Source of the DNA: Thermoplasmata archaeon
Lineage (GTDB): Archaea > Thermoplasmatota > Thermoplasmata > Lutacidiplasmatales > SKW197
Direction of reading: 5' to 3'
Length of the DNA: 41,486 bases
NCBI GenBank assembly: GCA_038874435.1
Contig: JAVZCK010000017.1
Location: 1-41,486 of the forward strand
In this document: one piece after another, positions 1 to 41,486 of the stretch
How positions within the stretch are numbered: position 1 is the stretch's first letter
Layout of the letters: each line of letters starts with the position of its first letter
The notes under the pieces: generated by a model
Seen by the model: only the letters and a program-made list of their open reading frames with translations
Databases searched by the model: none
What the model was told of the DNA's origin: nothing
Translations under genes and position numbers: made by a program

Positions 1-49
1 GATATATTTTTTTAGTTCGGACGATATATGGACTTGTTGTGTTGACATT

Positions 50-91
50 CCATCCCCTCTGGTTGATTTTAGAGCGGGGATGGATTTTTTT
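50..91 (+). terminator. Terminator-like hairpin with T tract
   Basis: CCATCCCC (50-57) can pair perfectly with GGGGATGG (76-83), and the stem is followed by a run of seven T (85-91). This is the shape of an intrinsic terminator on the + strand, probably ending a transcript that enters from the left edge. Archaea often terminate on T tracts alone, so the stem may be dispensable. Between here and the tRNA gene (92-280) I see no convincing gene. Confidence 0.5.
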
Positions 92-227
92 CTATTCAAA
101 CTTTCTATGAACTTTCCGAAGTCATGAAATGACCGTAATCTTTATTTACTTCCACCATTGTGGTAGGGGCAATGCGAAATTTTATTTTGGAAGGTGGCAG
201 GGCCATCTCTATGCACCCCGTCGCAAC

Positions 228-239
228 AAATAAATATAA
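228..239 (+). promoter_or_regulatory. Possible TATA box for the tRNA-Lys transcript
   Basis: An A/T-only stretch, AAATAAATATAA, lies about 45 bases before the first base of the mature tRNA. A start about 25 bases downstream would leave a short 5' leader for RNase P to remove. It is the only TATA-like element close upstream. This is inference from spacing. Confidence 0.35.
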
Positions 240-280
240 CCTCAATGTAAGCCCAAAAACCTTCACAATATCCCACTCAA

Positions 281-421
281 GGGCCTGTAGCTCAGCTAGG
301 TTGAATCCTGATGGAAATCCCTCACGGATTCCTAGAAAGAGCATCTGGCTTTTAACCAGGTGGTCTGGGGTTCGAAACTCCATCTTACTTTGCAGATGGA
401 GCGAAAGTCCCCACAGGCCCG
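281..421 (+). tRNA. tRNA-Lys (UUU) with two non-canonical introns
   Basis: The acceptor stem is GGGCCTG (281-287) with CAGGCCC (414-420), and 421 is the discriminator G. The D stem is GCTC (290-293)/GAGC (339-342). The anticodon stem is TCTGG (344-348)/CCAGG (356-360), with loop CTTTTAA and anticodon TTT at 351-353. The T stem is TGGGG (366-370)/CCCCA (409-413). The D-loop and T-loop are each far too long. The T-loop insert folds into a strict archaeal bulge-helix-bulge: central 4-bp helix TTCG (371-374)/CGAA (402-405), 3-nt bulges AAA (375-377) and AGT (406-408), intron helix 378-384/395-401. Cutting after 376 and 407 removes 31 nt and leaves the loop TTCGAAT. The D-loop insert has helix CTAG (296-299)/CTAG (332-335), bulges GTT (300-302) and AAA (336-338), and intron helix 303-308/326-331. 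Cutting after 301 and 337 removes 36 nt and leaves AGCTAGGTA. The spliced product is a standard 74-nt tRNA-Lys. Confidence 0.93.
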
Positions 422-463
422 CTTCCTCTCTACCATATTCAATTCCAGAAAAAAGGTGATAAC

Positions 464-715
464 ATGGCAGAATTTAACATATTTGAACATGAATATGTGC
501 CAGAGCACTACCTCGTCGACAGGGAAGAGGAAAAGGCAATTCTAAAGCAACTGAAGCTCACTAAGGATCAGCTCCCAAGAATAAAAAAGACAGATGCAGC
601 AATTCTTGCTCTTGAAACCATAACCGGAGAGATCGAGCCAGGAAGGATAATAAAGATTGTGAGGAGAAGTAGGACTGCGGGTGTGTTTGTAGCCTATCGG
701 GTAGTAGTCGTGTGA
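464..715 (+). CDS. rpoH: DNA-directed RNA polymerase subunit H (RPB5-like)
   Basis: This 83-residue protein matches the archaeal RpoH subunit, equivalent to the C-terminal part of eukaryotic RPB5, which sits in the polymerase lower jaw and contacts downstream DNA. The start [11 protein letters not shown] and the segment [17 protein letters not shown] are typical of the family, and the length is normal. GGTGA just upstream (455-459) is the ribosome binding site for ATG 464. The gene lies 42 nt after the tRNA-Lys gene and heads the polymerase operon. Its stop (713-715) falls inside the Shine-Dalgarno region of rpoB, so translation is probably coupled. A weak TATA-like CATATTC near 432-438 could give it a promoter of its own; co-transcription with the tRNA is the alternative. 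Confidence 0.95.
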
Positions 716-725
716 GGTGGAACCA

Positions 726-3700
726 ATGCGTGAATTTATTAGAGCATACATAAAAGAAAGAGGGCTTGTGAACCATCATCTATCATCGTTTAACGAGTTT
801 CTGCCAACAGCAGACAATCCCAGAAGCAGAATGCAAAAGATAGTTGATGAACTTAGATTGTCAGATGACCCGAACGAAAGAGGCATAATCCGCCTAGAAG
901 GCGCGGAAGACATTTTCATCAGAGTAGGAAGGAAGACTAACCCAGATGGCACACCCGGAAGAAATACGATTCATGTCACACTGCCGGAAGTTAAAGAGGC
1001 GGATGGCTCTAAACACATCATAACTCCCATGGAGGCACGACTCAGAGGACTTTCCTACATGGCAGATGTGGAACTTGAGTTCACGGTAGTAGAAGGAGGA
1101 GTAGAACACGCAACAGAAAGAATTGTGATTGGGCAGATACCTATAATGGTGAGATCAAAGCTCTGTAGCATTCACCGCGATAACATTCTCCGAACTTATG
1201 AAGAACTGTTCAAGCATGAACTTGCTGAAAAGAAGGAAAACTTTGGAGAACTGAGTGACGAAGAATACAGACATCTTGTAGAGAAGCTGGGTGAGGACCC
1301 ATATGACCAAGGAGGGTATTTCATAATCGGTGGGAATGAAAGGGTTTTGATTTCAATGGAGGATTTGGCACCGAATAAAGTACTTGTTGAGTACAATGAA
1401 AGGTACGGAGCCAAAACGGAGACTGCTAAGGTTTTCTCACAACGTGAAGGTTTCAGAGCACTCACCGTGGTTGAAAAAAGAAAAGATGGCATTCTGAATG
1501 TGACGGTACCTTCTGCTCCTGGTCCAATTCCGATTGCAGTCCTGATGAAAGCACTTGGCATTGATAATGATAATGAAATTGCAAATGCAATTCTCTCAGA
1601 ACTTGCATACTCAGACGATCCAGAAGTAAACAAAATCAAGCACATGATTTATGTGAACATTGAAGAGTGTTATGACTCTGAGAAATATCCGCCGAATGGA
1701 ATTGCTACAACTGAGGATGCAATTCTATACTTCGAACGGAAATTTGCAACAGGACAGGCAAAGGAATACAGAGAGAAGAAGGTAGAAGCAATTCTGGACC
1801 ACTCTCTGCTTCCCCATCTAGGGACCACAAAGGCGGATAGAATCAAGAAAGCCCTCTATCTGGGGAGAATGGCAAGAGAAGTTATTGAACTAGCACTCAA
1901 TCGTAGGAAGGAAGACGATAAGGACCACTACGGAAACAAAAGAATCAAACTATCTGGTGACCTGATGGAAGACCTGTTCCGTACTGCATTCAACCAACTG
2001 ATGAAGGACCTAAAATATCAACTTGAAAAAAGTTATAGCAGGAAAAAGGACCTTAGAATTGGCTCGTCAATTCGACCAGATCTCCTAACTCAACGAATTC
2101 TTCACGCACTGGCTACCGGAAATTGGGTTGGGGGAAGGTCTGGTGTATCTCAGCTGCTTGATAGAACTTCGTACATAAGTAGTGTTAGCCACATGCGACG
2201 CGTTGTCTCACCACTAACAAGAAGCCAGCCGCACTTTGAAGCTAGAGACCTACACGCTACGCAATGGGGAAGACTATGCCCAAATGAGACCCCTGAAGGA
2301 CAGAACTGTGGCCTGGTAAAAAATTATGCACTTACAGTAGATATTTCTGAAGGTGTAGATGAGCATGAAGTTATTGCCACGCTTGAACAGTATGGCTTGA
2401 TTCCATTCAACCAAATGTCTGAGCGGCTTGCCCATATGGACAAGAAGGACATAAATCGTCTCACGAGAGTGTATGTGAACGGAAACTTTGTAGGAGTGCA
2501 CTCAAATCCACAAGAACTTGTGAAAGAAGTAAGAACCAGAAGGAGGAGCCAGAGATTATCCTATAAGCTTGGTGATCGCTCCCATGAGGTCAACATTTAT
2601 TTTGACGTTGAAATGAATGAAATCTTCGTGAACTGCGATGAGGGAAGGCTTCGGCGTCCCTTGATTGTCGTAGAAGATGGAAAAACAGTTATAACAAACA
2701 GAGAGTTGGAAGAACTGGAGGCAGGAAAAAGAGATTTCTCCTCTCTGATTAGGGATGGTTTTGTAGAATGGCTTGATGCAGATGAGGAGGAAAATGCCTA
2801 TATCGCGGTCTATGCTTACGATGTCCCAAGACAGTGCCCCAAGTGCAGCAGGTTTCTTTCTAGAAATGATGTCAAGTGGATCAACATGGGATTGGATGAT
2901 AAACAGATAAAATTAAGATGCGAATATTGTGGTGCTACATTCACTGTTCAATCACTTCTAACGAATGAACACACGCATCTGGAAATAGACCCTCTTTGCA
3001 TTCTTGGTATTTGCACAGGCCTGATTCCATATCCCGAGCATAATTCTACGCCTAGAAACACAATGGGTTCTGCAATGGCGAAACAGAGTTTGGGCTTGAA
3101 TGCAGCCAACTATCGTGGTAGGCCGGACACCCGTGGTCACATTCTTCATTATCCACAAATACCGCTCGTGCAGACAGAGGTACTTAAATATGTGAATTTT
3201 GATAAGAGGCCTGCTGGTCAGAATTTTGTAGTTGCAGTTATAAGTAGAGAGGGTTACAACATTGAAGATGCAGTAATTCTGAACAAAGCAGCAGTGGACA
3301 GGGGACTTGGAAGAAGCACATTCTTTAGAACATATAGAACAGAGGAACGCAAGTATCCAGGTGGACAGGAGGATAAGTTCGAGTGCCCGAGTTCTGAAGT
3401 GGTCGGAGCAAGACCTGATGAGGCGTATGCAAATCTAAGTGAAGACGGTTTGATTTTCCCAGAATGTGCTGTGAAAGAAGGAGACATTCTTGTTGGCAAA
3501 ACTTCCCCACCAAGATTTCTGGAGGAAGATGCAGAACTTCTCACACCTCAGAAAAGAAGGGAGACATCAATTACTGTCAGAGCAGGCGAACATGGATGGG
3601 TTGATACAGTGTTTCTTACGCTCTCTGAAAATGCAACCAAGCTAGTTAAGGTTAAGGTGAGAGACGAAAGAATTCCAGAATTGGGTGATAAATTTGCGTC

Positions 3701-4427
3701 AAGGCATGGGCAAAAAGGAGTAGTTGGTCTCATTTATCCTCAGGAGAACATGCCCTTCACACCTGATGGTATTACACCAGACCTGATTATTAACCCCCAT
3801 GCAATTCCCTCACGAATGACTGTTGCTCATGTGCTTGAAATGATTGGAGGCAAAGTTGGGAGCATGGAAGGTAGGTTCATCGATGGCACTGCATTCAGTG
3901 GTGCGAAAGAGGAAGCTCTGAGGCAGGAACTGGTCGCAATGGGATTCAAGCATACAGGTAGAGAGGTAATGTATGATGGTCTCACTGGGAAGAAAATAGA
4001 GGCGGATATTTTTGTGGGTGTGATTTACTACCAAAAACTGCACCACATGGTTGCAGGCAAGCTACACATGCGTTCTAGAGGTCCTGTGCAGATTCTCACT
4101 AGACAGCCCACAGAAGGAAGGAGCCGTCAGGGAGGTCTTAGATTTGGAGAGATGGAGAGAGATACCCTAATAGGCCATGGGACTGCGATGGTGATTAAAG
4201 ACAGATTGCTGGACGAGTCAGATGGCACAGTTCAGTATGTATGTGGGAATCCAAAATGCGGGCACATTGCTCTAAAGGACATGAAGACAAACATCCTTAA
4301 ATGTCCAGTTTGTGGAAATACTACTACAATCTATCCAGTGCAGATGAGCTATTCATTCAAACTAATGGCTGATGAACTTCTTTCGCTCGGAGTCGTAATG
4401 CGACTCCAGTTGGAGGACATGAGGTGA
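726..4427 (+). CDS. rpoB: DNA-directed RNA polymerase subunit B (single, unsplit)
   Basis: This is the second-largest subunit, about 1233 residues, in one piece. Methanogens and haloarchaea usually carry it as separate B' and B'' genes; Thermoplasma-type archaea have it fused. The active-site region [15 protein letters not shown] lies near residue 985. There are two Cys4 zinc-binding clusters: CPKC...CEYC near residue 705-740 and CGNPKCGH...CPVCGN near the C-terminus. I placed the start at ATG 726 because GAGGTGG (715-720) sits the right distance upstream; an in-frame GTG at 717 lies inside that signal and is unlikely. The last codons overlap the ribosome binding site of rpoA1. No intein is visible. 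Confidence 0.97.
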
Positions 4428-4432
4428 ATACC

Positions 4433-8571
<4,139 letters not shown>

Positions 8572-8573
8572 AC

Positions 8574-8861
8574 ATGCTGGAAAACTCTTTAAGATTAGCG
8601 GTGCAGACCGGAAAAGTGGTGTATGGACATGATAGAACTGCGAAAATGGCAAAGGAGAAAAAGGTGAAGCTGATTGTGGTTGCTAGCAACTATAACGAAG
8701 ACCGCGAGCTGGTTGAGAAAAACAGCTACAATGGTGTTCCAGTTTTACGCTTCAGTGGGACAAATGTCGAGTTAGGAAGAATCTGCGGAAAGAAATTTGC
8801 GGTGAGTGTGCTGGGGATAATCGATCCAGGTAATTCCAACATACTCAACGAGAAGGCGTGA
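8574..8861 (+). CDS. rpl30e: 50S ribosomal protein L30e
   Basis: This 95-residue protein has the L30e/L7Ae-like fold signature: LRLAVQTGKVVYG near the N-terminus, KLIVVASNY in the centre and VPVLRFSGTNVELGRICGK in the second half. It is an RNA-binding protein of the large ribosomal subunit. The position between rpoA2 and nusA is the conserved archaeal arrangement. A strong GGAGGAG lies just before ATG 8574, and the stop overlaps the probable start region of nusA. Confidence 0.95.
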   Translation: MLENSLRLAVQTGKVVYGHDRTAKMAKEKKVKLIVVASNYNEDRELVEKNSYNGVPVLRFSGTNVELGRICGKKFAVSVLGIIDPGNSNILNEKA

Positions 8862-8863
8862 GC

Positions 8864-9289
8864 ATGGGAGAGATTTCGTTTGATTCCGACACATTGCGAT
8901 ATATTTCACTATTTGAAAATTTGACACATGCCAGGGTCAAGGACTGCATTGCGCTCGAGGACAGAGTAATTTTTATCATTGAGCCGGGGGATGTGCTAAA
9001 GGCGATTGGAAAGAAGGGAGAGCATGTTCTTCGGCTTAAGGAGATTATTAAGAAAAACATCCAGGTGATTGAATTTAACACAGACCCCCTTACATTTGTA
9101 AAAAATGTGTTCTATCACTACGGTGTTGAGAGCGTCGAAATCGAGATGCGAGGCAACATAAAACATGCATCAGTAAAAGTTAAGCCAGAAATGAAGGGAA
9201 AAGCGATAGGAAAGGAGGGTAGAAACCTTAAGGTATTCAGGGACATAATCAACCGTTATTTTGACATTCAGAGCGTGAGCGTGGTATAA
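8864..9289 (+). CDS. nusA: Transcription factor NusA-like (archaeal, KH domains only)
   Basis: This is the archaeal short NusA of about 140 residues, which keeps the two KH RNA-binding domains and lacks the S1 and bacterial N-terminal domains. KH GxxG-type loops are visible as AIGKKGEHVLRLKEII in the first half and AIGKEGRNLKVFRDII in the second. It is thought to assist elongation or termination and ribosomal RNA transcription in archaea. The start could be GTG 8858, overlapping the L30e stop, or ATG 8864. I chose ATG because the AAGG at 8853-8856 is then at usable spacing. Confidence 0.92.
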   Translation: MGEISFDSDTLRYISLFENLTHARVKDCIALEDRVIFIIEPGDVLKAIGKKGEHVLRLKEIIKKNIQVIEFNTDPLTFVKNVFYHYGVESVEIEMRGNIKHASVKVKPEMKGKAIGKEGRNLKVFRDIINRYFDIQSVSVV

Positions 9290-9292
9290 CCA

Positions 9293-9670
9293 ATGCATGA
9301 GTTTTCTGCAATGCAGAGCATCGTGAACACAATTCTAGAAAAATTAAAGGAGTATAGGGTTGAGAAAGTCGATAAGGTTGTTTTAGAAATAGGAAAATTG
9401 ACATTCCTGGGAAAGGAGCAATTGAAGTTTGCATTTGATGTGCTAACTGCAGAAACGCTGTTGAAAGGTGCAGAATTAGAAATTGTAGAAATTGAACCAG
9501 AGATTGAGTGCGAAAAATGTGGGTATATGGGTGGATTGGTTTTTGAAGAGCATGAAAGCTATCATCTGATGTTGCCCGCGTTCAAATGCCCTAAATGCAA
9601 TGGCAATGTGAAGGTTGTGCGCGGCAAAGAATGTATAATAAAAAGTGTGGAAATGAATGTCGAAGATTGA
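9293..9670 (+). CDS. hypA: Hydrogenase nickel incorporation protein HypA
   Basis: HypA delivers nickel to NiFe-hydrogenase apo-enzyme. The protein starts MHEFSAMQSI; the His at position 2 is the family's nickel ligand. Near residues 64-103 it has the zinc-binding pairs CEKCGY and CPKCNG. Length (125 residues) is normal. It begins three bases after nusA and continues the operon in the same direction, so it is probably expressed with the RNA polymerase genes. In many archaea the S12/S7/EF-2 genes follow nusA, so this junction is unusual. No hydrogenase structural genes are in the window. Confidence 0.94.
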   Translation: MHEFSAMQSIVNTILEKLKEYRVEKVDKVVLEIGKLTFLGKEQLKFAFDVLTAETLLKGAELEIVEIEPEIECEKCGYMGGLVFEEHESYHLMLPAFKCPKCNGNVKVVRGKECIIKSVEMNVED

Positions 9671-9693
9671 AAACATAGAAATGGAGGCACAGC

Positions 9694-10770
9694 ATGTTTC
9701 GGCTTGAGGATAGAAGAATCGCGGATAAAATTGTTGAAAAGTTGAGAAAGATGGAACTTAACATTACCATAATGCATGTTTGTGGTACGCACCAGGATAC
9801 ACTAGTTAAACATGGATTGGACATACTTTTTAGAGACGTTGGTGTGGATGTGCGACAGGGGCCCGGGTGCCCTGTCTGTGTGACTACACCTGTGGAGATT
9901 GAGGAAGCTTTGTGCTTGGCAAGGCATGGGAAAACAATTGCTGTTTTTGGAGATATGGCAAGGGTGCCCTCAAAGACAGGTTCTTTGTTGCAGGCAAGAG
10001 CAGATGGCTGTGATGTTAGGATTGTTTATAGTATAGACGATGCTCTTAAAATCGCAGAGAAAGGAAAGGAGGTCGTGTTCATAGGTATTGGTTTTGAAAC
10101 CACAGCACCATCTACTGCTGTAGCGTTGCTTAATGCTAGAATTGATAATTTCTCAGTACTCTCCTGCCATAGAACTGTGCCACCAGCACTTGAAGCCCTT
10201 ATAAAAATGGGAGAAACGAAACTTCAGGGTTTAATTGAACCTGGGCATGTGAGCACAATTATTGGACTTGAGCCATACAAAAAACTTGCTGTAGAATTCA
10301 AAATCCCACAGGTGATTGCTGGGTTTGAACCATTGGACCTTATGATGGGTGTTTACATGCTAGTGGAGATGATTGTGGAGGGTAGGGCTGAGGTGAAAAA
10401 TGAGTATTCCAGAGTGGTTCGTGCTGAGGGAAATTTAAAGGCAAAAGAAGTTATGAAAGAGGTGTTTGTACCCACTGATGTGAAATGGCGGGGTTTCCCA
10501 GTTATTCCAAAAAGTGGACTTGAAATTAGTGATAAGTATGCGCAATTCAATGCAAGGAAAAAGTATGCCGACATCCTGAGCGATGTGTATTGCCAGGAAT
10601 TTGAGGAACCAACTGGTTGCAGATGTGCAGAAGTTTTGCGTGGCCTTTGCGAGCCCAGAGATTGTCCATTTTTTGGAACTGCTTGCACACCAGAGCATCC
10701 GGTGGGGCCATGTATGGTAAGTTTTGAGGGGGGCTGTGCGATAGAGTGGAATTATAGAGGAAGAAAGTAA
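9694..10770 (+). CDS. hypD: Hydrogenase maturation factor HypD
   Basis: HypD is the Fe-S scaffold on which, with HypC, the Fe(CN)2CO group of NiFe-hydrogenases is assembled. Family motifs are present in order: HVCGTHQDTLVKHG (about residue 27), GPGCPVCVTT (about residue 54), GFETTAPSTA (about 125), and a C-terminal cysteine-rich block with GCRCAEVLRGLCEPRDCPFF that binds the 4Fe-4S cluster. The length, 358 residues, is normal. GGAGG lies six bases before ATG 9694. It is the last gene of the rightward polymerase-hyp series; the convergent lux-like operon ends 25 bases away. Confidence 0.96.
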   Translation: MFRLEDRRIADKIVEKLRKMELNITIMHVCGTHQDTLVKHGLDILFRDVGVDVRQGPGCPVCVTTPVEIEEALCLARHGKTIAVFGDMARVPSKTGSLLQARADGCDVRIVYSIDDALKIAEKGKEVVFIGIGFETTAPSTAVALLNARIDNFSVLSCHRTVPPALEALIKMGETKLQGLIEPGHVSTIIGLEPYKKLAVEFKIPQVIAGFEPLDLMMGVYMLVEMIVEGRAEVKNEYSRVVRAEGNLKAKEVMKEVFVPTDVKWRGFPVIPKSGLEISDKYAQFNARKKYADILSDVYCQEFEEPTGCRCAEVLRGLCEPRDCPFFGTACTPEHPVGPCMVSFEGGCAIEWNYRGRK

Positions 10771-10795
10771 GTTAATGCTTGTTTGGTTTTGCTAC

Positions 10796-13354
10796 TCACT
10801 GATTCACGACACGCTTTATCTTGCCCAACCGTGTTTTCTCAAATTGGGGTTCATTTGAGATTTCTAAGCTGAATTGCTCAATCCAGCCCTTCTCTAGTCC
10901 CATCCTCAACTCTTCAATGTTCTCAAGCATTGTTTTTCGCAATGTCTCTGGCTCGCACACACCACGAACTTTCAAGTAAATTGCCTTTCCACTTACAACA
11001 ATCTGGAACTGTACATCTTCTGTCTTTAACACATTCCTCAGTACTTCTTCTACCTCAGAGGCATGGAACCTGATATTTCCTACCATCACAAGCTCATCCA
11101 CCCTTCCTGCCAATCTGAAGGTTTTTCCTCTATAACCGCATTCACATTCTTCTTCTAGCCACTCGCCTCTATCACCTGTTCTGTACCTGATGATTGGTGT
11201 GGCTCGTCTGTAGAGCGGTGTCACAATAATCTCAGAATTCTCAATTTCAACGAGCACATCTGGAAGGCAGTGGTGCACCCCCTCTCCCTTCAAAGGGCAG
11301 GGAAATGCAATTGGTCCTGTGTCAACACAGGCATAGCCAGCACTTCTTATTTTAACATCAGGTAGCATCCGTATAATCATTTCCTCATCTGCCTTTGGAA
11401 ATGCCTCCCCAGCATAGAAAATTTTTCTGACGCTCCCTAACTTAGCCAGATTTCCTGTCTCCTTTGCCGCCTGGAAAATTTTAGTTATGTTTGCTGGCAT
11501 CCCCATAACTGCAGTAACCTGGAACTTTTCTATCAAATCAATTGCCTTGCTTTCTTCAATCTCCCCACCCAGAGGCAGCACAGTGCAGTTAACCAGGAGC
11601 AGTGCCTCGTTTACAGCAAGAAAGCCAGACCACAATTTACCAGGGATGAAAAGGTTTAGAACCCTATCTTCTGGGTCAAGTCCTGCATGCAAAAGCCCGT
11701 ATGCAAGCAGTTTCGCAGAGTAGTGGAATTCCTCGTTGGAATAAATGCCGTACTTTGGTGCACCAGTTGTGCCTCCGCTGGAAAACAGGTAGCCGCTTAC
11801 CGCCCTGCTCAGCAGCCCCTCTCCGTTTGGTGGAAGATTGAGGCGGACATCCTCTCCAGTTAAGTAAAAATCCTCGCCCTCAAACTTTGAGTAAAACCTT
11901 GTGTTTGTTTTCGCAAATCTGAGAAGTTCTTTTTTACGAAGTTTAGCAATCTCTTCATCGTAGCAAAGCAGAGAACTTCGCACATTCTGCTTGAGTGCCT
12001 CCTTTCTGTCCAGTCCATCTGCAGAACCCCATCTCAGGAGTTGGGCAATCTGGAAAACCCCATCATGTGGTGAGCCATTTGTGGATGTGAGAGCCATGCC
12101 CATTGGCACGACCTTGGTCATCCCTGCCTTCAGGAGTGCAATGGCATAATTTTGCCGCACCTTCTCGCTCCCGTACACGCTGCATGTCTGGAGGCCTTCT
12201 CTGTATCTACCTAGCATTTCAAGGAAATGTTCAAAATTTTTGTATGGCTTTACAATGAGGAATCTGCCGAGTGGACATGGCGTAATCTCCAGCCCTTCGT
12301 CAAAAACCACATGCCATTTGCCAGAATGTGAGCGAGCAAATCTTTTTCTGCCTTTCAGAAGTTCCCCTACCTTATACAGTTCAAATGTCCTCAAACTCTC
12401 AACATAGTCATCATCAGTGGCTTCGCTCCTCGGGAGTGTTTTCTCAAGTGCTTCCAGCTCCGATGCGATTGCCTCAATCAGCCCCTCCAATTTTTCAGAG
12501 CCAGCATCTGGCACAAAGAGGTTCTGGGGGCTGGCACAGGATGCCTGGTCAAAAATGGCAACATCCCTTGCAATCCGCCTTGCAATATCTGGAATGTTTT
12601 CTTCCCTCCAATCCTCCGGTGCAACTACCGCAACACCAATTTTTGGACCGAAGCCCATGAACCTTGTGGTGTAGGGCAATTTGCTGGAGTAGAACCGCAT
12701 TGCCTCGTCTCCGCCATAGGCAAGAACTGCCTCGCATCTGGTCTTGAGCAGATTGAGGGTTTCCACCTCATCTCGCTCGATGTTCAGCATGCAGAAGGCA
12801 GAGGAAATTATGCCTTCCTCGTCAAGCTCCCGCATTTTTTTTGCGAAAAGCAGAGGGAAGTAGACATTGTCGCTGCTCAGTCGCACAATCGGGACATTCT
12901 TTGTGATAAGAATTGCAGCAAATGTGTCGATGGTTGAGAGGAAGATGTTACCTGCTGGAACAAAAAACACAACACCGAGCGGTGCTGCATGAACCATTCC
13001 CTCATAACCTAGCTTTTCAACAAAACCATCGAGGACTTCAACTGAACCAATTTCATTTCGCACCCGCTCTGCCATTCCCTCATAACTCAGAATTTCCTCA
13101 AGGTAGGTAAAACAGAGTTCAATCATGGCTCTGGATAACTGGAGTTCCTTTTCAAGCTCCGGGATTATTTTTTCCTTCTCCTTCAGAAGCTCGCTGCCAG
13201 TTTTTGCAAGAAGTTTCAGAATTTGCTTTGCCGGAATTTGCTGCAGTTGCATACCCTTCTTCCTTGCAGTTGCAATTATTTCCTCGATTTCTGCCTGGCC
13301 GAACCTTCTTACTTGCTCCAACTTTCCGAACAGATAGTTTTCCCGCTCCATCAT
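10796..13354 (-). CDS. LuxC-like acyl reductase fused to a PaaK/LuxE-like adenylating domain
   Basis: The N-terminal half (about residues 1-460) resembles LuxC, the NADPH-dependent acyl-CoA/acyl-protein reductase that makes fatty aldehydes. It has an aldehyde-dehydrogenase-like Cys in FDQASCASPQN near residue 273, where LuxC forms its acyl-thioester. The C-terminal half (about 480-852) resembles phenylacetate-CoA-ligase-type adenylating enzymes: the ATP loop SSGGTTGAPKYG near 525, then YRTGDRGEW and GRVDELVMVGNIRFHASEVE. Activation and reduction of a carboxylic acid could therefore occur on one chain. ATG 13354 is chosen, not the longer frame from 13402, because AAGGAGGGAG lies just before it. 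It overlaps the luxE-like stop as ATGA, so the two are translationally coupled. It is the last gene of the operon. The substrate is unknown. Confidence 0.85.
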   Translation of the reverse strand: MMERENYLFGKLEQVRRFGQAEIEEIIATARKKGMQLQQIPAKQILKLLAKTGSELLKEKEKIIPELEKELQLSRAMIELCFTYLEEILSYEGMAERVRNEIGSVEVLDGFVEKLGYEGMVHAAPLGVVFFVPAGNIFLSTIDTFAAILITKNVPIVRLSSDNVYFPLLFAKKMRELDEEGIISSAFCMLNIERDEVETLNLLKTRCEAVLAYGGDEAMRFYSSKLPYTTRFMGFGPKIGVAVVAPEDWREENIPDIARRIARDVAIFDQASCASPQNLFVPDAGSEKLEGLIEAIASELEALEKTLPRSEATDDDYVESLRTFELYKVGELLKGRKRFARSHSGKWHVVFDEGLEITPCPLGRFLIVKPYKNFEHFLEMLGRYREGLQTCSVYGSEKVRQNYAIALLKAGMTKVVPMGMALTSTNGSPHDGVFQIAQLLRWGSADGLDRKEALKQNVRSSLLCYDEEIAKLRKKELLRFAKTNTRFYSKFEGEDFYLTGEDVRLNLPPNGEGLLSRAVSGYLFSSGGTTGAPKYGIYSNEEFHYSAKLLAYGLLHAGLDPEDRVLNLFIPGKLWSGFLAVNEALLLVNCTVLPLGGEIEESKAIDLIEKFQVTAVMGMPANITKIFQAAKETGNLAKLGSVRKIFYAGEAFPKADEEMIIRMLPDVKIRSAGYACVDTGPIAFPCPLKGEGVHHCLPDVLVEIENSEIIVTPLYRRATPIIRYRTGDRGEWLEEECECGYRGKTFRLAGRVDELVMVGNIRFHASEVEEVLRNVLKTEDVQFQIVVSGKAIYLKVRGVCEPETLRKTMLENIEELRMGLEKGWIEQFSLEISNEPQFEKTRLGKIKRVVNQ

Positions 13355-14484
13355 GCTCCCTCCTTCAAGGTCTCCATCGCCTTGAATGCGCAGCCCTTCC
13401 ACTTTGTTCTTCCCGCCCTCCCTGTGATTTTAAGAATGTATCCAGGTCTTCCGCAGGTACAACCCTCCTCCACCACACCATAGTCAGTTGAGAGCACGGA
13501 AAGAACTGGATAGGCAAAATGGTAAGGCGTGTAAAAGTGCAAGAGACCCTGCTCTCCTAGCTCTAGCATTGAGAGATCACCCGGATTTCTGGCAACCACC
13601 CTTGAATAATTAGGAATGTGAAGATTTCCCTCCTCGCAGTCGAGATAGGGAATTCCATGTTCTACAAATCCGAAGGAATCACGCAATTGCGAAGGTTTAA
13701 TTCCAAAAAACTCAGAAACCATTTTTCTGAACTCAGGCTTCTCAATTTTCTTGTCCTCAAAGGTTTTCCAGCCCCCGCCTGTAAGCAGCATGGAATCCTT
13801 GTGAAGCGGCAATCTTGAATATCCCATTTTCCTCAACTCTTCTATCGTAATTATGAGATGGGCTGGGAATCCGCAGATTCGCAAAGGCACATTTTCACCT
13901 GCAAATTCCACAAGCTTCTTTGCTGTTTCCTCTGGAGAGAACACGAAGCCCTTTTCCTCACCGTTCCACTGGATTGCGTAGAACTTGCTCCGTATCTTCG
14001 TGAACCTTGTATTGGATTCATCACTGAAGGCAGTGCCCAGGTCCTTTGCATAATTGGGGTCGTAGGAAAACAGGAGGTAATTGCACTCTGTTTCTGTGGC
14101 AACCACGCCCATTTCATCGTGGATTCTCCATGCGATGTCTAGAATTCGGCGGAGCGTGATTTCATCAAGGTAGGTTTTGGTCTTCAGACCGCCAGTTCCA
14201 GAAGAGGTGAGAGTCAGCTTTATTTTTTCCTCTGGTAGAAACTTGAAGTCATACATTTTGAGACAGGAAACAAAGACATAGGGAAGAGAGTAAATGTCCT
14301 CAAAATTTCTGAGATTGCTAGGAGTAAAGCCCTCATGCTCACATATCAATCTGTAGTGCGGTGAGTGCTCATACATGAACTCAAAATTCTCCTTCATTGC
14401 CCTGAAAAACAGTTCATCTGCTTTGCTCCCTGTTTTGAAAGCACCATACTCTATCAATTCATCAATTGCCATTTTTTCGCTCAT
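13351..14484 (-). CDS. LuxE-like acyl-protein synthetase
   Basis: LuxE family enzymes activate a fatty acid with ATP and hold the acyl group on a C-terminal Cys before passing it to LuxC. The ATP-binding loop is TLTSSGTGGLKTKTY near residue 100. The C-terminal segment contains CTCGRPGYILKITGR and then KWKGCAF; the Cys of the latter is near residue 365 of about 377, close to where I recall the acyl-carrying Cys of Vibrio LuxE. The start is ATG 14484, preceded by GAGGAGG that lies inside the end of the upstream GNAT gene. An in-frame TTG at 14490 lies too close to that signal. It overlaps the LuxC-like fusion by four bases. luxAB luciferase genes are absent, so light emission is not expected. 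Confidence 0.85.
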   Translation of the reverse strand: MSEKMAIDELIEYGAFKTGSKADELFFRAMKENFEFMYEHSPHYRLICEHEGFTPSNLRNFEDIYSLPYVFVSCLKMYDFKFLPEEKIKLTLTSSGTGGLKTKTYLDEITLRRILDIAWRIHDEMGVVATETECNYLLFSYDPNYAKDLGTAFSDESNTRFTKIRSKFYAIQWNGEEKGFVFSPEETAKKLVEFAGENVPLRICGFPAHLIITIEELRKMGYSRLPLHKDSMLLTGGGWKTFEDKKIEKPEFRKMVSEFFGIKPSQLRDSFGFVEHGIPYLDCEEGNLHIPNYSRVVARNPGDLSMLELGEQGLLHFYTPYHFAYPVLSVLSTDYGVVEEGCTCGRPGYILKITGRAGRTKWKGCAFKAMETLKEGA

Positions 14485-14486
14485 TT

Positions 14487-15713
14487 TCAAACCTCCTCAA
14501 AAAGCTGGAGTGCATTTGAAAGGTAAAATTTTGACCACACTTTTATGTAATGGTCCAGATATGCCTTTGCCTTGCCTGTAATCTGAATCTTATTGAAATC
14601 AAATGCCTCAAAGGTGCGGGAAAAAACAACATAGTCCTTCAAGAACCCATTTTCTGGGTGCATGCAGGGATAGTAAGCAGAGGGAATGAATCTGGCTCGC
14701 AGGGCACGGAAAAGCAGTTCGGTATCATCAGCAGGGAGCATGATTTCCACATACCTCGCACCGAGAAACGACATTGTGTTGCATACCTCCTCCAGGTATT
14801 TTTCGTAGTGGCTTCGTTTCATGTTTTCAGAAATAAGCATGCAATACCTTGACTCTCTGTTAAAATAAACAAAGACCTCAGTGATTCCATCATCGCAGAT
14901 GAGCAAAAGGTCTGGCTCAAAGAATGAGAAATACCGCACATTTGTTGTGGATGTTTTCTTTCGCTGAGCAAATCTTCGCTGAATAAACATCGGTGCAGTG
15001 ATGGCCTCAAAACTGATTTTGAGAGATTCTTCGGTTTTTCTTTCATCTGCATAATTCCCTTCTGCAATTTCTGCGACATCCGGTAAACCGAGGTTGGCTG
15101 CTGCAATCGTGTAAATTTGTTTCACTTCCGGTGGCAGCACTTTCACATTTCCGTCCCTTTTTTCTTTTATCTTAGAACTTGCAAATACTAAAAGTAATAG
15201 CGTTTCATAATCCGAAACCTTTTTGAGATTTGGATAGATTCCAAAAACTTTGGTTGACAGAGGTGAGTGTTCAAAATCAACACCAGGGATGCAAGTGCGC
15301 AACTCCATGTAAAAGCTGTCCACAATGTTTTCTTTTTCAGTGAGAACTACCCTGGCAAATTCCGTGAGTTTTTCGATAATTACTCCAATCAGTTCATCGT
15401 TGTCTATCACCAGCCCTATCACACGCCCAATGCGGTTCTCATGGTCAATTTGCACAATTGTGCTTCCCTCCATCTTTCCATTGCTCTGGTTTATGCACAC
15501 AACCCAGAAGTAATCTTGTGAGCAGATTGTTGCATGGAATGCACTTCTACTGGCTGCCTCCTTGATGTTGAAGTTCGCAATATCATCAGGAGTATAGAGG
15601 TTTCTTATCTGCTCCCAGTCCTCTTCAACTGCATGTCTCAGCAGGTATGCAGCAGTTCCATGCACAAACTCAATTTTTTCTTGCCTGGCTTTTTCAACAC
15701 TCTGATTTTCCAT
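14487..15713 (-). CDS. GNAT-family acyltransferase-like protein (copy 2 of a tandem pair)
   Basis: This 408-residue protein has an N-terminal GNAT-type domain (about 15-170): VEEDWEQIRNLY, GSTIVQIDHENRIGRVIGLV and IPGVDFEHSPLSTKVFGIY, the usual N-acetyltransferase strand order. The second half (about 250-380) looks like another, degenerate GNAT-like domain ending in RFIPSAYYPCM and DYVVFSRTFEAFDF. It is clearly paralogous to the neighbouring gene 15694-16917 along its whole length. The start ATG 15713 has GGAGGAAGG upstream and lies inside the upstream paralogue. A job transferring the acyl group produced by the LuxE/LuxC-like enzymes to an amine is a guess from context only. Confidence 0.75.
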   Translation of the reverse strand: MENQSVEKARQEKIEFVHGTAAYLLRHAVEEDWEQIRNLYTPDDIANFNIKEAASRSAFHATICSQDYFWVVCINQSNGKMEGSTIVQIDHENRIGRVIGLVIDNDELIGVIIEKLTEFARVVLTEKENIVDSFYMELRTCIPGVDFEHSPLSTKVFGIYPNLKKVSDYETLLLLVFASSKIKEKRDGNVKVLPPEVKQIYTIAAANLGLPDVAEIAEGNYADERKTEESLKISFEAITAPMFIQRRFAQRKKTSTTNVRYFSFFEPDLLLICDDGITEVFVYFNRESRYCMLISENMKRSHYEKYLEEVCNTMSFLGARYVEIMLPADDTELLFRALRARFIPSAYYPCMHPENGFLKDYVVFSRTFEAFDFNKIQITGKAKAYLDHYIKVWSKFYLSNALQLFEEV

Positions 15714-16917
15714 CTTTGCCTTCCTCCTGCTTCTTAAGGTAGAACCTGGACCACACCTTCACATAGTGCTTGAGGTATTCACTGTATCTGCCCACCAGTT
15801 TTATTTGCATGAAATCAAATGCCTCAAAAGTGCGGGAGAGCACCACATAGTCCCTTAAATACCCATTCACATATCGCATGCATGGGTAGTAAGCACAGGG
15901 AATGAACCTTGCCTTCAATGCCTTGAAAAGCAGGTCTGTCTCATCTGCTGGCACCAACAATTCAATGTACATTGCTCCCAGGTCATACATTACTTTTGAA
16001 ATTGCATTTAAGTAATGGTCATAATAAAGATTGTTGAGATTGTCGCCGATGATTGCACAGTGCTGGAACTCCTTCTCAAAATACATGAAAACCTCTGTAA
16101 ACCCATCTGTGCTACAGAGCAGAAGGTTGGGCGTGTGGAAGGAGAAAAGATGGATGTTGATGATGCCTGCCTTTCTGCACTCTTCAAAGTGTCGTTTTAT
16201 GTACTTTGGTGCATCAATTACCTCAAATTTTATGTCTGGTACATTGGCTTTATCTGTGCCCGCATAGAATTTTTCCTCTTCAATCACTGGGAGAGCAGGT
16301 AGGCCCACTTCTTCTGCTGCAATTTTGTAGAGTGAGTGAACTTCTGGCGGTAATCCTTGGATTCTGGTGTATCTTTTTGCGAGGGCATGGGGTGCAAAGT
16401 AAACTGCAAGCGTATGGGTTTCATATTCACCAACCTTTTTCACATTCGGAAAAATCCCAAGTTTCTTGAAACCGAGCTTTTCTGTTATTCGTTGGGGTGC
16501 AACGAGCAATGTTCTTGTTGTGGCATAGATTGTGTCTGCAGTGCGGGATTTCTGAATAATCAATTCAATTCCAAAGATTGTCATATTTTCCATGATTGAA
16601 AAACCCCTGTAGTCAGGATGCACTGCTGCACCGAATGTCTTTGCCAAGCGGTTTGCAACATCCACCTCGAAGAGAACACTTCCAACAACCTTTTTTTCCT
16701 CACAGCACAGAAGCCAGAGAAATGATGGGTCTGCAATCGTCTCCAGCATTACCTCTCTGTCAGTTATGATTTTTGAGTGGTAATTTGGACCATAAATTTT
16801 CCAGTAAAGGTTCTGGATTTCGCTCGCATCCTCTGGTTGGGCATGACGAAAAACGAAGTTTCTGCCCTCTTTCTGATACGAAAAGGTTTTGTTCTTAAAG
16901 CTTTCAAGACCCAGCAT
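15694..16917 (-). CDS. GNAT-family acyltransferase-like protein (copy 1 of a tandem pair)
   Basis: This 407-residue protein has the same architecture as its downstream paralogue: an N-terminal GNAT-like domain with FRHAQPEDASEIQNLYWKIY, SVLFEVDVANRLAKTFGAAV and HPDYRGFSIMENMTIFGIEL (the pyrophosphate-loop region), and a second domain ending in ADETDLLFKALKARFIPCAY and DYVVLSRTFEAFDF. The shared tail segments FEAFDF and VKVWSRFYL/VKVWSKFYL show the duplication clearly. GAGGAGA precedes ATG 16917. The last 20 bases overlap the next gene, which suggests coupled translation and perhaps a heteromeric pair. The substrate is unknown. Confidence 0.75.
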   Translation of the reverse strand: MLGLESFKNKTFSYQKEGRNFVFRHAQPEDASEIQNLYWKIYGPNYHSKIITDREVMLETIADPSFLWLLCCEEKKVVGSVLFEVDVANRLAKTFGAAVHPDYRGFSIMENMTIFGIELIIQKSRTADTIYATTRTLLVAPQRITEKLGFKKLGIFPNVKKVGEYETHTLAVYFAPHALAKRYTRIQGLPPEVHSLYKIAAEEVGLPALPVIEEEKFYAGTDKANVPDIKFEVIDAPKYIKRHFEECRKAGIINIHLFSFHTPNLLLCSTDGFTEVFMYFEKEFQHCAIIGDNLNNLYYDHYLNAISKVMYDLGAMYIELLVPADETDLLFKALKARFIPCAYYPCMRYVNGYLRDYVVLSRTFEAFDFMQIKLVGRYSEYLKHYVKVWSRFYLKKQEEGKDGKSEC

Positions 16918-16957
16918 TGCCGTCTCCTCTTAAAGGTTGGAATAAATATGGCGGGAG

Positions 16958-18478
16958 TTATTTAAGAGTTTGCTGACCACTTCTCGCCTTCTCTCTATAT
17001 TCCTTCTCACCAGGAAACAGGATGCAGAGCAGGAAGATGCCAAGGGCAGAAATAAGGGCAACCGTGGAGGGAGGAAGATACATGAGCAGGGCTGAGAATG
17101 TGAAGAACGAGACAGGCAGCGAAAAGGATGCCACTGTGAAAAGGAAGGAAATTATCCTACCCTGCAAAGGCCCTTCTGTTTCTACCTGGAAGAACACTGT
17201 TACATACACATTTGTCAGAGCGAGGATGAGACCGAAGATAAGGAAGAAAGAAGCAGTTAGAGGAAACCAGGGCGAGAGTGCCATGCCCAGGAACGCACAG
17301 GCAGTTCCAAGGAGGAATAACTTGCCATATTTGAAAAGAGGCAACACGCTCATCTCTTTCTTGAAGGCAAGGTAAAAAGTGGCAATCAGAGCGCCAACAC
17401 CAATTGCGGTTTCAAGCATTCCCATTTCTACAGAACCAGCATGAAAGACATTTTTTGCAAATATGGCTGGAAAGAGCACCATCACACCTGCGAAAAAATT
17501 TACGGCACCAAACAGAGCCACGAGTTTTACCATGAACCTGTTTCTGGAGAGATAGTTCAAGCCCTCCCTGAAATCTACAAGAAAACTTGTTTTTTCTGAG
17601 GAGGAAAGTTCTGGAATTTTCATTGAAGCAATCAGCACAAAGCTGAAGAAGAAGGTGGACGCTGTGATGAGAAACACATCATTTATCGGGAGGAAAGCAA
17701 TGAGGAGACCGGCAAGCATTGGTCCTGTGACATTTGCAGTGTACATTCCCATATCCAGCAAACTGTTCGCTCGCACAAGATTTTGCTCTCCGACAATGCG
17801 TGGTACCGCTGAAACAGAGGCAGGATTGAAGAGGGATGCAAAGGAGGAAATTGCAATTGCCGCCAGGTAAATTGAGAGCAGCGAGAGATGTCCAAACCAG
17901 AAAACCTGAAAGAACATTAGCAGCATTATAACCACCCTTGCAATGTCCGCACCCATCATCAGTGTTTTTTTACGATGGCGGTCTGCAAGCACACCACAGA
18001 AGGGTCCAAGCACCACAAGTGGAATTGAATTCGCAAGAACCACAATCCCCATGTCCATTGCTGAGCCCTGATAATTCAATGCCCACCACATCACTGCGAG
18101 CAGGTAAATCTGGTCTCCGACACGGCTCACAAACTGTCCAACAAACAATTTAAAGAAGTTGGAGTTAATGAAAAATCTGGGTTTCTCTTTTTCTTCCTTC
18201 TCTGGTTGCGGTTGCGGAGCATAAGATGCAGAGGGTGGCGGTGCTGGATAGGCAGCTACGATTCTTGGAGGAAATCTGTACTTGGGATTGATACGGAGAG
18301 GTGTCTTCTTTTCTTCAATCAAGACAACCTTTGGCAGTTTTTCGTAATCAACTGGTTTATAGTAGTCAGGATTAACTCTCCAGACCGCTTCTTTTCTTTC
18401 TTTGACTATATGTTTCGGTAATTTTTCATAGTCCGGGACCTGTTCTTTCTCTTCTGGTTCTTTCTTGCCCTCTGTCAT
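16958..18478 (-). CDS. MFS transporter with a repeat-containing N-terminal extension
   Basis: From about residue 110 this is a twelve-segment major facilitator protein of the drug/siderophore exporter type. FFKLFVGQFVSRVGDQIYLL is the first helix and FCGVLADRHRKKTLMMGAD carries the conserved loop between helices 2 and 3. The first about 105 residues are hydrophilic, rich in Glu, Lys and Pro, and contain a 28-residue tandem repeat: DYEKLPK at residues 16 and 44, each followed by a RVNP/RINP motif. The start ATG 18478 has GGGTG just upstream; the in-frame GTG 18484 is less likely. It heads the leftward operon, so it may export the product of the GNAT and LuxC/LuxE-like enzymes. The gap to the next gene is 40 bases. 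Confidence 0.85.
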   Translation of the reverse strand: MTEGKKEPEEKEQVPDYEKLPKHIVKERKEAVWRVNPDYYKPVDYEKLPKVVLIEEKKTPLRINPKYRFPPRIVAAYPAPPPSASYAPQPQPEKEEKEKPRFFINSNFFKLFVGQFVSRVGDQIYLLAVMWWALNYQGSAMDMGIVVLANSIPLVVLGPFCGVLADRHRKKTLMMGADIARVVIMLLMFFQVFWFGHLSLLSIYLAAIAISSFASLFNPASVSAVPRIVGEQNLVRANSLLDMGMYTANVTGPMLAGLLIAFLPINDVFLITASTFFFSFVLIASMKIPELSSSEKTSFLVDFREGLNYLSRNRFMVKLVALFGAVNFFAGVMVLFPAIFAKNVFHAGSVEMGMLETAIGVGALIATFYLAFKKEMSVLPLFKYGKLFLLGTACAFLGMALSPWFPLTASFFLIFGLILALTNVYVTVFFQVETEGPLQGRIISFLFTVASFSLPVSFFTFSALLMYLPPSTVALISALGIFLLCILFPGEKEYREKARSGQQTLK

Positions 18479-18536
18479 TCGCACCCACTATGGCAGAGAA
18501 GATAAAAAAGATTGGGTTGGATTGTCTCTATAATCC

Positions 18537-18544
18537 TTATATAT
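18537..18544. promoter_or_regulatory. TATA box in the divergent promoter region
   Basis: TTATATAT is centred about 24 bases before ATG 18565, which would place the start of the rightward transcript at or next to that codon (leaderless). Read on the other strand the same bases give ATATATAA, about 60 bases before the MFS start at 18478. That would leave a short leader carrying the GGGTG ribosome binding site. It is the only good TATA element between the two operons, so one element may serve both directions. Confidence 0.6.
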
Positions 18545-18564
18545 CCCAACATCTTTTATCCATC

Positions 18565-18930
18565 ATGCAAGCGGGAAAGTTGATTGGCTACATCGTGGCT
18601 GGCATTCTGCTCTTCTTTGGTATTCTCTGGATTTGGGCTGCACCTGCAAATGAAAATCCATGGATGACATTGCTCACTGGCATTATCATGATTGGAATTG
18701 CCCTAGTCATAATAGTTGCAATAAAGCTCACTGAGCCAAAGCCCACGCAGAAGGTAGAAATCTCACAGAAGCTAGATTTGCATGGCAACATGAATCTTGA
18801 GCGCTTGAAATGCAGAAGTTGTGGTGCTGACTTGAGCCAGAAGAGCATCAAGGTTGTCTCTGGCGGCGTCCTTATCTCCTGTGAGTATTGTGGAACTACC
18901 TACATGCTTGAGGAGGAGCCGAAATGGTGA
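18565..18930 (+). CDS. Small membrane protein with C-terminal zinc ribbon
   Basis: The protein of about 121 residues has two predicted membrane segments, GYIVAGILLFFGILWIWAA and LLTGIIMIGIALVIIVAIKL, and a C-terminal Cys4 zinc ribbon (CRSCGADL ... CEYCGTTYML). The frame is open back to ATG 18490. I chose ATG 18565 because the TATA box at 18537-18544 lies the correct distance for a leaderless message and the extra residues are not conserved-looking. The stop overlaps the start of the next gene (ATGGTGA), so this is the first gene of the operon with the Cys-Ala-tailed membrane protein and the radical SAM enzyme. Function unknown. Confidence 0.75.
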   Translation: MQAGKLIGYIVAGILLFFGILWIWAAPANENPWMTLLTGIIMIGIALVIIVAIKLTEPKPTQKVEISQKLDLHGNMNLERLKCRSCGADLSQKSIKVVSGGVLISCEYCGTTYMLEEEPKW

Positions 18931-20576
18931 GAGCTTGTCTTCTGCTTCTCATCGTTCTTATTACACTGGCAATTCCAGTGTCTGGTGCCCAGGAAAAACC
19001 CACGCCTACAACAAAATATGACTTTCTAGTTGAAGAGGAGATTGCTACTTGCGAAATTCAGACGGATGGCTCTGCTTGGATAACCTATTTAATCACATTC
19101 CAAAATTATGCTACAATTGATTATGTGGACATAGGAATGCCAAACAAGTACTATGACTTGAGCACTGTTTCCGCAACCCTCTACACTGGCTCCTTTGCAC
19201 CTGTGCAATTATCTGGTATAAAAAAATCTTCCGCCATTTCCTGCGGTTATGAAATTCCAATTCCAGGCCAGTATCAAACCTTACCCTATCTCCAGATATA
19301 CACAAAATGCAAGGTAACCAGAATGGTTTATCCAGATACTGAAAACTCGAGTTATGCGAGCGTGGAGTTCTATCCCACATGGTGGGGTGATTTTTGCAGA
19401 GACATGGCATTTCTCCAGACCACTATAATTTTTCCGCCAGCAGTGACAGACCCGAATTCAACAAAATGGCATCATCAAACCCCTGATTGGATGCGATTTG
19501 AAGATGGGAAAATAAAGTTTACCTGGAATTCAAGTGGGAATTATGAGCATAAGTATGGTGTTTCTTTCCCAAGAAGTGCAGTTACAAATGTGTTTGAGCC
19601 AGAACAACCTAGTTTCTGGGATAATTTTCTGAATGACTTTGTATTCTACATCCCCTATTACTGCTGCACCTGCGGCCCAGGCATCTTCATTCTCATAGTG
19701 GTGGGCATTGCATTCTACACCTCTTGGAAGAGCAAGATGGAGTATTTACCGCCCAGTGTGGGTGTGGAGGGAATGGGCATAAAGTATGGTTTGACTGCAC
19801 CGGAGGCAGCTGTGCTACTCAAGGTCCCACTTAACAAAATTGTGAACATGGTGTTCTTTGGCATGTACAAAAAAGGAGTGATATCTGTTGAGAGTCGCAA
19901 TCCACTTGTGCTCAGGGTTTTACGCACAGATTACAATGACCTACACCCATATGAAGTTGGTTTCCGAGCCGCAATAAAGCCAGATGGAACGCTAGACGAG
20001 GAAATTCTGAAAAGTGCAACAGTTCAGTTAATAAAGGATGTTGAAACCAAACTTCGGGGCTTTTCAAGGAAGGAAACCGCAGATTACTACAGGCAAATAA
20101 TAAAGAGAGCATGGGAGCAGGTAAAGGCAGCCCAGATGGATGATGCTAAGCTTAAAATCCTTGAGGATAACTTTGATTGGATGTACATGGACGATAGCTT
20201 CGACAGAGAATTGAAAAAGAACTATGGGACTGGCCACTACAGAACACCCTACTGGTATCCCTTCTTCTACCCACGAGTTGTTTATATCCATCCCTCAGCA
20301 CCCACCCGTGCACCCTCATCAGCAGGTACACCCCCTTCCCTTCCAATGCTACCTGGCTCTGAATTCGCAAACCAGATTGTTTCTGGCATTCAGAACTCTG
20401 CGAATCAGTTTGTCAGAAATGTGACTGGCTTTACCCAGAGTGTTTCTGCAGTTACGAATCCTGCGCCTGTATCCACTGGAGGCGGAACGAGAACTGGAGG
20501 TTTCGGAGGTGGTGGCTGCGCCTGTGCATGTGCCTGTGCGGGCTGTGCTTGTGCTTGTGCTGGAGGTGGAAGATAA
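18924..20576 (+). CDS. DUF2207-like membrane protein with a C-terminal Cys-Ala repeat
   Basis: This 550-residue protein has a signal peptide (LLLLIVLITLAIPVSGA), an extracellular beta-rich region (about 30-235) and a membrane segment containing ILIVVGIAFYTSW near residue 255. A cytosolic part looks like a winged helix (LTAPEAAVLLKVPLNKIVNM and FGMYKKGVISVE), as in DUF2207-type proteins. A low-complexity Pro/Ser/Ala region precedes the glycine-rich end. The last residues are GGGG, CACACACAGCACACA, then GGGR: seven Cys alternating with Ala. The Cys and Ala codons vary synonymously, which points to selection on the protein. The start has GAGGAGG upstream and overlaps the zinc-ribbon gene. The stop overlaps the radical SAM start (TAATG). 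That context makes the Cys-Ala tail a candidate substrate for the SAM enzyme. Confidence 0.82.
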   Translation: MVRACLLLLIVLITLAIPVSGAQEKPTPTTKYDFLVEEEIATCEIQTDGSAWITYLITFQNYATIDYVDIGMPNKYYDLSTVSATLYTGSFAPVQLSGIKKSSAISCGYEIPIPGQYQTLPYLQIYTKCKVTRMVYPDTENSSYASVEFYPTWWGDFCRDMAFLQTTIIFPPAVTDPNSTKWHHQTPDWMRFEDGKIKFTWNSSGNYEHKYGVSFPRSAVTNVFEPEQPSFWDNFLNDFVFYIPYYCCTCGPGIFILIVVGIAFYTSWKSKMEYLPPSVGVEGMGIKYGLTAPEAAVLLKVPLNKIVNMVFFGMYKKGVISVESRNPLVLRVLRTDYNDLHPYEVGFRAAIKPDGTLDEEILKSATVQLIKDVETKLRGFSRKETADYYRQIIKRAWEQVKAAQMDDAKLKILEDNFDWMYMDDSFDRELKKNYGTGHYRTPYWYPFFYPRVVYIHPSAPTRAPSSAGTPPSLPMLPGSEFANQIVSGIQNSANQFVRNVTGFTQSVSAVTNPAPVSTGGGTRTGGFGGGGCACACACAGCACACAGGGR

Positions 20577-21931
20577 TGGTGAGTGCGTTTCTGAAAAGGG
20601 TATTCGGGAAAAAAAAGCCATTGCCACCAGGAATGCATCACTTTCTTGGCAAGGGAGAGTTTGAGGGTGCGAGATTTCACATTAGGATAGAGCCAGGTGG
20701 AAAGGCAGTCCTCATCATCAACGCAGCCAGAATTCTCCATCTGAATGCCACTGCTGCAGAGTACGCACTTGCAATTCTTTCTGGGAAAAGCAGTGAAGAG
20801 GTGGTAAAGGAGGTAAGGGCAAGATACAGAGTTGGAAAGAAACAGGCAAGTGCGGATGAGAAAAGGATGCGGGAACTCATCACGAATCTGGTCAAAAATC
20901 CTGACATCTGCCCAATCTCATATCTTGATGTGGAGGTTGTGGAGCCATTTACAACCCCAGTTTCAGCACCCTACAGAATGGACCTGGCTCTAACATACAG
21001 GTGCAACGATAAATGCCTACACTGCTATGTGGGTGAACGAGAAAAAAAGGAAATGAAGTTGGAGGACTGGCTCAAGGTGATTGATAAACTTCACAAGATT
21101 GGTGTGCCCCACATTGTTTTTACAGGTGGCGAGCCAACCCTTTACGATGGGCTTGAAAAACTCATAGAAAGAGCTGAAAAACATGGCATTGTTACAGGGC
21201 TGAACACAAATGGGAGAAAGCTTGCGGACAGGAACTACCTGCGGAAACTTGTGGATGCTGGCCTCGACCATGTGCAAATTACCGTTGAATCCGCAGATAA
21301 GGAGATTCACAACAAAATGGTTCAAGCGAACGCATTTGAGGAAACAATTCAGGGCTTGAAAAATGCGCTGGACACAAAGCTGTATGTGCTCACAAACACC
21401 ACAATCACAAAATTGAACAAGGATATAATTGAGCAAACTGTGAAATTTTTGCATAGTTTGGGGGTAAAAAACATTGCCTGCAATGGCCTGATTTATTCTG
21501 GGAGAGGCAGAGAATGCGAACTCGGGCTTGATGAAAAGGAATTGATAGAGCCAGTTATGAAAGCAAAGATGACAGCTTTAGCTCTTGGAATGCGTTTCAT
21601 CTGGTACACTCCAACTCAGTATTGTAACTTTAACCCAGTAAATTATGGAGTGGGTGCGAAGCAGTGCTCCGCTGCAAAGAGCAACATGTGCATAGAGCCG
21701 GATGGCGAAGTTATCCCATGTCAGAGCTATTACGAGAGTGTGGGCAACATCCTCAAAGACCCATGGGAGAAGATTTGGAATGCAGAGCTTTGCAAGAAAA
21801 TCAGGGAAAGGGCGTATGCACCAGAGAAGTGCAAAAAATGTGCAGATTTCAATATCTGTGGTGCGGGCTGTCCGCTCTATCTCATGGAGACAGGCACAGT
21901 TTGTCAGAGTCCCACTGGTGGTGCGGTGTGA
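20576..21931 (+). CDS. PqqD-like/radical SAM/SPASM peptide-modifying enzyme
   Basis: The N-terminal region (about residues 15-100; ILHLNATAAEYALAILSGKS) resembles PqqD-type peptide-recognition domains. The radical SAM core follows, with the CX3CX2C cluster motif in LTYRCNDKCLHCYVGE near residue 140 and FTGGEPTLY near 180. The C-terminal SPASM region has many Cys (CIEPDGEVIPCQ, CKKCADFNICGAGCPLY) for auxiliary Fe-S clusters. This arrangement is typical of enzymes that install cross-links in ribosomally made peptides, and also of AhbC/NirJ-type haem enzymes. The start ATG 20576 has GGAGGTGG six bases upstream; the longer frame just reads the Cys-Ala repeat in another frame. The substrate is inferred from context. 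Confidence 0.88.
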   Translation: MVSAFLKRVFGKKKPLPPGMHHFLGKGEFEGARFHIRIEPGGKAVLIINAARILHLNATAAEYALAILSGKSSEEVVKEVRARYRVGKKQASADEKRMRELITNLVKNPDICPISYLDVEVVEPFTTPVSAPYRMDLALTYRCNDKCLHCYVGEREKKEMKLEDWLKVIDKLHKIGVPHIVFTGGEPTLYDGLEKLIERAEKHGIVTGLNTNGRKLADRNYLRKLVDAGLDHVQITVESADKEIHNKMVQANAFEETIQGLKNALDTKLYVLTNTTITKLNKDIIEQTVKFLHSLGVKNIACNGLIYSGRGRECELGLDEKELIEPVMKAKMTALALGMRFIWYTPTQYCNFNPVNYGVGAKQCSAAKSNMCIEPDGEVIPCQSYYESVGNILKDPWEKIWNAELCKKIRERAYAPEKCKKCADFNICGAGCPLYLMETGTVCQSPTGGAV

Positions 21932-22647
21932 GAGCTGAGGAATGGGATGAATTTTTTATTTACCAGGCAAGCTGGGGAAAAGAAGCCAGAAAGTTTGTTT
22001 ACAGGCATACAGACCTCTTCAACGCCAAGAATGTGCTTGAACTTGGTTGCGGCACAGGTGTAATCACGCAGGAAATTGCAGAAAGAACAGAGGCAAAAGT
22101 TACAGCCATAGATATAAACAATGCATTTCTTGAGATTGCAAAAAAGCGTGTAAAGGCGAGAAATGTGGAGTTTCAGGAGATGGATGCCCATGCTCTTGAG
22201 CTTCCTGATGAATTTTTTGATGGAATTTATTTTGCAAATTTTTTGCTCTGGGTAAAAGAGCCAGATAAGGTTTTTTCAGAAATTGTCAGGGTTTTAAAAC
22301 CATCTGGCTATGTGGGGATTCTTTCAGAGCCCGACTATGGTGGCAGGGTGGACTATCCATGTGAAGGCATCTGGGAAAAAGTGGTTGTGAAACTGAAGGA
22401 AGGAGGGGCAGACCCTTTCATCGGGAGAAAGTTGAGGGAACTCTGCAGAAACCGTGGGCTTGAGGTGAAACTGGATGCATTGCAGGGCATGTTCACACCC
22501 GAGGAAATCGGGAGATGCTATGATTTTGAAGCTAAATTTGCTGATGTGCCTAAGGAAATGTTAGTTGAAGCAAAGAAGGCAGTGAATCAAGGATTTGCGT
22601 TTTTGCTTGTACCAGTGGTCTATGGGTATGGGTGGAAGGGCAGATAA
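21928..22647 (+). CDS. Class I SAM-dependent methyltransferase
   Basis: This protein of about 240 residues has the glycine-rich SAM loop VLELGCGTGVITQEIA (near residue 38), the acidic strand VTAIDINNAFLEIAKKR, and later motifs FDGIYFANFLLWV and VRVLKPSGYVGIL. The family covers small-molecule and protein methylation, so the substrate cannot be read from the sequence. The start is GTG 21928, overlapping the radical SAM stop as GTGA. The frame is open much further upstream, but there it only shadows the radical SAM gene. Its position as fourth gene of the operon suggests it acts on the same peptide or product. A degenerate copy of part of it lies at 23681-23800. Confidence 0.87.
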   Translation: MRAEEWDEFFIYQASWGKEARKFVYRHTDLFNAKNVLELGCGTGVITQEIAERTEAKVTAIDINNAFLEIAKKRVKARNVEFQEMDAHALELPDEFFDGIYFANFLLWVKEPDKVFSEIVRVLKPSGYVGILSEPDYGGRVDYPCEGIWEKVVVKLKEGGADPFIGRKLRELCRNRGLEVKLDALQGMFTPEEIGRCYDFEAKFADVPKEMLVEAKKAVNQGFAFLLVPVVYGYGWKGR

Positions 22648-22686
22648 TTTCTAGAATGCACAAAAAAGAGTATTTGGGAAGAAAAG

Positions 22687-23100
22687 CTATATTCCCATAT
22701 CCATTTTCAGTTTTGTTGCAATAGCATCTGCTAGTTTCTCATAGATTATTGGAGCTTCGATCCCCAGTTCTCCAAAGTTTGCTTTATATTCCACCAAACC
22801 GCCAAAACCTAATTCCTTAAAGATGCTCATGCTAGAAACCCTGACTAAATCTACCTCTGCAGGAACCTCAATCCCATAATCCTTCACAACACTGGACAAT
22901 GAGGACATAACTGTGTCTATGGCCGGAGGTTTTCTCTTCGGGATTTCAGCACTCCATACACATTTCGGGGCATGTGCAGAATACATTTCCACATCCACTT
23001 TCATATAAGGTTTTATTTTTTTTCTGACTACGCCTTTTCCCACTATTGTAATGCCGAGCTGAGAGTTAATTACATAGTCAACAATTAAGAGATTGGGCAA
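22687..23100 (-). CDS. Hypothetical protein
   Basis: I do not recognise this protein of 137 residues. It has no membrane segment or cysteine motif. The centre holds KRKPPAIDTVMSSLSSVVKD. Its probable TTG start at 23100 lies inside the end of the upstream gene, a 23-base overlap in another frame. There is no clear ribosome binding site, and an internal ATG at 23004 (MKVDVEMYSA) is the alternative. The overlap could mean coupled translation, or the two frames could be one protein split by a frameshift. It converges with the methyltransferase gene, 39 bases away. Confidence 0.55.
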   Translation of the reverse strand: MPNLLIVDYVINSQLGITIVGKGVVRKKIKPYMKVDVEMYSAHAPKCVWSAEIPKRKPPAIDTVMSSLSSVVKDYGIEVPAEVDLVRVSSMSIFKELGFGGLVEYKANFGELGIEAPIIYEKLADAIATKLKMDMGI

Positions 23101-23563
23101 GTGCTCTCATTTCTTCTAACCAGGGTCCATAGGTAGCCCGTGCACCTGGGTGAATGATTTTCAATCCGTTTGCACTCAATACTGAACTGTACTTGAAGTA
23201 GCCCATGCAGAGTTTGTCCAGGACGTTAGGAGGTGCTATCTTTGCATAAACTGGGTCGGCAATGGTCTCATTCAGCGGCTTCACAGTAACACCTGGGATT
23301 CGCATAAGATGGACCCTGAATACATTCTCACAGAGATTGAGGCATTGCTGGAAGAACGCCTTTTCACCACTCCAACCCGCATCTTCATATTCCCAGACAC
23401 CATTAAAGCCCACAATCGCTAACTTGCGACCATTGAGTTCGGCCCGGTTGATGGTTGCTGGAATACCCACGGCCTTTCCATCAAGAAGTGAGTGAAATCT
23501 TGTTGTTCCCACCTTATTTTTAATGAAGTCCATCTTCTTTGTCTCGTCTGAGAAGAATATCAT
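23078..23563 (-). CDS. Hypothetical protein
   Basis: I do not recognise this protein of 161 residues. The region LNGRKLAIVGFNGVWEYEDAG looks like a folded alpha/beta core, and a Pro-rich stretch (IPGVTVKPLNETIADPVY) follows. It has no signal peptide or membrane segment. The ATG at 23563 lies about 22-25 bases from CATTATTAAA on the minus strand (23581-23590), fitting a leaderless message. It overlaps the next gene in the same direction. Codon use looks like the neighbours. Confidence 0.6.
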   Translation of the reverse strand: MIFFSDETKKMDFIKNKVGTTRFHSLLDGKAVGIPATINRAELNGRKLAIVGFNGVWEYEDAGWSGEKAFFQQCLNLCENVFRVHLMRIPGVTVKPLNETIADPVYAKIAPPNVLDKLCMGYFKYSSVLSANGLKIIHPGARATYGPWLEEMRALAQSLNC

Positions 23564-23680
23564 CTACCTTTGTTTTCAAATTTAATAATGGCATGCATAG
23601 CATATTGCATCAAAGTATTTAATATTTACCTAACACAGAGGCTGTCTAATTTTAAGTGATTTCCCTTTGTATCTTAATTG

Positions 23681-23800
23681 GCTAAAATGGTTGTAAAAGT
23701 GAAAGAAGAGAGGACAGGCACATTCGTAGAAAGAAAGTTGTGAAAGCTCTGTAAAAAGAATGGGTTTGAAGCGAAGATAGGTGCCTGGTATGCTCATACC
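23681..23800 (+). pseudogene. Degenerate fragment of a SAM methyltransferase paralogue
   Basis: Reading from about 23681, the frame gives AKMVVKVKEERTGTFVERKL, a stop, then KLCKKNGFEAKIGAWY. This lines up with EKVVVKLKEGGADPFIGRKL and RELCRNRGLEVKLDA of the methyltransferase at 21928-22647, with the in-frame TGA where that gene has Arg. The flanks are A/T-rich and carry no ORF, so this is best read as a remnant of a second, related methyltransferase gene. Confidence 0.55.
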
Positions 23801-23813
23801 TGAAGAATTAGTG

Positions 23814-23820
23814 TTAAATA
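23814..23820 (+). promoter_or_regulatory. TATA box of the GNAT gene
   Basis: TTAAATA followed by T-rich sequence is centred about 25 bases before ATG 23842, with no Shine-Dalgarno sequence in between. The spacing predicts a leaderless transcript. Confidence 0.5.
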
Positions 23821-23841
23821 TTTTTTCACATTTTTGTTTTC

Positions 23842-24534
23842 ATGGACCTGAAATCGCACTTCCAGAAAATTGAGAATTTTTATGGAGAGTACATGCTTCT
23901 AGCGGGCTGTATAGTTGTGATGGGGAACGCAATGGATGGAGGTTTTCTTGTTGACAAAGACGAAATTTATCCATTTGGGAATCCCGAAACTTTTGAAAGT
24001 GCGCTTAGAATTATAAAACGCAGAAAAAACCTTTTTTTTGCTGCAGTGAACGAGGATTATGTTGGAATTATTGAAAGAAATTTTCCATGGTTAAAACGTA
24101 GAGATTCATTTTTCTATACTGTAACAAGAGAAGATTTTAGAGGGAGAAAGAGACATGAATGTGTGCAGCTGAAAAAAGATGCAGCGGGCACAATCGCAAA
24201 ATTCTGGGGAGGCGATAAGAGATACATTAGGAGCAGAATTGAGCGTTATCCTGCGTTTGGAATTTACGATAAGAAAAAGCTTGTGGCTTGGGTAGGTATC
24301 CACAATCTCACAACGAGAATTGGAATAATGGGCTTTCTCCATGTGCTTGAGGACTTCAGAGGCAGAGGTCTGGCTGAGAGCGTGAGTACCTGCCTTGCCG
24401 AGGAAATTTTCAGAACTGGGAGAATAGTAGGAATCCATATTTGGACTGACAATGAACCTTCAAAAAATTTAGCCAAAAAGCTTGGATTTGAGAAGCGATG
24501 CATACATTCTTGGTTCTGGTGTGAAAGAAACTAA
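23842..24534 (+). CDS. GNAT-family N-acetyltransferase
   Basis: This 230-residue protein has its recognisable GNAT core in the C-terminal half: IRSRIERYPAFGIYDKKKLV, then the beta-bulge and acetyl-CoA pyrophosphate loop FLHVLEDFRGRGLAESVST, and finally VGIHIWTDNEPSKNLAKKLG, the strand-helix before the family's last motif. The N-terminal half is a divergent GNAT-like region, as in proteins with tandem GNAT folds. It is preceded by a TATA box at leaderless distance. Its last four bases overlap the convergent small zinc protein. The substrate is unknown. Confidence 0.8.
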   Translation: MDLKSHFQKIENFYGEYMLLAGCIVVMGNAMDGGFLVDKDEIYPFGNPETFESALRIIKRRKNLFFAAVNEDYVGIIERNFPWLKRRDSFFYTVTREDFRGRKRHECVQLKKDAAGTIAKFWGGDKRYIRSRIERYPAFGIYDKKKLVAWVGIHNLTTRIGIMGFLHVLEDFRGRGLAESVSTCLAEEIFRTGRIVGIHIWTDNEPSKNLAKKLGFEKRCIHSWFWCERN

Positions 24535-24749
24535 CAGAAATCATCAAGTTTGGAATTATACTTGGGCTTTATAGGTATAGTAAAGAGGTCAGTATTTGGT
24601 TTCCAGTGGTCGAGACAGTCATAGCAGAAACCCTCTCTTACATCATAGGGAAGAATTTTTATTCTGGCTCTACAACCCCTGCATTCTATCTCTCCTTCTC
24701 GCTCATCTGAGAAGCATCTGGTATCTGCCTTCAACAATTGCTCAACCAT
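24531..24749 (-). CDS. Small zinc-binding protein, unknown function
   Basis: This protein of 72 residues has two CxxC pairs (CRGC near residue 23 and CYDC near 42) that should bind one zinc, plus an isolated Cys at 12 and a C-terminal Cys. I do not recognise a family. The start ATG 24749 lacks a ribosome binding site; TTTTAATA about 28 bases upstream on the minus strand (24774-24781) may drive a leaderless message. It converges on and overlaps the GNAT gene by four bases. Confidence 0.65.
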   Translation of the reverse strand: MVEQLLKADTRCFSDEREGEIECRGCRARIKILPYDVREGFCYDCLDHWKPNTDLFTIPIKPKYNSKLDDFC

Positions 24750-24775
24750 GCGAAAGAAGGGATAAAGAAGGAGTA

Positions 24776-25669
24776 TTAAAAGGTAATGGTTTTGTGAGAG
24801 CCAGAGTTTCTGTTTCTGTAGTTTTTCACACGCTTGAAAAGCTCTACAATTCCTATGATTTTCTCGTAAAAATCGGGCAGAATTTTAAACATTAAAAGGG
24901 TAAGAATGAAAAGGGTAGAAAAACTTATGACTTTGCCGACAAAATTATGAGCGAACTCAAAGCCAGTGACACCAGAAAACCAAGAATAATTTGTTGCGGT
25001 GCAGTAAATCACAATTGCATTTCTAATTGCGTTCACGAAGTAGATTACTGGAATTGTGATTCCAATGCACATGCATTTTCTTTTCAAGCTTGAGGAGGTG
25101 GCAAGCACCGCAAACACATCCACAACGATCGCCTGAATTCCAGTGCAAGCAAGAACAATGTTCACTACATTCTTGCCGTTCCAAACCACTTCCATGTAAA
25201 TTTCCTCAAAATTGCTACGAATGAACTGGGAGTTGCCGAGATAATTTAATCCTCCTGTTGTGACTCCATTCATGAACAGTGCATTTGCGAACCAGACACT
25301 CTGCTCTGTGACGATCTGAATTAGAATTGCACTGATACCAGGGATGCAATCAATCACATAATATGCCACTCCCGCACCGAAAATCAGTTTCGCTAAGAAC
25401 TCCATGCTTTCATTTTTCTCTTCCATGCGGAACGAAATGTATTCATTGTAGGCGAGAAAGCCAAAACCCAGAATTGCGGTTCCTGAGAGAAACATTGGTA
25501 GATAGTCGTGGATGTAGAAGTAATGAGGTGTATAGAAGAGCCAGTAAAGACCAAAAATAATATATCCCGCAATCCTTGCTTTGTATCTCAGCTTCTTTTT
25601 TGAGAAGCAACCGACACCAAAACAACCGAGAGAAACAAAGAGCAGAAGGTAGAGAACAAGCAAATACAT
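24776..25669 (-). CDS. artA: Archaeosortase A
   Basis: This integral membrane protein of 297 residues has about eight hydrophobic segments. The exosortase/archaeosortase catalytic signature is complete: Cys in LACTGIQAIVVD (residue 175), Arg in VNAIRNAIV (216) and His in FEFAHNFVGK (241). ArtA removes the C-terminal PGF-CTERM segment of surface proteins and links them to a membrane lipid. A candidate substrate is encoded at 27752-31534. The start ATG 25669 directly follows the stop of the Lrp-like gene with no ribosome binding site of its own, so translation is presumably coupled. It is the last gene of the EF-1alpha/uS10 series. Confidence 0.92.
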   Translation of the reverse strand: MYLLVLYLLLFVSLGCFGVGCFSKKKLRYKARIAGYIIFGLYWLFYTPHYFYIHDYLPMFLSGTAILGFGFLAYNEYISFRMEEKNESMEFLAKLIFGAGVAYYVIDCIPGISAILIQIVTEQSVWFANALFMNGVTTGGLNYLGNSQFIRSNFEEIYMEVVWNGKNVVNIVLACTGIQAIVVDVFAVLATSSSLKRKCMCIGITIPVIYFVNAIRNAIVIYCTATNYSWFSGVTGFEFAHNFVGKVISFSTLFILTLLMFKILPDFYEKIIGIVELFKRVKNYRNRNSGSHKTITF

Positions 25670-25903
25670 CTATAATTTTATGCAGACAAGCGTTTCAGTG
25701 CTCTTTACGCCTTTGATTTTTCTGATGTCATGGACAATGGTTTGCAGTGCTTCTGTTATGTGTTCTGTTTCGATTTTCACTATCACATCAAAGGGGCCAG
25801 TAATTGCATTTACCTCTTTTACACCTGCCCTCTTTCGCAGTTCCGCAACTACATTTTCAAGTGCACCTGAGTCCGTCTCAATCAACACATAAACACTTTC
25901 CAT
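25670..25903 (-). CDS. Stand-alone Lrp/AsnC ligand-binding (RAM) domain protein
   Basis: This 77-residue protein consists only of the effector-binding domain of Lrp/AsnC regulators, without the helix-turn-helix. Typical elements are VYVLIETDSGALENVVAEL, VNAITGPFDVIVKIE and VKSTETLVCIKL. Such domains form dimers or decamers that bind amino acids and can modulate partners. GAGGTGAG precedes ATG 25903. It sits between a ferredoxin gene and artA in a compact series. Confidence 0.9.
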   Translation of the reverse strand: MESVYVLIETDSGALENVVAELRKRAGVKEVNAITGPFDVIVKIETEHITEALQTIVHDIRKIKGVKSTETLVCIKL

Positions 25904-25911
25904 TTCTCACC

Positions 25912-26082
25912 TCAAATAATTGAAATAGCTCCCTGTGGACATGCCTCTACACATGTGCCACATTCGACGCATCTGCCTGCATCAATCTTCGCATGAGAAT
26001 TAAGTGTAATCGCACCCTCAGGGCAACTCTCCTCACAGCTCCCACAGCCCACACAAAGGTCCAAATCAACTTTTGCAGGCAT
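25912..26082 (-). CDS. Small 2x[4Fe-4S] ferredoxin
   Basis: A 56-residue protein with two classical CxxCxxCxxxCP clusters: CVGCGSCEESCP at residues 10-21 and CVECGTCVEACP at 38-49. It is a soluble electron carrier, plausibly serving the 2-oxoacid:ferredoxin oxidoreductase or hydrogenase-type enzymes. The ATG at 26082 has GAGG upstream and lies three bases from the uS10 stop. The gap to the Lrp-like gene is eight bases. Confidence 0.93.
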   Translation of the reverse strand: MPAKVDLDLCVGCGSCEESCPEGAITLNSHAKIDAGRCVECGTCVEACPQGAISII

Positions 26083-26084
26083 TT

Positions 26085-26402
26085 TTATGCCTCTGATTTC
26101 AACACAATCTCAATGTGGACTCCATCTGGCACTGGGAGACGCATGAGCAAACGCAGTGCTCTCTCATCTGCGTCAAGGTCTATGAGACGCTTGTGGACAC
26201 GCATTTCCCATCTATCAATTGTGCTTGTGCCTCTGCCATCTGGACCCTTTCGCACAGGCACAACCAGTCGTTTTGTGGGCAAAGGTATTGGCCCTTTGAT
26301 TGCAACACCGGTCCTCTGCGCAATTTCCTTGATTTTCAAGCAAACGCTATCCACTTTTTCAGCATCGCAGCCACTCAATGCAATCCTAGCCTTCTGGGTC
26401 AT
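26085..26402 (-). CDS. rps10: 30S ribosomal protein uS10
   Basis: This 105-residue protein has the S10 signature: [20 protein letters not shown] near the N-terminus, [20 protein letters not shown] in the centre (the loop that enters the 30S head) and [17 protein letters not shown]. It lies directly after the EF-1alpha gene, the usual archaeal order. The 35-base gap to EF-1alpha suggests one transcript. Confidence 0.96.
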
Positions 26403-26437
26403 CTGATCACTCCAAAATAAGGAAAAGGTAAAAGAGT

Positions 26438-27733
26438 TTATGCTTTTTCGAGGTCGATCACCACACCAGCAGCTACGGTCTGGCCCATGTCTCTGACCGC
26501 AAACCTGCCAAGTGGTGGGAAGTCCTTTGCCCGCTCGATGACCATCGGCTTTGTGGGTTTCACTTTGACGATGGCGCCATCACCTGTCTTTATGAAGTTT
26601 ACTTTTCCGCCCTCTACCTGTCCTTCCTTATCCATGATTGGCTGGCCAGTCCTTGGGTCGAGCAGTTTCTGGATTTCTGTGATTGTACATGCAACCTGTG
26701 CAGTATGGCAGTGGAACACAGGTGTATATCCCGCGGTAATCACTGTTGGGTGGTTCAACACCATTATCTGGGCTGTGAAGCTCTTCACTACTGTGGGTGG
26801 ATCCTTCTCGTGTCCAACTACATCTCCACGCTTTACATCGTTCTTGTTTATGCCTCTCACATTGAAGCCTACATTGTCACCTGGTTCCGCCTGTGGTATG
26901 GATTCGTGATGCATTTCAATGGACTTTACTTCGCCAGAGACCTTTGCAGGCATGAATATAACCTTGTCGCCTGGTTTCATTACTCCTGTTTCTACTCTGC
27001 CCACTGGTACTGTCCCTATTCCTGTGATTGAGTAAACGTCTTGTACAGGTAGCCTTAGCGGTTTGTCCTTGAGCTTTGGTGGAACTTCAAGGTTATTCAA
27101 ACACTGGATAAATGTATTGCCCTTGTACCATGGCATATTTGGAGAGAGTTTGGTTATATTATCGTCCTTATAAGCGCTTATCGGAACAAACTGGACTTTT
27201 TCCATCTTGAAACCAACACTCTTCAGGTACTTTGTGACTTCTTCTTTAATCTCATTGTACCTTGCCTCGCTGTAGTTCACTTCCTGTCTGTCCATCTTGT
27301 TCACTGCCACAATCATCTGGGGTACACCGAGGGTTCTAGCAAGATAGATGTGTTCTTTCGTCTGCTCTTGTACTCCTTCTGCAGCACTCACTACAAGCAC
27401 AGCTGCATCTGCCTGGCTTGTCCCTGTAATCATGTTTTTCACGAAGTCCCTGTGACCTGGTGCATCAATGATTGTGAAGTAGTACTTATCAGTATCAAAT
27501 CTCCGATGTGCAATATCAATTGTAACTCCTCTTTCTCGCTCTTCCTTTAACCGATCCATGACCCAGGCAAATTCAAATGTTGCCTTGCCTTTCTTCTCTG
27601 CTTCCTCTCTGTACTTCTCGATTTCCTCTTGCCTGATGTATCCCGTGTCAAGCAGTAGCCTGCCCACTGTTGTCGACTTCCCATGGTCTACATGACCAAT
27701 GAATACGAGGTTTAGATGTGGTTTTTCAGCCAT
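26438..27733 (-). CDS. tuf: Translation elongation factor EF-1 alpha
   Basis: This is the GTPase that brings aminoacyl-tRNA to the ribosome. G motifs are [12 protein letters not shown] (residues 9-20), DAPGHRDF and [10 protein letters not shown], and domains 2 and 3 follow ([31 protein letters not shown]-like [12 protein letters not shown]). The length, about 431 residues, is normal. I chose ATG 27733 over ATG 27739 because GGAGG is then eight bases upstream instead of two. The gene begins 18 bases after the large surface-protein gene, which may be co-transcribed with it. Confidence 0.97.
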
Positions 27734-27751
27734 ATTCATTGCCTCCGATTG

Positions 27752-30700
27752 TTATGCCTTAAATCGTTTACCTATATAATCTTTTTTTCTCATGAATGTG
27801 AAGCCCCCAATTAAGACCAGAGCAAGCACCGCAATTGTAAAGTCAAATCCTGGTGTTTTCTTCTCTTCATATGCCTTAATTTTCAATGTAACTGGCTGTG
27901 AAAAGTAATCCTTACCATTTACAGTAACCTTACCCTTGAGTATGACTTCTACATCCTTATCAATGTTTTTTGTTACAGTGAGGGTGAAATATGCATTTCC
28001 ATTTGCATCAGTAGTGTAAATGTCGGGCTCGATGTAGATATCTGAGGTTCCAGTTACCTCTATTGTAAAGTTCACACCAGATACAGGTACCCCACTCTTT
28101 TTCAGATTGCCAGTAAGTAATGCTGCTGCACCCTGCTTCCCTACAAGTTCACTGTCAGAAATACCAAGGGTTACAGTGTATTCTGCACTAGTTCCAGCTG
28201 GATAAATTTGAAGATAAGCGGGACTACTAGAGTACTGGCTCAGACCCACAATTGCCTTTGCTATTACTGTTATATTTGCATCCTTCGTGAAATTGGCAGT
28301 TACTGTGATTTCAAATTCTGCGTTTCCACTAGCATCTGTGACAGCAGAGACAGGTACAACATCTAAATTCGTCTTGCTGCTTAACGAGAGTGTGACATTT
28401 ACGTTAGATACTGGGAGTCCTTCCTTAGCAACATGCACACTCACAGGTACTGAGTTTCCAGCTACGCCTTCTATCTCCGTCTCTGAAATTGAAAGTGACA
28501 CAACAGGGATTGATGCCTTTGCAATGCTCACGCTCACCGTGCATCCTGTTTCTCGTCCCCAGAATAACGCTCTAAATGTCAATTCGAGTACGGCATTATC
28601 GGTGTAGTCCCCAATTATCTTGATTTGGATGCCTGCCTCACCACTTGCATTTGTCTGGGATGGAAGACACAGAAGAGCGAGCTTTCCGTCAGCTCTATTT
28701 TTCCAGCCAAACACCCATGCATTCGGGACGGATGTACCCTCAGCATCTACCTTCAAACTGATAGAAACAATGTTCCCACTTTCTCCCTTAATATTTACTG
28801 AAGTCGGCTGGGCAATTATATTTATTGCATCTGGAAGCTGAAGTATACTTCTCGAAAACATCACACCATGGTAATCTGCGGTGCACACCACAATGTAATA
28901 GTCAAAGACCCTTGAGTTCATTGGCATCTGATTAAGTGTGGCATTGAATATTACTTCTCCTTGACTGTTTGTGATTTGCTGGGGATTCTCTATTTCAAAA
29001 ATGCCCTCAAGTTCCATTATTCCACATTTCACAGTCATTGCACCTATGGGATTGCCTTCATAAGTTACCTTAGCATTTATCTGCCCATCTCCTGTTTTCC
29101 AGTCAATACCAGAACATGATGCAGTTATTGTCACCTCTTGAGAGCCAGCGGTTGTGACAACCAGTGTTGCTAAGTATGCCTTCTCATTGCCACCAACAAG
29201 AGACACTGCAAATGTCATTAGAACTGGCGCATTCTCAAAATAATCTTCAGTGATCAAAAATTCAAATGCGGCAACACCTGAATCGTTGCTCAAATTCTCA
29301 GGAATCAACGGTTTAATCCTTGTATCAGAGACATAGACCACTCTGCTGAATGCTTCTCTAACAGGAACCCCTGAGTTCATAATCTCAAATACAAATGTGT
29401 ATGTGTTGTTTTCAAGCCCTTTCAAATACGGCTCAGAAAGGATGTTTATTTCCAGATCAAAAGGTTCAAGAAGTAGATAGAACTTTTTCATTACATTCTG
29501 GCTCGGGAGAAAGCACATAATCTCCACAAGCTGTACTGTATCTAGTATTTTTATTAAGCCCAGTGTAAAGAAGGCACATCCATTGCTGTCTGTTGTTTTG
29601 GATGTGGCATCGGGTGTGATTGCATTGGATGGAGAAATTTTAACCTGGACTTCTGCATTTACTACAGGGTTGCCTACGGTATCGGAGACACGGATGACAA
29701 CCTCACATTGGCTTCCACTTATCGCGTTTATTCTGTAGGGAATCGCCTGTGCCTCTAATGAAATACTGTTCAAAGGAGACATTGATATAAGATTGTGTTT
29801 TTCGAGGATGCTCTCATTCAACACTGGCTTTACCATTACTTTGCTCACATCTACAACATCATACAGAATCTGGGAGCAGATTGGGATTAGGGGAAGATGG
29901 TTTGACACAATTCCTTGGGCATACTTTATTGCATTTGCAAAGCCCTGGCTAGATAGCATACTGTTTGTAAGGTTATCTGTATCAGGGTTTCTGTATCTCC
30001 AGAGATTCTCTCCGTTGGTAATACCGTCCGTGTAATCATATTTACTGTTGATTAACTTGTAAATGTATTCAAACTTCTCATCTGTTTTTATGTTACAGAG
30101 GAAGAGGTCATAGTCCCTTATGTTAAGCACCTGAATTGGCACAGTATCTGCATGCACCCCTGCAGCTCTCAAATTTGCACAAAGCCACATTGCAATCTGG
30201 AGGTTTGTTGTGGCCTTTTCATCTATGTAAATTTTTACAGTACCGTCATGCCCAATTTTTCTACCATTGTAATCCTCTCTCCAGCCATCTCCATCCATGT
30301 CTTTGTAGTTACCAGTGTTCAGTAAAGTTATCGCTTGGTCAATGTTCTGGGTGTATGTTTTTATGCTTGTGTTGTAGTACTGCGTTCCTTTCTGGACTAA
30401 CGAATTTTCCCACGAAAGGATATTGGGGTATTTCTCTTCGATCTTGTTGTTCGGGAGCAAGTAACCCATTGCATTTCTGAACTGGAGCCCTGCATCAGTA
30501 CCAGCAACTTTTATAGGATAGGTAATAGGGTCGTCTATGGAGCTCCTTTGCTCATACCCTGAACCCTCATCATATCCTTCAAAATATTTCTCAAGGTTAA
30601 AACCCAGGAATGTTATTTCTCTTGCCTTATATGAAAAGGCAGAGAATGTACCAACTTGTGTAGAATCAGGCAAATAATCCAAAGGCACTGGATGGAAAAC

Positions 30701-31534
30701 AAGGACTACCTCCATGTTTTTCATAGCATTAATGAGCGAGGCATAGGTGGCGTATTTCACTATCTTTATCCCTGCGCTAACACTCTTGTAATACTCTCTA
30801 TTTGGAGATAAAACAATCTCTATGCCTGGTTTCCATGAAACAAGTTTGTAGGCACCACTGCCAATGCTTTTGGATGTACCTGTTGTGGAATTATGGTCAA
30901 GGTTCCAAGATGCTGCGTCGTCCCAGTGGTTCTTCCAGATGTCCTTTTTTAGAATTGGGAGCGAGAGAATAGTAATGCCAAAATCCCAGACGGTCTTGTT
31001 CAGCACGAATTTAACAGTAGTTGCATCCACCTCCTGCACGGCCTCCCAGTAACTCTCGTTTTTGTCTGTAGAGCCAGGGATTCTACTCCATTTCAGAAAT
31101 GAAAAGTATATAGAGGTCTTTAAAGGTGCATCTGGGTTTAAGATAAAGTTGTATGTAAAAACCACATCGTCTGCGGTGAGATTTGTTCCATCATGCCATT
31201 TTAGATTCTCTCGTAATTTCACTATCCATGTGAGCCCGTCTGTAGACTCCCAGGACACAGCAAGCCCTGGTTCTGCGTTCTCTGTAGTTCTGTTAATGTA
31301 GGCAAGAGAATCGTATACCAGAGAGAGAACTCTGAGGGTGTGTTCATCATCCGCAACACAAGGGTTCAGAGTTTGAATGTCCAGCACACTACCAGCTACA
31401 ATTTCGCTTTCACCGAGTGTGTTAGTAATTCCTATCTGTGTCATCTCCGGAGTGCCTTCTACACCATGAGGAATGTGTACAATCAGCCAACTCACCATCA
31501 CCCAAACCAGTAAAATTCGTCCTGTTTCGTGCAT
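27752..31534 (-). CDS. Large extracellular solute-binding protein with Ig-like modules and PGF-CTERM
   Basis: This 1260-residue surface protein has a signal peptide (ILLVWVMVSWLIVHI). Residues about 50-600 match the peptide/nickel solute-binding family 5 of ABC transporters: LNPCVADDEHTLRVLSLVYD, LTWIVKLRENLKWHDG and DGTNLTADDVVFTYNFIL. About 600 residues of repeated Ig-like beta modules (about six) follow, with recurrent TDANGNAYFTLTV-type strands. The last 33 residues start with PGFDFTIAVLALVLIGG and end in Lys/Arg, the PGF-CTERM signal that archaeosortase A recognises. The start ATG 31534 lies 24 bases from a TATA box, so the message is probably leaderless. No permease genes are adjacent, so transport may not be its role. 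Confidence 0.9.
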   Translation of the reverse strand: MHETGRILLVWVMVSWLIVHIPHGVEGTPEMTQIGITNTLGESEIVAGSVLDIQTLNPCVADDEHTLRVLSLVYDSLAYINRTTENAEPGLAVSWESTDGLTWIVKLRENLKWHDGTNLTADDVVFTYNFILNPDAPLKTSIYFSFLKWSRIPGSTDKNESYWEAVQEVDATTVKFVLNKTVWDFGITILSLPILKKDIWKNHWDDAASWNLDHNSTTGTSKSIGSGAYKLVSWKPGIEIVLSPNREYYKSVSAGIKIVKYATYASLINAMKNMEVVLVFHPVPLDYLPDSTQVGTFSAFSYKAREITFLGFNLEKYFEGYDEGSGYEQRSSIDDPITYPIKVAGTDAGLQFRNAMGYLLPNNKIEEKYPNILSWENSLVQKGTQYYNTSIKTYTQNIDQAITLLNTGNYKDMDGDGWREDYNGRKIGHDGTVKIYIDEKATTNLQIAMWLCANLRAAGVHADTVPIQVLNIRDYDLFLCNIKTDEKFEYIYKLINSKYDYTDGITNGENLWRYRNPDTDNLTNSMLSSQGFANAIKYAQGIVSNHLPLIPICSQILYDVVDVSKVMVKPVLNESILEKHNLISMSPLNSISLEAQAIPYRINAISGSQCEVVIRVSDTVGNPVVNAEVQVKISPSNAITPDATSKTTDSNGCAFFTLGLIKILDTVQLVEIMCFLPSQNVMKKFYLLLEPFDLEINILSEPYLKGLENNTYTFVFEIMNSGVPVREAFSRVVYVSDTRIKPLIPENLSNDSGVAAFEFLITEDYFENAPVLMTFAVSLVGGNEKAYLATLVVTTAGSQEVTITASCSGIDWKTGDGQINAKVTYEGNPIGAMTVKCGIMELEGIFEIENPQQITNSQGEVIFNATLNQMPMNSRVFDYYIVVCTADYHGVMFSRSILQLPDAINIIAQPTSVNIKGESGNIVSISLKVDAEGTSVPNAWVFGWKNRADGKLALLCLPSQTNASGEAGIQIKIIGDYTDNAVLELTFRALFWGRETGCTVSVSIAKASIPVVSLSISETEIEGVAGNSVPVSVHVAKEGLPVSNVNVTLSLSSKTNLDVVPVSAVTDASGNAEFEITVTANFTKDANITVIAKAIVGLSQYSSSPAYLQIYPAGTSAEYTVTLGISDSELVGKQGAAALLTGNLKKSGVPVSGVNFTIEVTGTSDIYIEPDIYTTDANGNAYFTLTVTKNIDKDVEVILKGKVTVNGKDYFSQPVTLKIKAYEEKKTPGFDFTIAVLALVLIGGFTFMRKKDYIGKRFKA

Positions 31535-31551
31535 GCACTAAAACGCACTTT

Positions 31552-31563
31552 GCGATATAAATC
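31552..31563 (-). promoter_or_regulatory. TATA box of the large surface-protein gene
   Basis: On the minus strand the sequence reads GATTTATATCGC. Its TATA core is centred about 24 bases before ATG 31534, with no Shine-Dalgarno sequence between. This spacing fits a leaderless transcript. Confidence 0.6.
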
Positions 31564-31576
31564 TTTTTAGTGATAT

Positions 31577-32896
<1,320 letters not shown>

Positions 32897-32908
32897 TTAT
32901 ATTAGCGC

Positions 32909-32917
32909 ATTATATTA
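32909..32917 (+). promoter_or_regulatory. TATA box of the HsdR-N-like gene
   Basis: ATTATATTA is centred about 40 bases before ATG 32953, and a second candidate TTTATATTA lies at 32896-32904. A short leader would carry GGGTAA (32942-32947) as a weak ribosome binding site. The same A/T-rich patch probably also serves purA on the other strand. Confidence 0.45.
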
Positions 32918-32952
32918 CCCTATTGTAATTGTGTTCGGGAAGGGTAACCATT

Positions 32953-34029
32953 ATGGAAGAAGAAAAAATAAGAGAAAGAATAATTCAGATTATTTCCGAC
33001 TTACGAAAGCGGCCTTTAGATAAAATACTCGATCTGGATGAAGCAAACACTAAACAAACTATAATTTTACCAATCTTACAAGCATTGGGTTGGGACACAA
33101 CAAACCCCGCAGAAGTAAGATGCGAGCAAAAGGTGGGCTCTCTGGCTGTGGATTATGCATTGCAGCATGCTGATAAAAATTGGGTGTTTTTGGAAGTAAA
33201 AAGACCTGTGGAAAACCTGGATAAGCATGAGGACCAGATTCTTAACTATTCTTTGGAGGAGGGTGTACCACTTGCAGTTCTAACAAACGGAATAGAGTGG
33301 AGATTTTATCTTCCGATGAAGCCAGGAGTGCCCAAAAAGGAGAGGCGATTTCTTACTTTCAACTTATTCAAGGAGGACAAAGAAAGAGTCACAGAAGAAC
33401 TCTTCAAATTTCTGGCAAAGGAAAATGTGATTAGGAATGAATCACAAAAGATGGCTGAGGAGGAACTTGAAAGACAACAAATTCGGAAGAGGAGTATAGA
33501 AAAACTACCAGAGGCATGGAAAGAACTTTTGAAAGAACCCGACCCAGAGCTGGTAAAACTGGTATCAGAAAAAGTAAAGGAACTCTTTGGGTTTCTGCCG
33601 GTCGAAGAAGTTATCCGGGAGTTTCTAACGAACATAGCAAATAGAACACAAATTTATGTAACAGATATATCGATACCTCTGTCGTCTAAAACAGATGTAC
33701 CGAAAGTAATGATTAAAAAGAACCATAAAAAAATAGGTACACCACAGTCAGAATATTGGAATCCGGTCCTAGAGGTAATTGAAGAAATGGGAGGAAGAGG
33801 AAAAAAATCTGAGATAAAGAATGGGGTATACGAAAAAATGAAACATAAACTAGTCCCAGAGGACTATGATCGCCTTAAGTCTACTCCTATTGAAAGATGG
33901 TGGGATAGAGCCGGTTGGGCAATACTAAATATGCAAATACAAGGTCTCCTTACTAACCCAGAACGTGGCATCTGGGAAATCACCGACAAAGGCAGAGAGT
34001 ATCTTCGCCGTGCAAAATCCCAGTCTTGA
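32953..34029 (+). CDS. HsdR-N-type nuclease domain protein with C-terminal winged helix
   Basis: Residues about 25-130 match the N-terminal nuclease domain found in type I restriction HsdR subunits and in stand-alone restriction-like proteins: ILPILQALGWDTTNPAEVRC, then VDYALQ...WVFLEVKR, which supplies the D...ExK of the PD-(D/E)XK fold. The middle is a charged helical linker. The C-terminal 90 residues (YWNPVLEVIEEMGGRGKKSE, GLLTNPERGIWEITDKGREY) look like an Mrr-N-type winged helix that binds DNA. There is no helicase part. The ATG at 32953 is preferred over GTG 32929. It ends one base before the porB remnant and lies beside a restriction-modification pair, so defence is a reasonable guess. 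Confidence 0.75.
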   Translation: MEEEKIRERIIQIISDLRKRPLDKILDLDEANTKQTIILPILQALGWDTTNPAEVRCEQKVGSLAVDYALQHADKNWVFLEVKRPVENLDKHEDQILNYSLEEGVPLAVLTNGIEWRFYLPMKPGVPKKERRFLTFNLFKEDKERVTEELFKFLAKENVIRNESQKMAEEELERQQIRKRSIEKLPEAWKELLKEPDPELVKLVSEKVKELFGFLPVEEVIREFLTNIANRTQIYVTDISIPLSSKTDVPKVMIKKNHKKIGTPQSEYWNPVLEVIEEMGGRGKKSEIKNGVYEKMKHKLVPEDYDRLKSTPIERWWDRAGWAILNMQIQGLLTNPERGIWEITDKGREYLRRAKSQS

Positions 34030-34187
34030 TTACTCCACCCCATACCTCCTGCACTCTGCATCCACAAAATCTTGGATTTTCTTGAGTTCTTCTGGCTTGT
34101 TCATCAGGTGCCTGAATCGTCCCTGCACCTTCAGGAATTCCACGACTGGCTTCCTTGGTTTCGGTGGCATCTTTGTCACTTTCAGCG
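34030..34187 (-). pseudogene. Duplicated 3' end of porB (about 51 codons)
   Basis: Bases 34034-34187 repeat 36397-36550, the 3' end of the intact porB gene, with four mismatches in 154 positions and the same orientation. The copy still reads in frame to a stop (TAA at 34030-34032) and ends RRYGVE where porB has KRYGVD. Three of the four differences change an amino acid conservatively. Similarity stops abruptly at 34187. The fragment has no start, so it is not expressed as a porB product. Confidence 0.92.
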
Positions 34188-34362
34188 CAGCCAGTCGAAG
34201 GCAGTGCATGTAGAAGAAAAAGGTAACAAAAATAAATTTAAATACATTACATTCTTAATGGAAGTAACATGAGAGATTCGCTGTTGGGGTCTGAAGGAAC
34301 TGCCACCCAATAAATCCCCAATTGCATCAAATGGCTTATATGTTAAGGGTCAAGGAAATACT
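34188..34362 (+). promoter_or_regulatory. Leader region of the restriction-modification pair
   Basis: The stretch is A/T-rich. TTTAAATA (34237-34244) lies about 28 bases before a 14-codon frame starting ATG 34269 (MRDSLLGSEGTATQ). TTATAT (34336-34341) lies about 24 bases before the methyltransferase ATG 34363, and AAGGA is also present as a weak ribosome binding site. No longer gene is visible. Confidence 0.4.
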
Positions 34363-35655
34363 ATGACAAACGAAACATTAAATCTTAAAGGTAAACAAAT
34401 GCTCAAAAAAGCGGAAGATTTGAATTCTTTCTGGGCGTATAGCACAGAGAAGATACCAAAAGAGAATCAGTTAGTGCTTCTAGATAATGTTCAGTTTATT
34501 TATGAACTGGCACTAGCTCAACTTGAATTACAATCCCTCGGAACAAAGTTTGAAGTGACTAATGGGTTGAGGGAATTTAAACTTGTAGAAACAGAAGATG
34601 AGGAGAAGCTAAGGAAGAGACTGGCATACTTCAAGTTTGTAAGGGAAGCCCCTACTGACTATTTTCAGATTGTCCAGAGAAATAGAACCCGCTCAGTAAA
34701 CCAATATCTTACACACTGGATTTATCCATACAAGGGAAAGTTTCATCCCCAAATGATAAGAGCGCTTTTAAATGTTATCGGACTTGAAAAAGGAGATACT
34801 GTCCTTGACCCATTCATTGGAAGTGGGACCACTGCTGTTGAGGCCCAGCTTTTAGGAATAAATTGCATTGGAATTGATGTCTCACCACTATGCGTCCTTC
34901 AGAGTAGGGTAAAAACAGAGTCCATTGAGGTTCTACCCCAGATTATGGAATGGAAAGATGAAATAACCAGGAGATTAAAACCTTCTTTGTACAACATAGA
35001 GGGTAAAACTATCGATGACGCAATTAGTTCAATTCCCGATGATAAGGTGAAGAATTTCTACAGGATGGTAAAGCTTGTTGCTATAAGCGACAATGCTAGG
35101 CGAGGGCGGGATTTTTGCAATGCATTCCTTAAGAATCTGGACGCCATGATACATTCAATTTCGGACTTTGTAGAAATTGTTAAGAAACTAAACCTAAATG
35201 TAGGTCACATAAATATTATGACTGGTGATGCAAGAGCACTAAAATTAAAAGATGATAGTATTGACGGTATAGTTACCTCGCCACCTTATTCAATTGCTCT
35301 GGACTATGTTTCCAACGACGCCCATGCTTTAAAGGAACTTGGGTATAATCTTTCTGAAATCAGAGAGGAATTTGTCGGGGTTAGAGGGAAGGGCAAAATG
35401 AGGATTGATTTGTACAATGAAGATATGAAAAAAAGCTTGGAGGAAATGCATAGAGTACTGAAACCTGATAGATACGCCGCAATTGTTATTGGAAATGCAA
35501 CCTATATGGGACAGGAAGTAAAAACTGTCGAGTTTCTTCTTGATTATGCGGAGAAAATTGGGTTCAAAATGGTTAAGAATATAGATAAAATTATTTTTGG
35601 ACTTTATAATGTGATGCAGAAGGAAAACATATTGATTTTCCAAAAAGAGGGATAA
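34363..35655 (+). CDS. DNA methyltransferase of a restriction-modification pair
   Basis: This 430-residue protein carries the SAM-binding motif I DPFIGSGTTAVEAQLLG near residue 148, preceded by YKGKFHPQMI, and the catalytic motif IV TSPPYS near 305. The S-P-P-Y form is typical of N4-cytosine methyltransferases, although some N6-adenine enzymes use similar motifs. An N-terminal helical region of about 120 residues may help target recognition. It ends TAATG over the endonuclease start, so the two are coupled and the methyltransferase is made first, as expected for protection of the host DNA. Confidence 0.88.
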   Translation: MTNETLNLKGKQMLKKAEDLNSFWAYSTEKIPKENQLVLLDNVQFIYELALAQLELQSLGTKFEVTNGLREFKLVETEDEEKLRKRLAYFKFVREAPTDYFQIVQRNRTRSVNQYLTHWIYPYKGKFHPQMIRALLNVIGLEKGDTVLDPFIGSGTTAVEAQLLGINCIGIDVSPLCVLQSRVKTESIEVLPQIMEWKDEITRRLKPSLYNIEGKTIDDAISSIPDDKVKNFYRMVKLVAISDNARRGRDFCNAFLKNLDAMIHSISDFVEIVKKLNLNVGHINIMTGDARALKLKDDSIDGIVTSPPYSIALDYVSNDAHALKELGYNLSEIREEFVGVRGKGKMRIDLYNEDMKKSLEEMHRVLKPDRYAAIVIGNATYMGQEVKTVEFLLDYAEKIGFKMVKNIDKIIFGLYNVMQKENILIFQKEG

Positions 35656-35657
35656 TG

Positions 35658-36350
35658 ATGTCCGAAGAGATTGAAAAAATTAGGGAATACCAGAAAGTAA
35701 TAAGAGAGATACTATCTGCCTTCGAAAGTGTTTCATTTCCTGTAATTGTTGAGTCATCGACTGGATTTAAGGTGCTTAGCATAGACAAGGATAGAGATAA
35801 TGACTTAATTGAGGACATTTCCTCTGTTGCCAGGTCTATCGTATTAAGGTACCACAACCAGCCTATAAACAGGGACACCTATAGGAAGGTGATAAAGAGG
35901 AAGGCAAATGCGTTTAGACCAAATGAAGTGGGAAGAATTCTTGAATATGAAATTTGTAATACTCCGAAAGATTTCAAAACGATAAAGGAAATAGTATCTT
36001 TAAAGCAGGTTGGCTATCCGGACATCAAGATAATAGACAAGACAAACAAAGTTATCTTCGTGGACATAAAAGCTACTACAAGACCAGATGTAGGTTCTCC
36101 ACGAGATTTTTATTATTCGACAAAAGAAAAAACAATTGAAAAAATAAAATCTGATGGCTTCCATTTACTCCTGGGATTCATCATCAGAGAAACTGAACCC
36201 GAGCAATTTACAACAGTTGGCTGGAAACTAGTTGACCTGTCAAAAATAAAAGTCAGCATAAAGGCTGAATTCAATGCAGATAATCTAGAAATCTATAAGC
36301 AAGAAGCTATCCTGAAAGAAGAATGGGTTGAGAAAATAGAGACACTTTAA
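35658..36350 (+). CDS. PD-(D/E)XK restriction endonuclease
   Basis: The 230-residue protein has the nuclease core GYPDIKIIDKTNKVIFVDIK near residue 118-137, a PD ... DxK motif with the typical spacing, followed by ATTRPD. No other domain is recognised. The fit with the preceding methyltransferase makes it the cleaving half of a type II system; the target sequence cannot be predicted. Two consecutive ATGs exist (35655, 35658). GAGGG at 35647-35651 favours the second. Confidence 0.8.
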   Translation: MSEEIEKIREYQKVIREILSAFESVSFPVIVESSTGFKVLSIDKDRDNDLIEDISSVARSIVLRYHNQPINRDTYRKVIKRKANAFRPNEVGRILEYEICNTPKDFKTIKEIVSLKQVGYPDIKIIDKTNKVIFVDIKATTRPDVGSPRDFYYSTKEKTIEKIKSDGFHLLLGFIIRETEPEQFTTVGWKLVDLSKIKVSIKAEFNADNLEIYKQEAILKEEWVEKIETL

Positions 36351-36392
36351 GCAACCTAAAGCTTCGCTTGTCAACCACTGGGTCAATTTTCC

Positions 36393-37277
36393 CTAATCCA
36401 CCCCATACCTCTTGCACTCTGCATCCACAAATTCTTGGATTTTCTTGAGTTCTTCTGGCTTGTTCATCAAGTGCCTGAATCGTCCCTGCACCTTCAGGAA
36501 TTCCACAACTGGCTTCCTTGGTTTCGGTGGCATCTTTGTCACTTTCAGCGTGTTTCTATCTCCATTTTCCATTTCCCAGAGAATCAGATAGCCGGTATCA
36601 ACTGCAAGCTTTGCAATTTCTATGCTTTTCTCACTTGGTGTTCTCCAACCAGTCGGACAGGGCGCATACACAAGAATGAAACTCGGTCCTTTCTTTGAGA
36701 GTGCCTTCTTCACCTTGTTCTGGAAATCTGCATAGTATCCAACGGAAGCAGTAGCCACATAGCTTGGTCTGTGAGCAGCCACAATTTCAGCGAGTGGCTT
36801 CTTCACTGTGTCCTCACCAATGCTGAATTTTCCAGGTGGCGAAGTAGTGGTTGAAGCACCGTAAGGTGTAGAAGAAGACCTCTGAATCCCTGTATTCATG
36901 TATGCCTCATTGTCATAGCACACATAAAGGACATCATGCCCACGCTCCAGCATCCCTGACAGCGCCTGGAACCCAATATCGTAAGTGCCTCCATCTCCAC
37001 CAATCGCAATTATGTTCTTTCCTTCTCTTTCACCCTTTGCTTTCAGTGCGGCATCGATCCCAGAGGCAACAGCAGCTGCATTCTCAAATGCCACATGAAT
37101 GTAGGGCACTTTCCATGCAGTATTGGGATAACCTGTGCTTACAACCTCCATGCAGCCAGTTGCCTGGCAAACAATCGTATTCTTGCCTGCAGCAGCCAAA
37201 AGCAAACGCAATGCAATTGTTGCACCGCAGCCAGCACAGGCAGTATGCCCTGGAGCAAACAAACTTTCCTCGTTCAT
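36393..37277 (-). CDS. porB: Pyruvate/2-oxoacid:ferredoxin oxidoreductase subunit beta
   Basis: This is the thiamine-diphosphate-binding subunit. The N-terminal [15 protein letters not shown] carries cluster-ligand Cys, [19 protein letters not shown] binds thiamine diphosphate and magnesium, and [20 protein letters not shown] is the substrate-site segment typical of pyruvate enzymes. The length is about 294 residues. The start ATG 37277 has GAGGTGA upstream and overlaps the porA stop as ATGA. Its 3' end is repeated at 34034-34187. The pyruvate assignment rests on subunit layout; other 2-oxoacids are possible. Confidence 0.93.
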
Positions 37278-38461
37278 TTTATCACCTCTATGTCCTCTTT
37301 TCTCACACCAATCCACTCAATGAACTCCTCCCTGCCTTCATCAGCCGCTTTCACAGCCATCTCATAGCCCTTAATTATGTCCTCAACCACAATGTCGCGA
37401 CCACCAAGCCCTATGATAAAGTCATAAATTTTCGGTCTCTTGCCAGTGTTCGCAAACACACTCACAATTTCTGGGTAAACTGCCCCTCCATAGCCAAGCG
37501 AGATGTTACGCTCAAATACAACAACAATTCTGGCCTTTCTCAGATACTTTCTCAGCAAATCTGCTGGGAACGGGCGGTATGCGGTTATCTTTATCAACCC
37601 AACTTTTTTGCCCTCGCTCCTTAACTTTCTCACCGCCTCTTTAGCGGTGCCAGTCATTGACCCTATCGTCACAAACACAACCTCTGCATCCTCAACCATG
37701 AAGGGCACGACTCTCTGGTATTTCCTCCCGAATTTTTGCTCAAACTCAGCAAACACCTCATCAATTACCTTTACTGAATTCTCAATTGCAAGCTGAGTTG
37801 CATAACGGAACTCCATGTAGTTGTCGGGCGAAGAAAAGGCACCGAATGTCATCGGGTTGTTTACATCTATCTTATAAACTGGCTTGTAAGGTGGCAAAAA
37901 TTTGTCAACTTCTTCTTGCTCTGGAATTTCCACACATTCCATCGTGTGCGTTAGCACGAACGCATCCATTCCCACCATTGCGGGCAGAAGCACCCTATGG
38001 TCCTCACAAATCTTGAAAGCCATCAGCATCAAATCCAGCGTCTCCTGGTTTTTCTCAGCATAAAACTGCAGCCAGCCAGAATCACGCTCTGCAATCGTAT
38101 CCTGATGGTCGCACCAGATGTTGATTGGAGCAGAAAGCGCTCGGTTTCCCACAGCCATCACAATCGGTAATCGCATCCCTGCAGCAATGAAAAGCACCTC
38201 GTGCATCAACGCAAGCCCTTGAGAAGATGTGGCAGTTGCAACTCTTGCGCCTGCAGCACTTGCACCTATGCAAGCACTCATTGCCGAGTGCTCACTCTCG
38301 CACTTAACAAACTGGCACTTCAGTTCCCCATTCGCCACAAACTCGGAGATTTTCTCAGGGAATAGCGTTGACGGTGTTATAGGATACGCAGGAATCACTT
38401 CCACTTTCGCCAGCTTGGCTGCGTATGCAGTTGCCATGTTGCCTCTCAATACCATCTTCAT
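37274..38461 (-). CDS. porA: Pyruvate/2-oxoacid:ferredoxin oxidoreductase subunit alpha
   Basis: This subunit of about 395 residues holds the pyrimidine-binding and catalytic region. Family segments include [20 protein letters not shown] near the N-terminus, [20 protein letters not shown], and [20 protein letters not shown]. The C-terminal part [17 protein letters not shown] is typical. I chose ATG 38461; the frame stays open upstream but overlaps porD in a different frame. GGAGGAG lies about 12 bases before it, slightly far. It overlaps porB by four bases. Confidence 0.94.
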
Positions 38462-38465
38462 GCTC

Positions 38466-38732
38466 TCACTTCTCCTCCTGAACCATTTGAATTGCCTTGA
38501 AAGGACATTCATTAGCACAGATTCCACAGCCCTTGCAGTAGTCATAATCAGTTTTAGGCCCTTCTTCTTTGCTCTTCATTGAAATCGCCGCATCTGGACA
38601 AACAATTATGCAGATTCCACATCGCTTGCATTTTGTGAGGTCTGTTTGAGGTCTCATATTTCTCCAGCCGCCTGTCTTGTTTCTGATAGAACTCCCAGCT
38701 TCAGTAACAGTTGCCCCAATTGCGATTTTCAC
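38466..38732 (-). CDS. porD: Pyruvate/2-oxoacid:ferredoxin oxidoreductase subunit delta
   Basis: This ferredoxin-like subunit of about 88 residues binds two 4Fe-4S clusters: CKRCGICIIVCP and CKGCGICANECP. It passes electrons from the thiamine site to external ferredoxin. The likely start is GTG 38732, with GGGGTGG five bases upstream (overlapping the porG stop); GTG 38741 would place the codon inside that signal. Confidence 0.93.
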   Translation of the reverse strand: MKIAIGATVTEAGSSIRNKTGGWRNMRPQTDLTKCKRCGICIIVCPDAAISMKSKEEGPKTDYDYCKGCGICANECPFKAIQMVQEEK

Positions 38733-38734
38733 AT

Positions 38735-39286
38735 TTACCACCCCAATACTGTGTTTTCAAATGCCTCGCTAACAGCTTTCGCATTCTCCTCCTTCTTCAC
38801 CGGAGATTCTTGCTTTACTGCCTCAATAATAGATTCAAGTTTCACATTTCCAACCGCCTTCGCATATGCACCCAGAATCGCCGTATTAACAATGGGATTC
38901 GTTTGTGTGCCAAGGCCATTTCTCACAGCAATCTCTGTAGCATCCACTGTTGCAACCTTGAAGTCAGGATATTTGAACTCTTCTGGCTTCTTCTTTGTGT
39001 TGAAGACAAGAATTCCACCTTTTTTCAAGCCCGCAGTCACATTCACAACACTGAGCAATGTCATGTCCAGTACAATCACAATGTCTGGATTGTAAATCTG
39101 CGAGCGAATGTCTATTTCTTTCTCGTCGATGCGAACAAACGCTGTAACAGGTGCACCCCTGCGCTCAACACCAAATACAGGAAATGCCTGGACATACTTG
39201 CCCTCGATTGCACCCGCAACAGCCAGAGCATTTGCTGCGGTCACAGCCCCCTGCCCACCTCTACCATGGAAACGGATTTCATACAT
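38735..39286 (-). CDS. porG: Pyruvate/2-oxoacid:ferredoxin oxidoreductase subunit gamma
   Basis: This subunit of about 183 residues starts [20 protein letters not shown], the hallmark of the gamma family, and contains [20 protein letters not shown] and the Asn/Pro-rich [20 protein letters not shown]. It heads the porGDAB operon. There is no ribosome binding site before ATG 39286; a TATA-like element (39313-39319) lies about 28-30 bases upstream, giving an almost leaderless message. Confidence 0.94.
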
Positions 39287-39312
39287 AGTGATCAATTCGC
39301 AGAAATGCATCG

Positions 39313-39319
39313 TGTATAT
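39313..39319 (-). promoter_or_regulatory. TATA-like element of the por operon
   Basis: On the minus strand the bases read CATATAC, about 28-30 bases before ATG 39286 and without a Shine-Dalgarno sequence in between. pheT diverges 127 bases away and has a TATA box of its own. Confidence 0.4.
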
Positions 39320-39382
39320 GGGTTTTGTGGTGGGTTCAACACTTCTAATTGCCAGTTATGTTCAACCATTTCATTGGAAAGA

Positions 39383-39390
39383 TTAATATT
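39383..39390 (+). promoter_or_regulatory. TATA box of pheT
   Basis: TTAATATT is centred 26 bases before ATG 39413, the ideal distance for an archaeal TATA box with transcription beginning at the start codon. There is no Shine-Dalgarno sequence between them. Confidence 0.6.
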
Positions 39391-39412
39391 CATAGTTTGC
39401 TCTCGCCTTTCA

Positions 39413-41044
39413 ATGCCTGTAATACATGCATCAAAAGAGTTGTTTGAAAAGCATGGACTTTCGTTGGAGGATGTGGAGCAGAGCATAATCCATCTTGGTG
39501 GAGAGGTAAAGCAGGAAGAGGACAAGCTTGTATTTGAGGTCGGTGCCAATCGCTGGGACCTTTTCACGCCAGAAGGAATTATGCATGCAATTTTGCTATT
39601 TCTCGGAAGAAAGAAACCTGAGAAAATAAAGCTGGAGAATTCTGGTATAGTTTTGCAGGTTGACCATTCTGTGAAGTCAGTGCGGCCTTTTGTCGTATGT
39701 GCAGTCGTTGAAAACATAGAGATTGATGGCAACTACATCGCTGAACTGATGCAGATTCAAGAGAAGCTTCATGAGACCATCGGCCGAAAGAGAAAGAAGC
39801 TGGCAATCGGAATTCATGATCTTGATAAGGTTACACCTCCATTCACATACAAGGCGTTGAAGCCAGAAAGCATCGCATTTGAACCGTTGGGTTTCAATGA
39901 AGTAATGAATTTAAGGGAAATCTTGGAGAAACATCCGAAAGGAATAGAGTATGCCTGGATTCTGGAAGATGCTGAAAAATACCCAGTCATTCTGGACGAA
40001 AACGGAAATGTACTCTCCTTCCCGCCAATAATCAATGGAAACTTGACTGAAGTTACAGAGAACACAAGAAATCTGTTTATTGATATGACTGGCACGGACC
40101 TTCGCACCCTAAAATTTGCTCTCAATGTGCTTACCTATTCTATGCATATGCGAGGTGGAAAAATAAAATCAGTAGAAATCCAGGATGAGAAGAAATTCTA
40201 CACCCCAGATTTCACTTGGAAACGAAAAGTGGTAAAGAAGGAGGAAATTGCTTCCCTACTGGGAATTGAAATTCCTTCAGTGTCTCCGCTTTTGGAAAAA
40301 ATGGGATACATTGTGGCAGAAAATGGGAATGAACTATTGGTTGAGGTTCCATCCTACCGTTGTGATGTGATTCACAATGTAGATATAATAGAAGATGTCG
40401 GAATTGCATATGGGTATGATAATTTGAGAGAGTGCCTACCTCAGGCCTTTACGATTGGAAAACCAAATCCACTATCTGAAATCGAGGAAGTGGTAAGAAA
40501 CTTTTTTATAGGTATGGGCGCCCAGGAAATCCATTCTTTTGTGCTCGGAAGTGAACGAGAACTTTTCATAAACATGGGGCTGAAGCCAGAGGAAATAAAA
40601 GTTGTGAGAGCTAAAAATCCAAAGAGCATAGAGTATTCTATTGCAAGGTATTCTCTTATTCCAGGCATGCTGAGAACAATTTCCATCAACCAGCGACATG
40701 CTCTGCCTCTCAAGTTCTTTGAAATAGGGCTTGTGCTTGAACCAGAAGAAAAGCAAAAATGCTGCTTTGCCACAGTCCACTCAAAAGCCAGCTTCTCGGA
40801 AATCAAATCAGTTGCTGAAAGTTTCCTGACAGAATTTGAGATTGATTACACACTGGCTGCAGTTGAGCTTCCCTACTTCATCAGTGGCAGGGGATCAAAA
40901 GTGATGAGAAACAATAAAGTTATGGGTGTGTTGGGAGAAGGCCACCCAATGACCCTAGAAAAATTTGGTATTGGCTATCCAGTTGCTGTCTTTGAGTTTG
41001 CAGTTTCTGATTTACTTCTTTGCCAGCGTGATTTCAATTGCTGA
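39413..41044 (+). CDS. pheT: Phenylalanyl-tRNA synthetase beta subunit
   Basis: The PheT subunit of about 543 residues is of the short archaeal/eukaryotic type and lacks the bacterial N-terminal EMAP and C-terminal FDX domains. B3/B4 editing-region segments ([39 protein letters not shown]), B5 ([28 protein letters not shown]) and the synthetase-like core ([20 protein letters not shown]) are visible. The start ATG 39413 lies 26 bases downstream of a TATA box; the frame is open far upstream, but that part only shadows porG. pheS is not in the window. Its last 33 bases overlap alba, tail to tail. Confidence 0.95.
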
Positions 41045-41287
41045 GACATTCATTGTGCTTCCATTCTCTCTCTGTACCTGTTCTGTTGCTATTTTTATGT
41101 CTTTTATCACCATGTCCTTGATGAATCTGTTCCTCACTATTTCCACAACATCTACTGCCCTGCTTATTGCGTTGCCTCTTGCCTTTATGATCACTTCTTT
41201 GGCGCCACTGTTTGCTTGTGTAACAACCGCTACCACATAGTTCATCGCTGGCTTGTTAGCCACTCGAATTACATTGTCTTCCGTCAT
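41012..41287 (-). CDS. albA: Alba family DNA/RNA-binding chromatin protein
   Basis: Alba is a small abundant archaeal nucleic-acid-binding protein. The 91-residue sequence has [20 protein letters not shown], the basic loop [20 protein letters not shown] and the final beta-hairpin [13 protein letters not shown] chose ATG 41287 over ATG 41293 because GAGGTG is then seven bases upstream. The 3' end overlaps pheT by 33 bases on opposite strands. Confidence 0.94.
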
Positions 41288-41384
41288 CTGCATGCACCTC
41301 GATTGCCCAATACATTTGGGAAATAAGTAATTTTCTGTTAATGAGCCCTTTGTGTCATTGGGTCATAAAGATTTGGGGTGCTAG

Positions 41385-41393
41385 TATATAAAG
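41385..41393 (+). promoter_or_regulatory. TATA box of the gene at the right edge
   Basis: TATATAAAG is a strong match to the archaeal TATA consensus. It lies about 80 bases before the start codon at 41471, so the transcript would have a leader of roughly 55 bases carrying GGAGG. This contrasts with the leaderless genes nearby. Confidence 0.6.
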
Positions 41394-41470
41394 CAGCATG
41401 GTTCTATTCACAACTCCTAAACCTTAATTTATTTCTAAGAATTCCCTGAATAAAAACGAAGGAGGATGGG

Positions 41471-41486
41471 ATGCATGACAATCTCC
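41471..41486 (+). CDS. Start of an unidentified gene, cut by the window edge
   Basis: ATG 41471 opens the frame MHDNL and has GGAGG (41461-41465) five bases upstream. Only five codons are visible, so the product cannot be named. An ATG at 41466 lies too close to the ribosome binding site. Confidence 0.5.

Follow-up and report, generated by a model that had tools for sequence, protein, structure and literature searches.

Work on archaeal tRNA splicing has associated the CSL and ASL loops of the endonuclease EndA with many intron positions, and homodimeric and homotetrameric EndAs with canonical introns. In the available excerpts of PMC4090602, euryarchaea with alpha-4 or alpha-2 enzymes are described as having a single intron per tRNA gene, at the canonical position; approximately 8% of tRNA genes contain introns in Euryarchaeota, and intron lengths range from 11 to 129 nt. 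As excerpted, two 2014 reviews pair homodimer-type enzymes with canonical introns. Other sources, likewise in extract, call the A. fulgidus and T. acidophilum enzymes 'narrow' and report that A. fulgidus EndA can remove a 37/38 BHL intron from full-length pre-tRNA (PMC6379350), describe alpha'2 enzymes without the loop as possibly restricted (PMC12397907), and state that BHL-like motifs can be cut by homodimeric forms (PMC8707768).

The described systems that resemble the present locus, as given in the accessible parts of these and related sources, each differ from it in some respect. Thermoproteales (Pyrobaculum, Thermofilum) also have two or three introns per tRNA gene, at D- and T-loop sites and with bulge-helix-bulge (BHB) geometry, but their EndA is an (alpha-beta)2 enzyme with a CSL and large-scale intron transposition has been reported for them, whereas the Thermoplasmatota studied here have a fused homodimer-type EndA without a CSL and few, fixed sites that appear to be vertically inherited. 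Among euryarchaea, noncanonical introns are on record in three thermophilic methanogens (PMC3218864), tRNA-Pyl genes of Methanohalarchaeum HMET1 have one or two BHB introns (PMC9071458), and the training of tRNAscan-SE 2.0 included some euryarchaeal noncanonical introns (PMC8450103). These precedents share noncanonical or paired introns with our gene but are single cases, while the introns here occupy one orthologous locus, with losses, across dozens of Thermoplasmatota genomes. Korarchaeum cryptofilum also combines a homodimer-type (alpha-2) EndA with noncanonical introns; its EndA, however, is said to bear the specific loop, and the Thermoplasmatota EndAs here do not. No report of the present gene was found in the accessible portions of the open-licence literature; GtRNAdb was outside the scope of that search, and an earlier annotation is possible. 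The kind of intron is therefore already known, and what is new relative to these sources, so far as they were available, is its breadth, its inheritance and its enzyme context.

The window (the whole stretch of DNA that was analysed, 41,486 nt) corresponds to contig C17 in a draft genome of 2.16 Mb and 43 contigs, 95.07% complete. On the basis of RpoB, it was placed with the Thermoplasmatota, the closest rows being 66-68% identical. A tRNA-Lys(UUU) gene near its start is followed by rpoH, rpoB, rpoA1 and rpoA2, in that order:

228..239, + strand: TATA-box-like AAATAAATATAA, found by eye, approximately 42-53 nt 5' of the tRNA-Lys(UUU) gene
281..301, + strand: exon 1, positions 1-20 (direct reading and finder; positions 1-21 100% matched in the same-genus genome G001)
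302..337, + strand: intron 1, 36 nt, in the D-loop after position 20 (reading and finder; orthologous intron in 41/71 relatives)
338..376, + strand: exon 2, positions 21-59, with anticodon TTT (direct reading and finder)
377..407, + strand: intron 2, 31 nt, in the T-loop after position 59 (reading and finder; orthologous intron in 39/71 relatives)
408..421, + strand: exon 3, from position 60 to the discriminator G73 (direct reading and finder)
464..715, + strand: rpoH, RNA polymerase subunit H (NF007129 above cut-off; conserved neighbour)
717..4427, + strand: rpoB, RNA polymerase subunit B, undivided (NF006335 above cut-off; conserved neighbour and basis of the tree)

Of the 18 relatives inspected, a good many have similar AT-rich boxes upstream, and the AAATAAATATAA box is a putative promoter element of the tRNA gene.

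The first-pass annotation had proposed that this tRNA-Lys gene is interrupted at 302-337 and 377-407 and that its anticodon loop is uninterrupted. Both inserts proved exact to the base by direct reading and by a custom finder that removes BHB introns and scores the remaining product as a tRNA (run on positions 241-470; the gene scores 32.0), and the anticodon loop, CTTTTAA, was read intact. Excision of both inserts in silico yields a complete tRNA of 73 nt, with D-loop AGCTAGGTA, T-loop TTCGAAT, anticodon TTT, G421 as the discriminator base and all cloverleaf stems intact. The spliced sequence is identical at 64-69 of 73 positions to the 26 intronless orthologs of the same length and locus, among which AGCTAGGTA is the commonest D-loop (17/26). 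When 400 dinucleotide shuffles of positions 251-450 were scored, one reached 20.9 and no other scored at least 20. Scanning of the window on both strands in 413 overlapping 260-nt chunks (the last 26 bases left out) gave a single match of at least 25, the tRNA-Lys(UUU) gene itself. ARAGORN in bacterial mode reported no tRNA in the window, nor did Rfam give a match there at gathering score, RF00005 reaching 20.8 bits over part of the gene only. Group I and group II introns possess a conserved catalytic core; the inserts, at 36 and 31 nt, are too short for either, and no group I or group II signature was matched in the window by Rfam at gathering score, so that this identity was rejected.

In the BHB motif, two 3-nt bulges on opposite strands are separated by a 4-bp helix, and the splice junctions lie within the bulges. 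Both sites were found to have this layout by reading and by the finder:

290..342, + strand: D-site motif, with D-stem GCTC 290-293 / GAGC 339-342
294-295, + strand: unpaired A14-G15 of the D-site, opposite the bulge AAA 336-338
296-299 / 332-335, + strand: D-site central helix, CTAG / CTAG
300-302, + strand: D-site 5' bulge GTT (direct reading)
303-308 / 326-331, + strand: D-site inner helix, GAATCC / GGATTC
366..413, + strand: T-site motif, with T-stem TGGGG 366-370 / CCCCA 409-413
371-374 / 402-405, + strand: T-site central helix, TTCG / CGAA
375-377 and 406-408, + strand: T-site bulges, AAA and AGT
378-385 / 394-401, + strand: T-site inner helix, CTCCATCT / AGATGGAG

The strict hBHBh' layout, in which a helix flanks each bulge, is present at the T-site. 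At the D-site, A14-G15 face the 3' bulge and form a BHL-like internal loop in 42/42 loci; the order of D-stem, AG, 4-base helix, G-first bulge, intron, 4-base helix, A-last bulge and D-stem is kept in 42/42 as well, with GCTT replacing GCTC in the D-stem of L060. The D-site had initially been flagged as a relaxed motif. Its outer helix does depart from the strict BHB; as an oddity of this particular gene, however, the point was dropped, given that A14-G15 lie opposite a 3-base bulge in 42/42 loci, and the 'imperfect outer helix' is a conserved BHL-like feature. An unconstrained fold of the precursor was more stable than expected from shuffled sequences (z = -6.39; 0/200 shuffles as stable), with the T-arm BHB complete and the D-intron hairpin and its central helix formed; its minimum-energy structure left the D-stem GCUC/GAGC unpaired, which goes partly against the D-arm as drawn.

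The central helix of the D-site varies while remaining paired (CTAG/CTAG, GTAG/CTAC, GCAG/CTGC, CCCG/CGGG, CCAG/CTGG, TTCG/CGGA). Across 38 distinct sequences, 145/152 cells were paired, falling to 38-65/152 when the register was slid by 1-2 bases. For pairs 1-3 the observed pairing was reached by 0/2000 permutations, which ignore kinship and so do not give probabilities; pair 4 is invariant, and pair 1 is unpaired in 7/38 distinct sequences in the register used. At seven loci the finder prefers a D-site junction one base later, at 20a over 20. Among the 40 tRNA-Lys introns (36 of them distinct, with one mismatch), the exon side of the T-site central helix is always TTCG, and changes on that side were seen only outside this set, as TCCG/CGGA in L055 and TTCA/TGAA in tRNA-Ala(CGC) of the genome under study. 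Because the exon side is constant within tRNA-Lys, the evidence for covariation at the T-site comes from other tRNAs and from a single outgroup gene. T-loops start with TTCR in nearly all tRNAs, so an intron with YGAA and two further bases at its 3' end could find a docking site in any tRNA.

Both introns are also present in the same-genus genome G001, where they measure 36 and 37 nt and lie at identical sites; their changed sequences still pair. Taken together, the geometry, the shuffles, the intronless orthologs, the covariation and the G001 introns agree with the proposal of two BHB introns in one tRNA-Lys gene, and the gene with inserts at 302-337 and 377-407 is confirmed. It is extremely improbable that this copy is decayed or insertion-damaged and that AAA codons are decoded by another Lys-UUU gene not captured in the assembly. 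With 43 contigs and 95% completeness, the draft could lack such a second gene; a decayed copy, however, would not be expected to have its stems intact once spliced, to share the same two inserts, altered yet pairing, with G001 and many relatives, or to have helices that covary. A second intact Lys-UUU gene had been named in advance as the observation that would speak against the intron reading, and none was found in the 95%-complete genome, where an intronless Lys-CUU gene is the only other tRNA-Lys found. Codon use in nine ORFs (6593 codons) comprised 222 AAA and 214 AAG.

For the distribution of intron states, a tRNA-Lys 5' end was found no more than 1500 bases upstream at 71 of 80 Thermoplasmatota RpoB loci in named genomes. 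Of the nine others, L033, L069, L073, L074, L075, L093 and L106 have fewer than 300 bases upstream, L050 starts inside the gene, and L055 is the sole locus with enough upstream sequence but no tRNA-Lys there, its gene lying on another contig. The distance from tRNA to rpoB was 275-572 bases in the 68 resolved relatives. Three of the 72 genes (71 relatives plus the window) were not resolved by the final finder and were scored from an earlier finder run (L039) or by eye (L058, L063); in L045, L048 and L079 the finder labelled the 37/38 intron as 38. Introns were carried in the D-loop by 42 genes, in the T-loop by 40 and at 37/38 by 14; by combination, 26 genes had D and T introns, 11 D, 37/38 and T, three D and 37/38, three T only, two D only, and 27 none. 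The first-pass annotation had placed multiple noncanonical introns mostly in Crenarchaeota and relatives. In Thermoplasmatota, too, the arrangement proved to be common, not rare (42/72 for D, 40/72 for T).

Out-of-sample, the genes of L033, L074, L050 and L055 have D and T introns (partly by eye), those of L055 (Candidatus Sysuiplasma, gene region L244) measuring only 17 and 15 nt by eye; there, T55C in the T-loop exon is matched by an A-to-G change in the intron, also by eye. Both introns are absent from L073 as far as the contig extends, and in L069, L075, L093 and L106 a scorable Lys-UUU gene was not seen. The tRNA-Lys(UUU) of L085 has A as its discriminator (after 2421), where other resolved genes have G. 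The tRNA-Lys(CUU) gene in L179 (genome of L057) has a 27-nt T-loop 59/60 intron by eye, and that in L252 (genome of L075) has 37/38 and 59/60 introns of 29 and 33 nt.

A quick RpoB tree was built with 78 rows, or 77 without L106, for which the Lys-UUU gene was not seen. Either version requires two changes for the D intron, six for the T intron and one for the 37/38 intron, and these counts were unaltered after removal of five doubtful rows (L058, L063, L055, L050 and L105). The direction of change is set by a midpoint-drawn root, with long branches for L105, the window row and L061. One intronless group is a 17-row clade including Thermoplasmatales-like and Aciduliprofundum/DHVE2 rows. The other is a nine-row clade including Candidatus Methanoplasma and Methanomethylophilaceae, whose nesting among carriers is strongly supported and which is best read as having lost both introns. 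The three T-only rows form one clade that branches outside the D carriers; for this reason the T intron may be older than the D intron, the root not being fixed. An ancestral D intron that was lost twice is an alternative to the direction given by the midpoint-drawn root. Overall, the pattern shows the introns to be an old, inherited and widespread trait of a large archaeal group and not an oddity.

Exact excision is argued from the intronless sister genes and the clean losses. An alternative is that one insert is retained in the mature tRNA, for example as an extended D-arm. Although the D-site deviates from a strict BHB and the predicted fold lacks its outer helix, retention is highly unlikely: the D insert ranges in length between 29 and 51 nt in the 39 resolved genes, it is cleanly missing in two clades, and bulge and helix geometry marks its ends in 42/42.

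We consider it very likely, instead, that this is a working gene, the only tRNA-Lys(UUU) gene detected, whose two hairpin-loop introns are cut by a fused EndA and the exons ligated, and that the introns have been inherited vertically and lost repeatedly. In the D-loop, the four-pair central helix would be formed between exon bases C16-G18 and the 3' end of the intron, the D-stem serving as outer helix; in the T-loop, T54-G57 and the T-stem would play the corresponding parts. Both bulges in each motif would then be cut by the fused homodimer-type EndA and the exons joined by a ligase, RtcB being encoded in the genome. The geometry with its conservation and covariation, the phylogenetic pattern, the EndA type by sequence and the RtcB gene are observed, and excision, cutting order and ligation are inferred. 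Before splicing, the elbow bases of the D- and T-loops would sit in intron helices, and because they would be tied up there, the elbow would probably form only after removal of both introns.

The genome has one EndA gene, with two PF01974 domains in a single 351-aa frame. Of the two fused units the C-terminal one is catalytic, the context of the catalytic Tyr, His and Lys is conserved, and by its sequence the enzyme is of the alpha'2, homodimer type. The presumption of a homomeric endonuclease in this euryarchaeal setting was thereby borne out, and the suggested check on its type returned a fused homodimer-type enzyme without CSL or ASL as the only EndA. A search of the genomes of the 80 relatives gave an EndA match in 73 (46/50, 22/25, 5/5). 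At the CSL/ASL site, which follows the F-Y-G motif in the catalytic unit, the spacing is 22 residues in 67 of 70 aligned EndAs, as in our own, and in 39/39 EndAs of D-intron carriers; the three that deviate (23, 18 and unalignable) are all from intronless genomes. Among the alignment references, an A. fulgidus chimera with a crenarchaeal loop and ARMAN-2 show an insertion, while A. fulgidus itself has none, and no CSL or ASL insertion was present in the EndA of the genome or in the 39/39 aligned D-carrier EndAs. The alpha'2 EndAs of A. fulgidus and Thermoplasma acidophilum also consist of two fused units, and ours is collinear with that of A. fulgidus at the CSL/ASL site. The difference lies in the N-terminal pseudo-catalytic unit, where a segment homologous to the catalytic one, minus its Tyr and His, is kept in D-intron carriers but is missing in A. 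fulgidus.

It is improbable that D-intron excision requires more than EndA, for instance an additional nuclease or helper protein. In the excerpts of two reviews, homodimer-type enzymes are confined to canonical introns or given a 'narrow' specificity, which such a factor would accommodate; on the other hand, homodimeric forms are able to cut BHL-like motifs according to the available part of PMC8707768, and a four-base central helix, as EndA needs, lies between the bulges in all 42 D-sites.

A tryptophan in the N-terminal segment is of interest as a lead, not a result, in that it appears to track the D intron. It was found in 38/38 D carriers with the segment (L044 is truncated), and in 0/24 intronless and 0/3 T-only EndAs that have this column; with the out-of-sample genomes included, the counts of N-unit Trp against D intron were 40/1/0/28. 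As an EndA marker of the D intron it was set aside, having no statistical weight: L055 (Sysuiplasma), which has a D intron without the W, is a counterexample, and there are only two phylogenetically independent contrasts. A rather doubtful proposal is that of a third route to relaxed splicing, in which the dead active-site segment (RGG-x-P-x-K-T-P-x-K-x-W type) in the full pseudo-catalytic N-unit of a CSL/ASL-less EndA would contact the BHL-like D-site, loss of the segment or its Trp would go with loss of the D intron, and the introns would also provide a folding checkpoint, the elbow bases being sequestered until neither intron is left.

Among the stretches of the genome examined, 42 tRNA genes were resolved, of which 17 have introns, 13 of them at 37/38. 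Noncanonical introns were found in Lys-UUU, Ala-CGC and Arg-CCG, and in Ser-GCU with a weaker motif; those of tRNA-Ala(CGC) and tRNA-Arg(CCG) include T-loop introns. A finder allowing three introns found nothing in L115 and L119-L123; by eye, long 37/38 introns were seen in L115 and L120-L122 and one of 92 nt in L119. L123 (G000:C13:21100-22100), scored as a weak tRNA candidate, contains CRISPR-like direct repeats GTTCCAGTCCCCTTTTCATCGGGTTTTGAC with unique spacers. The genes with long 37/38 introns are as follows:

G000:C2:133716-134214 (L278): tRNA-Glu(CUC), intron of 425 nt
G000:C2:12025-12482 (L279): tRNA-Gln(CUG), intron of 384 nt
G000:C26:5865-6395 (L280): tRNA-Glu(UUC), intron of 457 nt
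G000:C5:56613-56876 (L281): tRNA-Gln(UUG), intron of 190 nt
G000:C20:5891-6181 (L297): tRNA-Arg(UCG), intron of 217 nt

At 190-457 nt, these five introns are far longer than the 11-129 nt given in the excerpt of PMC4090602. They are arrays of GC-rich hairpin modules, and Glu and Gln genes of G001 have such introns of approximately 177-209 nt; no report of them came up in a search of the open-licence literature. Hairpin modules lay outside tRNA genes in 14 of 15 regions inspected (e.g. L298-L311), the remaining one being a tRNA-Arg gene, and two copies start directly at the 3' ends of tRNA-Cys (L309) and tRNA-Leu(UAG) (L310); none was found in the window at E 1e-4. The modules resemble a repeat family, mobile or amplified, that may have entered tRNA introns.

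In practical terms, two-intron tRNA genes escape standard scans. The available portion of a 2014 genome paper reports no tRNA-Lys in Methanomassiliicoccus luminyensis and ascribes this to missing sequence. Three congeneric Methanomassiliicoccus genomes have the two-intron tRNA-Lys(UUU) gene, and we suggest, from these congeners alone, a link with the missed tRNA-Lys; as a full explanation the two-intron gene was rejected, the Lys-CUU gene being intact in all three.

With sister genes that have and lack introns available at a single locus, intron loss and the co-evolution of enzyme and intron can be tested directly. Relative to the rule of the two 2014 reviews, as available in excerpt, that homodimer-type EndAs go with canonical introns, this Thermoplasmatota clade is a broad exception. 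The occurrence of D- and T-loop introns with a loop-less EndA suggests that positionally diverse but structurally uniform introns need no loop-bearing enzyme.

Follow-up and report, generated by a model that had tools for sequence, protein, structure and literature searches.

A widespread pairing of radical SAM/SPASM enzymes with Cys-Ala-tailed membrane proteins in Archaea and Bacteria, a probable protein-modification system

A radical SAM/SPASM enzyme encoded in the genome of a Thermoplasmata archaeon probably cross-links the Cys-Ala tail of a membrane-anchored protein encoded by the adjoining gene, the two proteins forming a two-component protein-modification system. The genes lie in a 41,486-nucleotide stretch of DNA, the whole of which is referred to here as the window. 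Analysis of other genomes indicates that the genes belong to a conserved, unnamed system and are no isolated oddity, and that the finding is larger than an initial annotation of the window had claimed. It is very likely that the tail is the substrate of the enzyme, which is an inference given that no chemistry has been observed, and co-occurrence alone is no proof of it.

The locus consists of four coupled genes at 18565-22647, which encode a zinc-ribbon membrane protein, the Cys-Ala-tailed protein, the radical SAM/SPASM enzyme and a methyltransferase. The features are as follows.

18565..18930, + strand: small membrane protein with a C-terminal zinc ribbon (CxxC...CxxC); 7-base overlap with the next gene
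18924..20576, + strand: Cys-Ala-tailed membrane protein, 550 aa (from the ORF, AlphaFold2 model and hydropathy)
20355..20456, + strand: codons for helices 478-511, a candidate recognition element for the enzyme's PqqD-like domain, inferred from the model and moderate conservation, without binding data
20517..20573, + strand: tail CACACACAGCACACAGGGR, the exact C-terminus and presumed modification site (from conservation, disorder in the model and synonymous-only change)
20576..21931, + strand: radical SAM/SPASM enzyme, 451 aa (from Pfam, invariant Cys, model and fold neighbours)
21928..22647, + strand: class I SAM-dependent methyltransferase, 239 aa, GTG start (Pfam Methyltransf_11 3.6e-25)

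The ATG of the enzyme gene overlaps the TAA of the tailed gene, and all four genes as well as their coupling were confirmed where the initial annotation had placed them. The start that it had assigned to the zinc-ribbon gene is also right, because in the sister genome L027 a stop codon lies 5' of the ATG corresponding to 18565. The order of zinc ribbon, tailed gene and enzyme is kept in the fetched Thermoplasmata neighbourhoods, and almost all Thermoplasmata loci, as well as many Chloroflexota loci, have a zinc-ribbon homologue immediately 5' of the tailed gene. At least two Firmicute proteins (L049 and L059) carry a zinc ribbon inside the tailed protein itself, which faintly suggests a functional link between the separate zinc-ribbon gene and the others. 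The accessory members of the system are the zinc-ribbon protein and the methyltransferase.

Homologous radical SAM genes found mainly without such tails would have refuted the initial annotation, and this is not what the three groups surveyed contain. Within the class Thermoplasmata the tailed protein is present in 22 of 300 genomes, its identity outside the genus being roughly 28-41%. The enzyme, sought in the same genome draw at a threshold of E up to 1e-40, is present in 21 of the 300, all of them among the 22 tailed genomes; in the 22nd the contig ends inside the enzyme gene. Every homologue of this class with a readable C-terminus ends CACACA...GGGR. In a Lachnospiraceae family, 24 of 299 genomes possess the enzyme, with the tail within 1.5 kb in 24 of 24, and an independent DNA-pattern search of the same 299 genomes for the tail, which required the GRAGC extension typical of that group, returned the identical 24 and no other (Fisher 6e-36). 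A clear orthologue (498-1041 bits) occurs in 20 of 301 Chloroflexota genomes, where 20 of 20 adjoin a CACACA tail; the pairing was tested there in one direction only, from enzyme to tail, and weaker matches (206-237 bits) include degenerate second paralogues at the same loci. The enzyme is accompanied by a tail in 21 of 21, 24 of 24 and 20 of 20 cases, and tails without the enzyme are absent from the two groups tested for them, bar the one contig break. The tail-enzyme pairing is obligate.

A GTDB scan for DNA encoding CACACAGGG gave at least 80 loci, and among the matches listed 5 are due to chance and 75 are genuine. The enzyme or a related gene lies within the fetched DNA at 62 of the 75 genuine loci among the matches listed, a count that includes L053 and L113, which have only a pseudo-SAM-type gene or fragment. 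Motif genomes that were searched whole contain exactly one enzyme in 12 of 12 cases at the threshold used, and these include L068, L071 and L117, for which the fetched locus had not contained the enzyme. Among the matches listed, the archaeal loci belong to Thermoplasmatota, Asgard lineages, Bathyarchaeota, Thermoproteota and Methanocella, and the bacterial loci to Chloroflexota, Zixibacteria, Coatesbacteria, Aminicenantes, Planctomycetes, Armatimonadetes, Krumholzibacteria and Firmicutes. Named isolates with a complete locus include Ornatilinea apprima P3M-1 (L090). In some Lachnospiraceae, one contig encodes two different Cys-Ala-tailed proteins and one enzyme, as observed for L064 and for L093 and L104 (JAGCVT010000087.1).

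The tailed protein of the window ends in GGGGCACACACAGCACACAGGGR, and its C-terminus is laid out as ...GGFGGGG-CACACACAGCACACA-GGGR-stop, so the Cys-Ala tail between Gly runs, as read from the ORF, is present as the initial annotation had described it. In the 2.16-Mb genome the sole matches to the encoding pattern TGYGCNTGYGCNTGYGC are three overlapping ones at this tail, a reversed control of the pattern has no match there, and the same tail terminates homologues with an overall identity of just 25-37%. Since the pattern is unique in the genome and the same tail occurs on divergent homologues, the tail is not a product of chance. A chance Cys-Ala run was rejected as an explanation, the chance motif matches of the GTDB scan (L057, L058, L069, L079 and L099) being without either partner gene. 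Over the last 24 codons the window differs from its 82%-identical sister by 8 synonymous and 0 non-synonymous changes, and the 30-base motif exists in 131 different DNA versions across all loci; an Arg follows the motif in 115 of the 131, though the search pattern did not demand it. Because the codons vary while the residues of the tail do not, selection acts on the protein, which upholds the inference that had been drawn from synonymous codon variation in the repeat. A DNA-level repeat or slippage was likewise rejected, as codons differ freely among species.

The tail is the best conserved stretch in 50 aligned proteins, with a mean column identity of 0.84 versus 0.20-0.54 for the other segments, and its pLDDT below 50 in the AlphaFold2 model predicts that it is disordered. 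An end that is nearly invariant yet disordered looks like the substrate of an enzyme. Proteins of the archaeal and Chloroflexota form end exactly with the tail (CACACACACACAGGGR or CACACACAGCACACAGGGR), Firmicute tails extend as GGGRAGCSxKDFYxT and are often preceded by CAHSS or CASS units, and the tails of Thermoproteota and Bathyarchaeota end in GGGVG or similar. These tail variants follow the enzyme tree, on which the tail types change 6 times (minimum 5; shuffled mean 25).

The model of the tailed protein is otherwise confident, its overall mean pLDDT being 85.8. The model and hydropathy predict a signal peptide (about residues 1-22), an extracellular beta domain (34-216) and a single membrane span (about 246-264), which in the model is followed by a winged-helix-like and helical cytosolic region (292-434), helices 478-511 (pLDDT mostly 84-93, conservation moderate), a Gly linker and the tail. 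Lys and Arg number 3.2 in the 15 residues after the span versus 1.2 in those before it in the archaeal-type set, and the same crude measure gives 2.0 versus 2.0, hence no bias, in the Firmicute set. From the layout of the model and the Lys/Arg excess after the span, the latter for the archaeal-type set only, it is inferred that the tail is probably cytosolic and on the enzyme's own side of the membrane.

Family tests place the tailed protein in no described group. The window protein matched no Pfam or NCBIfam model, a search of the PDB with the tailed-protein profile gave no match, and the sole match of the fold search was a common beta domain, as in ribophorin I and M1 aminopeptidase N-domains. 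DUF2207 proteins possess a signal peptide, an extracellular beta domain, a membrane span, a cytosolic part and a Gly-rich end, a generally known layout that is similar to that of the tailed protein. The label "DUF2207-like" in the initial annotation nevertheless had to be given up for the window protein, which does not reach the gathering score of either DUF2207 model (PF09972, PF20990); Firmicute tailed proteins touch these models weakly (0.003-0.005). No description of a Cys-Ala tail for DUF2207 was found in the searchable literature. The TIGR04222 model (curated cut-off 43 bits) did not match the window protein either, and it was touched by 6 of the 50 tailed proteins, weakly (best 1e-5), while hhalign of tailed proteins against two TIGR04222 members was weak. 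At the level of sequence, a distant kinship of the tailed proteins with TIGR04222 is hinted at, and the window protein is not a member of that family.

The identification of the enzyme as a radical SAM/SPASM protein is borne out by Pfam matches to Radical_SAM (1.2e-29) and SPASM (5.5e-12); its match to PqqD (0.0025), at 18.5 bits, falls below the Pfam cut-off of 23.4. The model of the enzyme (pTM 0.90) resembles RiPP maturases, with strands and three helices at 19-107 in PqqD-like order and then a radical SAM barrel and SPASM domain. The CxxxCxxC motif at 143/147/150 is invariant in 46 of 46 aligned enzymes. SPASM cysteines of the window enzyme are located at 350, 364, 382, 419, 422, 428, 432 and 443, of which 364, 382 and 432 are invariant, as are Cys 143, 147 and 150. 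The full SPASM cysteine set is present in the window enzyme and in the archaeal and most bacterial forms; Firmicute enzymes, for example L049:687-2078 (+) and L082:4007-5380 (-), keep C364, C382 and C432 and are without CxxCx5CxxxC (Aux II type). The closest solved structure is SkfB, by profile (3.5e-36) as well as by fold (6.7e-17), and the fold neighbours that follow it are SuiB, PqqE and anSME, with EpeE at rank 39. These neighbours are mixed in that they include C-C cross-linking (SuiB, PqqE), oxidising (anSME) and epimerising (EpeE) enzymes, and every curated NCBIfam equivalog cut-off is missed widely by the enzyme (best NirJ2, 121 versus 500 bits).

Several other roles for the enzyme were rejected. 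Matches to NirJ, AhbC and AhbD, which would point to a haem-type function, are all far below cut-off and no haem gene is among the conserved neighbours. PADLOC matches to anti-phage viperin span just the shared radical SAM core, and mobile-element cargo is not supported, there being no plasmid match and only distant radical SAM matches on viral contigs (20-44% over best segments). A second radical-SAM-like paralogue without CxxxCxxC lies beside the enzyme in Chloroflexota, Planctomycetes and Armatimonadetes loci, for example L074:3469-4674 (+), L092:3680-5047 (-), L050 and L103, and it may be a pseudo-SAM partner subunit.

In the proposed mechanism, the N-terminal PqqD-like domain, a putative RRE, would bind the C-terminal region of the tailed protein, and the enzyme would abstract hydrogen atoms from (Cys-Ala)n residues to install Cys-derived cross-links on the disordered, cytosol-facing tail. 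Thioethers are considered the most likely product because of the likeness to SkfB and the near-invariant cysteines, but the chemistry is inferred and the chance that the product is a thioether is about even. The protein would remain anchored in the membrane with its tail attached, as inferred from the absence of a conserved protease gene nearby, and the tail might then provide a redox or metal site tethered to the membrane. The initial annotation had proposed a thioether-type modification of the tail; the pairing and the SkfB-like enzyme support this proposal, while the modification itself, the thioether and any action of the methyltransferase have not been shown. Epimerisation, methylation and no modification also remain possible.

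An enzyme that epimerises the alanines would produce an alternating L-Cys/D-Ala chain that could form a beta-helix and leave the Cys side chains available for redox or metal chemistry. The strict two-residue alternation fits an every-other-residue epimerase, and the fold matches include a radical SAM epimerase, EpeE, but it ranks far below SkfB, SuiB, PqqE and anSME, the near-invariant Cys suggests that sulfur participates, and the spacing variants CASSC and CVSC break the alternation, which leaves epimerisation unlikely. It is equally improbable that the tail is a true RiPP core that is modified and then cleaved from the protein to yield a free peptide, cofactor or metallophore. Although the enzyme type and the Gly-flanked Cys core are RiPP-like, no protease or exporter gene is conserved at the loci, the tail is predicted to be cytosolic, and large, conserved extracellular and membrane regions would not be expected of a precursor. 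Alternatively, the Cys-Ala tail could be left unmodified as a thiolate ligand for a metal or Fe-S cluster, with the target of the enzyme elsewhere in the same pathway. CxC repeats are similar to metal-thiolate sites, the system is accompanied by zinc-ribbon domains, and an unmodified tail, which is itself fairly apolar, could bind metal or membrane. This reading is quite unlikely, since it leaves unexplained why the enzyme is never without the tail in three groups, and the closest solved enzymes are mostly peptide maturases, several of them with RRE domains.

The methyltransferase bears on a further alternative, in which it and the radical SAM enzyme jointly methylate the tail (S- or C-methylation). 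The initial annotation had counted this gene as part of the system, which is supported in so far as it encodes a class I enzyme and is a frequent neighbour. The methyltransferase (METHYLTRANSFERASE) immediately follows the enzyme in most loci of Thermoplasmata, Asgard and Zixibacteria, and in Chloroflexota it comes after the pseudo-SAM gene; relatives at these loci mostly score 63-157 bits versus 40 for paralogues in the window's genome. It is co-directional in Asgard and Zixibacteria and convergent in most Thermoplasmata except the window's genus. The gene is not universal, however, as none was found in Firmicute loci among the matches listed, though tail and enzyme are present there. Joint methylation would account for the methyltransferase following the enzyme in most Thermoplasmata and Asgard and many bacterial loci, but it is highly unlikely given that no match to the gene is listed for the Firmicute loci and that in most Thermoplasmata it is convergent and outside the operon.

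Cross-linking of the tail, the preferred explanation, has partial counterparts among known systems. SkfB and other sactisynthases (PDB 6efn; PMC6231123) share the architecture of radical SAM and SPASM/Twitch domains, preceded in the window enzyme by a putative RRE, and SkfB, which has an RRE and one auxiliary cluster, forms a thioether from Cys to the alpha-carbon of Met12 (PMC6231123). SkfB differs in that it is 22% identical to the window enzyme and acts on a small precursor peptide (55 residues), not on the C-terminus of a 550-aa membrane protein. RiPP systems in general are defined by a small precursor with leader and core, a criterion which the presumed substrate does not meet. PqqE, SuiB, anSME and CteB are profile or fold relatives that act as radical SAM/SPASM enzymes on peptides or proteins, but their chemistries differ and their curated equivalog cut-offs are missed by the window enzyme.

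The closest known parallel is that of MNIO enzymes and TIGR04222 integral membrane proteins, which have an unstructured Gly/Ser/Cys-rich C-terminus and have been proposed to be protein, not peptide, substrates (PMC12452194). Both cases involve a membrane protein with a Cys-rich C-terminus encoded beside a peptide-modifying enzyme. Here, however, a radical SAM/SPASM protein takes the place of the iron oxidase, the tail is a Cys-Ala one that in the archaeal form lies at the exact C-terminus, it is predicted to be cytosolic whereas TIGR04222 tails are predicted to be periplasmic, and the pairing is obligate where that of MNIO and TIGR04222 is loose. The spread across Archaea and Bacteria also distinguishes the Cys-Ala-tail system, and MNIO (PF05114) is not among the conserved neighbours of the tailed protein, which are the radical SAM, zinc-ribbon and methyltransferase genes. 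In Kitasatospora griseola (L248/L249), tandem TIGR04222 proteins (120 and 110 bits) adjoin an MNIO (PF05114, 1.8e-80), and one of them ends in a Cys/Ser/Gly-rich tail.

No NCBIfam or Pfam model names either partner, and no paper describing the tail-enzyme pair was found in the open-access literature, a search that misses most subscription journals and all preprints. Whether the system, unnamed and widespread in Archaea and Bacteria, turns a cytosolic (Cys-Ala)n tail into a permanently attached, cross-linked prosthetic group, as a radical-chemistry counterpart of the MNIO/TIGR04222 pairs, is evenly balanced. If the tail is modified, the pairs constitute a large unannotated class of radical SAM protein modification that ranges from Asgard archaea and methanogens to gut Lachnospiraceae and Chloroflexota, and RiPP-type chemistry would no longer be confined to small peptides but would include integral membrane proteins, at their cytosolic end. 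With a short, nearly invariant tail whose gene adjoins that of the presumed enzyme, the chemistry is directly testable.

Elsewhere in the window, tandem genes on the - strand (14487-15713 and 15694-16917) encode related proteins of 407-408 aa, the first of which matches no named family and the second of which has weak similarity to GNAT acetyltransferases. An archaeosortase A-like gene (TIGR04125, 112 bits, cut-off 75) lies at 24776-25669 on the - strand, and its sequence suggests that this archaeon may possess a C-terminal protein-sorting system.
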